A stretch of DNA of 44,696 nt, taken from the NCBI GenBank assembly GCA_012729055.1, contig JAAYDW010000024.1, positions 1 through 44,696 of the forward strand. The letters are read 5' to 3'. Each line of letters starts with the position of its first letter. Positions within the stretch are counted from its first letter, which is position 1. Positions 1 through 44,696 of this stretch are shown piece after piece. This stretch comes from Deltaproteobacteria bacterium. GTDB lineage: Bacteria > Desulfobacterota > Syntrophia > Syntrophales > Smithellaceae. Under the pieces are notes generated by a model. It searched no databases, had not been told where the DNA came from, and saw only the letters and a program-made list of their open reading frames with translations. Both the position numbers and the translations under genes were made by a program.

Positions 1-1
1 G

Positions 2-724
2 AAAAAGACGGAGGACCTTCCGCGCATCCCCGTTTCACCCGCCGTCAAACCGCTGGAAAGTCTCAAGACCATGACCCGTTTTGACGGAACCACGAAAGCC
101 GGCAATGCGCTGGATGAAATTTCGACGCCCGAAGAGAAAAAACCCTCGGACGCGGTTGAAACGGAAAGGAAAACCGGTCCCCAGGATTTTGCGCCGGAAA
201 AAAAGGGCGGCAAAGGCAAATGGGTTCTGGCCGTCCTCATCGTCATCCTTTTGCTGATTGGCGGATATCTCTGGCTTTTCTCCATGAAAATGGCGCCCGG
301 TCCGGCGGATCTTTTAAAAACCTCCATCGGTTCGTCTCTGTCGTCCGCCAATGAAATCAACCTCTATAATGTCAGACAGAGACTTGTTTACAATGGGAAA
401 CTGGGCAAGAGCATTCGCGTGATTGAAGGAATTGCCGAGAACACGGCCTCCTATCCCGTCTCCAGAATCAAGATTGCCGCGAAAGTTTACGGCGCCGACG
501 GCGCTCTCTTGGGAACGATGGAGTCCTTCGGCGGCAATATCCTGGTGGATTCCAAACTGGAGAATATGGATGCGGCCGCATTGATCGCGGAGCTTCATCA
601 GGGAAAGGCGTCGGAAGACCCCATACCGCCCAAGGGCCAGATTCCCTTCATGGTCGTGTTCATCGACGAGACGGCGGGTGTGTACAAACTGTCCGTGGTT
701 CCGGTGGCATTTACCAAACATTAA
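2..724 (+). CDS. DUF3426-type membrane protein (5' end outside window)
   Basis: The reading frame is open from base 2 with no stop, so the gene begins upstream of the window; the ATG at 71 is internal. The visible part has a charged, low-complexity linker rich in Lys, Glu and Pro, one transmembrane helix (about residues 51-71 counted from the ATG at 71), and a C-terminal domain of about 120 residues. That domain has the beta-sandwich pattern of DUF3426: a GKLGKSIRVIEGIAEN strand, then conserved hydrophobic strands ending in a KLSVVPVAF-like strand. Proteins of this family usually begin with an MJ0042-type zinc ribbon, which would lie outside the window. The function of the family is unknown. 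I am confident of the domain type and of the 5' truncation. Confidence 0.7.
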   Translation, partial: KKTEDLPRIPVSPAVKPLESLKTMTRFDGTTKAGNALDEISTPEEKKPSDAVETERKTGPQDFAPEKKGGKGKWVLAVLIVILLLIGGYLWLFSMKMAPGPADLLKTSIGSSLSSANEINLYNVRQRLVYNGKLGKSIRVIEGIAENTASYPVSRIKIAAKVYGADGALLGTMESFGGNILVDSKLENMDAAALIAELHQGKASEDPIPPKGQIPFMVVFIDETAGVYKLSVVPVAFTKH

Positions 725-901
725 CGGCGGTCCGCCCGGCGAAAGCGCCCCGGACGGTTCGCAGCCGGCCTGAAAAAGGAAGGCACCCGGGCGCTTGTTT
801 CGGCGTTTTTTCAAAGATAATGCTTGCTTTTCGCCGCAATAGCCTGTAGGAACCCTTCTGGAATAGCGATTCGTATTGACCTTCCACCTTTCCTTGCCGG
901 A

Positions 902-1078
902 AATTTGCAAGGGTAATCCCGCTAATCATTACAGAATTCGAATGGTATGCCGCGTTTGGGCCGAATGATTCAGACGCTGGACAACCGTATGCAGAGGCCT
1001 GTCCTTACCAGCCTGACTGCGGTTTGCATCGGATTGAATCGAAAGTTGCGCTGGTTATACAATTTGCAAGGATAATCC
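902..1078 (+). repeat. Direct repeat in the leader region of the DEAD-box gene
   Basis: The 354-base stretch 725-1078 holds no convincing gene. Two 18-base copies, AATTTGCAAGGGTAATCC (902-919) and AATTTGCAAGGATAATCC (1061-1078), differ at one base and are 159 bases apart. The second copy contains the AAGGA ribosome-binding site of the helicase gene and ends at its ATG. The first copy has no open reading frame behind it. A duplicated translation-start region or a paired RNA-binding site are both possible. A weak promoter-like pair TTGAAT (1034-1039) and TATACA (1056-1061) with a 16-base spacer also lies here. Confidence 0.5.
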
Positions 1079-2353
1079 ATGAGTTTTGAGAAGTTTCGTT
1101 TAAATGAAAAAGTAATGGCCGGCGTTCGAACCGCCGGCTACAAAGAACCGACGCCGATTCAGGCGCAGGCCATCGGGCCGATCCTGGAAGGGCGCGATAT
1201 TCTGGGCCTGGCGCAGACCGGTACGGGAAAGACGGCCGCGTTTGTCCTGCCGCTCCTGCACCGTCTGATGCAGGGGCGCCGCGGCCGCGTCCGGGCGCTG
1301 GTTCTGGCGCCGACGCGCGAATTGGCCGAGCAGACCCATGAAGCGATTCTGCAACTGGGGCGGAAAACGGGTCTTACAAGCGCCACTGTTTACGGCGGCG
1401 TCAGCATCACCAATCAGATAGCCGGACTGCGATCGTGCGTGGATGTCGTCTGCGCCTGTCCCGGCCGTCTGCTGGATCATATCGGCCGCGGGACAATCGA
1501 CCTGTCCGCGCTGGACACGCTGATTCTCGATGAGGCGGATCATCTGTTCGACATGGGTTTCTTGCCGGACGTTCGCAGGATCGTCCGGCATCTGCCGACC
1601 CGTCGGCAGACCCTGCTTTTCTCCGCAACGATGCCTGCGGAAGTCCGCTCGCTGGCGAAGGATCTGCTCGACAATTCTGTTCACATCGAGATCGGCCGCC
1701 AGGCGCCGGCAGCGACGGTTTCCCACAAATTTTACCCGGTGCAAACCGGACAGAAAACCGCTCTGCTTCGGGACATCCTCGAGAAAACGGATATGCCGTC
1801 CGCATTGGTTTTCACCCGGACAAAATCGCGCGCCAAAAGTCTGGCCGCGCAGCTTTGTAAAATCGGCCATAAAGCCACCTCCCTGCACGGCAATTTGACG
1901 CAGCAGAAGCGCCGGCAGTCCCTGGACGGCTTCCGCGACGGTCGCTATGAAGTGATGATCGCCACGGATATCGCCGCGCGCGGCATTGACGTCACCGGCA
2001 TCTCTCATGTCATCAACTACGACATGCCGGCCACGTCCGACGCATTCATCCATCGGATCGGCAGAACCGGCCGGGCCGAGAAGACCGGCGACGCCCTGTC
2101 TTTTATCACCGGAGAGGATGCTACCCTGCTGCGCTCGCTGAAAAAATTGCTGGGAGAGAAATGGAAATATCAGGCGGTTTCCGGATTGACGGTGAGTCCG
2201 GCGGACTGCGAGAACGCGCCCGCCGCTGTTAGATCCGCGCGGCCCGTCTGCGGCAGGAAATCCGTTTCTTCCCGCACGTCGTCCGTGAAGCGGTCCGGCG
2301 GGCGGTCCTTTTCGGACGCCGGCTGGCTGTCCCGCGCGCCGCAGACGGCCTAA
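1079..2353 (+). CDS. rhlE: DEAD-box ATP-dependent RNA helicase, RhlE-like
   Basis: This is an ATP-dependent RNA helicase that remodels structured RNA, for example in ribosome assembly or cold adaptation. All core motifs are present in order: Q motif (GYKEPTPIQ, residues 20-28), Walker A AQTGTGKT (45-52), PTRELAEQ (78-85), CPGR (127-130, usually TPGR), DEAD (151-154), SAT (182-184), ATDIAARGID and HRIGRTGR in the second RecA domain. The last 60 or so residues form a basic, Ser/Arg/Gly-rich tail, as in RhlE-type proteins, which bind RNA through such tails. An AAGGA site lies 6 bases before the ATG. It stands alone, with a long upstream region carrying a direct repeat. RhlE is the nearest subfamily I recognise; the exact subfamily is less certain than the helicase call. 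Confidence 0.93.
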   Translation: MSFEKFRLNEKVMAGVRTAGYKEPTPIQAQAIGPILEGRDILGLAQTGTGKTAAFVLPLLHRLMQGRRGRVRALVLAPTRELAEQTHEAILQLGRKTGLTSATVYGGVSITNQIAGLRSCVDVVCACPGRLLDHIGRGTIDLSALDTLILDEADHLFDMGFLPDVRRIVRHLPTRRQTLLFSATMPAEVRSLAKDLLDNSVHIEIGRQAPAATVSHKFYPVQTGQKTALLRDILEKTDMPSALVFTRTKSRAKSLAAQLCKIGHKATSLHGNLTQQKRRQSLDGFRDGRYEVMIATDIAARGIDVTGISHVINYDMPATSDAFIHRIGRTGRAEKTGDALSFITGEDATLLRSLKKLLGEKWKYQAVSGLTVSPADCENAPAAVRSARPVCGRKSVSSRTSSVKRSGGRSFSDAGWLSRAPQTA

Positions 2354-2399
2354 CGGCGGTCTGCCCGATTCTGAATGTTTCGAATTTCCCCGAAAAATA

Positions 2400-2474
2400 T
2401 TGACAGGGAAACAGATTCTGCTAAGTTGAGTCCATTCATCCGGCCGTGTTGCGGCCGCCCCTCGCGGGCGGCCG
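2400..2474 (+). promoter_or_regulatory. Putative sigma-70 promoter and leader hairpin of the SPFH gene
   Basis: TTGACA at 2400-2405 is followed after 16 bases by TAAGTT (2422-2427). Downstream is a perfect 9-bp hairpin: CGGCCGCCC (2452-2460), loop CTCGC, GGGCGGCCG (2466-2474). It lies between the promoter and the GGAGGTG ribosome-binding site (2502-2508). It has no T-run, so it is more likely a leader RNA structure than a terminator. Confidence 0.4.
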
Positions 2475-2514
2475 ATGCGGCAAACATCATCAATTCCATC
2501 GGGGAGGTGTTGTC

Positions 2515-3321
2515 ATGAACGGACAGAAAGTGCCTGGAAAAGCCATTCTCATCGGGGCCGCCGGGCTTTTCCTGGTCCTGGTGATCCTCTCGACATATTT
2601 CGGCGTCGACGCGGGAGAACGCGGCGTGGTGCTGCGTTTCGGAGAGGTCAACCGCGTGGTTGAGCCGGGAGCGCGCTTCAAGATTCCCCTGGCGGAACAA
2701 GTGGTGTTCATGACGGTGCGCGTGCAGAAGACCACGACCAAAACGGAAGCGGCCAGCCGGGATCTCCAGACCGTGCAGACCACCATGGTGCTCAATTACA
2801 ACCTGGACCCGGCGAAGGCCGGTGAGATGTATTCCACGATCGGTCTCAGCTACAACGAGCGGGTGATCGATCCCGCCGTCAAGGAAAGCTTCAAGGCGGC
2901 GGCGGCTCGTTACACGGCCGAAGAGCTGATTTCCAAGCGCGAGACGCTAAAAGCCGAAGTCCGCAACTATCTGCGCGACCGGCTGGCCGTATACGGCGTC
3001 AATGTGGTGGATCTGTCCATTACGGATTTTGAGTTTTCCGTCGAATTCAACAAGGCCATTGAATCCAAGCAGACGGCCGAGCAGAATGCGCTGCGCGCCA
3101 AGCGCGATCTGGAGCGCATCAAGGTGGAGGCCGAACAGAAGGTTACCTCCGCTCGCGCGGAGGCTGAAGCGCTGCGCCTGCAGCGGCAGGTGATTTCACC
3201 GGAACTGATTCAGCTGCGCCGGATCGAAGCGCAGCTCAAGGCCATTGAGAAATGGGACGGGAAAATGCCCAGCGTGACCGGCGGCGCCGTGCCGTTCATT
3301 CAGGTGGAAAAAGCAAAATAG
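2515..3321 (+). CDS. SPFH/prohibitin-family membrane protein, HflC-like
   Basis: This 268-residue stomatin/prohibitin/HflC family protein has an N-terminal transmembrane anchor (residues 8-29) and an SPFH domain that starts with GVDAGERGVVLRFGEV. A long charged helical region (about 180-235, rich in Ala, Glu, Lys and Arg) probably forms a coiled coil. Family members assemble into rings on the membrane and often restrain membrane proteases such as FtsH. The ATG at 2515 is preceded by a strong GGAGGTG site 6 bases away; the frame stays open further upstream but those residues look untranslated. HflC usually sits behind HflK. No HflK is seen here, so it may be a stand-alone prohibitin-type protein. 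Confidence 0.85.
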   Translation: MNGQKVPGKAILIGAAGLFLVLVILSTYFGVDAGERGVVLRFGEVNRVVEPGARFKIPLAEQVVFMTVRVQKTTTKTEAASRDLQTVQTTMVLNYNLDPAKAGEMYSTIGLSYNERVIDPAVKESFKAAAARYTAEELISKRETLKAEVRNYLRDRLAVYGVNVVDLSITDFEFSVEFNKAIESKQTAEQNALRAKRDLERIKVEAEQKVTSARAEAEALRLQRQVISPELIQLRRIEAQLKAIEKWDGKMPSVTGGAVPFIQVEKAK

Positions 3322-3378
3322 TTCGCGCCGGAAAGAGCATAAAAAATTCTGTGTCCGGCGGTTTCCGCACGGACAGAG

Positions 3379-3408
3379 GAGCGCCCCTGTGAAAGGGCGC
3401 TCTTTTTT
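3379..3408 (+). terminator. Rho-independent terminator after the SPFH gene
   Basis: An 8-bp perfect stem, GAGCGCCC (3379-3386) with GGGCGCTC (3395-3402), encloses an 8-base loop and is followed by six T residues (3403-3408). It separates the SPFH gene from the exporter operon. Confidence 0.85.
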
Positions 3409-3469
3409 ATCGTGCGCTTTCGCCGGGCGCATCCCCTCGGCGGTGGAAGTCCCTGCCCCCAAAAAAACC

Positions 3470-3508
3470 TTGACTTTTTTACCGCGGAGATTTAACCACA
3501 TGGTTAAA
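3470..3508 (+). promoter_or_regulatory. Promoter with overlapping TetR-type operator
   Basis: A perfect palindrome TTTAACCA-CA-TGGTTAAA (3491-3508) lies 70 bases before the TetR gene. A -35 box TTGACT (3470-3475) is followed after 17 bases by TAACCA (3493-3498) as a poor -10, so the palindrome would cover the -10 and start site. That is the usual geometry for autorepression of a TetR gene and the exporter operon behind it. The palindrome is directly visible; its assignment to this regulator is inference. Confidence 0.6.
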
Positions 3509-3578
3509 CTGATCGGTATAACCATCCAGTCGGGTTCCTGCCGGGACGGTCGCCCGGACAAAACGGCCTGGAGAAAAA

Positions 3579-4190
3579 ATGGAGAAAATGAAAACGGCGG
3601 ATAAGATCCTGAACGCGGCCCGGGCGTCCTTTGCCGAAGACGGGTACAGCGGGACGCACATGGATGCCATCGCCCTGCGGGCGGGCGTCAATAAGGCCGC
3701 GCTGTATTATCACATCGGCGACAAGGACACGCTTTACGCTCGTGTGCTTCACGAGGTGCTGGGAAATGTCGCCGAAGGCGTCAAGCAGACGGTGGCGGCG
3801 GCCGACGGCCCTGAAGAGAAGCTCAGAAGTTATATCCGCTTTATGGCGGCGGTCGTGATCAGGAATCCTGAACTGCCGCCGATCATGATGCGGGAGCTCG
3901 CCGCCGGCGGCGTGCATCTGCCCCGTCTGGTCGTGGAAGATATCACCGGCGTCCTCGCGATCCTGATGGGAATTCTGGAAGACGGACGGAAGCAGGGGAT
4001 TTTTACGGACATCGTTCCTTTTCTCGTGCACACCATGATCATGGGCACGATTCTTTTATATTCAAAGGGCGAGCCGATCAAGGACCGGCTATCCTGGCTG
4101 CCCGCTTCCCTGAAACACCGTGACAGAAAACTGAAAGGCAGCCTGGGCGACGCGGTGGGCGAACTGGTCCTCAAAGCCATCAAAAAATGA
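3579..4190 (+). CDS. TetR/AcrR-family transcriptional repressor
   Basis: This is a 203-residue regulator. The N-terminal TetR helix-turn-helix is clear: KILNAARASFAEDGYSGT, then MDAIALRAGVNKAALYYH, then the D/K-rich turn before helix 4 (residues 5-50). The rest is an alpha-helical ligand-binding and dimerisation domain of normal length, resembling the C-terminal half of CecR/YbhR-type regulators. The start at 3579 has GGAG 6 bases upstream; a second ATG three codons later is possible. It is the first gene of a run leading into HlyD, two ATPases and two permeases, so it most likely represses that exporter and itself through the palindrome at 3491-3508. The inducer is unknown. Confidence 0.9.
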   Translation: MEKMKTADKILNAARASFAEDGYSGTHMDAIALRAGVNKAALYYHIGDKDTLYARVLHEVLGNVAEGVKQTVAAADGPEEKLRSYIRFMAAVVIRNPELPPIMMRELAAGGVHLPRLVVEDITGVLAILMGILEDGRKQGIFTDIVPFLVHTMIMGTILLYSKGEPIKDRLSWLPASLKHRDRKLKGSLGDAVGELVLKAIKK

Positions 4191-4211
4191 CCGGCAGGCC
4201 GGGAGTCGAAT

Positions 4212-5225
4212 GTGAAAAAGAAAATTGTCATCGCGGTTTTTGTTTTGCTTTTTGTCGGCGTGGGACTGCTCGTTTTTATCGGGCAGCAGCGCAAAAACAG
4301 CGGGGAGCTGTTCTACTCGGGAACCGTTGAGGCCACGCAGGCCAGGCTTTCCTTTCAGGCGCCGGGCCGCGTCGCGAAGGTTTTCGTCCAGGAGGGCCAG
4401 GCGGTGAAGAAGGACCAGCTGCTTGCGGCGCTGGACCGGGCGGAATTCGCAACGCGCCTCGAACAGGCCCGGGCCAACCGGGAGCGCGCCGAAAAAACGA
4501 AGCAGCAGCTCGAGACGGCGCTGAAACTCTACCAGAAAACCCTGCCCGCGGAAGTCGCGCGGGCAGAGGCCGCGGTAAAAAGCGCCGAAGATTCCCTGGC
4601 GGACGCGGAAAAGAACTATCGGCGCTTCGAAGAGCTTTTCCGCCAGGAAGTAGTGACGGAAAAGGAGCGCGACACGCTGAAACTCCACTACGACGTAAGC
4701 CGGTCGCGCCTGGAGGAGGCTGAAGCGGTGCTCAGACTGGCGCGCGGCAATCTGCTCCGCATCGACGCGGCCGCCAAGGATATTGCCGCGGCAGACGCGC
4801 AGATCGCCGCGGCCCGCGCGGCGCAGGAGCAGGCGGCCATTGTGCTGGACTATACGGAGTTGAAATCGCCGGCCGACGGCGTGATCACGAGCCGCAACAT
4901 CGAACCGGGCGAGACGGTCAGCATCGGTCGGGAAGTTCTGACTGTTTCCGAACTCGCGCGCGTGGATTTGAAAATCTACGTCGGCGAAACGGAAATCGGA
5001 AAAGTCCGGCCCGGCCAAAAGGTGAAGGTCGGCGTCGACACCTTTCCGGAGAAAACCTATGACGGCGTGGTGTCCTTCGTTTCTCCGGAGGGAGAGTTTA
5101 CGCCGAAGATCATCCAGACCCAGAAGGAAAGAGTCAAGCTGGTTTACCGGGTGAAAGTGTCTGTCGCCAATCCCCGCTATGAACTCAAGCCGGGCATGCC
5201 GGCGGACGCCCGTCTGGTCCCGTAA
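4212..5225 (+). CDS. HlyD-family periplasmic adaptor, YbhG-like
   Basis: This 337-residue membrane-fusion protein links an inner-membrane ABC exporter to the periplasm or an outer-membrane channel. It starts with GTG at 4212, close behind the TetR stop. Residues 4-22 form an uncleaved membrane anchor. A biotinyl-lipoyl half motif (FQAPGRVAKVFVQEGQAV) comes next, then a long Ala/Glu/Arg-rich coiled-coil hairpin (about 75-210), the second lipoyl half (LKSPADGVITSRNIEPGETV) and a beta-barrel domain. The order TetR, HlyD, ABC, ABC, permease, permease matches the E. coli cecR-ybhGFSR locus, so an efflux role for small hydrophobic compounds is likely. The substrate cannot be read from sequence. Confidence 0.9.
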   Translation: MKKKIVIAVFVLLFVGVGLLVFIGQQRKNSGELFYSGTVEATQARLSFQAPGRVAKVFVQEGQAVKKDQLLAALDRAEFATRLEQARANRERAEKTKQQLETALKLYQKTLPAEVARAEAAVKSAEDSLADAEKNYRRFEELFRQEVVTEKERDTLKLHYDVSRSRLEEAEAVLRLARGNLLRIDAAAKDIAAADAQIAAARAAQEQAAIVLDYTELKSPADGVITSRNIEPGETVSIGREVLTVSELARVDLKIYVGETEIGKVRPGQKVKVGVDTFPEKTYDGVVSFVSPEGEFTPKIIQTQKERVKLVYRVKVSVANPRYELKPGMPADARLVP

Positions 5226-5237
5226 GCGGAGGAGGCG

Positions 5238-6011
5238 ATGGCGGATCTATCCGACATGGCGCACCCGATGGTGGACGTCAAAAACCTTTCGGTTCGTTTC
5301 GGGAGGATCGCTGCCGTCCGGGACGTTTCGCTCTGCGTGGAGGCGGGCGTCATTTTTGGGCTGGTCGGCTCCGACGGGGCCGGCAAATCCAGCGTACTCA
5401 GGCTTCTGGCGGGGATGCTGCGGCCCGCGCAGGGCGAGATCTACATCGACGGCCTCAACGCCGCCCGGGAGCGGCGGAAGCTCAAGCATCGCATAGGCTA
5501 CATGCCTCAGCGTTTCGGCCTCTATCCGGATCTCACCGTGGATGAAAACATGGATTTTTTCATGGATGTTTTCGGCGTGGCGCGGGCCCAGCGGAAAGAA
5601 CGGCGGGAAAAATATCTCGGCTTTTCCAATCTGCTGCCCTTCGCCGGACGAATGGCCGGCAATCTGTCCGGCGGCATGAAGCAGAAGCTCGGCCTGGCCT
5701 GCGTGCTGGTCCATGAACCGAGGCTCCTGGTGCTGGACGAGCCGACCAACGGCGTTGATCCCGTCTCCCGCCGGGAATTCTGGGATATTCTGATCCGCAT
5801 GAAAGAGTCGGGCATGACGATTGTGGTGTCCACCGCCTACTTGGACGAAGGCGAAAAGTGCGACCGGCTGGCCCTGATGCATGCGGGCGTCCTTTTGGAG
5901 CAAAATGTTCCCGCCGTCATCCGCGGCGCGCATCCCTCGCTGGAAGCGGCGGTCATCGCGCGGATCCGGGAAGCGGACAAGGAGCTGGCGCATGACCTCT
6001 TCTCCCTCTGA
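5238..6011 (+). CDS. ABC transporter ATPase, first half of a split YbhF-type pair
   Basis: This is a 257-residue nucleotide-binding protein. Walker A is GSDGAGKS (44-51), the signature LSGG (143-146) is canonical, and Walker B is LLVLDEP (163-169). At the H-loop the histidine is replaced: the sequence reads VVSTAYLDE, with Ala200 where His is expected. RBS GGAGGAGG lies just before the ATG at 5238. The 3' end overlaps the next ATPase by 20 bases. In E. coli YbhF the two ATPase domains are fused; here they are separate genes. The pair probably acts as a heterodimer with the two ABC-2 permeases downstream. Confidence 0.93.
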   Translation: MADLSDMAHPMVDVKNLSVRFGRIAAVRDVSLCVEAGVIFGLVGSDGAGKSSVLRLLAGMLRPAQGEIYIDGLNAARERRKLKHRIGYMPQRFGLYPDLTVDENMDFFMDVFGVARAQRKERREKYLGFSNLLPFAGRMAGNLSGGMKQKLGLACVLVHEPRLLVLDEPTNGVDPVSRREFWDILIRMKESGMTIVVSTAYLDEGEKCDRLALMHAGVLLEQNVPAVIRGAHPSLEAAVIARIREADKELAHDLFSL

Positions 6012-6747
6012 TGCCATTGTCGTCACCGGGCTGGAAAAGAAATTCGGGGATTTCGTCGCGGTCGATAAAATCAGCTTTTCGGTCCGGAAAGGCGAAATCT
6101 TCGGCTTTCTCGGCTCCAACGGGTCGGGCAAGTCCACCACCATCCGCATGCTGTGCGGCATTCTTACGCCGACCTCCGGGACGGGCGTCGTCGCGGGGTA
6201 CGACATGGTGCGCGAGCCGGAAGCCGTGAAGCAGTCCATCGGCTACATGTCGCAAAAATTTTCCTTGTACGAAGACCTGACGCCTTACGAAAACGTGCGC
6301 TTTTACCTGGGCGTGTACAGCGTGCCGCAGAAGGACTGGCCCGAACGCATCGACTGGATTTTGAACATGACGCGCCTGTCGGAGGCGCGCCACCGCCTGA
6401 CGGGGGAGCTGCCGCCGGGCTGGCGCCAGAGGCTGGCGCTGGGGTGCGCGCTTTTGCACCGGCCGCGGATTTTGTTTCTCGACGAACCGACGTCGGGCGT
6501 CGATCCCCTGACCCGCGCGCATTTCTGGAATTTCATCCGCGAACTTGCCGCCTCGGGCATCACGATCTTTGTGACGACGCACTACATGGACGAGGCGCGG
6601 TTCTGCGAGCGGATCGTCATGATCAACGCCGGCCGGATCGTGGCTATGGGATCGCCTTCGGAAATCATTGCGTCGGCCTGTCCGGATGAGCCAAAGGCCG
6701 ATCTCGCCGATGCTTTTGTCCGTTTGATGAAGAGGAACCAAGCGTGA
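5992..6747 (+). CDS. ABC transporter ATPase, second half of a split YbhF-type pair
   Basis: This is a 251-residue ATPase starting at the ATG at 5992 (RBS GGAG at 5981-5984), inside the end of the previous gene. Longer readings of this frame only add residues from the overlapped gene. Walker A is GSNGSGKS (41-48), Walker B is ILFLDEP (160-166), and the H-loop histidine is present (VTTHYMDE, His197). The signature is degenerate: ELPPGWRQR (139-147) stands where LSGGxxQR is expected. These features are the complement of those in the preceding ATPase, so a heterodimer would have one regular and one degenerate ATP site. The last 4 bases overlap the GTG start of the first permease. Confidence 0.93.
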   Translation: MTSSPSDAIVVTGLEKKFGDFVAVDKISFSVRKGEIFGFLGSNGSGKSTTIRMLCGILTPTSGTGVVAGYDMVREPEAVKQSIGYMSQKFSLYEDLTPYENVRFYLGVYSVPQKDWPERIDWILNMTRLSEARHRLTGELPPGWRQRLALGCALLHRPRILFLDEPTSGVDPLTRAHFWNFIRELAASGITIFVTTHYMDEARFCERIVMINAGRIVAMGSPSEIIASACPDEPKADLADAFVRLMKRNQA

Positions 6748-7877
6748 ATCCCGTAAGACTCAAAGCGATGGTCAGGAAGGAATTTTATCATCTGATCCGC
6801 GATGTCCGGAGCCTCTATCTGGCGTTTGCCGTACCGCTTTTGCTCATCATCCTGTTCGGCTACGCGCTGAGCCTGGACGTGGATCACATCAAAACCGTCG
6901 TTGCGGACTACGACCGCTCGGCGGAAAGCCGCGATTTTCTGGAACGGCTGTCCGCTTCCCCCTATTTCGATATTGTCGCCCAACCGGATTCCGACGCAAA
7001 GATCGGCGGCTATCTGGACCGGGATGCCGCGTCCGTGGCGATCATCATTCCGCCCGGTTTTGAGCGGACGATCCGGGCGGATCGCGACGCGCAGATGCAG
7101 ATCATCATCGACGGCAGCGACCCGATATTCGCCGGCGCCGTACGCGGCTACCTGACGGCTTTTACCGACGCGTCGAACGCAGACCGGCTCCGGGCGTTTC
7201 TCAACCGCGGGGGCCAGAAGGCCATCGAGCCTCCCGTGGACGGTCGGATCCGCGTCTGGTTTAATGAAGACATGGAAAGCCGGAATTTCATTCTGCCGGG
7301 GATCATCGCCATCATCATCATGATCGCCGGCGCCATGCTGACGTCGCTGGTGATCGCCCGGGAGTACGAAAGCGGTACCATGGAAACGATCCGGTCTCTG
7401 CCGTTGACCGCGGGAGAATTTCTGCTGGGGAAGGCGATTCCCTATTTTTTCATCGGATTCATCGACGTGCTCGTCGCCGTGCTGCTGGGACAGGTTCTTT
7501 TCGGCGTTGTGATGAAGGGAAATTTCTGGCTGATGATCCTCGCTACGTCTCTGTACCTGGTGTCCGCCCTGTTTCTGGGGCTTCTGATCTCGTCCGCCAC
7601 CAAGTCCCAGCTGATGGCTAACCAGGCGGCGGTCATGCTGACCTATCTGCCGTCGCTGCTCTTGTCCAATTTCGTCTTTCCGATCATCAACATGCCGGCG
7701 GTGCTGCAATGGCTGACCTACCTGGTGCCGGCGCGCTACTACATCGACGTTCTGGTGGGGGTTTATCTGCGCGACACCGGTCTGCGCTACCTGGGGACGG
7801 ACCTGGCCGTGCTGGGCGGCATGTGCCTTCTGCTTACGGCCGCCAACTTCCTGCTCCTGAAGAAGGAGGGCCTGTGA
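6744..7877 (+). CDS. ABC-2 type permease, YbhS-like
   Basis: This 377-residue inner-membrane subunit has the ABC-2 layout: an N-terminal helix (about residues 22-42), a large periplasmic domain of about 130 residues, then five hydrophobic segments in the C-terminal half. The motif REYESGTMETIRSLPLT before the second helix group is the conserved coupling region of this family. It starts with GTG, overlapping the preceding ATPase stop by 4 bases, which implies translational coupling. It would form the transmembrane channel with the next permease. Confidence 0.92.
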   Translation: MNPVRLKAMVRKEFYHLIRDVRSLYLAFAVPLLLIILFGYALSLDVDHIKTVVADYDRSAESRDFLERLSASPYFDIVAQPDSDAKIGGYLDRDAASVAIIIPPGFERTIRADRDAQMQIIIDGSDPIFAGAVRGYLTAFTDASNADRLRAFLNRGGQKAIEPPVDGRIRVWFNEDMESRNFILPGIIAIIIMIAGAMLTSLVIAREYESGTMETIRSLPLTAGEFLLGKAIPYFFIGFIDVLVAVLLGQVLFGVVMKGNFWLMILATSLYLVSALFLGLLISSATKSQLMANQAAVMLTYLPSLLLSNFVFPIINMPAVLQWLTYLVPARYYIDVLVGVYLRDTGLRYLGTDLAVLGGMCLLLTAANFLLLKKEGL

Positions 7878-8995
7878 GCTGGCTCAGAATCCGTGAACTG
7901 GTCCGCAAGGAATTCATCCAGCTTTTGCGCGACAGGCGCAACCGCCTGGTGCTTTTTGTCGCGCCGCTCATCCAGATGCTGGTTTTCGGTTACGTCGTCA
8001 ACTACGATATTCGCCACATCCGCCTGGCGGTGGTGGATTATTCGCAGACGCGGGAAAGCCGGGAACTGGTCGATGCCTTCACCGGCAGCCGCCTTTTCTT
8101 CGTCACTCACACGCTTTCGGACGAGAAAAGGCTTACGGACCTGCTGCTGCGCGGCCGGGTGGACATGGGACTCGGCATCGCCCCGGATTTTGCGGCGCGC
8201 CTGCGCAGCGGAAAGACGGCCGCGGTCCAGATCCTGGCCGACGGATCGATGAGCAACATGGCGGCGCTGCGCGTGGCCTACGCGGCAAGCGTTCTGGAGC
8301 GTTACAATTCGGACAAGCTCCGTGAGCTCCATGCCCGCCAGATCTCCTACGGCCGCATCGACGCCCGCATCCGCACCTGGTACAATCCGAACATCGAAAG
8401 CCAGTACTTCTTTGTTCCCGGCATCGTCGCGTTCGTCATCATGCTGATCTCGCTTTTGCTCACGTCGATCGCCATCATCCGGGAAAAGGAAGCCGGCACG
8501 ATGGAGCAGCTCATCGTCACGCCGCTGCGGGCCTCCGAGCTGATCTTCGGAAAAACCATTCCCTATGCGATCCTGTCGCTGGTGCAGCTTGTCGTCGTCA
8601 TACTTGCGGCCATTGTCTGGTTTGAAATTCCGCTTGCCGGCAGCGTCGGACTGCTGTTTTTCGCCGCCTGTTTGTTTCTCCTCAGCACCCTGGGGATCGG
8701 CCTCTTCATTTCCACCATCTCCTCGACCCAGCAGCAGGCCATGATGACGACCTTCTTTTTCATATTGCCTTTTTTCATGCTGAGCGGCTTTGTTTTCCCC
8801 ATCGACAATATGCCGGTGGTCGTGCAGGCGCTGACGTATCTCAATCCGCTGCGGTATTTTCTGGTCATCCTCCGGGGGCTCTTTCTCAAGGGCGTCGGCC
8901 TGGAGATTCTCTGGCCGCAGTATGTGTTCCTGGCGGTACTCGGGGCGATCGTTTTTGCCGGCGCGATTGTCCGCTTTAAAAAACGGCTGGATTAG
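7874..8995 (+). CDS. ABC-2 type permease, YbhR-like
   Basis: This 373-residue paralogue of the preceding permease has the same topology: N-terminal helix, periplasmic domain, coupling motif REKEAGTMEQLIVTPL, and five C-terminal helices. I chose the GTG at 7874, preceded by GGAGGG and overlapping the upstream stop by 4 bases, because the frame before it encodes only the shadow of the other permease. It is the last gene of the exporter operon. No terminator is visible in the short gap to the next gene. Confidence 0.92.
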   Translation: MSWLRIRELVRKEFIQLLRDRRNRLVLFVAPLIQMLVFGYVVNYDIRHIRLAVVDYSQTRESRELVDAFTGSRLFFVTHTLSDEKRLTDLLLRGRVDMGLGIAPDFAARLRSGKTAAVQILADGSMSNMAALRVAYAASVLERYNSDKLRELHARQISYGRIDARIRTWYNPNIESQYFFVPGIVAFVIMLISLLLTSIAIIREKEAGTMEQLIVTPLRASELIFGKTIPYAILSLVQLVVVILAAIVWFEIPLAGSVGLLFFAACLFLLSTLGIGLFISTISSTQQQAMMTTFFFILPFFMLSGFVFPIDNMPVVVQALTYLNPLRYFLVILRGLFLKGVGLEILWPQYVFLAVLGAIVFAGAIVRFKKRLD

Positions 8996-9068
8996 TGTAG
9001 AAAAGACACAGAATGCTGCGAAGAAACAGCTGCGGCCGTTTTAAAGGCGGGTGGAAAGACGGGCAGGT

Positions 9069-10061
9069 ATGCTTAAGGTCATCCGGGACGAAAAACAGAT
9101 TGCCAGGTATGCGCGGCAGTTCGCAAGGAGCTTCCGGCCGCTGGTCGATGAAAAAATCCGCGTCCGGCTGGGGCACCAGGGGGCGAGCTTTGCGGCAAAG
9201 GTTTCCTGGTCCAGAAAGCTGAGGATGTGGACGCTGGCCCGGACCACGAAAGGTGTCCGCTACTGGAACACGTTCGGCACCAGCCGGCCCGAGGAAAACG
9301 GACATCTGGCCATCACCTCTGAAGTGAATTTCCCCTGGACGGGCATCGACCGCAAGACCGGCGCCGCTTTTGCCGAAGACGCCTGGCGGCGCGTTTATGC
9401 GGTCCACCGGGGCAAAATCGGCGGCGGCAAAAAAGGCATCGGCAAATCGCTTTTTGAGGAAAACTACCGGGGCTGCTGGGCCTGGATGGAAGACGGCGAT
9501 ACGCTGGCGCAGGTCGCGGTGATCGGCGCCTTCGCCGGCGGCCGGCTGGCCCTGCAGGTCGCCCAGTTTGTGAGGAAGGTGGAAAAACTGAAATCGGCCG
9601 CGCTCATCACGCCGCAAACCTCGCTCAATTTTTCGGAAGTGGCGTTTCGCGAGGAGCTGGTGGGCAAGCCCCCCGGCCCGCCCGGGACAAGCGTCGGAGA
9701 CTGCGATCACGATTTGATTGTGAGCCGGCTGGCGAATCTTTTGGGCCGCTGGAAGTTCATTGTCGGCAACGATTCCTCAACCGATCTGTTTCTAGTGCGC
9801 CCCGACAGCCGCGCGATCACTCACCTGATCGCGGTTTCAACCGGTCTCCGGGAGGAAGAAACGCTCGCCGCCGCGGCCGCGCTGCTGTTGCGCCGTGCCG
9901 CCGAAGACGCGCCTCCGGCCGCCTTTTTAATGCTGCCGGAGGATCAGATCGCCGGGTATGCCCCGCGGCTGCAGACGATCGGCATTGAAACGCTGGTGTG
10001 CCGCCTCGAGGGCGAACGGATAATTTTCCCGGATCTGGGTAAAATCCGGATCGACCCGTAA
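9069..10061 (+). CDS. Unrecognised soluble protein of about 330 residues
   Basis: I do not recognise a family. The protein has no signal peptide, membrane helix or cysteine cluster. The N-terminal part (1-150) is basic with many Arg, Lys and aromatic residues (for example RKLRMWTLARTTKGVRYWNTFG). A Pro-rich linker (VGKPPGPPGTS, about 205) leads into a C-terminal part of about 110 residues with a regular alternation of strands and helices. The N-terminal part could bind nucleic acid, but that is a guess. The start is uncertain: ATG at 9069 or GTG at 9051, neither with a strong ribosome-binding site. It lies 70 bases behind the exporter operon and could be co-transcribed. Codon use and GC content look like those of the neighbours, so it is probably a real gene. 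Confidence 0.6.
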   Translation: MLKVIRDEKQIARYARQFARSFRPLVDEKIRVRLGHQGASFAAKVSWSRKLRMWTLARTTKGVRYWNTFGTSRPEENGHLAITSEVNFPWTGIDRKTGAAFAEDAWRRVYAVHRGKIGGGKKGIGKSLFEENYRGCWAWMEDGDTLAQVAVIGAFAGGRLALQVAQFVRKVEKLKSAALITPQTSLNFSEVAFREELVGKPPGPPGTSVGDCDHDLIVSRLANLLGRWKFIVGNDSSTDLFLVRPDSRAITHLIAVSTGLREEETLAAAAALLLRRAAEDAPPAAFLMLPEDQIAGYAPRLQTIGIETLVCRLEGERIIFPDLGKIRIDP

Positions 10062-10204
10062 GCGCCGTATTCGCGCGCCGGGAGAAGTCGGCCGCGCCAG
10101 GCGGAACATCACGCGTTCGGCACACGTTATCAAGATGACTCCTCTGCCGGGCAATATTTCCGGCAACCGGGATATTCAGACTGCGTTGTTTCCTGTGCAA
10201 AAAA

Positions 10205-10263
10205 ATGGAAAGAAAAAAGAAGGAACAAGAAATCCGGCGGCCGGGCCTGCGCCGGGCCGCCGG
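10205..10263 (-). terminator. Terminator of the minus-strand substrate-binding protein gene
   Basis: On the minus strand, a GC hairpin (arms 10234-10242 and 10255-10263, 9 perfect base pairs) follows the stop of the SBP gene by about 20 bases. After it the minus strand becomes T-rich (10205-10233). The plus-strand reading has no T-run. Confidence 0.6.
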
Positions 10264-10283
10264 TAACAGGTAATGGGTGGTTG

Positions 10284-11537
10284 TTACTCTATCTTGCCGA
10301 CTTTGGACTCAAAGCGGATCATGTTCGCCTTGCTCTTGGAAACCTTCTTGATGTCTTCCCATTCCTTGTCGCTCTTGATCCACCAAAAGTACTGGACCGG
10401 CGGCGTCAGGCGGCCGTCTTCGACGGTCTGGATGGAACCGTTGATCAACAGGCGGCCGTTGTCGGCGATGCCGAAAATTTCCGTCGGAATTTTATCCCCG
10501 ACGATGGGCAGGGCCCGGGGAAACGCGGCCCGGATGGCCCGGACGTCGGTCGTTGTGCCGGCCGCTTCAATGGCCTTGGCCAGCGCGTGAGTGGAGCCGT
10601 AGTGCCGGAAACATTCAGACGTGACCATCCGCTTGTAGGTGGCCTTGAATTTCTTTTCGAAGGGCTCGGAGGCGGGAACGGGCACGCTCATGGGGGTGGC
10701 GACGCCGATGGTGTTGTTCATCAGCTTGTATCCTTTGAGCAGATTGCCCATGTAATCGAGTTTCGCCTGGTCAATGACGATGAACCCGCCTTTAAAACCC
10801 ATGCCGCGCGCCTGTTCGATGACGAGCGCCGTCGTCGCCGAGGGGCCGCCGATCAGCATTGCGTCCGGTTTGGTGGCGAGCGCCGCCGTGAGCGGCGCGG
10901 AAAAGTCCGTTTCCGTGTAATAGTTGGCGGGTTTGTCCGCCGTGATGACGCCGCCCGCTTTTTCCCACTGCTCCTTGAAAGCCACCCGCCATTCCTCGCC
11001 GTAACTGCCGGCGGTGGCGGCCATGGCAATTCTCTTGTACCCTTTCTTCTGGGCCAGTTCGATAAACTGCTGGACGTAAACCAGGAAGTTGGGCGCCGTG
11101 AGTCCGATAAGCAGTTTGTTGCCCATCTGGGTGACCTTGGGGGTGCTGGTATAGGCCATCAGCAGAAACTCGCTGCCTTTTTCTTCATTGATCTTGGCCA
11201 TGGCCGCGATGGTTGTGAAAACGCCGTTGTATACGGCAACGGCGCCGTTGTTGCGGAAGCGCCTGGCGTTGTTCACGGCCGCCGTCGGATCGGCCCGGTC
11301 GTCGAGTTTTTCAAGCTTGAGCAGATACTTTTTCCCTTTGACGACCACGCCGCCTGCGGCATTGATTTCGTTGACCGCCATGTCGACGCCGTAAAGGCAG
11401 TCCTGCCCGTATTCCGCCGCGGGTCCGGAAAGCGGTCCCGAAAAGCCGAGGATGATGTCCTGGGCCCGGGCGAGGGGTGTCCACGACATGACCAGACAGA
11501 TAACCGAAAAAACAATAATCCCTTTCCACTGCTTCAT
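10284..11537 (-). CDS. Periplasmic substrate-binding protein, branched-chain amino acid ABC type
   Basis: This 417-residue protein belongs to the Peripla_BP_6/LivJ-like family, which captures amino acids, aromatic acids or other carboxylates for an ABC importer. The start is the ATG at 11537, with GGAGGAGG about 5 bases upstream; the frame extends further but only with low-complexity residues. Residues 1-25 are a signal peptide with an ARA cleavage site before Gln26. The mature protein opens with ILGFSGPLSGPAAEYGQD, typical of the family. No permease or ATPase gene adjoins it, so it is an orphan SBP, and it is a close paralogue of the SBP at 28058. The ligand is unknown; the livHMGF core at 35-38 kb is the only importer in the window that it could serve. 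Confidence 0.9.
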   Translation of the reverse strand: MKQWKGIIVFSVICLVMSWTPLARAQDIILGFSGPLSGPAAEYGQDCLYGVDMAVNEINAAGGVVVKGKKYLLKLEKLDDRADPTAAVNNARRFRNNGAVAVYNGVFTTIAAMAKINEEKGSEFLLMAYTSTPKVTQMGNKLLIGLTAPNFLVYVQQFIELAQKKGYKRIAMAATAGSYGEEWRVAFKEQWEKAGGVITADKPANYYTETDFSAPLTAALATKPDAMLIGGPSATTALVIEQARGMGFKGGFIVIDQAKLDYMGNLLKGYKLMNNTIGVATPMSVPVPASEPFEKKFKATYKRMVTSECFRHYGSTHALAKAIEAAGTTTDVRAIRAAFPRALPIVGDKIPTEIFGIADNGRLLINGSIQTVEDGRLTPPVQYFWWIKSDKEWEDIKKVSKSKANMIRFESKVGKIE

Positions 11538-11736
11538 TTTTTCCTCCTCCTCTTTTGTGTTGAATATCCCCTGCAATAATTTTCAAACGTTCAATAAAAG
11601 AGCCGGCATGGATTGCCGAAGAAAGCAAACAAAACGGATGAATTACATTCAGCTTCCGGAGTCCGCGCGCCTGGTTGTTAAAAAGCTCGTGTAATCAAAG
11701 ACTTCATTTCTATATTCAATTTTAGCCTGTGGAGCC

Positions 11737-11765
11737 AGTATAGAAAAAACGCCTCTGTCTGTCAA
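11737..11765 (-). promoter_or_regulatory. Sigma-70 promoter of the substrate-binding protein gene
   Basis: The minus strand reads TTGACA (11765-11760), a 17-base spacer, then TATACT (11742-11737), which is close to consensus. It lies just past the stop of the upstream activase gene and would give a leader of about 190 bases before the SBP start, so the SBP is probably transcribed separately from the activase. Confidence 0.75.
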
Positions 11766-11789
11766 TCGAATTAACTTAAAAAAATAAAA

Positions 11790-14700
11790 TTATCTTCTTT
11801 GCGGTCCGACCATCGCGTCATTGAGGCGACTCGCGCCAAGACAGAAGGCGTCGAGTTTGGCCTCAAGAAGCTGCGGAAAAGGAGAGCCGTCGCTCTCGAT
11901 CGACAAAAAAGGCAGTTCGTCGAAGTCCGCAAGGGTTTTTTTCAAAGCCCGGTTGCCGGGCGTCAGAGCCGTTTTTACCGGAGAGCGCATGGTGTCCGTT
12001 AAAATCGCTTCCGCCAGGCGGCTGGGCATGCAGCCGAACGGTCCGATGGAAATGACTCCGCAGACGGACGTGGCGATTTCGGAAAGCGCGCTGCCGATGG
12101 TGAGAATTGCCTCGCCGGCGAGGTGCGGGGAGAGAAAAGGCCGCGCATGCCGGAAAATCTCGTCGATATCGACCGGCGCGGCGGGGCCCAGCCCGGATTG
12201 CTGCAGGATCCTCTGGAGAGCATGCGTGTAGCGTCCGACATAGAGCTCCACCAAGAGCAGCTTGAGCCGATCCAGCGGCGGCAAGTGATGACGGATGAGG
12301 TTCTTTCGGACCAGGTAGTTGGTGTAGCGGATCCATTCGCCGACCGGCGAACACACGACGGCAAATCCTCTCCGGGCCAGGATTTCGGTGAGGCGCCGCC
12401 GGGCCAGATCATCGCGCCGGACAAAAATTTCACCGACCAGGGCCACCACGGGCAGATGCGGATGAGGCCGGTTGAGGCCGGGAATGCCGGCGAGGCGGTT
12501 GAGGCTCTCGCCGAGCGCGCGGCATACCGTTTGGAAATCCTTCTGTTCGAGGACGGCAACGAGACGGCGGGATTCTTCCACGAAGATTGCCGTGCCCCGC
12601 CGGGGATCGTCGGCCAGGACGAGGACGAGCGAGCGGATATCCTCCAGCGCGTCGGAAATCACGGCGGCCCACCAGGCGCGCAGGCGGAAAAAGGCGTTCG
12701 TTCCGGCGTAGGAATTTTCAGAAGTGAGCGACAGGACGGCGACGTCTGGAATTTCCAGGCGCCGGATCAGGTCTTCCATGAAAACGGCGTACTGACCGAA
12801 GCGGCAAGGTCCCGATCCCGTCGGCATGAAGTAGGCGACGATTTCACCGGGCCGGCGCAGCTCGCGCACATAGTGGAGCAGCGTTCCCGTGGTGAGAATG
12901 AGCGGCAGGCATTCCTTGCAGGCGGTGTGGGCCCGTCCGAGTTTCAGGATGGCTTCGTCGGCTGCCGGATGCGCGACGGCGGAAAAGCCTTCGCTTTGAA
13001 ACACGGCGGCCAGCATTCGGGTGCCTGTTTCGCCCATGGACGGAAGGAGGACGGTGACGCGCGGATCGGCAAGCGGCAGCGTTTCGCCGTCCGACGTGGT
13101 GATGGAAGCGGCCGATGCGCCGAAAACGGTTTGGGCCGGCCGGAAACCGGTTGCCCTCGCCGGAAGACGGCGGCAGTCGAGATGCCGGTAAGCCGCCATC
13201 ACGTCCAGAAACGCTTCGATGCGTGTTTCCAGCCCCGCGCCCGCCGTGTGGCTGTCCAGCTCCAAGGTGAGGGAGGGTTTGCCGCCCATGAGATCACGGA
13301 AATACGTGAGCAGAAAGGAATCCGGTCCGCAGGAAAAATTGGTGATGTAGACGCCGAAGAGCTGCGGATGTTTTTGCACGAACGAGGCGGCTTTCAGAAT
13401 CTGCTGACCCATTCCCCAGTACATGTTTTTTTTGCCCGGCGACGCGTCCGGCGGCAGAAAGTCGAGCGGAATCACTTGAAAACCGCGCGAGGCGAACATC
13501 CTCGAGATTCCCTTGTTGGCCTCGGCGGCCCAGGCGGAATAGGGACGCCCGAAAAGGACGATCGCGTTGGAGTCGGGATTTTTTCCCAGGTGGGAAAGCG
13601 CCTCGTCTCCCAGCCGCCGCATCGCGGCAAAGCAGTTTGCCTGGGCGTTAAGAGCAATTCCAAACGCCCGGGCGGCCCGCGACCGGCCGACGCCCAGCGC
13701 GCGGGCCGCGTCGCAAAGCGGTTTTTCCATAGCTGTGAGGCCGTCGGTGAGGTCGATCAGCGGCGCCAGAATTTTCAGGCCTTTTTCGGCGCGCCGCTCG
13801 AGGACCGGACGGAAGGCGCTTTGCAGATAAAACGTTTCTCCCTGGACAAACGGACAGGCCTGCGAATCCCTGGCGCTGCCGTCGTTTTGCAGCGCCTTGA
13901 AATGCGGCAGGAAGATGGCGTCGCAGGCGTGGGGAAATTTTAAAAGCGCGTCAAAGAAGCCGTGGGCCAGTTCGGCGGGATAACAAAAGGCGGCGTTTTT
14001 TTCGTCGATGCCCGCCTGCGTAAAAGTATGGGGAAGAACCGGTTCATAGCCCAACTCGGAAAAAAACGTCGCGTAAAGCGGATAATAGGTGTTGACCAGG
14101 AAACTGCGGTTGAAACCGATCCGGCCGCGGGCCGGTCGTTTGTCCGCGCTTGGCCCGGCGGAAACGCCGAAGACGAGCGCCTGTCGCATAGCCGCGAGAT
14201 CCAGCGACGGATCTCCGTCATCGTGGCCGTGGCGCAGATTGTAATACTTGTTGCAGGCGCCGCCGAACGGATAGCGCTTGCCCTCCATTTCGATGACCGA
14301 GACGGAGCAGCGGCGGTCGCAGCGCTCGGGCGCGCCCCGGCAAATAAAGGATTTGCCGTAGCGGACTTCCCGGCCGCCGAGAAGGGCCAGATCGAAAGAA
14401 GAGGGGGTCAAAAGCCTCTGCGCGATTTTTTGCTTGACGGCCAGCGCCGCGCCGTAGGCGCCCATGAGGCCTGGTTCCGGCGGAACGGTGATGGGCTTTC
14501 CGGTGAGCGCCGCCATGGCGAGCGGCACCGCCCGGTTGTAACAGACGCCGCCCTGCATGAAAATTTTCTTTCCCACGGGGCGGTGGCCTTTCACGCGGTT
14601 GGCGTAATTCATACAGACGGAGTACACCAGGCCGGCCAGAATGTCTTCGCGCGCGCGGCCCTCGGCGATCGCGTTTTTCATATCCGAGGAAATGAACGCG

Positions 14701-16112
14701 GCGCACTGATCGCTGAAGTTGGGCGGCCGCCGGCCCTGAAGCGCGAGCGCGGCGATGTCTTCCATCGGCACGCCCAGGGTTTCCAGGGCGGACTCTTCCA
14801 GAAAGGAGCCGGTGCCGGCCGAACAGGCTTCGTTCATCGCATAGTCGGAGGCGACGCCGCCGGTGAGAAACGTGTATTTGGCGTCCTGGCCGCCGATCTC
14901 AAAGATCGTGTCCACCTCCGGATCGAAATGCGCCGCGGCCGTGGCGTGCGCGACAATTTCGTTCATCATGCCGTCCGTCTGCGCATGCAGCGCGGCGATC
15001 TGCCGGCCCGACCCGCAGACGCCGATCGCCTCGATCGCAATGCCTGTGGGATCCGTCTGCCGGCGGATCTGCTCCAGGAGCGCGCGGTAGCAGCTGCGGG
15101 CCGCCCCGACGGGATCGCCGTTGGTGCGCAGGTAGACGTCCGCCGCGATGGCGTCGTCCCGCGTCCGCAGCAAGACGGCCTTGGTGGTTGTCGAGCCGAC
15201 ATCCAGGCCCAGGAGGCAGACGTCGCCCGGCTCCAGCCGCGCGCGGCCGACGGTTTTGAACGTCACCTGTCCCGAAAAACCGGCCAGCGCGGGCAGCGTG
15301 TCGAAGGCCGCCGGCGCAGGGCGGATCAGGCGGCGCGGGTCCACCGGCCGGGTGTCGTTTTCACAGGCCCACAGCGCCGTGCCCAGCGCCTCGAAGTAGG
15401 GCGCTGCGGGCGGAACGATGAGGCCGGCGATGTCCCGGCGCAGATAGTCGATCACCATGGCGTTTTGCGCCACGCCGCCGGTGATCAGAATGTTTTGGCG
15501 GGGAACTTTTTTAAGCAGTTCGAGAATTTTTCCGGCCATCATTTTGCACAGGCCGGCCGTGACCTGGGCCCGGGGAACGCCCTTGTTCGTGGCGTGTGTG
15601 CAGTCCGACTTGCAAAACACCGAACAGCGTCCGGAAACGGGGTACGGTTCCTCGGCCGCAACGAAAGCCGCCGCTTCCTCGATCGTGACATTCATGCGCC
15701 GCAGCTGCTGCAGGAAGAATTCTCCCGTTCCGGAAGCGCATTTGTTGCCGGTCTGCACGGCGGCGATCCGGCCGCGCCGGGAAAGGACGTACGCCATGAA
15801 TGTCTCGCCGCCTGCGGAGACGATCGCCGGGCAGAAGACGCCGGGCGGCCGCACATGACGGTAGGCGTGTTCCACCGCCTCCGGTTCGGAAATCGCCGTC
15901 ACGTCGACCAGCTCGCGAAACTTGCGGCCCGTGGCGGCGACGCGGTCGAAGGAGGCCGGATCGTAAGCGTTTAACGCCGCAAGCAGGGTCTTGCGGGGAT
16001 TGCCGTCATGAGGCCATATCCGGCCGGAAAGGATCCGGTTTTCCCCGCGCTCGCGCGCAACCGCGGCGACGGAGATCGTGGAGGCGCCCAAACAAATTCC
16101 CAGGGTTTTCAT
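11790..16112 (-). CDS. Giant acyl-CoA dehydratase activase-like protein with two BadF/HgdC domains and DUF2229
   Basis: This 1440-residue protein has two tandem ASKHA ATPase domains of the BadF/BadG/BcrA/HgdC family (about 1-260 and 300-600), followed by DUF2229 and related regions (about 660-1400). Small HgdC activators are homodimers that hold one [4Fe-4S] cluster between the subunits through two cysteines each, and use ATP to push one electron into a dehydratase or reductase. Here both domains keep both motifs: KCASGTGEF and RCSVFCKSD in the first, EACSAGTGSF and QCAAFISSD in the second. The fusion could therefore form the cluster within one chain. The second domain has GLDVGSTTTK and GGQDAKY. 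The C-terminal part carries further cysteines (for example TACKECLP). Such fused proteins occur widely in anaerobes, but their partner is unknown and no dehydratase subunits lie nearby. Confidence 0.88.
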   Translation of the reverse strand: MKTLGICLGASTISVAAVARERGENRILSGRIWPHDGNPRKTLLAALNAYDPASFDRVAATGRKFRELVDVTAISEPEAVEHAYRHVRPPGVFCPAIVSAGGETFMAYVLSRRGRIAAVQTGNKCASGTGEFFLQQLRRMNVTIEEAAAFVAAEEPYPVSGRCSVFCKSDCTHATNKGVPRAQVTAGLCKMMAGKILELLKKVPRQNILITGGVAQNAMVIDYLRRDIAGLIVPPAAPYFEALGTALWACENDTRPVDPRRLIRPAPAAFDTLPALAGFSGQVTFKTVGRARLEPGDVCLLGLDVGSTTTKAVLLRTRDDAIAADVYLRTNGDPVGAARSCYRALLEQIRRQTDPTGIAIEAIGVCGSGRQIAALHAQTDGMMNEIVAHATAAAHFDPEVDTIFEIGGQDAKYTFLTGGVASDYAMNEACSAGTGSFLEESALETLGVPMEDIAALALQGRRPPNFSDQCAAFISSDMKNAIAEGRAREDILAGLVYSVCMNYANRVKGHRPVGKKIFMQGGVCYNRAVPLAMAALTGKPITVPPEPGLMGAYGAALAVKQKIAQRLLTPSSFDLALLGGREVRYGKSFICRGAPERCDRRCSVSVIEMEGKRYPFGGACNKYYNLRHGHDDGDPSLDLAAMRQALVFGVSAGPSADKRPARGRIGFNRSFLVNTYYPLYATFFSELGYEPVLPHTFTQAGIDEKNAAFCYPAELAHGFFDALLKFPHACDAIFLPHFKALQNDGSARDSQACPFVQGETFYLQSAFRPVLERRAEKGLKILAPLIDLTDGLTAMEKPLCDAARALGVGRSRAARAFGIALNAQANCFAAMRRLGDEALSHLGKNPDSNAIVLFGRPYSAWAAEANKGISRMFASRGFQVIPLDFLPPDASPGKKNMYWGMGQQILKAASFVQKHPQLFGVYITNFSCGPDSFLLTYFRDLMGGKPSLTLELDSHTAGAGLETRIEAFLDVMAAYRHLDCRRLPARATGFRPAQTVFGASAASITTSDGETLPLADPRVTVLLPSMGETGTRMLAAVFQSEGFSAVAHPAADEAILKLGRAHTACKECLPLILTTGTLLHYVRELRRPGEIVAYFMPTGSGPCRFGQYAVFMEDLIRRLEIPDVAVLSLTSENSYAGTNAFFRLRAWWAAVISDALEDIRSLVLVLADDPRRGTAIFVEESRRLVAVLEQKDFQTVCRALGESLNRLAGIPGLNRPHPHLPVVALVGEIFVRRDDLARRRLTEILARRGFAVVCSPVGEWIRYTNYLVRKNLIRHHLPPLDRLKLLLVELYVGRYTHALQRILQQSGLGPAAPVDIDEIFRHARPFLSPHLAGEAILTIGSALSEIATSVCGVISIGPFGCMPSRLAEAILTDTMRSPVKTALTPGNRALKKTLADFDELPFLSIESDGSPFPQLLEAKLDAFCLGASRLNDAMVGPQRR

Positions 16113-16403
16113 CGAAATGTTTCCCTCTTTTATTATTTTGCCGTCTTTGTCCCCGACCGTTGATAAAAAACAGCGTCTTTCGCCGAACTATTCAAATAAA
16201 CGCCGCTTTAGTCAAGTCTTATGTCGCGCCGGCGCGCAGCGGATTTCTGCGCGAGGGCCCTGCCGCGGCTTTTTTGGCAAATAATTGCTTGTCAAGGCCC
16301 CGGCTATTGGGTTAATAATTCACGGTGCGTTAAACCGTGGGTCAATGACGCCCACAAATTCCGGTTCGCCCGGGCGGCGGGCCGGGAAGGCAGCGGGTTA
16401 AAG
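16113..16403. promoter_or_regulatory. Divergent intergenic region with inverted repeat and putative promoter
   Basis: This 291-base gap separates the minus-strand activase from the plus-strand kinase. On the plus strand, TTGTCA (16289-16294) is followed after 18 bases by TAATAA (16313-16318), a plausible sigma-70 promoter. Directly after it lies an inverted repeat, CACGGT (16321-16326) with ACCGTG (16334-16339) around 7 bases, suited to an operator near the start site. I see no small gene with a good ribosome-binding site here. Confidence 0.35.
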
Positions 16404-18407
16404 ATGGGAAAATCGCCGATCATCAACCGGTCACAATCGAAAATCGAACCATTGAAAAAGGATGTCGCAAACCTGACGGAAGAACGGAGCTATCTCCGTC
16501 ATCTGCTGTACATGGTTTCCGACGCGCTCCTGATGATCGACCGGGAAGGAAGGGTCACGTATGTGAACCGCGCCCTGGAACAAATTGTCTGCTGCCGGCG
16601 CGAGGAAATTGTCGGCAGTCATTTTAACGATCAGCGCTGGCGTTTTAAAAGCGTCAATGGCACTTCGGTTTCCCAGGACTCCGTTTTTAAAACCGTTTTT
16701 CAAAACGAGCAGCCGCTCGCGGACCAGGTCTGCCGGATGGCTTCCCCGGATGGAAAGGACAGACATTTTATCGTCAGCGCCACGGTTCACCACGACGACC
16801 GGGGAGACCTGGCGGGGGTCGCCGCCATGATCCGCGATTGCACGGAGCTTAACCGCGTGAAAGCGGAAAATCTGGAAATCAAGGCGTTTTATGAAAGGCT
16901 GGCGCAGTACGCCGATGAGGCGATTTTCCGCATTGAGGCGGATTCCGGCCGGATGACGTACATTAATGGTGCGGCGCAAAATATCCTGGGTTATCGACTG
17001 GACGACTATCCACAAGTGATGGCCCGGGTGATTCCTCCGGAGCAGCTGCAAGCCTGGAAAAATGCGTTCGCAAGTCAAAGCGCCGCGAGAGAGGTGCTGC
17101 GCAACGTGACCCTTTCCTGCACGGCCGGCGACGGCCGGACGGTCATCCTGGAATTCACGATCATTCCCGTGCGGCGCGAAGCAGGCGACGTGGCGTATTT
17201 CGAATGCCTCGGCCGCGACGTCACGGTCCGGCGGTTCATGGAGGCGGAGCTGGCCAAGGCCCAGAAACGCGAATCGATCAGTCTTCTGGCCGGAGGCGTC
17301 GCCCATGATTTCAACAATATCATGACGGCGGTCTTCGGCTCCCTGGCCCTGTCCAAAATGGAAGTGCCCGAGGAAAGTCCGGTCTATGCGCGTCTGACGG
17401 CCGCCGAGGAACAGTGCCTGAAGGCCAAAGCCCTGACCCGGAAGCTGCTCACCTATTCCCGCGGCGGCTCGCCGCAGCGGAAAAGCGCCTCCCTGGCCGG
17501 CGTGATTCAGGAAGCCGTAGATTTTTCGCTCTGCGGAAAAAATATCGCCTGCCGGTTCAATCTGCCGGATGGTTTGTGGTCGGCGCAGATTGACGAGGGG
17601 CAGATGCACCAGGTCGTTCACGCGCTGGCGTCCAACGCCTGCGAGGCCATGCCCCGCGGCGGCATTATTGAAGTGGGAGCGGAAAATGTGGACCTCGCGC
17701 AGGACCAGGTCGCGCCGCTTGCGGCCGGTTCCTACATCAAATGGTACGTCCGGGATTTCGGCGCGGGTATTGCCGAGGAGCACATGAAGAGAATATTCGA
17801 CCCCTACTTCACCACCAAGCCCATGAGCCATGTCAAAGGGATGGGACTGGGGCTCGCGATTTGCTACTCCATCGTCAGAAGCCATGACGGGATCATCACC
17901 GCCGAATCCACGCCGGGCGCCGGCTCCGTCTTCACGGTTTATATTCCGGCGTCGCCGGACAAACAAGATGCCCCCCGGCTTGCGGACTCCCCGGAGGCAG
18001 AGGCGGCGCCGAAGGCGAAAATTCTTCTCATCGATGACGAGCAGATTCTGCTGGATGTCACCGGCAGCATGCTCAAGCATATAGGCTACGATGTCGTGAC
18101 CGCGAAAAATCACGGCGAAGCCATGACGTTTTATCGGCAGGCCGGGGAAGCCGGCTGTCCGTTTTCGCTGATCATCATGGATTTGACGATGCGCGGCGAT
18201 GACGGCGGGGAAATCGCGATCCGCCGCTGGAAGGCAAGCCATCCGGAGGCGAGAGCCGTGATTTCCAGCGGCTACATGAATGATCCGGTAATCGAAGAAT
18301 ACTGGAAATACGGCTTTGTCGGAGCAATGATCAAACCTTACTCGCTGGTGGAGCTCAAAAGCTCTCTTGAAAAAATCCTGGCGGGCGGGGACAACGAACA
18401 GAGGTAA
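16404..18407 (+). CDS. PAS-containing hybrid sensor histidine kinase with receiver domain
   Basis: This 667-residue soluble kinase has, in order, an N-terminal coiled stretch, PAS 1 (about 30-145), PAS 2 (about 160-275), the H-box with phospho-acceptor His301 (GGVAHDFNNI), an N-box (SNACEAMPRGG, Asn411), G-boxes (DFGAGI and KGMGLGLA), and a C-terminal receiver with the acidic pair Asp544/Asp545 and phospho-Asp593 (IIMDLTMRG). No membrane helix is present, so it should sense a cytoplasmic signal. I chose the ATG at 16404; the frame extends upstream but the extra residues look untranslated. No response regulator with an output domain is adjacent. The FBPase gene begins 10 bases downstream, suggesting co-transcription. 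Confidence 0.9.
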   Translation: MGKSPIINRSQSKIEPLKKDVANLTEERSYLRHLLYMVSDALLMIDREGRVTYVNRALEQIVCCRREEIVGSHFNDQRWRFKSVNGTSVSQDSVFKTVFQNEQPLADQVCRMASPDGKDRHFIVSATVHHDDRGDLAGVAAMIRDCTELNRVKAENLEIKAFYERLAQYADEAIFRIEADSGRMTYINGAAQNILGYRLDDYPQVMARVIPPEQLQAWKNAFASQSAAREVLRNVTLSCTAGDGRTVILEFTIIPVRREAGDVAYFECLGRDVTVRRFMEAELAKAQKRESISLLAGGVAHDFNNIMTAVFGSLALSKMEVPEESPVYARLTAAEEQCLKAKALTRKLLTYSRGGSPQRKSASLAGVIQEAVDFSLCGKNIACRFNLPDGLWSAQIDEGQMHQVVHALASNACEAMPRGGIIEVGAENVDLAQDQVAPLAAGSYIKWYVRDFGAGIAEEHMKRIFDPYFTTKPMSHVKGMGLGLAICYSIVRSHDGIITAESTPGAGSVFTVYIPASPDKQDAPRLADSPEAEAAPKAKILLIDDEQILLDVTGSMLKHIGYDVVTAKNHGEAMTFYRQAGEAGCPFSLIIMDLTMRGDDGGEIAIRRWKASHPEARAVISSGYMNDPVIEEYWKYGFVGAMIKPYSLVELKSSLEKILAGGDNEQR

Positions 18408-18416
18408 GGAGATTTT

Positions 18417-19355
18417 ATGGGCGAAGGTATTAATGATTACACCAAGAACATCGTTGATCTGAGGCGCCACATGTGGATGGCGGGTATCGAACTGGAGCTG
18501 CGCCGGCTGATCTGGCAGATCGCCGTGGTCGGCAAATACATCTCCGCCAAGATCCACGAGTCCAACCGCAAACTGGCCGGCTTTAAAAACGTTTACGGCG
18601 AGGAGCAGCTGGCGCTGGACCGCGTGTCCGACGACATTTTGAAAAACAAGCTCGCGCACTCCGGATTTGTGAGCCACTACGCATCTGAAGAGCTCGAGGA
18701 CATCGTCGCCATCGGCAAGGGAAACGAACAGTACATCGTCACGGCCGATCCGCTCGACGGATCGTCGCTCGTGGACACCAATCTGGCCATCGGCACCATC
18801 ATCGGCGTCCACCGGAAGTCGATCTTCGACACGGGCCGGAACTCGATGGTGGCTGCGCTTTACATTACCTACGGTCCGTTGATCACAATGATCTATTCGG
18901 CCGGCAAGGGCGCGCATGAATTCGTTCTGGACCGCGAAGGGGAGTATGTTTTGTCCGAGGAGAACATCCGGCTCAAGGAAAAGGGATCCATCTTTTCGCC
19001 CGGCGGCCTGCGCAAGGACTGGACGGACCCGCATTTGAAATTTATCGACAAGCTGGAGACCGACGGCTACAAGCTTCGCTACAGCGGCGGGTTCGTGCCG
19101 GACATCAACCAGGTGATCATCAAGCGCGGCGGTATTTTCACCTATCCCGCGCTGAAAAAATCGCCCAACGGCAAACTGCGCCTGCTGTTCGAACTGCAGC
19201 CCATGGCGTATATCGTGGAACAGGCCGGCGGCCGGGCCACCGACGGCAAAAAGGACATCTTGAATGTGCAGGTGACGTCGGTCAATCAGCGATCGCCGAT
19301 CTACATCGGCTCCGCCGCGGAAGTGGCGATGGCGGAGCAGTATCTGTCGCAATAA
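18417..19355 (+). CDS. fbp: Class I fructose-1,6-bisphosphatase
   Basis: The enzyme hydrolyses fructose 1,6-bisphosphate to fructose 6-phosphate, the committed step of gluconeogenesis. At 312 residues it is slightly shorter than the usual 330-340. The metal- and phosphate-binding motif DPLDGSS is at 111-117, preceded by the acidic pair in SEELEDI (about 90-95). The active-site region GKGAHEF and a later YRYSGG-like segment (KLRYSGGFVPD) match the family. An AAGGAG site sits 6 bases before the ATG. It lies between the hybrid kinase and the aldolase-like gene with very short gaps, so the aldolase product would be its substrate. A sedoheptulose-bisphosphatase activity is also possible in this family. 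Confidence 0.93.
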   Translation: MGEGINDYTKNIVDLRRHMWMAGIELELRRLIWQIAVVGKYISAKIHESNRKLAGFKNVYGEEQLALDRVSDDILKNKLAHSGFVSHYASEELEDIVAIGKGNEQYIVTADPLDGSSLVDTNLAIGTIIGVHRKSIFDTGRNSMVAALYITYGPLITMIYSAGKGAHEFVLDREGEYVLSEENIRLKEKGSIFSPGGLRKDWTDPHLKFIDKLETDGYKLRYSGGFVPDINQVIIKRGGIFTYPALKKSPNGKLRLLFELQPMAYIVEQAGGRATDGKKDILNVQVTSVNQRSPIYIGSAAEVAMAEQYLSQ

Positions 19356-19377
19356 TTACAGAAAATAAGGAGCAGCC

Positions 19378-20772
19378 ATGATTTACGAAAACAAGGATCA
19401 AGTGAAGAAAGGATGCGAAAACATCCTGGCTTTCGATGACGGCGACGTCCGCGTTCTGGACGAAGCCGGGTTTCAGGGTCAACTCATCGACGATCTGATT
19501 TACACCGTCGCGTTCAGTCCGGACGAGGCCGCCAAGGAAGCCGCGGCCTGGCTGATTCGGCGCGGCGCGGCGGCGCTGGGGATCTGGTCCGCGTCGATTC
19601 AACCGCTGTACGAGGCGATGGGCCGCAAGGACATCGGCGGCTTTACCGTTCCGGCGATCAACCTCCGCGGCATCACCTTCGATGCCGCCCAGGCCGTTTT
19701 CCGGGCCGCCCTTGCGGGGAAAGCGGGGCCGCTGATTTTTGAGATCGCCCGTTCGGAAATCGACTACACCAAGCAGCGTCCGCTGGAGTACATCTGCGCC
19801 GTGACGGCGGCGGCCGTCAAGACCGGCTGGCGCGGTCCGGTGTTTCTGCAGGGCGATCATTTTCAGGTGAACGCCAAGAAATACGCGGCGGACGCGGACA
19901 AGGAAGCGCAGGCGGTAAAAAACCTGATCTGGGAAGGCATCGAAGCCGGTTTCTATAACATCGACATCGATACGTCCACGCTGGTGGATCTGTCCCAGCC
20001 GACGGTGAAGGAACAGCAGCGGACCAACTTCTCGCTGGCGGCCGAACTCACCACGATGATCCGCGATCTCGAACCGGAAGGCGTCACGATTTCCGTCGGC
20101 GGCGAAATCGGCGAAGTCGGCGGCAAGAACAGCACGGTGGAAGAGCTGCGGGTCTTCATGGACGGCTACCTGGAGGAGTTGAAAAAACGCGGCGGCGCCG
20201 TTACGGGGATCAGCAAGATCAGCGTTCAGACCGGGACGACGCACGGCGGCGTGCCGCTGGCCGACGGAACGGTCGCCAAGGTCAAAATCGACTTTGACGT
20301 TCTGGAAAAACTGTCGGAAACGGCCCGCGTGGAGTATGGCCTGTCCGGCGCGGTGCAGCACGGCGCGTCCACGCTGCCCGACGAGGCGTTTGACCGCTTT
20401 CCCGCCACCGGGACGGCCGAGATTCATCTGGCGACCGGTTTCCAGAACATCATTTACGACAGCAAAACGTTTCCGGCCGAGCTGCGCGCGAAAATTTACG
20501 ATTACCTCAAAGCCAACATGAAGAGCGAATGGAAGGAAAAAGACACGGAAGAACAGTTCATCTACAAGACCCGCAAAAAGGCTTTCGGGCCGTTCAAGCT
20601 GGATCTGTGGCATCTGCCGGCGGAGATCCGCGACGGCATCTGCGCCGAACTGGAGCGTCAGTTTGCCTTTCTGTTTGACAAGCTGAAAGTCAACGGCACC
20701 CGCGACGTTTTGGACAAGTATGTTCCGGTGGCGGATGTTCCTCTGAAAATGCCCGCCGCGCTGAAAGGCTAG
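19378..20772 (+). CDS. Class II fructose-bisphosphate aldolase-like protein, long divergent form
   Basis: This 464-residue protein is longer than usual class II aldolases (about 285-360). The zinc-aldolase pattern is visible: Asp160-His161 in LQGDHFQV, a GGEIGEVGGK loop (241-250), His289 in QTGTTHGG and His328 in AVQHGAS. These fit one catalytic Asp and three metal-binding His residues. An N-terminal extension of about 80 residues and a C-terminal tail of about 100 residues are additions I cannot assign. Placement 23 bases after the fructose-1,6-bisphosphatase gene supports a gluconeogenic aldolase that makes its substrate. A different ketose bisphosphate or tagatose-type substrate remains possible. 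RBS AAGGAG lies 7 bases before the ATG. Confidence 0.8.
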   Translation: MIYENKDQVKKGCENILAFDDGDVRVLDEAGFQGQLIDDLIYTVAFSPDEAAKEAAAWLIRRGAAALGIWSASIQPLYEAMGRKDIGGFTVPAINLRGITFDAAQAVFRAALAGKAGPLIFEIARSEIDYTKQRPLEYICAVTAAAVKTGWRGPVFLQGDHFQVNAKKYAADADKEAQAVKNLIWEGIEAGFYNIDIDTSTLVDLSQPTVKEQQRTNFSLAAELTTMIRDLEPEGVTISVGGEIGEVGGKNSTVEELRVFMDGYLEELKKRGGAVTGISKISVQTGTTHGGVPLADGTVAKVKIDFDVLEKLSETARVEYGLSGAVQHGASTLPDEAFDRFPATGTAEIHLATGFQNIIYDSKTFPAELRAKIYDYLKANMKSEWKEKDTEEQFIYKTRKKAFGPFKLDLWHLPAEIRDGICAELERQFAFLFDKLKVNGTRDVLDKYVPVADVPLKMPAALKG

Positions 20773-20816
20773 CGCAGCGGCGGCCGGGTAAATCGTCTGC
20801 GGACGGGAGGCAAATC

Positions 20817-21845
20817 ATGAAAGCGGCTGTGGTGGAAAAAATCGCGAAGATTCGAGATAATCCACAGCCGCTTTCTTTTGTGGAGGTTCCCGATCCCGTT
20901 CCCGCGGCGGGCCAGATTCTCGTTCGGGTCTCCGCCTGCGGCGTCTGCCACACGGAGCTCGACGAGATCGAAGGTCGGACGCCGCCCGTTTCCTTTCCGT
21001 TTATTCTGGGGCATCAGGTGGTAGGGACCGTGGCCGGGCGCGGTCCGGGGGCCGAAAAATACGACACGGGCCAACGGGTCGGCATCGGCTGGATCGGGTC
21101 GTCGTGCGGCGCGTGCCGCTATTGCCGCAGCGGCAGAGAAAATCTCTGTCCGGACTTCCGGGCGACGGGGCGGGATCTTCCCGGCGGCTACGCCCGGTAT
21201 CTGACGCTTTCCGAAAATTTTGCCTTTCCCATTCCGGATATCTTTTCCGATGCGCAGGCCGCGCCGCTTCTGTGCGCGGGCGCCATCGGCTGGCGGTCGC
21301 TGAAACTGGCCGGGCTTGCCGACGGCGAGCCGCTGGGGCTTACCGGCTTCGGCGCCTCGGCTCACCTGGTGCTGCGCCTGGCCCGCTATCTCTATCCGCA
21401 TTCCGACGTCTGCGTCTTTGCCCGGTCCGAGCGCGAGCGGCTCTTTGCGTGGGAGCAGGGCGCGCGCTGGGCGGGTGACACGTCCGAGCAAAGTCCGCTT
21501 CCGCTGGCCGCGATAATCGACACGACGCCCGCCTGGAAGCCGGTCGTCGAGGCGCTCGCCAATCTCGCGCCCGGCGGCCGTCTGGTGGTAAACGCCATCC
21601 GCAAGGAAGCGGCGGACAAAAGTGAACTGGGCCGACTCGACTATCCAAAGCATCTGTGGATGGAAAAGGAAGTGAAAAGCGTGGCCAACGTGGCGCGCCG
21701 CGACATTGCGGAATTTCTGGACCTGGCCGCCCGGATTCCGATTTTTCCGGAGGTGGAAAAATACGCTTTTGCCGACGCCAACCGGGCGCTCGCGGACTTG
21801 AAGGCGGGGATCATCCGCGGTGCGAAAGTGTTGATGATCGATTAA
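20817..21845 (+). CDS. Zinc-dependent alcohol dehydrogenase family protein
   Basis: This 342-residue medium-chain dehydrogenase/reductase has catalytic zinc ligands in CGVCHTE (Cys41) and GHQVVG (His66). The structural zinc lobe has Cys97, Cys100, Cys103 and Cys111. The nucleotide-binding region is in a Rossmann fold around LTGFGASAHLVLRLA, which lacks the strict GxGxxG. The overall pattern resembles the adh_fam_2 group of zinc alcohol dehydrogenases. It would oxidise an alcohol or reduce an aldehyde with NAD(P). It is last in the run behind the aldolase (45-base gap, RBS GGGAGG) and converges on the nitroreductase gene. Confidence 0.88.
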   Translation: MKAAVVEKIAKIRDNPQPLSFVEVPDPVPAAGQILVRVSACGVCHTELDEIEGRTPPVSFPFILGHQVVGTVAGRGPGAEKYDTGQRVGIGWIGSSCGACRYCRSGRENLCPDFRATGRDLPGGYARYLTLSENFAFPIPDIFSDAQAAPLLCAGAIGWRSLKLAGLADGEPLGLTGFGASAHLVLRLARYLYPHSDVCVFARSERERLFAWEQGARWAGDTSEQSPLPLAAIIDTTPAWKPVVEALANLAPGGRLVVNAIRKEAADKSELGRLDYPKHLWMEKEVKSVANVARRDIAEFLDLAARIPIFPEVEKYAFADANRALADLKAGIIRGAKVLMID

Positions 21846-21876
21846 AGGTTTGCTGTGAGCTTCTGAGCCATGAGCT

Positions 21877-22719
21877 CTACTCCGCCTGCCAGCTTGCCAC
21901 ATATTCCCACGATTTGATCGCGGTTGCCGCATCGTCGTGCCGCCAGCCTCCGGCAAATCCCAGTTCCCGAACCGTCAGGTCGAAGTGGCAAAGCGCAATG
22001 CCCATGTCGATTTCCTGCAGCGACACGTCGCGCAGGTGCCGGTAGCCGATCGACCGCGCCAGATAAAATCGAAACGCCCGGCGGCTTGCATCATGGACGA
22101 TGCGCCAGGGCTGTTTGTTGGACGCCGAAGGCGCCAGGCGGACGTTTTCCAGCGCTTCGGCGAAAGGTCCCGCCTTTTCCTGCGAAAGCGGTTCGCCGGG
22201 CCCGCCGGCAAAAAAAAGTTTTTCCCAGGGCAGGCGCCGGTCCGAGCCGGCAAAGCCGCGCATCACGCGGTCCGTCAGGCTTGGACGGGGCGCGGCGTAG
22301 CCGACAGGGCTGATCGTCGGCAACAGTTCGCTGCGGTCCAGGCCCGCCGCGCGGCCGAAAGCGCTGACGGCAAACGTGCCCCCCAGCCAGCAGGTGTTCA
22401 ACCCCAGGGCGGTGGCTGTCAGAATGAGGTTTTCCTTGCAGTATCCATAATCCACCATAGCCAGAGGCGCAGGGCCGATCATTCCCGCCAGGAAAAGGCG
22501 CGCGTTATGGACGACGCCGTAGGTGCCCAGTTTTTTCCACTCCGCGCGGGAGAGCGCCTCCATGGAGAGAAGGACAAAACGCGGCCGGTTGGCGAAAGGC
22601 CCCTCCTGCGGCGCCGACACCGCCGTCCGCAGCGACAGCAGGGCTGCGTCTTCAACGGCTCTGTCCGCGTAGGAGCGGCACGAGTAGCGGCGGCGAATGA
22701 TTTCCGAGACAGAGGTCAT
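21877..22719 (-). CDS. Nitroreductase-family protein (TM1586-like)
   Basis: This 280-residue FMN-dependent oxidoreductase fold begins with IIRRRYSCRSYADRAV, the conserved N-terminal FMN phosphate motif of nitroreductases. It shows two related halves: ALGLNTCWLGGTF in the first and RLAPSASNKQPWRIV in the second, where the S-A-S-N-x-Q-P-W segment binds FMN. That arrangement matches the putative TM1586-type nitroreductases, in which one chain has an internal duplication. An AAAGGAGG site lies 5 bases before the ATG. The physiological substrate is unknown; the family reduces nitro, quinone or flavin substrates with NAD(P)H. Confidence 0.87.
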   Translation of the reverse strand: MTSVSEIIRRRYSCRSYADRAVEDAALLSLRTAVSAPQEGPFANRPRFVLLSMEALSRAEWKKLGTYGVVHNARLFLAGMIGPAPLAMVDYGYCKENLILTATALGLNTCWLGGTFAVSAFGRAAGLDRSELLPTISPVGYAAPRPSLTDRVMRGFAGSDRRLPWEKLFFAGGPGEPLSQEKAGPFAEALENVRLAPSASNKQPWRIVHDASRRAFRFYLARSIGYRHLRDVSLQEIDMGIALCHFDLTVRELGFAGGWRHDDAATAIKSWEYVASWQAE

Positions 22720-22743
22720 GGATCCTCCTTTAAAAAAATATTA

Positions 22744-22772
22744 TTGGCAAAATGTTTCGGTTATCTTATACT
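22744..22772 (+). promoter_or_regulatory. Sigma-70 promoter of nnr
   Basis: TTGGCA (22744-22749), a 17-base spacer and TATACT (22767-22772) form a near-consensus promoter 47 bases before the nnr ATG. It lies in the 99-base gap between divergent genes. Confidence 0.75.
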
Positions 22773-22818
22773 TTCGGCACAAGATTGTAAAACAAATCAT
22801 GGTTTGTGAGGGAAAACA

Positions 22819-24387
22819 ATGAAACTGGCCACTGTGGAACAAATGCGTGGAATGGATCGTTTTGCGATGGAGCAGCTGGGCATCGACGAAACCATTCTTA
22901 TGGAAAATGCGGCGCATGCGTCTCTGACGCTCTTACGGAAGAAGTTCCGTATTCGCGGCGGGAAATTCGTGATCTTTTGCGGCGCCGGCAACAACGGCGG
23001 CGACGGCCTGGCGCTGGCCCGCCTGATTTTGTCGCTCGGCGGACGGGCGAAGGTGTTTCTCACCGCGTCTCCCAAGAAGTACAGCGGGGCGGCCAAAATC
23101 AACTATGACATTTTATGCAACCTGGCCGCGGACGTCCAGCTTCTCGGCCGCGCCGAAGAGGCCAGGGAGGATCTCCGGCGCTGCGATGTTGTGATCGACG
23201 CCGTTTTCGGCACGGGGCTCGACCGCGATGTCCGGGGGCTGGCCGCCGACGTGATTGCGCTTGTGAACGCCTCCGGTCGTCCGGTGCTTGCACTGGACAT
23301 TCCCTCCGGCATATCGGGCGACGCCGGGCAAGTGATGGGAACGGCCGTTAGGGCCGACTGCACGGTCACCTTCGGCCTGCCGAAGCTCGGCAATCTGCTT
23401 TACCCCGGCTACGAACATTGCGGGGAGCTTGTGGTGACGCATATTTCCTTTCCCCCGTCTCTGGTCGACCGCGACGACCTGACGGTGGAGACCAACGACC
23501 GGATTGTCCTGCCGCCCCGGCGGGCCGAGGCTTACAAGGGAGCGATGGGGGATGTCCTGTTTATCGCCGGCGGCGCCAATTACTTCGGCGCGCCGTTTTT
23601 TTCCGCCATGTCCTTTCTGAAGGCGGGCGGCGGCTACGCGCGGCTGGCCGCGCCCGCGTCGATCATTCCGTTTATCGCCCAGTCCGGCCGGGAAATCGTT
23701 TATCTGCCCCAGCGCGAAACCGCTGCGCTTTGCCTTTCGCAGAAGGCCAAGCCGGAGCTTTTGCGGCACGCGGAAAAAGCCGACATGGTGGTCATCGGAC
23801 CGGGACTGTCGCTGCACGACGAAACGGCCAAACTCGTCCGGGAACTGGCCGCCGTGATTACGAGGCCCCTGCTCATCGACGGCGACGGGATTACGGCCGT
23901 GGCGGAGCGGCCCGAAATCCTGCTGAAGAGAAAAGCGCCGACGATTCTGACGCCGCACGCGGGCGAAATGGCGCGCCTGGCGCACAAGACCGTGGCCGAG
24001 GTGAACGCCGACAAGATCGGATTGCTGAGAGCCATGTCCGGGAAACTTAACGCCACAGTGGTTTTCAAAGGCGCGCATTCGCTGATCGGGCTAGCGGACG
24101 GCCGCGTCTTTGTCAATTTGAGCGGCAATCCGGGAATGGCCACGGCCGGCAGCGGCGACGTGCTCACCGGCTGCATTGCGGCGATGCACGGCCTGGGTCT
24201 GGAACCGGAGCTGGCCACGCGCCAGGGCGTTTTTATCCATGGATATGCGGGTGATCTGGCCGCGCTGGAAAAAGGCCAGGACGGCATCGTTGCGTCGGAT
24301 GTCCTGGAACACCTGCCGCAGGCGCTCAAAGAAGATCGCGCGGGAACGATCGCGGAAAAATTTTACGCCCCGCCGGTGGTGGCGTAA
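22819..24387 (+). CDS. nnr: Bifunctional NAD(P)H-hydrate repair enzyme (epimerase and dehydratase)
   Basis: This 522-residue fusion of NnrE (epimerase, about 1-215) and NnrD (ADP/ATP-dependent dehydratase, about 225-510) repairs hydrated, inactive NAD(P)H. The epimerase motif FCGAGNNGGDG is at 53-63, and the GTGLDRDVRG and LDIPSGISGD segments follow. The dehydratase half has VIGPGLS, ILTPHAGEMARL and the ATP-binding signature AGSGDVLTG. The length matches E. coli YjeF/Nnr. The start at 22819 has GAGGGA 6 bases upstream and its own promoter. A strong terminator follows. Confidence 0.95.
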   Translation: MKLATVEQMRGMDRFAMEQLGIDETILMENAAHASLTLLRKKFRIRGGKFVIFCGAGNNGGDGLALARLILSLGGRAKVFLTASPKKYSGAAKINYDILCNLAADVQLLGRAEEAREDLRRCDVVIDAVFGTGLDRDVRGLAADVIALVNASGRPVLALDIPSGISGDAGQVMGTAVRADCTVTFGLPKLGNLLYPGYEHCGELVVTHISFPPSLVDRDDLTVETNDRIVLPPRRAEAYKGAMGDVLFIAGGANYFGAPFFSAMSFLKAGGGYARLAAPASIIPFIAQSGREIVYLPQRETAALCLSQKAKPELLRHAEKADMVVIGPGLSLHDETAKLVRELAAVITRPLLIDGDGITAVAERPEILLKRKAPTILTPHAGEMARLAHKTVAEVNADKIGLLRAMSGKLNATVVFKGAHSLIGLADGRVFVNLSGNPGMATAGSGDVLTGCIAAMHGLGLEPELATRQGVFIHGYAGDLAALEKGQDGIVASDVLEHLPQALKEDRAGTIAEKFYAPPVVA

Positions 24388-24410
24388 CGCGGCAACGAAA
24401 AGCAATTGCA

Positions 24411-24451
24411 AACGCCCCGGGAAAGCGTCGGCTCTCTCCCGGGGCGTTTTT
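24411..24451 (+). terminator. Rho-independent terminator after nnr
   Basis: Arms AACGCCCCGGGA (24411-24422) and TCCCGGGGCGTT (24437-24448) pair over 12 bases, followed by a T-run to 24451. Confidence 0.9.
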
Positions 24452-24455
24452 CGTG

Positions 24456-24481
24456 ATTAACCGCGAGGAGGGGCGGTTAAT
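24456..24481. promoter_or_regulatory. Perfect inverted repeat, candidate operator
   Basis: ATTAACCGC (24456-24464) and GCGGTTAAT (24473-24481) are perfect 9-base arms around GAGGAGGG. It starts just past the nnr terminator, in a 452-base stretch (24388-24839) that otherwise holds only a doubtful 24-codon frame. It could be a repressor site or the first half of the regulatory region of the sigma-54 activator gene. Confidence 0.4.
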
Positions 24482-24630
24482 ACGATTCTCTCAATCTCCC
24501 GCCGGACAGCAAAACTGCGCCGCCGCTGGCGGGTTTGGCGCCGGGCCGCATTGCATATCGGCCGCAGTGTTTCGTTCGCGTCCTTTTTGCTGCAAGGAAT
24601 CATACGAAACGGTTAAGCAGATTTTGTGCC

Positions 24631-24705
24631 ATGGGGATTTCGGAAGTTGTCGCGGGCATCTTTGGCATTGTTTGTGCTCTTGCAATTTCAATTTTCATCC
24701 GCTAA
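24631..24705 (+). CDS. Possible 24-residue single-helix membrane peptide
   Basis: The frame encodes a short, almost entirely hydrophobic peptide (MGISEVVAGIFGIVC then ALAISIFIR) that would span the membrane once and end in Arg. It lies between nnr and the sigma-54 activator. There is no good ribosome-binding site (the upstream bases are AGATTTTGTGCC), so translation is doubtful. It is recorded because such small membrane proteins are routinely missed. Confidence 0.2.
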   Translation: MGISEVVAGIFGIVCALAISIFIR

Positions 24706-24839
24706 GGAATGAACCGTCAGATAAATCGTAAGATCTTTTAGGTGGACGTGAAAACCGGATAAGGTTCCGTTTTTGAGAAGGTTCAGGGAGCACCGTTTCA
24801 TCAACCGGCCGGCGGTCGGATGACAGGTTGGAGCATTCC

Positions 24840-26675
24840 ATGGCTCTGGAACACAAGACGAACTGCGATGACAGACGCACAACAGAGAACGCTTCCGGCG
24901 GCGTTTTCGCCGGTCCGGCCAACAGCGGCGGGCGAGGTGTTGCGGCGGATAACGGCGCTCATTTGCGCGAAATCATCAGAAACTACAGAACGATCATCGA
25001 CCGCGTGGAAGACTGCGTCGGTCAGGTTGATCTGGAGGGGAACATCGTCTTTACCAATAAGGCGGGCGTGCGGATATGGGGATTCAGCGATGAAAGCGAA
25101 ATTATCGGCCTCAATTTCCGCCAGTACATGGATCCGGAGACGGCGGATATCGTTTATCAGGCCTATCACCGGGTTTTCCGCACCGGTCAGCCCGACAAAA
25201 TCACCTACGAGGTCATCCGCAGGGACGGCTCCCGGCGGGTGATTGAAGATTCGGTGGCGCCGATTTGCGCCGACGGAAAACACATTACGGGATTCCAGAC
25301 GGTGAGCCGGGACGTCACCGAACGCAAACAGAAGGAAAAGGAACTGGCGGCGCACCGGAGCCGCCTGGAAGCGATTTTCCGCAGCGTGAAGGACGCCATC
25401 ATCACGGTGGACTCCGATATGAAGGTGATCGAGGCCAATATGAATACGGAGCCGATCTGCGGTCTTGCGCCGTCCCTCATGCTCGGTAAACCGTTTTCCG
25501 CTTGTCCCGGCGAGTGCAACCGTTCCTGTTCCGACGTTTTGCAGCAGACGCTGGAAAAACGGGAGACGGTCAGGGAGTACCGTATCGACTGCGGCCATCA
25601 GCAGCGGTTGAAACAGCAGGTCAGTGTGACCAGTTCGCCGCTTCTGGACTCCGATGGAAATTTCATGGGCGCGGTCCTGGTGATCCGCGACATGACTCTG
25701 CTGCGGAACCTGGAGCGCGAACTCCGCGAGCGCAACCAGTTTCAGAACATCATCGGCCACAGCAAAAAAATGCAGGAGATTTTTCGCCTGCTGGAGGACC
25801 TGGCCGATCTGGACACCACCGTGCTCATTACCGGCGAAAGCGGAACGGGCAAGGAGCTGGTCGCCCGGGCCCTGCACTACAGCGGGTTGCGGGCCTTCAA
25901 ACCGTTTATCAGCGTGAACTGTTCCGCGCTGACGGAAAGCCTCCTGGAAAGCGAATTGTTCGGCCATGTCAAGGGCGCTTTCACGGGGGCGATCCGGGAC
26001 CGGCAGGGGCGCTTTCAGGCCGCGGAGGAAGGAACGATTCTGCTCGATGAGATCGGCGATATCTCCCCGCTTCTGCAACTGAAGCTTTTGCGTGTCCTGC
26101 AGGAGAAGACGATCGAGCGCGTCGGCGAATCCGTATCCAGACCGGTGAATGCGCGCGTTATTGCCTGCACCAACAGGAATCTGCGCGACAAGTGCCGCAG
26201 CGGCGAATTCCGGGAGGACCTCTACTACCGTCTGAAGGTTGTGGAAATTGTGCTGCCGCCGCTGCGCGAGCGCCGGGAGGATCTGCCTCTGCTGATCGAA
26301 CATTTCCGGCAGACCTTTAACCGGCGTTTCAACAAGAGCATTGCGGGATTTTCCGATGACGTCCTGGACCGCTTTATGGACTATCCCTGGCCCGGCAATA
26401 TCCGTGAACTGGAGCATGTCATCGAGCATGCGTTTATCCTCTGCCACGCGGACGTTATCGCCGGTGAGCATTTGCCGCCGGAGATCCGGATCTGCCCGGA
26501 GGCGGAGGAAAAGCAGGCGGCGGACGACATCGGCTGCGCCGCCAGGGATCGTTATGCCAAAACGGTCGACGCCCTGGCGAAAGCCGGCGGCAACAAAGCC
26601 AAGGCGGCGCGGCTCCTGGGAATCGACCGGCGAACGCTTTATCGGCGGATTGAAAAATACAATGCATCCCGCTAG
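24840..26675 (+). CDS. PAS-PAS sigma-54 enhancer-binding transcriptional activator
   Basis: This 611-residue activator drives sigma-54 promoters by ATP hydrolysis. It has PAS 1 (about 45-160), PAS 2 (about 165-285) with a cysteine-rich stretch ACPGECNRSC, an AAA+ domain with Walker A GESGTGKE (332-339), the sigma-54 contact loop GAFTGA (379-384), Walker B (ILLDEIGDI), and a C-terminal Fis-type helix-turn-helix (KAARLLGIDRRTLYRRIEKY). I chose the ATG at 24840 with GGAG 6 bases upstream over the TTG at 24828. No receiver domain is present, so it probably senses a small molecule or redox state through PAS. Candidate binding sites and a sigma-54-like promoter lie immediately downstream, before an SBP remnant. 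Confidence 0.94.
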   Translation: MALEHKTNCDDRRTTENASGGVFAGPANSGGRGVAADNGAHLREIIRNYRTIIDRVEDCVGQVDLEGNIVFTNKAGVRIWGFSDESEIIGLNFRQYMDPETADIVYQAYHRVFRTGQPDKITYEVIRRDGSRRVIEDSVAPICADGKHITGFQTVSRDVTERKQKEKELAAHRSRLEAIFRSVKDAIITVDSDMKVIEANMNTEPICGLAPSLMLGKPFSACPGECNRSCSDVLQQTLEKRETVREYRIDCGHQQRLKQQVSVTSSPLLDSDGNFMGAVLVIRDMTLLRNLERELRERNQFQNIIGHSKKMQEIFRLLEDLADLDTTVLITGESGTGKELVARALHYSGLRAFKPFISVNCSALTESLLESELFGHVKGAFTGAIRDRQGRFQAAEEGTILLDEIGDISPLLQLKLLRVLQEKTIERVGESVSRPVNARVIACTNRNLRDKCRSGEFREDLYYRLKVVEIVLPPLRERREDLPLLIEHFRQTFNRRFNKSIAGFSDDVLDRFMDYPWPGNIRELEHVIEHAFILCHADVIAGEHLPPEIRICPEAEEKQAADDIGCAARDRYAKTVDALAKAGGNKAKAARLLGIDRRTLYRRIEKYNASR

Positions 26676-26717
26676 TGTGGCGCCAGGCCACATTATCGGG
26701 GGCCACATTTTTGTGGC
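26676..26717 (+). promoter_or_regulatory. Candidate enhancer sites for the adjacent sigma-54 activator
   Basis: Two inverted repeats share the half-site TGTGGC/GCCACA. The first is TGTGGC (26676-26681), 5 bases, GCCACA (26687-26692). The second is GCCACA (26702-26707), TTTT, TGTGGC (26712-26717). They begin directly after the activator's stop codon and lie about 90-130 bases before the sigma-54-like promoter, the normal distance for upstream activating sequences. Confidence 0.6.
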
Positions 26718-26803
26718 GAGGCGCTACATCCCCTGCTTCCTGTGTTAACATCACGTCAAACAACTTCCTTAATTAACGCGGAAATCTTCCCCTGCCCCCT
26801 TCC

Positions 26804-26819
26804 TGGCACGCTCTGTGTA
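26804..26819 (+). promoter_or_regulatory. Sigma-54-like promoter
   Basis: TGGCACG (26804-26810) is a perfect -24 element. After 4 bases comes GTGTA (26815-26819) where TTGCA is the consensus, so the -12 GC is GT. Spacing from the -24 GG is correct. The downstream gene is a decayed SBP, so the imperfect -12 may itself be decay. The SBP remnant starts 41 bases downstream. Confidence 0.5.
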
Positions 26820-26859
26820 ATGGCGGTCTTTTAAGATCGCCCAAGGGGGAGTTCACATC

Positions 26860-27349
26860 ATGAAACATCTGAAGTCGCTTGTTTGTCTCTTTGCCGCCGT
26901 CATCGTTTTCTGTGGAGCCGGAGAAAGCCCCGCCGGAAAAATTGTTCTGGGATACACCGGACCGCTTTCCGGGCCCGCCCGGTTTGCCGCAAAATTCAGC
27001 GAACAGTACAAGGAAATGGCGACCAGGGCATGCGCGCTCAATTACACCGCGACGCATGCCCTGGCGCGCGCGATCGCCGCCGCGGGGACGACGACCGATG
27101 TTTACAAAATCCGTGAAGCGTTCGGGAAAGCCCTGGCGGCGCCGATGCTCGGCGATAGATTTCCAAACGAAATCTACGGCATCACTCCGACGGGGCGGGT
27201 GTGGGTCGGCGCATCCATCCAGACGATCACCGCCGGGACGTCCGATCCGGCAAGCGTTTACATCTGGTGAGCGAAAACACGGAAAGAATTCCACCATAAA
27301 ACAACAGACCGCATTTAAGAAAAATGAGCTGGTTTGGCAAAAACATTAG
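26860..27349 (+). pseudogene. Decayed periplasmic substrate-binding protein gene
   Basis: An intact start remains: GGGGGAG, then ATG and a signal peptide, then IVLGYTGPLSGPA, the opening of LivJ-like SBPs. The frame then jumps to the C-terminal region (EQYKEMATRACALNYTATHA onward). Compared with the SBP at 10284, roughly 255-260 internal codons are missing. At 27268-27270 a TGA stands where the paralogue at 28058 has the second Trp of YIWW. Past it the same frame continues as AKTRKEF (AQTAREF in the paralogue). A single-base shift then moves the remaining similarity (STIKQQTA to VWQKH) into the next frame, ending at 27347-27349. Three independent lesions argue for a pseudogene rather than a small functional protein. 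A 136-residue secreted peptide could still be made from the intact start. Confidence 0.85.
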
Positions 27350-27379
27350 AGCTCCCTTTCCAACTTCCCTCCTTTTTAA

Positions 27380-27409
27380 GAGAGGACGGGCTGGCCCGTC
27401 CTCTCTTTT
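27380..27409 (+). terminator. Strong Rho-independent terminator after the SBP remnant
   Basis: An 11-bp perfect stem, GAGAGGACGGG (27380-27390) with CCCGTCCTCTC (27395-27405), has a CTGG loop and a TTTT run. It closes the sigma-54-controlled unit. Confidence 0.92.
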
Positions 27410-27538
27410 GCCTCAAGGATGTTTGCCGGGGGAAAATGCGTTTCGTTGATTTTAAAGCCGTCATGACCTGGAGAGGCTGACGGCATGCTTGGTGAAAACA
27501 AAGCCTGACGAAGAAATACTTTTTTAGGGATATTGCCG

Positions 27539-27901
27539 ATGTCGCGGGTGCATCTGATCCGGCCACAGAATTTTGCGGAAGATGTGACGGCCGAAAAAAA
27601 AATGATTCTGCTGCTGTGCATGCCCCGCGACGATGCTTTTGACGAGCAACTGCGCGCCGTGGAGGAAATCGCCCTCTTGTATGCGAACCAATTGAAAGTC
27701 GTATTGCCGGAAGAAAGCTGTCTTACGGCCTTCAGGGAAGATTACGTGATTGCGGGAACGCCGACGTTTCTGGCCCTGAAAAAGGGGCGGGAGGTCGGCC
27801 GGATTCTGGGACTGGCCGATCGGGATACCTTGAAAAAGTTTGTTGATCAGGCTCTCCGGAGCGGCGCCGGCGCCCCGCAGGAGGGAAATGACGGTCCGTA
27901 A
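27539..27901 (+). CDS. Thioredoxin-fold protein without the CxxC motif
   Basis: This 120-residue protein has the end of a thioredoxin fold: strand KMILLLCMPRDDAF, strand LKVVLP, then the cis-proline motif GTPTFLALKKGREVGRILGL and a final helix. Where thioredoxins have WCxxC, this has a single Cys (LLCMPRDD), so it cannot act as a normal dithiol reductase. A second Cys occurs in EESCLTA. No signal peptide is visible. I chose the ATG at 27539, with AGGGA 8 bases upstream, over TTG at 27533. It precedes the intact SBP by 156 bases. An inverted repeat GCCGTCA/TGACGGC (27457-27484) lies upstream. The role is unknown; binding or chaperone functions occur in redox-inactive relatives. Confidence 0.7.
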   Translation: MSRVHLIRPQNFAEDVTAEKKMILLLCMPRDDAFDEQLRAVEEIALLYANQLKVVLPEESCLTAFREDYVIAGTPTFLALKKGREVGRILGLADRDTLKKFVDQALRSGAGAPQEGNDGP

Positions 27902-28057
27902 AACCTCGGAAACGATTGCAGTGGAGGGGAGGAGGGAGACATCGCAGAAGTTGTGAGCGTCATCGGAGCACGCCCGGTTGCCTGCCTGCCGGCAGATGCG
28001 GCTGAGGCAGGACGGGCGGCGCAGGATGCGGATCATCACCGGAAGGGAGGGTAAATC

Positions 28058-29302
28058 ATGAAGAGATTTGCGCGTCTTTTTGTTTTGGCGGTTGTGTTAC
28101 CGGCGCTTCTGGCGGCGGCTGATGTTTTGGCGGCGGAAATCGTCATCGGGTTCAGCGGGCCTCTCAGCGGTCCGGCCGGCGAGTACGGCCAGGATTGCGT
28201 CAACGGCATTGATATGGCCATTCGGGAAATCAACGACGGCGGCGGTTTGGTCCTCAAGGGGCGGCGCTACACCTTTCGCCTGGAGCGCAGAGACGACCGT
28301 GTCGATCCGAAAACGGCGCTCGGCAATGCGCGCGAACTGCGCGGCGCCCACCGGGCCATTGCCGTCTTCAATCCGGTGACGCAGACGCTCACCCCCATGA
28401 TGGCCGTCAACGAAGAGCGGAACAACGAATTTCTGGTCATGGCCTATTCCAGCGTTCCGCAGGTTTCCGAAACGGGAAACCGGCTGCTGGTGGCCATCAC
28501 AGTGCCCTTCACCACCTATGTCATGACCGAGGCGGATGTGGCCTGGGAAAAGGGCTGGCGCCGGGGCGCCATGGTGGTGACGGCGGGCGCTTACGGCGAA
28601 GGCTGGCGCAAAACCTTTGCCGATGTCTGGACGAAAAAAGGCGGCATCATCACCGCCGATTATCCCACCAATTACTACAAGAAAACGGAATTTTCCGCGC
28701 CCCTCACCGCGGCGCTCGGCACCGATCCCGATTTCCTCCTCATCGGCGGCCCGTCCGCGACGACGGCGCTGATCATCGAGCAGGCGCGGGCGCAGGGATT
28801 CGAAGGGGGATTTGTTCTGACCGACCAGGTCAATCTGGACGCCGTCTATCAGTTGATGGCCAAACCGTTGGGCCTGGAAGGAGCCGTCGGCGTGTGCATG
28901 CTGTCGCACATCGCCTATCCGGCGACCGACGCCTTTAAAAGCAACTACAAGAGAGCCTACAAGAGAAATCCGACATGGGAGAGCATTCTCAACTACATGG
29001 GCATGTATGCCCTGGCCGGCGCCGTTTTAATCTCCCAGACGGCGGACGATGTCACGGCAATCCGAGCGGCCTTTCCGAAAGTCTTTCCGATGCTGGGGGA
29101 TCGTTATCCCATGGAGGTTTTCGGTCTGTCTTCCGGCGGGCGGTTCATCGTCAGTTCCTCCCTGCAAACCGTGCGGCACGGCCGGATGACGCCGCCCACC
29201 AACTATATCTGGTGGGCGCAGACAGCCAGGGAATTTAATGTGATCAAGAAAATTACCAAAAGCGACATTCCGCCGGTCTGGAAGAAAATCAGCGGCCGGT
29301 AA
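28058..29302 (+). CDS. Periplasmic substrate-binding protein, branched-chain amino acid ABC type
   Basis: This 414-residue intact paralogue of the SBP at 10284 also shows what the remnant at 26860 once was. Its signal peptide runs to about residue 26 (VLAA before Glu). The mature protein begins IVIGFSGPLSGPAGEYGQD. The shared segments RDDRVDPKTA, TAGAYGEGWRKTF and IGGPSATTALIIEQAR lie at equivalent positions in both paralogues and are probably ligand-cleft and hinge elements. A GGGAGGG site precedes the ATG. No importer subunits adjoin it. The ligand is unknown: amino acids, aromatic acids and short carboxylates are all known for this family. Confidence 0.92.
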   Translation: MKRFARLFVLAVVLPALLAAADVLAAEIVIGFSGPLSGPAGEYGQDCVNGIDMAIREINDGGGLVLKGRRYTFRLERRDDRVDPKTALGNARELRGAHRAIAVFNPVTQTLTPMMAVNEERNNEFLVMAYSSVPQVSETGNRLLVAITVPFTTYVMTEADVAWEKGWRRGAMVVTAGAYGEGWRKTFADVWTKKGGIITADYPTNYYKKTEFSAPLTAALGTDPDFLLIGGPSATTALIIEQARAQGFEGGFVLTDQVNLDAVYQLMAKPLGLEGAVGVCMLSHIAYPATDAFKSNYKRAYKRNPTWESILNYMGMYALAGAVLISQTADDVTAIRAAFPKVFPMLGDRYPMEVFGLSSGGRFIVSSSLQTVRHGRMTPPTNYIWWAQTAREFNVIKKITKSDIPPVWKKISGR

Positions 29303-29362
29303 GCCGGCAAAAAACCATTTGCCGAAAATGTTTTTTTGCCCGGATGTCGCTTTTGCGGGAGA

Positions 29363-30337
29363 TCAGGTCTTCCGGGACAGGATGTAGTCCGCGACGGCGA
29401 GGAGCTGCTCCTTTTCGGGGCCCGCGGCGAAAACGGAAAGGCCGTCCTGCGCTTCGCGGATGAACTGCCGGGCCCGCTCGAGAGCGTAGTCGATGCCGCC
29501 GGATTTTCCGACCAGGGAGAAGATGGCCCGGACGGTGTCGGGCGTCAGCGTCTTTTCCGTAACGGCGGCCCTCACCCGGTCCCGGTCGGCCGGTCGGCAC
29601 CGGGTCAGCGTGTAAATCAGCGGCAGCGTCATCTTGCCTTCTTCCAGGTCCTTGCCGATGGCCTTGCCGAAGTCTTCTTCCCGGGCCATGTAGTCGAGGG
29701 TGTCGTCGGTGATCTGAAAGGCCATGCCGATTTTGTAGCCGTATCGTCCGAGGGCCTGCGCCTGCTCGCGCGCTGCCCCGCCCAGAACTGCTCCGCTTTC
29801 ACAGGCGGCGGAGATCAGCACGGCGGTCTTCTTCTCGACGATGCTCAGGTATTCCGCCTCTGTAAGGCTCGGATCGCCGCACTTCATGAGCTGGAAGACT
29901 TCGCCTTCCGACATGATGTTGGTCATCCGGGACATGAGCTGCACGAGGCGAATGTCGCCGATTTCAGCGAGCAGGTTGAAGGCCTTGGAGTACAGGAAAT
30001 CGCCGACCAGGACGGAGGCGGCGTTCCCCCAGACATTGTTGGCCGAGGTCTTGCCCCGGCGAATGAGGGCCTCGTCGATGACGTCGTCGTGCAGGAGGCT
30101 TGCGGTGTGGATGAATTCAATGGATGCCGCAAGCGGAAACCGGTGCTCTCCCGCATAGCCGCACAGCCGCGAGCAGATCAGGTGTAAAAGCGGCCGGAAG
30201 CGCTTGCCGCCGCTGTCGATCAGATGATGGGCCACCTCGGGAATCAGTTTGACGTCGGAGGTGATGTACCTGTCCAGGTGTGTTTCCACCTGGTTCATTT
30301 CGCCGCGGTAGGCGGCAAAGACTTCAGAGAGATGCAT
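29363..30337 (-). CDS. ispB: Long-chain polyprenyl diphosphate synthase
   Basis: This 324-residue trans-isoprenyl diphosphate synthase builds the side chain of the respiratory quinone. The first Asp-rich motif is DDVID (84-88), the second is DDTLD (211-215), and GKRFRP (44-49) binds diphosphate. The residue five places before the first motif is Ala79, a small residue that in this family leaves room for long products (C35-C40 or more). It would support menaquinone or ubiquinone synthesis for the respiratory genes of this genome. It lies downstream of rimO on the same strand with a 35-base gap. The exact product length, and therefore the ispB symbol, is inferred. Confidence 0.88.
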   Translation of the reverse strand: MHLSEVFAAYRGEMNQVETHLDRYITSDVKLIPEVAHHLIDSGGKRFRPLLHLICSRLCGYAGEHRFPLAASIEFIHTASLLHDDVIDEALIRRGKTSANNVWGNAASVLVGDFLYSKAFNLLAEIGDIRLVQLMSRMTNIMSEGEVFQLMKCGDPSLTEAEYLSIVEKKTAVLISAACESGAVLGGAAREQAQALGRYGYKIGMAFQITDDTLDYMAREEDFGKAIGKDLEEGKMTLPLIYTLTRCRPADRDRVRAAVTEKTLTPDTVRAIFSLVGKSGGIDYALERARQFIREAQDGLSVFAAGPEKEQLLAVADYILSRKT

Positions 30338-30372
30338 GCTGATCCTTTACTTTGTTTCCCTTTATGGCGCGA

Positions 30373-31743
30373 CTATAGTGCAGTCCTTCCCGGCTTGTCA
30401 AATGAGATTTCGCCGAAGAGGTCGTAGTGGTCGGCGCCGGTGATGATGCAGGAGACGATATCGCCGATTTGAACGTCGCCGTTTTTAAGATAGGTCACAC
30501 CGTCGATTTCCGGCGCCTGCCGGCGCGCGCGTCCGACAAACGGATAGCCCGCGCGGTCGCTGCGCTCCTCGATGAGCACTTCCTCCACGGATCCGATCAG
30601 TTCTTGATTGATGGCGTAGGATATGTCCGCCTGTTCGTTCATGACGGCGTCGCGCCGGCGTTCCTTTTCCTTTTCCGAAATCCGCGCGGGCCTTGCGGCG
30701 GCCGCCGTTCCTTCTTCCCGCGAGTAGGTGAAGACGCCGAGGTGGTCGAAGCGCGCTTCGCGGACGAAGTCGAGCAGACGCGCGAAGCGCCGCGGCGTTT
30801 CGCCGGGGAAGCCCACGATGAGCGACGTCCGCAGCGCGACATCGGGCATGAGGCTGCGGGCCCGGCCGATGATTTTCCGGATGCGGGCGGCGCTGACGCG
30901 GCGGTTCATGGCGGTGAGAATCGAGTCGTCGATATGCTGGACGGGCAGATCAAGATAGCGGCAGACGGCGGGATGCGCCGCCATGGCGAGGAGCAGGTCG
31001 TCTGAAAGATGCGCCGGATGGGCGTACAGAAGGCGCAGCCGGTCCAGATCGGCAAGCGTCGCGAGGTCCGAAATCAGCGCGGCAAGGGTCGGGCGGCCCG
31101 GCAGATCGCGGCCGTAGGCGGTCGTGTCCTGGCCGATGAGAATGATTTCCCGGGCGCCGCGGGCAAGAAGCCTGCGCGCTTCGGTAAGGATGTCGCCGGG
31201 CGGCCTGCTGCGGGCCCGGCCGCGGATGGCCGGGATGGCGCAGTAGGCGCAGCGGTTGGAACAGCCGTCGGAGATTTTCAGATAGGCGGCGGCCGACGGC
31301 GGCAATGCGCGTTCGTGGCGCGCCGTCATCAGAAAGTCCGGCTGGGTGATGACGGCGCGGCGGGAACCGCCTTCCCGCAGGCTCTGCAAATGGCCGACAA
31401 TCCGGCCCACTTCTCCCGTGCCGATGAACAAATCCGCCTCGGGAAGATCCCGGGCCAGCTCCCGGCCGTAGCGCTGGGCGAGGCAGCCTGCGACCACCAG
31501 TTTGAAGGCGCGGCCCGTTTTCTTCCGGTTGTCGGCGAGCGTCAAAATGACGTCGAGCGCTTCCTCCTTGGCCGGGCCGATGAATCCGCAGGTGTTCACG
31601 ATCACGACATCGGCCTCATCGGGATTTTCGACGAGGCTCATGCCCGACGACCGCGCCAGGCCGCCCATGACTTCCGAATCGATCAGATTCTTGGCGCAGC
31701 CCAAAGAGACGATGTGCAGTTTTCCGGAGAGTCTTTTTTTCAC
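30373..31743 (-). CDS. rimO: Ribosomal protein S12 methylthiotransferase
   Basis: This 456-residue radical SAM enzyme adds a methylthio group to the conserved Asp of ribosomal protein S12. The N-terminal UPF0004 domain has cluster cysteines Cys16, Cys52 and Cys87 (SLGCAKNLIDSE is the RimO-type opening). The radical SAM motif is CSNRCAYC (Cys161, Cys165, Cys168), followed by the PAIRGRARSRP segment typical of RimO rather than MiaB. A TRAM domain closes the protein. The ATG overlaps the ftsK stop as ATGA. Confidence 0.95.
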   Translation of the reverse strand: MKKRLSGKLHIVSLGCAKNLIDSEVMGGLARSSGMSLVENPDEADVVIVNTCGFIGPAKEEALDVILTLADNRKKTGRAFKLVVAGCLAQRYGRELARDLPEADLFIGTGEVGRIVGHLQSLREGGSRRAVITQPDFLMTARHERALPPSAAAYLKISDGCSNRCAYCAIPAIRGRARSRPPGDILTEARRLLARGAREIILIGQDTTAYGRDLPGRPTLAALISDLATLADLDRLRLLYAHPAHLSDDLLLAMAAHPAVCRYLDLPVQHIDDSILTAMNRRVSAARIRKIIGRARSLMPDVALRTSLIVGFPGETPRRFARLLDFVREARFDHLGVFTYSREEGTAAAARPARISEKEKERRRDAVMNEQADISYAINQELIGSVEEVLIEERSDRAGYPFVGRARRQAPEIDGVTYLKNGDVQIGDIVSCIITGADHYDLFGEISFDKPGRTAL

Positions 31744-33950
31744 TGGGGGAGCTTCCGAATCAGGACTTTACGGGGTTTGGCGCCGTCGGAGGGGCCGACG
31801 ATGCCTTCGCGCTCCATTTGCTCAATCATGCGCGCGGCGCGGTTGTAGCCGATCTTCAGATAGCGCTGCACCAGCGAAATCGAAGCCTGGCCCAGTTCGC
31901 CCACGAGGGCGACGGCTTCGTCGTATTTTTCATCGTCGCCGTCTTCATCGCGCTGGGCCTGCGCCGATTCGAATTCGTATTTTTCGATGGAGGCGTCGTA
32001 GGTCGGCTGAGCCTGCATCCTGGTGAAATCGACCACGCGGGAAATCTCGGCGTCGGAAAGATAGGCGCCGTGGATGCGGGTGAGCCGGGAGGTGCCGGGC
32101 GGAATAAAGAGCATGTCGCCCGCGCCCAGGAGTTGTTCCGCGCCCGGCTGGTCGATAATAGTGCGCGAGTCGATCTTCGAGGAAACCTTAAACGAGATGC
32201 GCGTGGGAAAGTTGGCCTTGATGAGACCGGTGATGACGTCCACCGACGGGCGCTGTGTGGCGATGATCAGGTGAATGCCGGCGGCCCGCGCCATCTGCGC
32301 GAGACGCGTCAGGGATTCCTCCACGTCGCGCGGCGCGACCATCATGAGATCCGCCAGTTCGTCGATCACGACGACAATGTAGGGAAGCCGGACGTGCTGA
32401 AACGGCTCCGCGTCGTCGGATCCGCCGCCCGCGGCTTCGGCCGGACGCGGGTTCGTCTTGTCCTTGACGCCGGTGACGAGCGTTTCGTTGTAAGCGTCGA
32501 TGCTCTTCACGCCCAGCCGGCTGATGACTTTATAGCGGCGCTCCATTTCTTCCACCGTCCAGCGCAGGACCTGCGAGGCCTTTTTCGGGTCTACCACCAC
32601 CGGATGCATCAGGTGCGGGATGCCTTCATAGGAGGACAGCTCGAGCCGCTTGGGATCGACCATCAGGAACTTGACGTCATCGGGCCGGGCTCGAAACAGG
32701 ATGCTGCAGATCATGGCGTTTAGCGCGACGCTCTTGCCGGATCCGGTGGTGCCGGCGATCAGCAGGTGCGGCATTTTGGCCAGATCGGCAATGACCGGCG
32801 TGCCGACGAAATCGACGCCCAGCGCGATGGGCAGGCGCAGGGACGACTGGGTGAAAGCGTCGTTGTTGAGGACGTCTTTGAGAAAGACCGGCTCCCTTTT
32901 GAGATTGGGAATCTCGATGCCGATGACCGATTTGCCGGGAATCGGCGCCAGAATGCGGATGCTTGGCGCCATGAGCGCGAGCGCCAGGTCGTCGGCCAGG
33001 GTGGTGATGCGGTTGATTTTGACGCCTGAGGCCGGTTCCAGCTCGTACATGGTAATCACCGGACCGGGCAAAACCTCCACGACCCGGGCTTCGACGCCGA
33101 AATCCGCGAGCTTCTTTTCCAGAATCCGCGAATTGGTGATCAGGTGATCGCGCTTGACGCGTGCGTCCTTTTGCGGCGCTTCTTCCAGCAGCGAGAAGGG
33201 CGGCAGTTGAAACGTGCCGTCGGACTTGAGTTTCGAAAAATCAAAATGCGTCTGTTCGATCTTCCGGGGCTTCGTTTTTTTGGGGGCCGGCGTTGCGTCT
33301 TCCATCACCGGCGGAAGCTTTGTTTCGAACTTCGGCCTGGAGAAAATACGCGTGAACGCGCCTGCCGCCCTTTTCCAAAGAGATGCGGCGAACCGGCGGA
33401 TCCGCTGGGTAAAGGTTTCCGTTACCGAGACAAGGGAAAACTCGATGGTGAAAAAAAGCGCCACCAGAAAAACGACGATCAAAATGATATAAGTGCCGGC
33501 CGGATTGAAGTAGGCGAGCAGCAGGCGGTCGATGCCCTGGCCGATCAGTCCGCCGGCCCGGAGACGTTCTCCGGAAAAGGAAACGCCGTTTTTGATGAGC
33601 GCGCCCAGGAGGCCGGCGCCGGCCAGCGTGAGGAAGAAAAAGCCCAGCAGGCGCGGGAGAGTGACATCGAAGGCCGGGCGCAGAAAATACTGAAACGCCA
33701 GGGCCAGAAGCGCCAAAGGGATCAGAAACGCGGCGCCGCCCAAGAGACGGATGAGCGAATCCGCGGTATAGGAGCCGACTTTGCCCGTCAGGTTGTGGGT
33801 GGCCGGCCCGTCCACCACGAAGCGCGTGAAGGAGGGGTCCTGCGGCGAGTAGGAAAAAAGGCAAAGCAGAAGAAAAACGGCCAGCGCCAGGCAGACCACG
33901 CCCTTGATCTCACGGGTTCGTTTGTTTTGATCGGTGGCTTTTTCTTCCAT
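31740..33950 (-). CDS. ftsK: DNA translocase FtsK/SpoIIIE
   Basis: This 736-residue septal DNA pump moves chromosome ends during division. Four N-terminal transmembrane helices (about 18-34, 69-88, 101-118, 152-170) are followed by a short linker, the alpha/beta motor with Walker A GTTGSGKS (400-407) and Walker B (YIVVVIDELADLM), and the C-terminal gamma domain, a winged helix (ISLVQRYLKIGYNRAARMIE) that reads orientation sequences. It is shorter than E. coli FtsK because the linker is brief. It starts with TAATG overlap at the plsC stop, so plsC, ftsK and rimO form a coupled operon. Confidence 0.95.
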   Translation of the reverse strand: MEEKATDQNKRTREIKGVVCLALAVFLLLCLFSYSPQDPSFTRFVVDGPATHNLTGKVGSYTADSLIRLLGGAAFLIPLALLALAFQYFLRPAFDVTLPRLLGFFFLTLAGAGLLGALIKNGVSFSGERLRAGGLIGQGIDRLLLAYFNPAGTYIILIVVFLVALFFTIEFSLVSVTETFTQRIRRFAASLWKRAAGAFTRIFSRPKFETKLPPVMEDATPAPKKTKPRKIEQTHFDFSKLKSDGTFQLPPFSLLEEAPQKDARVKRDHLITNSRILEKKLADFGVEARVVEVLPGPVITMYELEPASGVKINRITTLADDLALALMAPSIRILAPIPGKSVIGIEIPNLKREPVFLKDVLNNDAFTQSSLRLPIALGVDFVGTPVIADLAKMPHLLIAGTTGSGKSVALNAMICSILFRARPDDVKFLMVDPKRLELSSYEGIPHLMHPVVVDPKKASQVLRWTVEEMERRYKVISRLGVKSIDAYNETLVTGVKDKTNPRPAEAAGGGSDDAEPFQHVRLPYIVVVIDELADLMMVAPRDVEESLTRLAQMARAAGIHLIIATQRPSVDVITGLIKANFPTRISFKVSSKIDSRTIIDQPGAEQLLGAGDMLFIPPGTSRLTRIHGAYLSDAEISRVVDFTRMQAQPTYDASIEKYEFESAQAQRDEDGDDEKYDEAVALVGELGQASISLVQRYLKIGYNRAARMIEQMEREGIVGPSDGAKPRKVLIRKLPQ

Positions 33951-34711
33951 TAGAGAGCCGTTTTCATTTCTGGCTGGACGTCCCGAAGGCTTGCCGTGCC
34001 GGCATCCCGATAGGCGTCATAATTTTTGATGATGATCTGCCGGACCCGGTCGATGAGCGCCTGCCGGGTGTCCAGCGTATAGTCCTTGGTGGAGATCGGT
34101 TTGTCGATTACCAGCTTGATTTTTCCCGGTTTGATTTTCAGCGACCGCTTGGGCATGATATTGCCGCTGCCGATGATGCTGATCGGCACGATCGGCGCGC
34201 CGGACTGAATGGCCAGATAAAAGGTTCCCGGTTTGAACGCCTTGATTTCTCCGGTCCGGCTGCGGGTGCCTTCCGGAAAGGTCATGACCGACTTGCCCTC
34301 GCGGATCCGGAGCGCCGCGAGATCCAGGCTCTGCAGGGCTTTTTCATGATTCTGCCGGTCGATTTCAATGTAGCCCGCGCTTCTCATCGCCTGGCCGAAA
34401 ACCGGAACGGTGAAGAGCTCTTTTTTCGCGATCCAGCGGAACTGCCCGGGCACGTGCGCGAGCACGATCAGAATATCGAAGTCGCTCTGATGGTTGGACA
34501 TGAACACCTGCGGCTTTGCGTGAAGAATGTTTTCCCTGCCGATGACCTGCACTTTGGTGCCGCAGAGCAGCAGCAGAATCCGGCCCCAGATGTTGGCGAC
34601 CTTGTGGACGTTGTTTTCTGCGTTGGAAAAGAAAGAAAAGACGACAGCCCAAAACGAGAAGAATGCGGTGATTGCCACGCCCAAGGTAACCAAGAGTGCC
34701 GAACGGATCAT
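33950..34711 (-). CDS. plsC: 1-acyl-sn-glycerol-3-phosphate acyltransferase
   Basis: This 253-residue membrane enzyme acylates lysophosphatidate in phospholipid synthesis. The catalytic HX4D motif NHQSDFD (His74, Asp79) and the glycerol-phosphate motif FPEGTRS (145-151) are present, with an N-terminal membrane helix (about 5-28). I chose the ATG at 34711, which has AAGGAAAGAAGG just upstream; the frame runs 24 codons further up without a ribosome-binding site. It is the first gene of the plsC-ftsK-rimO run. Confidence 0.92.
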   Translation of the reverse strand: MIRSALLVTLGVAITAFFSFWAVVFSFFSNAENNVHKVANIWGRILLLLCGTKVQVIGRENILHAKPQVFMSNHQSDFDILIVLAHVPGQFRWIAKKELFTVPVFGQAMRSAGYIEIDRQNHEKALQSLDLAALRIREGKSVMTFPEGTRSRTGEIKAFKPGTFYLAIQSGAPIVPISIIGSGNIMPKRSLKIKPGKIKLVIDKPISTKDYTLDTRQALIDRVRQIIIKNYDAYRDAGTASLRDVQPEMKTAL

Positions 34712-34754
34712 CTGCCTTCTTTCCTTCGCGAAATGTATTTGACTTAAGCATGAT

Positions 34755-34783
34755 TTTTTACTTGATAACGAGGGTGAAGTCAA
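34755..34783 (-). promoter_or_regulatory. Sigma-70 promoter of the plsC-ftsK-rimO operon
   Basis: The minus strand reads TTGACT (34783-34778), 17 bases, then TAAAAA (34760-34755), about 44 bases before the plsC ATG. Confidence 0.6.
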
Positions 34784-34848
34784 CCGGCATTTGTGCCCGC
34801 ATCACCCGTCTGCCGAAGGTCAAAAACGGCCTTGCGCGGAGTCCTTTT

Positions 34849-34867
34849 GCGTGACTTCTGGTCACGC
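34849..34867. promoter_or_regulatory. Perfect inverted repeat between plsC and livH
   Basis: GCGTGAC (34849-34855) and GTCACGC (34861-34867) form perfect arms around TTCTG. No T-run follows on either strand, so it is a better operator candidate than terminator. It lies in the 383-base divergent gap 34712-35094, which otherwise holds two promoters and no gene. Confidence 0.4.
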
Positions 34868-34942
34868 TCTGTGCCAGGCTGGCTCTGAGATTCGCGCTAA
34901 ACGGGCGTTTGCGAAAAATGGTGCAAAAAAATTTTTTTTTCC

Positions 34943-34971
34943 TTGACAAATAGGTGGTGGTCATTTAAGAA
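34943..34971 (+). promoter_or_regulatory. Sigma-70 promoter of the livHMGF operon
   Basis: TTGACA (34943-34948), a 17-base spacer and TAAGAA (34966-34971), preceded by a long A and T tract that could act as an UP element. The leader to livH is about 115 bases. Confidence 0.6.
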
Positions 34972-35094
34972 CCCTGCCTACGTTAAAAAAGTTGAATATT
35001 CTAAAGTGTGACCGAAATACTGAACGTTGCCTGGCCTGAAAGCGATGTTTGCGGAAATAGGATTAGGTTGCGTCATTCAAGCGATGGAGTCTAA

Positions 35095-35964
35095 ATGGAA
35101 CTATTCTTGCAGCAAGTATTTAATGGTGTCATGTTGGGGAGCACTTATGCCATTGTCGCGCTGGGGCTGACGATGGTTTATGGGATCTTGCACGTGCCGA
35201 ATTTCGCGCACGGGCATATGTACATGCTTGGTGCTTATGTCTGCTTCTTTTTAATCACCATCTTCGGTTTTGCCTACTGGCCCGCGCTGGCGATTTCCGC
35301 CATCGTGCTTGCGGTGGCCGGCGTGTTTCTTGAAGTTCTGGTTTTCAAACCGGTGCGGAACGCGGGAGGCATTACCCCCTTCATCGCCGCGCTGGGCGCG
35401 CTGATCATTCTTGAAAATGCAGTTGTCGTGCTCTGGGGGCCGGAAGGCCATCGGATTCCCAATCCGTATCCCGGAATCATTGACGTCTTCGGCATAACGA
35501 TGTCCACCCAGCGCCTGCTCGTGATCGGCGGCGCCTTTCTCATGATTGTGCTGCTGCAGCTCTTTATTAAGAAGACCACATTGGGCAGCACCATAGAAGC
35601 GGTGGCGCAGAATAAAGAGGGCGCAACGCTCGTGGGAATCAACGTCAACTTTGTTTCCGCGCTGACTTTTGCCATTTCCACGGCATTGGCCGCTGTCGCC
35701 GCCTGCATGGTCGCACCCATCTTTATGATTTCTCCCAGTATGGGATCGCTCGTCGGTATGAAAGCCTTCGTCATCGTTATTCTCGGCGGCATGGGCAGCA
35801 TCCCGGGAGCGATCGTGGGCGGTTTGATCCTGGGATTGATCGAGGCGATCGGCGGCGGTTATTTTTCGGCGGCGTATAAAGATGTGTTCGGCTTCGGCGC
35901 GCTCGTACTGATCCTCGCTATAAAGCCAACCGGCTTGTTCGGGAAGGAGATTAAGGGCAGATGA
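35095..35964 (+). CDS. livH: Branched-chain amino acid ABC importer permease LivH
   Basis: This 289-residue inner-membrane permease has about eight hydrophobic helices. The opening QQVFNGVMLGSTYAIVALGL and the segment ILGGMGSIPGAIVGGLILG, where the ATPase docks, are typical of LivH. GGAG lies 6 bases before the ATG. Its stop overlaps the livM start (ATGA). It forms the translocation channel with LivM. Substrates of this family include branched-chain amino acids, aromatic acids and urea; the sequence alone does not say which. Confidence 0.94.
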   Translation: MELFLQQVFNGVMLGSTYAIVALGLTMVYGILHVPNFAHGHMYMLGAYVCFFLITIFGFAYWPALAISAIVLAVAGVFLEVLVFKPVRNAGGITPFIAALGALIILENAVVVLWGPEGHRIPNPYPGIIDVFGITMSTQRLLVIGGAFLMIVLLQLFIKKTTLGSTIEAVAQNKEGATLVGINVNFVSALTFAISTALAAVAACMVAPIFMISPSMGSLVGMKAFVIVILGGMGSIPGAIVGGLILGLIEAIGGGYFSAAYKDVFGFGALVLILAIKPTGLFGKEIKGR

Positions 35965-36938
35965 TAAAGTGGTTGAAGGCAAATTGGTTTTATCTGGTTG
36001 TTCTGGTTGTAGCCCTGGTTCTACCGCTGATCGTAACAAACCGGTATTATGGTCAGGTGATCACCATGAGCCTGCTTTTTGCGATCGGCGCTTTGAGCTT
36101 GAATCTGATTCTGGGCTTTACGGGCCAGGCGTCTCTGGCGCACGGCGGCTTTTTCGCCATCGGCGCTTACGGCGTTGCGATTTTCACCTATACGCTGGGC
36201 TGGAATTTCTGGATCGCCCTGCCGGTATCGGCGCTGCTGTCGGGCTTCATCGGTTTGCTGGTCGGCATGCCGGCATTGCGCACCCGGGGGGCCTACTTCG
36301 CGATTGTCACACTGTGTCTGAGCGAAATCATTTACCTGGTCGCAGGAAACTGGATGGAGCTCACGGGCGGCCACAACGGCATCGTGGGCATTCCCACGCC
36401 TAATCCCATCGGCATTCCCGGTCTGGGGCAGCTGACGTTCGACTCTCAGATTTCCCAGTACTATCTGGTTCTTTTCTTCCTGCTGTTGACTCTGTTCGTC
36501 ATGCATCGTTTGACGAAATCCCTGCGCGGCATGACCTTCCTGGCCACGGCCATCAATGAAGACCTGTCGGAAGCCGTGGGCATCAACACCTTCCGCACGA
36601 AACTGCTGTCTTTTGTCGTGTCGAACTTCTTCGTGGGGCTTGCGGGCGGCATTTACGCCAGTCTGATCGGCAGCATTTCTCCGTCGGTCGCATCGGTCGG
36701 CATGACGTTCAACTTCCTCATGTACGTTCTGCTCGGCGGCATCACGACACTGGCCGGCCCGATTCTCGGCGCTTTTCTCATTCCGATCCTCCTGGAGTAT
36801 CTGCAGTTCCTGCAGGATTATCAGATGATCCTGTTCGGATTGCTGCTGATTATCGTGATTATCTATTTCCCGACAGGGTTTATGGGATTGTATAAGAAAT
36901 TGAGCGACAAGATCAAGAAATCCAAGGTGGGGGCGTAA
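35961..36938 (+). CDS. livM: Branched-chain amino acid ABC importer permease LivM
   Basis: This 325-residue permease has about ten hydrophobic helices. The family segment LNLILGFTGQASLAHGGFFAIGAYG is present, as is the coupling motif LLGGITTLAGPILGAFLI near the C terminus. It lacks the long N-terminal extension of E. coli LivM, as most homologues do. It is translationally coupled to livH by ATGA overlap and followed after 1 base by the GTG of livG. Confidence 0.94.
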   Translation: MIKWLKANWFYLVVLVVALVLPLIVTNRYYGQVITMSLLFAIGALSLNLILGFTGQASLAHGGFFAIGAYGVAIFTYTLGWNFWIALPVSALLSGFIGLLVGMPALRTRGAYFAIVTLCLSEIIYLVAGNWMELTGGHNGIVGIPTPNPIGIPGLGQLTFDSQISQYYLVLFFLLLTLFVMHRLTKSLRGMTFLATAINEDLSEAVGINTFRTKLLSFVVSNFFVGLAGGIYASLIGSISPSVASVGMTFNFLMYVLLGGITTLAGPILGAFLIPILLEYLQFLQDYQMILFGLLLIIVIIYFPTGFMGLYKKLSDKIKKSKVGA

Positions 36939-36939
36939 C

Positions 36940-37704
36940 GTGCTGCTTAAAGGTGAAAATCTCGTAAAAAGTTTTGGCGGCACGATTGCTGTCAATGACG
37001 TGAGCTTTCAAGTCAACGAGGGAGAAATTCTGGCCATCATCGGTCCCAACGGCGCCGGCAAATCCGTTCTCTTCAGTTTGATCAGCGGCGCCGCCAAGCC
37101 GACGTCGGGCAGCATCAATTTTGCGGGGAATGAGATCGCCGGCCTGAGCGCCAACCAGATCTCGCGCAAAGGCATTGCGCGGACCTTCCAGTTGACGGCG
37201 CTTTTCGAAAAACTTCCCGTAGTGGCCAATCTGGCGCTGGGCTATTACAAATGCACGACCAGCGGTTTTTGGGGCGGCATTCTGCATACGCCGCAGTGGA
37301 AGCGCGACAAAAAGAAAGTCGAAGCAAAGGTCATCGAAACGCTTGAATTCGTCGGTCTGGGCTCCCGGGCCTTCGACATCGCTTCGACGATTTCCCAGGG
37401 GGAGCAGAGGCTCCTTTCCATCGGCATCGCGCTCATCAGCGATCCCAAACTGATTCTTTTTGACGAGCCGACAGGCGGTTTGATTCAGGAAGACACGGCA
37501 ATGATCACCGAGTTGATCCGGAAGATCAACAAGCGGGGCACCACCGTTTGTCTGATCGAGCACAAGATGCGGATGATCATGGATCTGGCGGACAGGATTG
37601 TTGTTTTAAACTACGGCAAGAAAATTGCCGAAGGAAAACCGGCGGACGTCGCCGCGGATCCGCAGGTAATCGAAGCCTACTTAGGAAGAAAAAAGGATGC
37701 TTAA
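36940..37704 (+). CDS. livG: Branched-chain amino acid ABC importer ATPase LivG
   Basis: This 254-residue ATPase starts with GTG. Walker A is GPNGAGKS. The signature reads ISQGEQR, a variant of the usual LSYGxQR of LivG proteins. Walker B is LILFDEPTGG, and the H-loop is in CLIEHKMRMIMDLADRI. It pairs with LivF to power import. The 3' end overlaps livF by 8 bases. Confidence 0.93.
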   Translation: MLLKGENLVKSFGGTIAVNDVSFQVNEGEILAIIGPNGAGKSVLFSLISGAAKPTSGSINFAGNEIAGLSANQISRKGIARTFQLTALFEKLPVVANLALGYYKCTTSGFWGGILHTPQWKRDKKKVEAKVIETLEFVGLGSRAFDIASTISQGEQRLLSIGIALISDPKLILFDEPTGGLIQEDTAMITELIRKINKRGTTVCLIEHKMRMIMDLADRIVVLNYGKKIAEGKPADVAADPQVIEAYLGRKKDA

Positions 37705-38401
37705 ACTAACGAATGTCACGACGATGATTGGCGAGCATCAGGTGATCCATGATGTTTCGTTGCAGATTGCCCAGGGAGATTTTGTCGCGCTTTTGGGTGG
37801 AAACGGCGCCGGGAAAACCAGCTTGTTCCGCACCATTGTAGGCGTTTTGCCGCCGGCAAAAGGAAAGATTGAATTTAAGGGCGAGGAAATCAGCCACATT
37901 GCCGCGCATAGAATCGTGGGAAAAGGCATTGCGCTCTGCCCCGAAGGGCGGCAGCTCTTCCCGCAGCTTCCCGTTTACAAGAACCTGATGCTGGGCGCCT
38001 ACCACCGCAAGGACAAGAAAAACATCGAGGAAACGCTGGAGCAGGTTTACACGCTCTTCCCGCGCCTCAAGGAAAGATACAAACAGATGGCCGGGACGTT
38101 TTCCGGCGGCGAACAGCAGATGCTGGCGATCGGCCGGGCCATCATGTCCAAGCCGGAGCTGCTGCTGCTGGATGAACCGTCCATGGGACTGGCGCCGCTG
38201 GTAGTGGAAGGCATCGCCGACGCGATCACACAGCTCAACAAAATGGGCATTACGGTTTTCCTTTCCGAACAGAACGCCCAGATTGCCCTGATGATCACCC
38301 GTCACGGCTACGTGATGGAAAACGGTCAGGTGGTGCTCGAGGGTCCGAGCAAGGATCTGATCACCAACGAAAAAGTCAAGAAGGCCTACCTGGGGACGTA
38401 A
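37697..38401 (+). CDS. livF: Branched-chain amino acid ABC importer ATPase LivF
   Basis: This 234-residue ATPase has Walker A GGNGAGKT, signature FSGGEQQ, Walker B LLLLDEPSMGLAP and the LivF-specific H-loop region FLSEQNAQIAL, where Gln-Asn replaces His as in other LivF proteins. It is the last gene of a four-gene core that lacks an SBP gene. Two orphan SBPs occur in the window at 10284 and 28058. Confidence 0.94.
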   Translation: MLKLTNVTTMIGEHQVIHDVSLQIAQGDFVALLGGNGAGKTSLFRTIVGVLPPAKGKIEFKGEEISHIAAHRIVGKGIALCPEGRQLFPQLPVYKNLMLGAYHRKDKKNIEETLEQVYTLFPRLKERYKQMAGTFSGGEQQMLAIGRAIMSKPELLLLDEPSMGLAPLVVEGIADAITQLNKMGITVFLSEQNAQIALMITRHGYVMENGQVVLEGPSKDLITNEKVKKAYLGT

Positions 38402-38452
38402 GAGCCGCGAAATTCCATGTTTTGAATTCATCGGAAAGCCTCAGCCAATAAA

Positions 38453-38488
38453 AAAAGAGCTCGTGCCCTTGCAGGGCCGAGCTCTTTT
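38453..38488. terminator. Bidirectional terminator between livF and the flavoprotein gene
   Basis: AAAAGAGCTCG (38453-38463) pairs with CGAGCTCTTTT (38478-38488), with a further TGCCC/GGGC match inside. The A-run on one side and T-run on the other let it serve both converging genes. Confidence 0.88.
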
Positions 38489-38513
38489 GAGTTCTGGCGA
38501 ACGTCCCGGGTGA

Positions 38514-40055
38514 TCAGGCCCAGTTCTTCTCCGCCGCCGCGTTTTTACCGGCGATCCGTCCGAACACCAGACAATCGATCACCGCGCAACTGCCGAGCCG
38601 CACCGCGCCGTGCACGCCGCCGGTCACTTCGCCGGCCGCGTAGAGGCCGGGAATCGGTTTGTCCGTCATCACATCCAGCGCCTGAGCGTCGGTGTTGATG
38701 TTCACACCGCCCATGCAGTGGTGGACTTTCGGCGTCAGCCGCATGGCGTAGAACGGAGCTGTTTCGATCGGTTTGGCGTCTTTCCAGAGATAGCGGCCCC
38801 AGGCCTCGTCCTTTCCTTTGACCAGCGCTTCATTGTACTTCTTGATTTCTTCCATCATCGGTTCGAAGGGGACATTGTAGGCTTTGGCCATTTCTTCGAG
38901 GGTGTCGTACTTTTTGACGATGCCTCTTTCCATGAATTTGGGAATGGCGTCTTTTTGCAGCCGGGTGCCGTTTTCATCGCAAAAGGCGATGCAGCGGTTG
39001 CCGACCCGGAGGATGGCGTCTGCGCGGACTTTGCGGTCGGCCAGTTCGTTGACAAAGCGTTTGCCGGTTTTCGTGTCGACCCAGAGGCCGTATACCGCCG
39101 CGCACCCCTGTCCGAAAAAGGCGGCGAGTCCGAAGCCTTTTTCATCCGGGCTGCCCCAGGGCGCCAACTGGATCCAGGACACCTGGAGAGGCGTGCAGCC
39201 GATGCGGAAGGCTTCCCGCAGCGCGTCCGCGGTTGCGCCCGGCTGATTGGTGGTATCCACCTCGTTGGTCAGGCGCGGATCCTGAATGGTGCGGAAGCTG
39301 ATGTCGGCGCCGAATCCGCCGGCCGCCAGAACGACCGCCTTCCGGGCCCGGATGGTTTTGAGCTTGCCGCTGTCGGTTTTCGGGAAAACGTATTTTTCCC
39401 GGATCTGAACGCCCTTGACCCGTCCATCCGCGTCGCGGTAAATCTGGGTGAGGTAGCTTTGCATTCTCGGCTGGACGCCCAGCTCCTTGAGCTTGGCCAA
39501 CTGCTGCTGGACGATGGCCGAACCGCTCTGGTTATAGGTGCTGTACATCCGGGGGACCGCGTGACCGCCTTCCTGGCTGACGCGGCCCTTGTACTTGACG
39601 CCCAGTTCGTCAATGGTCCACTTGACAGTGGGCCACGAGCCTTCAGCAACCATCTTGGCCAGTTCCGGATGGTTTAAGCTGAGTCCGGCTTTCAGCATGT
39701 CCTGAAAGAGCACGTCCGAAGAATCCTTGATGCCCTGTTGCTCCTGCAGCGGAGAGCCGGCCGCCGCGACGACACCGCCATTGATGATGGAGTTGCCGCC
39801 GGGCGTGCGCATTTTTTCCAGCACGACCACGGAGGCGCCTGCTTTTTTCGCTTCATAGGCGGCTGCGAGTCCCGCAAAACCGCTGCCGATCACGACCACG
39901 TCAAATGTTTCGTCCCATTTCTTAGGCAGTGCGGCCGCTTCGGCGCTCCATGGCGTCAAAGCCGCGCCGCCGGTTGCCAGTCCGGCGACAGCCGCCGTTG
40001 CCCCCGCCGCTTTCAAAAAGCCGCGACGGCTCAGTGTTTTTTTTGTTTCTTCCAT
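38514..40055 (-). CDS. Tat-exported flavoprotein reductase subunit, flavocytochrome c family (copy 1)
   Basis: This is a 513-residue FAD protein. The Tat signal has SRRGFLKAAG (Arg10-Arg11) and ends with EAAA near residue 41. The FAD-binding motif VVVIGSGFAGLAAA follows. The fold matches the flavin part of periplasmic fumarate reductases without a heme domain, so electrons must come from a separate cytochrome. Catalytic Arg is present in LADRKVRADAI (Arg402 region of Shewanella Fcc3), His in KVHHCMGG (His504) and Arg in GAVRLGS (Arg544). The substrate motif LHPT is replaced by LAPW, so fumarate is an unlikely substrate. A good ribosome-binding site (GGAGG) precedes the ATG. It is a paralogue of, and divergent from, the gene at 40647. 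Confidence 0.88.
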   Translation of the reverse strand: MEETKKTLSRRGFLKAAGATAAVAGLATGGAALTPWSAEAAALPKKWDETFDVVVIGSGFAGLAAAYEAKKAGASVVVLEKMRTPGGNSIINGGVVAAAGSPLQEQQGIKDSSDVLFQDMLKAGLSLNHPELAKMVAEGSWPTVKWTIDELGVKYKGRVSQEGGHAVPRMYSTYNQSGSAIVQQQLAKLKELGVQPRMQSYLTQIYRDADGRVKGVQIREKYVFPKTDSGKLKTIRARKAVVLAAGGFGADISFRTIQDPRLTNEVDTTNQPGATADALREAFRIGCTPLQVSWIQLAPWGSPDEKGFGLAAFFGQGCAAVYGLWVDTKTGKRFVNELADRKVRADAILRVGNRCIAFCDENGTRLQKDAIPKFMERGIVKKYDTLEEMAKAYNVPFEPMMEEIKKYNEALVKGKDEAWGRYLWKDAKPIETAPFYAMRLTPKVHHCMGGVNINTDAQALDVMTDKPIPGLYAAGEVTGGVHGAVRLGSCAVIDCLVFGRIAGKNAAAEKNWA

Positions 40056-40320
40056 TTTTCCTCCTGTTACATCTTTCTGTGTTTAATAATTATTCGTTCC
40101 TTGTGCTGAAAATGCGTTCCTGCCCAGCCGGGGGAATGCATCTTCCGCCGCTTTCCAACGCTTGTGAAATGCTGCCTTCTTCCTGAAAAAAAACGGCACT
40201 GAAGAACGCGCTGCTTTCTGAAATTTCGGTCAGACGTCTTTTTGGTTTTGTCGTCCGGGGAGGATGGTGCCTCCAGTCGAAAATTTCCGTACAGGAATGG
40301 CGCAAAAACACTTGATGTGA

Positions 40321-40349
40321 CTTATAGCACAATCGCCGGGCAGCGACAA
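40321..40349 (-). promoter_or_regulatory. Promoter of flavoprotein gene copy 1
   Basis: The minus strand reads TTGTCG (40349-40344), a 17-base spacer, then TATAAG (40326-40321). It would give a leader of about 260 bases. The divergent gap 40056-40646 (591 bases) holds this promoter and its plus-strand counterpart and no convincing gene. Confidence 0.5.
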
Positions 40350-40452
40350 CGACCAAAATACTTCATGAAATCATTGTTCCGGGAATCCCTCCCCCCGGCG
40401 GAAGAACCGCCGCCGGCCGCCTGTAAGCCCCGTTCTTCAAGGATATTTGCCA

Positions 40453-40482
40453 TTGACACGCCTCATCCGGCCGGTGTATTAA
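40453..40482 (+). promoter_or_regulatory. Promoter of flavoprotein gene copy 2
   Basis: TTGACA (40453-40458) and TATTAA (40477-40482) are separated by 18 bases. The leader to the ATG at 40647 is about 155 bases. I saw no recognisable riboswitch in it. Confidence 0.5.
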
Positions 40483-40646
40483 TGTCCTGCGCGATCTTTG
40501 ATTTTGATCGCTTTTCTTTGAAGGACTGGGCAACCTCAGGAAAAACGGATCCGTTGCGGCACCCGGCTTAAGCGTGTGCGCTTTGTTTCGGGTGAAGCGC
40601 CCGCAAAAGGACGGCAGTGCAATCACAAAAAAGCAAGGAGGAAAGC

Positions 40647-42200
40647 ATGAAAGAGGATGACGTTGAAAAAAAGTCGATCAGCAGACGGAATTTTTTAAAG
40701 ACAGCCGGCGGGGCAGCGGCCGTCGCCGGGCTGGCCTCCAGCGGAATCCCCCTGATGGTTGGAGACGCACAGGCGGCCTGCGATACGCTGCCGAAAAAAT
40801 GGGATGAAACCTACGATGTCGTCGTGGTGGGCAGCGGCTTTGCCGGCCTGGCCGCGGCCATTGAAGCGAAAAACGCGGGCGCCAGTGTTGCCCTGCTGGA
40901 GAAAATGCCGGTGCACGGCGGCAATTCCGTCATCAACGGCGGAGACTTCTGTGCTCCGGGAACGAAGCTGCAAAAGGAAAACGGCGTAGAGGATTCGGCG
41001 GAGCTGCTGTATAAAGATATGATGAGAGCCGGGATGTACCTGAATCACCCGGAACTTGCCAGGACCGTTGCCGATAACGCGAAAGGCGCCCTGGAGTGGA
41101 CGGAGTCTTATCTGGGCTGCAAGTACGCGAAACTGAATTTTCATGGCGGCCATTCGGTCAAAAGAGCGCACGGGACGATCAACCAGTCCGGTTCGGAAGT
41201 GGTCAATAAGGAACTCGCGAAAGCCAAAGAGATTGGCGTTAAAATTATGCTGCGCACCAAGCTGGTGAAATTCCTGTCCGATAAAAATGGGCGAATCGTC
41301 GGTATGGAAGTGCTCAAGGGGTACAGATTTCCGGACGATAAAACCGGTAAACCCGCCTTTATTAAAGCGCGGAAGGCGGTGATTCTCGGGTCCGGCGGTT
41401 TTTCCTACGATGTTGCGCTCCGTCAGGTTCATGATCCCCGGCTCACGGATAAACTGGGATCAACCAACCATCCCGGGGCCACCGGCGAAGCTCTGCTGGC
41501 CGCCTGCAAGAGCGGAGCGGCGGATGTTCAGATGGATTGGATTCAGCTGGGGCCATGGACCAGTCCGGAAGAAAAGGGTTTTGGCTATGTTCCTCTGTTC
41601 TGTGAACCGCTGGTCGGTTACGGTCTGATGGTGAATCCCAAAACCGGGAAGCGTTTTTTCAAGGAAACCGGAAACCGCAAGGAACGCGCGGATGCCATTC
41701 TTCTCTTGGGAAATCCCGCCGTTATCATGGGCGATTCTTATGCGGTCAATAAGCAGGTCGTTCCTCATGCGCTCAAGGGAGGCCTGGAAAACGGAGCGAT
41801 CAAGAAATTTGACTCCCTGGACGATCTCGCCAAGGCCTACGACATGCCGGTGGACGCATTCAAGGAACAGGTTGCCCGCTGGAATTCATTCGCGGAAAAA
41901 AGAAAGGATGACGATTTGGGATGCATGATCTTTAAAGACGCCAAACCGACTGTTGAGGCGCCTTTCTATGCCGCGCGCCTGTGGCCGAAAGTTCATCACA
42001 CAATGGGCGGACTGGTGATCAATAAAGACGCCCAGGTTATGGGATTCGACTTCAAACCGATAAAAGGTCTTTATGCCGCCGGAGAAGTGACGGGAGGCGT
42101 CCATGGCGCCGTGCGGCTTGGAAGCGTCGCGATGGCCGATTGTATTGTCTTTGGCCGCATCGCCGGCAAGAATGCGGCCAGGGAAAAAGCCTGGAGTTAA
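40647..42200 (+). CDS. Tat-exported flavoprotein reductase subunit, flavocytochrome c family (copy 2)
   Basis: This 517-residue paralogue of copy 1 has a Tat signal with SRRNFLKTAG (Arg13-Arg14), ending AQAA. FAD motif: VVVVGSGFAGLAAA. Arg in TGNRKERADAI, His in KVHHTMGG and Arg in GAVRLGS keep the reductase active-site residues, while LHPT is replaced by LGPW. The start at 40647 has AAGGAGGA 4 bases upstream; a start ten codons earlier has no such site. The hexaheme cytochrome gene follows 68 bases later. This two-gene layout (flavoprotein, then small multiheme cytochrome) is known for methacrylate reductase-type enzymes. The substrate is probably an unsaturated organic acid, by inference. 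Confidence 0.9.
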   Translation: MKEDDVEKKSISRRNFLKTAGGAAAVAGLASSGIPLMVGDAQAACDTLPKKWDETYDVVVVGSGFAGLAAAIEAKNAGASVALLEKMPVHGGNSVINGGDFCAPGTKLQKENGVEDSAELLYKDMMRAGMYLNHPELARTVADNAKGALEWTESYLGCKYAKLNFHGGHSVKRAHGTINQSGSEVVNKELAKAKEIGVKIMLRTKLVKFLSDKNGRIVGMEVLKGYRFPDDKTGKPAFIKARKAVILGSGGFSYDVALRQVHDPRLTDKLGSTNHPGATGEALLAACKSGAADVQMDWIQLGPWTSPEEKGFGYVPLFCEPLVGYGLMVNPKTGKRFFKETGNRKERADAILLLGNPAVIMGDSYAVNKQVVPHALKGGLENGAIKKFDSLDDLAKAYDMPVDAFKEQVARWNSFAEKRKDDDLGCMIFKDAKPTVEAPFYAARLWPKVHHTMGGLVINKDAQVMGFDFKPIKGLYAAGEVTGGVHGAVRLGSVAMADCIVFGRIAGKNAAREKAWS

Positions 42201-42268
42201 GAACGCCCGTCCGCGCGGACGTTTTCCCGGTGTCCGCGCGGATTCAGTAAAGCAAGGAGAAAAAAGGA

Positions 42269-42790
42269 ATGGAAAAAAGAAAGAAGAATCTGAAAATCGC
42301 GGCGGTTCTGTTCGGCGCGGTTTTGCTGGTGGCTGTAAGTTCGGGACTTTGGGCGGCGCCCAAGCTCGCCGTGTCCAAGGCCAAGCCGGGCGACTGCGCG
42401 GCCTGTCATGTCGATAAAAAGGCGCTTCCGGAGACGCATCCCGACACCAAAACGATGGATATAAAGGCCTGCCGGGCCTGCCATGCCAGCGGCGAGATGA
42501 GCCTTTCTGGAAAATTTCCCGGCAGTCACGCGCACATGCTTTCCGGCGTAAACTGCGCGGCCTGCCACGGAAAGACCAAGCAGCCGGAAGAAGTGCCGAT
42601 GGAAAAATGTGTTGCCTGCCACGGCAGCACGGCCAAGCTGGCGGAAAAAACGAAAGATGTGAAACCGACCAATCCGCATACGTCGCCGCATTATGGAACG
42701 GAGCTGGACTGCAACCTGTGCCACAAGCAGCACGCCAAATCGGAAAATTACTGCGCGCAGTGCCACAAGTTCGACTACAAGGTGCCGTGA
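42269..42790 (+). CDS. Periplasmic hexaheme c-type cytochrome
   Basis: This 173-residue protein has an N-terminal signal or anchor helix (about 9-28) and six CxxCH heme sites: CAACH, CRACH, CAACH, CVACH, CNLCH and CAQCH. Spacing resembles the cytochrome c3/c7 and small tetraheme groups, with extra His residues able to act as the second iron ligand. It lies directly behind flavoprotein copy 2 and most likely hands it electrons in the periplasm. A hairpin (CGTCCG at 42208-42213 and CGGACG at 42216-42221, then TTTT) in the gap may lower read-through without stopping it. RBS AAGGAG lies about 9 bases before the ATG. Confidence 0.9.
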   Translation: MEKRKKNLKIAAVLFGAVLLVAVSSGLWAAPKLAVSKAKPGDCAACHVDKKALPETHPDTKTMDIKACRACHASGEMSLSGKFPGSHAHMLSGVNCAACHGKTKQPEEVPMEKCVACHGSTAKLAEKTKDVKPTNPHTSPHYGTELDCNLCHKQHAKSENYCAQCHKFDYKVP

Positions 42791-42813
42791 TCTTTCCGTA
42801 AGGATTTGTTCCG

Positions 42814-42860
42814 ACCGGTCAGGCGGAAGCTCCGACGCCGGCCGCCTGTCCGGTTTTTTT
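42814..42860 (+). terminator. Terminator after the hexaheme cytochrome gene
   Basis: ACCGGTCAGGCGG (42814-42826) pairs with CCGCCTGTCCGGT (42842-42854) with one mismatch, followed by seven T residues to 42860. Confidence 0.85.
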
Positions 42861-42891
42861 ATGAGACACTTTACCAGAGACGAAAATCTTC

Positions 42892-42935
42892 TTGACAGAA
42901 AACCCCTTCATCGCCTACCATACCCTAAGGGGTAT
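42892..42935 (+). promoter_or_regulatory. Promoter and CsoR/CstR-type operator
   Basis: TTGACA (42892-42897), 18 bases, TACCAT (42916-42921). Overlapping and just past the -10 is the palindrome ATACCC-TAAG-GGGTAT (42920-42935), the AT-flanked C-run/G-run form bound by CsoR-family repressors. It also covers the AAGGGG ribosome-binding site of the regulator gene that starts at 42939, so autoregulation is very likely. Confidence 0.8.
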
Positions 42936-42938
42936 ATA

Positions 42939-43202
42939 ATGAATAAGGAACGACAGAAAGTGCTGAACCGTTTGAAGCGCATCGAGGGACAGATTCGCGG
43001 GCTGCAGCGCCTGGTGGAAAGCGGAGCGCCCTGTGTTGATGTGATTACTCAGATGTCCGCCGTGACTTCGGCCATGAAAAAAACGGCGGCGGTCATCATC
43101 GTCAATAATATGAACAAGTGTCTCACGGAGGTTTCCGAGAAACCGGAAGTTCTGCAAAAAGACTTTCAAACGGCGCTGACGCGTTTTATAGACCTTTCCT
43201 GA
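42939..43202 (+). CDS. CsoR/RcnR-family repressor, CstR-like ligand set
   Basis: This 87-residue all-helical repressor of the DUF156 family starts MNKERQKVLNRLKRIEGQIRG. Cu(I)-sensing CsoR uses Cys, His and Cys. Here Cys32 (APCVDVITQMSAV) and Cys61 (NNMNKC) are kept, but the His four residues before the second Cys is Asn57. The persulfide sensor CstR has the same pattern as I recall it: two Cys at the same spacing and Asn in place of His. I therefore favour a sulfane-sulfur or persulfide sensor over a copper sensor. The ATG at 42939 fits the operator-overlapping ribosome-binding site; the longer frame upstream lies in the terminator and cytochrome gene. It precedes the 11-heme cytochrome gene by 168 bases. 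Confidence 0.88.
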   Translation: MNKERQKVLNRLKRIEGQIRGLQRLVESGAPCVDVITQMSAVTSAMKKTAAVIIVNNMNKCLTEVSEKPEVLQKDFQTALTRFIDLS

Positions 43203-43370
43203 CGGATCAGGAACACCGGATCCGGAATAACACGGATGTTGAACCCTTGCCGGCGGCCACGGACTGTTGGTTCCGGCGTGAAAACCGGCGAAGAGAAGCA
43301 CAGGACGTCGCCGACCGGCGGGAAAACCGCATTGCCAAAGGAAGCGATTATTTTTTCCCAGAGGACTGGT

Positions 43371-44612
43371 ATGAAAAAGTACATTATTTTTTTCGTGTTT
43401 ACCCTGCTGTTGTCGAGTCTCTGTCTCTTTCCGGCCTTAGCGGCGCCCGGCGGCAGCTGCGTTGCCTGTCATACCAGCGAGTCGATGATGAAGTCCATGC
43501 ACAAGCCGCCGTCCCTCCCGGCCAGTACGGGCGAGGGGTGAGCAGGCGCGCCTCCGGCGGTCCGGCCGGAGATGATGTATCTGGGATACGTGGTGGACAA
43601 GGAGCTTCTGAAAAACGATCCGCATTTCAAGATGGGATGCGTGCTGTGCCACAAGGGGGACGCCAAGGCGTTCCGGAAGGAAGACGCGCACAAGAACGTG
43701 GTGAAAAAACCTTCGGACAACCTGCGCACCTGCATGATGTGCCACAAGCAGATTACCGAACGCTATGCCAAGTCCCTGCACTTTACGACGGTCGGGCAGA
43801 GAACCGGCGTGATGCCCCGCTTCTCTCCGGAAGAGCTCAAGACCTTCGATGAGAAAGTATTTGAAAAATCCTGCCGCAGCTGCCACGCGTCCTGCGGCGA
43901 CTGCCATGTGAAAGGCGCGCCGGTGGGCGGCATCAGCATCGGGCTTATCGCCAAGCACAAGTTCGTCAAAAAGGACGAAGGCAAAACCTGCGCGTTTTGC
44001 CACGGCGGCCGCGTGTATCCCGAGTATGTCGGCGAATACGGCGGAGCGCCGGACGTCCATTATCAAAAGGGCATGCTGTGCATGGACTGCCATAAGAAAG
44101 ACGAATTTCACGGCGACGGAAACGCCTACAAATCCAAAAGCGAAGTCAAGCAGCGTCCGGCCTGCAAGAACTGCCACAAGCCGGGCAGCGAGGCGAAGCT
44201 GACCGCTCAGGTCGCCCACCGCGAGCATGAAGGCAAAGTCAGCTGCTACGGCTGCCATTCCGGCGCGGCGTACCGCAACTGCAACGACTGCCACGGCGGA
44301 CACTCCGCCGCCAGGCCGGGCATGATTCTGGGGCGCAGCCCCCGGGACAAAAAAATGCTGACGACGCTGCGCCTGATTCCGACGGTGCGCGACACGTTTG
44401 CGCCGGCCGGCATTAAAATGGAGAATTTCGACGCGCTGCCGAATTACTGGGACACACCGGCGCACAACATCCGCAAGCGCACGGACCGCACCCGCAACTG
44501 CGACGTCTGCCACGTGGACCGCAAAAACTTTCTAAAACAGGAAACACTTATCAAAAACGGTTCCAAAGCTAACGAAAGCTTGATCTTTGTTCCAAAACCA
44601 ATTAGCCGATAA
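43371..44612 (+). CDS. 11-heme periplasmic c-type cytochrome interrupted by one in-frame TGA
   Basis: The frame starts at the ATG at 43371 with GAGG 6 bases upstream. It encodes a signal peptide (about 1-23) and the first heme site CVACH. Codon 57 is TGA (43539-43541). After it the same frame runs open for 356 more codons and carries ten further CxxCH sites (CVLCH, CMMCH, CRSCH, CGDCH, CAFCH, CMDCH, CKNCH, CYGCH, CNDCH, CDVCH). The downstream part alone has no signal peptide, and its first ATG codons (43572, 43575) sit against GGAG with no useful spacing. It could not be exported for heme attachment, so it is functional only if the TGA is read through. A SECIS-like hairpin follows the TGA. 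Alternatives are a nonsense mutation or an assembly error. The position lies in a linker (STGEG before, AGAPPAVRPE after). Confidence 0.7.
43552..43571 (+). promoter_or_regulatory. SECIS-like hairpin after the in-frame TGA
   Basis: CTCCGGC (43552-43558) pairs perfectly with GCCGGAG (43565-43571), leaving a six-base loop GGTCCG. The loop opens with GG and contains GGTC, and it begins 17 bases after the TGA. In E. coli fdhF the GGUCU loop begins about 18 bases after UGA. The fit to the bacterial selenocysteine element is good in distance, stem and loop start. I see no bulged U in the stem, and such GC hairpins arise often in this GC-rich DNA. Confidence 0.35.
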
Positions 44613-44625
44613 GAGGAGGGGGAAA

Positions 44626-44696
44626 ATGAAGAGATTCAAAGTGTTGAAAGCGTTGTTGGTGTTCCTGCTGATTTTGTTGCCGGCAGCGGCGCTGGC
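44626..44696 (+). CDS. Start of an exported protein (3' end outside window)
   Basis: An ATG at 44626 follows the 11-heme cytochrome by 13 bases, with a GGAGGGGG ribosome-binding site. The 23 visible codons read as a signal peptide: MKRFKVLK, a hydrophobic core (ALLVFLLILLP) and AAAL with a likely cleavage site at the window edge. It is probably co-transcribed with the cytochrome. Nothing of the mature protein is visible. Confidence 0.75.
   Translation, partial: MKRFKVLKALLVFLLILLPAAAL

Follow-up and report, generated by a model that had tools for sequence, protein, structure and literature searches.

The window, that is, the whole stretch of 44,696 nucleotides analyzed here (contig JAAYDW010000024.1 of the Smithellaceae assembly GCA_012729055.1), carries close to its 3' end, on the plus strand, a selenoprotein gene for a 413-residue c-type cytochrome with eleven hemes (positions 43371 to 44612) and a predicted selenocysteine (Sec) at codon 57. 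Its extent was defined by the frame with the internal TGA kept open and by full-length relatives. A GAGG ribosome-binding site (43361 to 43364, plus strand) lies 6 nt 5' of the ATG at 43371, where a signal peptide of about 25 codons, recognized by eye, begins (43371 to 43445). The motif scan placed heme 1 at codons 30 to 34 (CVACH, 43458 to 43472) and hemes 2 to 11 at codons 90 to 381, as ten CxxCH motifs (43638 to 44513), giving 11 CxxCH motifs in all, with the Sec after heme 1. The TGA (43539 to 43541) sits in the motif EG-U-AG and, from the translation and the alignments of homologues, would be read as Sec; the frame closes with a TAA at 44610 to 44612. The original prediction had described a signal peptide and heme 1 followed by this TGA and ten more in-frame CxxCH sites, and rereading the sequence and its translation bore it out. 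The same was true of its statement that the part downstream of the TGA has neither a signal peptide nor a usable ribosome-binding site: the internal ATG at 43572, 30 nt 3' of the TGA, has a GGAG directly abutting it and no signal-peptide-like start.

Upstream, on the same strand, family matches identified a flavocytochrome c family protein (TIGR01813, 40617 to 42200) and a CsoR/FrmR-family repressor (42939 to 43202). Between them is a small hexaheme c-type cytochrome (42269 to 42790), assigned from its sequence and from a scanned homologue. The flavocytochrome gene stands back to back with a second one of the same family on the minus strand (38514 to 40055). A CsoR/FrmR-family gene was also located upstream of the cytochrome, or within 3.5 kb of it, in several relatives. 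Regulators of this type can sense persulfide (CstR), and the position that we take to be the copper-binding His of CsoR is Asn in the regulator of the window. Both the hexaheme cytochrome (ending at 42790) and the CsoR-like regulator (ending at 43202) have TGA as a genuine stop, and a changed genetic code was rejected on these grounds. Downstream, on the plus strand, the start of the next gene (44626 to 44696) is cut by the end of the contig. Judging from its position and signal sequence, it is probably the exported two-domain rhodanese of the relatives, and its 23 readable residues matched only the rhodanese of one related locus (L003) and its duplicate (L064).

The first scan for homologues, with one genome per species, yielded 39 loci, mostly from Syntrophaceae, Smithella, and unclassified Deltaproteobacteria. 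In the first alignment, all 37 rows reaching the site had an in-frame stop within the motif EG-stop-AG. The codon alignment built from the window and the 39 loci retained 36 rows of the 40 sequences (L036, L037, L038, and L040 were left out), and the codon 57 column was TGA in every one (36/36). When this alignment was searched against whole genomes, 67 of the 155 genomes of the order were matched, 64 of them through a row with one internal TGA, and in the phylum 86 of 395 were matched, 45 with the TGA form (hand counts, with G319 counted from the codon alignment), many of the phylum matches being short and generic multiheme. Counted by hand over both searches, which had 8 genomes in common, an internal-TGA match was present in 101 genomes, which fall under 30 family labels within one phylum; the position of the TGA itself was verified at the fetched loci only. 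These loci amounted to 131 matches, 4 of which fell short of the column. TGA occupied the column in 123 of the remaining 127 rows, and a 124th (L126) had it two codons further on through the alignment. Once duplicates were removed and the window was included, 95 of the 98 distinct loci covering the codon had TGA. The three others had Ala (L090, genome G132), Gly (L091, G013), or a lost motif (L131, G481), and hemes were retained in the two of these that are full length and have a sense codon (11 motifs in L090 and 13 in L091).

A Cys codon was sought in every row covering the site and was found in none of the 98 distinct loci. Given that TGC and TGT are each one step from TGA, this suggests a chemistry that sulfur cannot replace. 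The original prediction had left Cys, UGA, Glu, Gly, and Arg as possible outcomes of a comparison of homologues, and the answer was UGA. From these alignments, the internal TGA is not an accident, and it seems to be common to about a hundred related genomes. Genome G467 has an additional second copy, broken and in pieces. The genome of the window also contains a second, diverged Sec cytochrome (L092, G000:C103:2096-3286), likewise with a TGA, in the motif HGUAGPPP, and with a distant rhodanese-like neighbor.

A candidate bacterial Sec insertion element (bSECIS) occupies positions 43552 to 43571 of the plus strand, as supported by sequence, folding, and scan as well as by covariation and codon constraint in the family. 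Its arms (CTCCGGC, 43552 to 43558, and GCCGGAG, 43565 to 43571) form a 7-bp stem closed by the loop GGTCCG (43559 to 43564), with 17 nt from the TGA to the loop, and the folding energy of the 48 nt 3' of the TGA was -19.0 kcal/mol. According to the Figure 2 legend of PMC13188914, bSECIS elements have a loop of 3 to 9 nt, a stem of 4 to 16 bp, a G in the first two loop positions, a spacing of 16 to 37 nt, and a minimum free energy of <= -7.5. With a loop of 6, a stem of 7, GG, a spacing of 17, and -19.0, the hairpin of the window is within all of these limits. The bacterial SECIS geometry that had been claimed for it was therefore confirmed, to which codon constraint and covariation could be added.

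Across the family, the strict bulge-free scan at its loosest setting detected a hairpin in 84 of 95 members, with 11 failing, versus 55% of the 2548 windows taken from these genes as controls; a score of at least 15 was reached by 59 of the 95 members versus 4.7% of the controls. Mean folding energies were lower than in the controls by 4.6 (near branch) and 5.9 (remote branch) kcal/mol, a modest shift, with 14% and 7% of the control windows, respectively, being as low. At the codon level, Pro+4 in the stem was CCT in 61 of 64 near-family genes, the lowest entropy of nine Pro columns, and Pro+5, also in the stem, was CCG in 57 of 66, the second lowest. Along similar lines, Gly-1, immediately before the TGA, was GGG in 59 of 66 genes and had the lowest entropy of 18 Gly columns, while the spacer codon Gly+2 had the highest (66 near-family genes).

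The hairpin alignments comprised 91 sequences that differed from one another over 42 nt, 61 of them from the near branch and 30 from the remote one. In the remote set, from which five sequences of the VAGUG type and L126 were left out (24 of 30 used), 95.2% of the stem cells paired and four of the seven pairs were altered on both sides. None of 500 shuffles reached the covariation score of this branch, and 31 of 500 reached the observed count of pairs altered on both sides. In some remote members, the stem arms were swapped, turning the peptide VAPLEP into VEPLAP, so that the protein follows the RNA. Covariation was thinner in the near branch (59 of 61 sequences, L092 and L098 left out), with 93.2% paired, a single pair altered in both arms, and a similar score after sliding by -1. 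As judged from sequence comparison, the frozen stem codons and the arm swap of the remote branch indicate that the hairpin is under selection at the RNA level. A relic of it is still found in the Ala form (L090). The Rfam search of positions 43300 to 43800 returned two sub-threshold chance matches only.

All four components of the Sec machinery, selA, selB, selC, and selD, for which the original prediction had advised a search, are present in the genome of the window (100% complete by the figure of the tool). SelA scored 507 bits (cut-off 22.8), SelB 355 bits (cut-off 242), tRNA-Sec 76 bits (cut-off 47), and SelD 379 bits (cut-off 125). The SelD gene (L058, G000:C51:96102-97031) itself has one internal TGA and is seemingly a selenoprotein too. 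Since SelB was above the cut-off in 353 of the 395 phylum genomes, the co-occurrence with Sec machinery supports this reading of the TGA but does not discriminate. Three genomes with the TGA gene (G412, G431, and G186) had SelA and a far weaker best SelB (E values of 6e-36, 1e-26, and 1e-55, respectively). Neither SelA nor a tRNA-Sec over the threshold was found in the genome with the Ala form (G132), which is 74% complete. The nearly complete genomes with the Gly form (G013) and the lost motif (G481) both had SelA and tRNA-Sec; Sec loss is thus not always tied to machinery loss, and we counted these two genomes against our best explanation.

UGA 57 is almost certainly decoded as Sec by the organism's own SelA/SelB/SelC/SelD, under the direction of the hairpin located 17 nt 3' of the codon. 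The UGA of the homologues, the complete machinery, and the constraint and covariation of the hairpin all support this central point of the original prediction, and our best explanation as a whole is, in our judgment, highly probable. Readthrough of the UGA without Sec, by a near-cognate tRNA or a local reassignment, or synthesis of two separate polypeptides, the second starting anew at 43572, is very improbable, having nothing specific in its favor other than the ATG located 30 nt past the TGA. TGA truly stops both upstream neighbors, the geometry of the stem-loop is that of a bSECIS and its pairs covary, the Sec machinery is complete, and the Ala member belongs to an incomplete genome in which SelA was not detected. 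Besides, heme attachment in c-type cytochromes needs a signal peptide, which the downstream part lacks. A nonsense mutation, a pseudogene, or an assembly error, once the main rival and suggested by the in-frame stop codon, has a negligible probability and was excluded by conservation: 95 of the 98 distinct loci, which come from many assemblies, share the TGA at this codon, and the codons of the hairpin are frozen.

How does this family relate to the selenoprotein cytochromes already described? The 2026 review PMC13188914 gives 119 prokaryotic selenoprotein families; two of those in its table are cytochromes, ExtKL (NF040886), traced to PMC1914089 and PMC5877670, and TIGR04315, for which Sec forms have been annotated in GenBank. 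It also lists as a selenoprotein the GSU2204 family (NF041027), a barrel protein with CXXCH motifs. A "cytochrome c family protein," WP_013164579.1, listed in the 2022 review PMC9312934, appears to be equated with ExtKL in the table of PMC13188914. Term searches in PMC2398784, PMC5029168, and PMC12013277 turned up no cytochrome. The statement that there is no well-described multiheme cytochrome selenoprotein consequently needs amending, as ExtKL and the Sec form of TIGR04315 are catalogued, although the 11-heme family is neither of them. Our literature searches and Table 1 of PMC13188914 contained no report of an 11-heme Sec family, which apparently is an uncatalogued one.

Like the window protein, ExtKL, from Geobacteraceae, is a multiheme c-type cytochrome whose single Sec is encoded by UGA and for which no Sec motif is listed, and its cluster includes a rhodanese-like gene, ExtH (PMC5877670). 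However, ExtKL has five hemes, all of them N-terminal and before the Sec region, as described in PMC1914089, whereas here there are eleven and Sec follows the first. Membership in ExtKL was rejected, given that NF040886 (cut-off 250 bits) had no match for the window protein at E <= 0.1; its best place in the genome of the window was on another contig, with 28 bits. The likeness to TIGR04315 and octaheme tetrathionate reductase (OTR) consists of a distant profile match over hemes 3 to 9, the best structural match (1sp3), a Sec or Cys between two early hemes, and the neighboring genes in genome G055. In contrast to the 11-heme family, with its Sec in an N-terminal extension, TIGR04315 has eight hemes and places Sec or Cys at NN[FL][U/C], before OTR heme 2. 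Moreover, Sec swaps with Cys in TIGR04315, while Cys was not seen in the 11-heme family. For instance, among 13 TIGR04315 genes fetched from the same order, 6 had an in-frame TGA (L151-L156) and 7 had Cys (L157-L163) between hemes 1 and 2. Membership in TIGR04315 (cut-off 375) was likewise rejected: there was no match in the genome of the window, the family matches listed for the window protein did not include it, five sister loci scored about 20-23 bits, and the NN[FL][CU] motif between core hemes 1 and 2 was absent from the 11-heme family. As for GSU2204 (NF041027), it belongs to the outer-membrane beta-barrel MtrB/PioB family and was not among the NCBIfam matches of the window protein.

To describe the protein, 60 diverse members, 29 to 83% identical to that of the window, were taken from the 98 for length and spread. 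The eleven heme sites were retained in all of them (60/60), heme 11 being CxxxCH in L142, L143, and L149, and nine further His residues (85, 107, 137, 196, 230, 247, 283, 286, and 365) were equally invariant. Gly56 was invariant too, and Sec57 was present in 59 of 60. With eleven heme sites and nine other invariant His, two hemes are left without a conserved distal His. NCBIfam provided weak matches only, far under the cut-off, the best being ExtM, ExtN, and ExtO at 36-38 bits, and Pfam detected generic cytochrome domains. The structure used was an AlphaFold model from the 60-member alignment (pLDDT 79.7, pTM 0.75), an earlier model from 36 close relatives having been poor (pLDDT 45). The Sec loop (residues 53-62) had a pLDDT under 50 in the model used.

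Comparison of this model with the octaheme structure 1sp3 gave a Z score of 8.2, borderline according to the note of the tool, with an rmsd of 4.5 over 259 aligned residues and the next hit at Z 4.2. Foldseek found no significant match in the PDB (best E 0.37), and profile searches of PDB sequences returned partial multiheme matches only. With hhalign, an alignment of 12 TIGR04315 proteins matched over hemes 3-9 with a probability of 98.7, bearing in mind that CxxCH patterns can inflate profile scores. In the same alignment, the Cys/Sec site of TIGR04315 had no Cys/Sec counterpart in the 11-heme family, where Sec lies in the N-terminal extension, within the low-confidence loop. Distant kinship of the core with octaheme tetrathionate reductase, plus three extra hemes, is thus the somewhat more probable reading of the model, and the placement of hemes 1, 2, and 10 as the additions to an OTR-like core is moderately supported. 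Other architectures were also seen. At L031:4326-6152, the Sec cytochrome is the C-terminal part of an in-frame fusion with a c7-type multiheme domain, reaching about 17 hemes, and open frames of about 604-610 residues were likewise found in some genera in the search of the order. Loci L095, L096, L097, and L091 form a subgroup with 13 heme motifs, and a cytochrome b561-type gene is next in L096, in place of rhodanese.

The rhodanese census covered 93 of the 98 distinct loci, those with no less than 2 kb of downstream sequence; the 5 that were dropped include that of the window. Rhodanese was adjacent or fused in 75 of the 93, 71 downstream (start within 2.3 kb on the same strand), 3 upstream, and 1 fused, and Pfam confirmed the domains in near and remote examples. 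No rhodanese was located nearby in 18 of the 93, among them the Ala (L090) and Gly (L091) forms. In the fused case (L131:255-2387, minus strand, genome G481), the rhodanese is C-terminal (PF00581, 112 bits) and the Sec motif has been lost; this fusion suggests that the functions of cytochrome and rhodanese belong together. Several relatives had NrfD, 4Fe-4S, and further multiheme genes near the cytochrome, and NrfD and FeS genes were just upstream in L029-L032, L035, and L039. A single stretch of G055 combined the Sec cytochrome and the rhodanese with a TIGR04315 cytochrome, a hexaheme cytochrome, and a long frame where relatives have the flavoprotein, along with frames that resemble the NrfD, FeS, and multiheme genes scanned at other loci; the names were given by resemblance.

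As for function, we tentatively propose that the exported 11-heme cytochrome may be a periplasmic reductase, possible rather than probable as a whole. Electrons would be supplied by the neighboring cytochromes and, in some relatives, by NrfD/FeS modules. The loop with the Sec, located between hemes 1 and 2, would fold over an open heme and accept sulfane sulfur or selenium from the exported rhodanese encoded next to the cytochrome, and the hemes would reduce the Se-S or Se-Se intermediate. This reductase, with Sec at an open heme and sulfur or selenium fed by rhodanese, is weakened by the pLDDT below 50 of the Sec loop, by the 18 of 93 loci without rhodanese, and by the rhodanese-fused L131, which is devoid of the Sec motif, and also by the absence of a significant Foldseek match, the borderline Z of 8.2, and the inflation of profile scores by CxxCH. 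The further step, an OTR-like 11-heme reductase with a Sec irreplaceable by Cys that ligates or lies over the catalytic heme and with a dedicated exported rhodanese, which would amount to heme catalysis based on selenium, with sulfane sulfur or selenium oxyanions as substrates, is doubtful.

Alternatively, Sec might be inserted but serve as an axial ligand or shield a heme, in a protein that only carries electrons and catalyzes nothing. We regard this as less probable than not: eleven heme sites face nine other invariant His, there is no CxxU or UxxC motif, and the members with sense codons keep their hemes (11 motifs in L090, 13 in L091), while the recurrent rhodanese neighbor or fusion and the OTR-like core suggest an enzyme instead. 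Less likely still is a selenite- or tellurite-reduction cytochrome acting like ExtKL of Geobacter. Both Sec cytochromes have a rhodanese-like gene near (ExtH in the cluster described in PMC5877670), and the weak matches at 36-38 bits were to ExtM, ExtN, and ExtO, but the sequence is not that of ExtKL and its Sec comes after heme 1, whereas in ExtKL five hemes precede it, as PMC1914089 describes.

With 101 genomes (hand count) and 30 family labels within one phylum, a large family seemingly is added to the known selenoproteins. Because no NCBIfam model reached its cut-off on the members scanned, annotation probably leaves these genes truncated or split. The family would place selenium within a multiheme chain, with a rhodanese alongside, and the role of a Sec next to heme thereby becomes directly testable.
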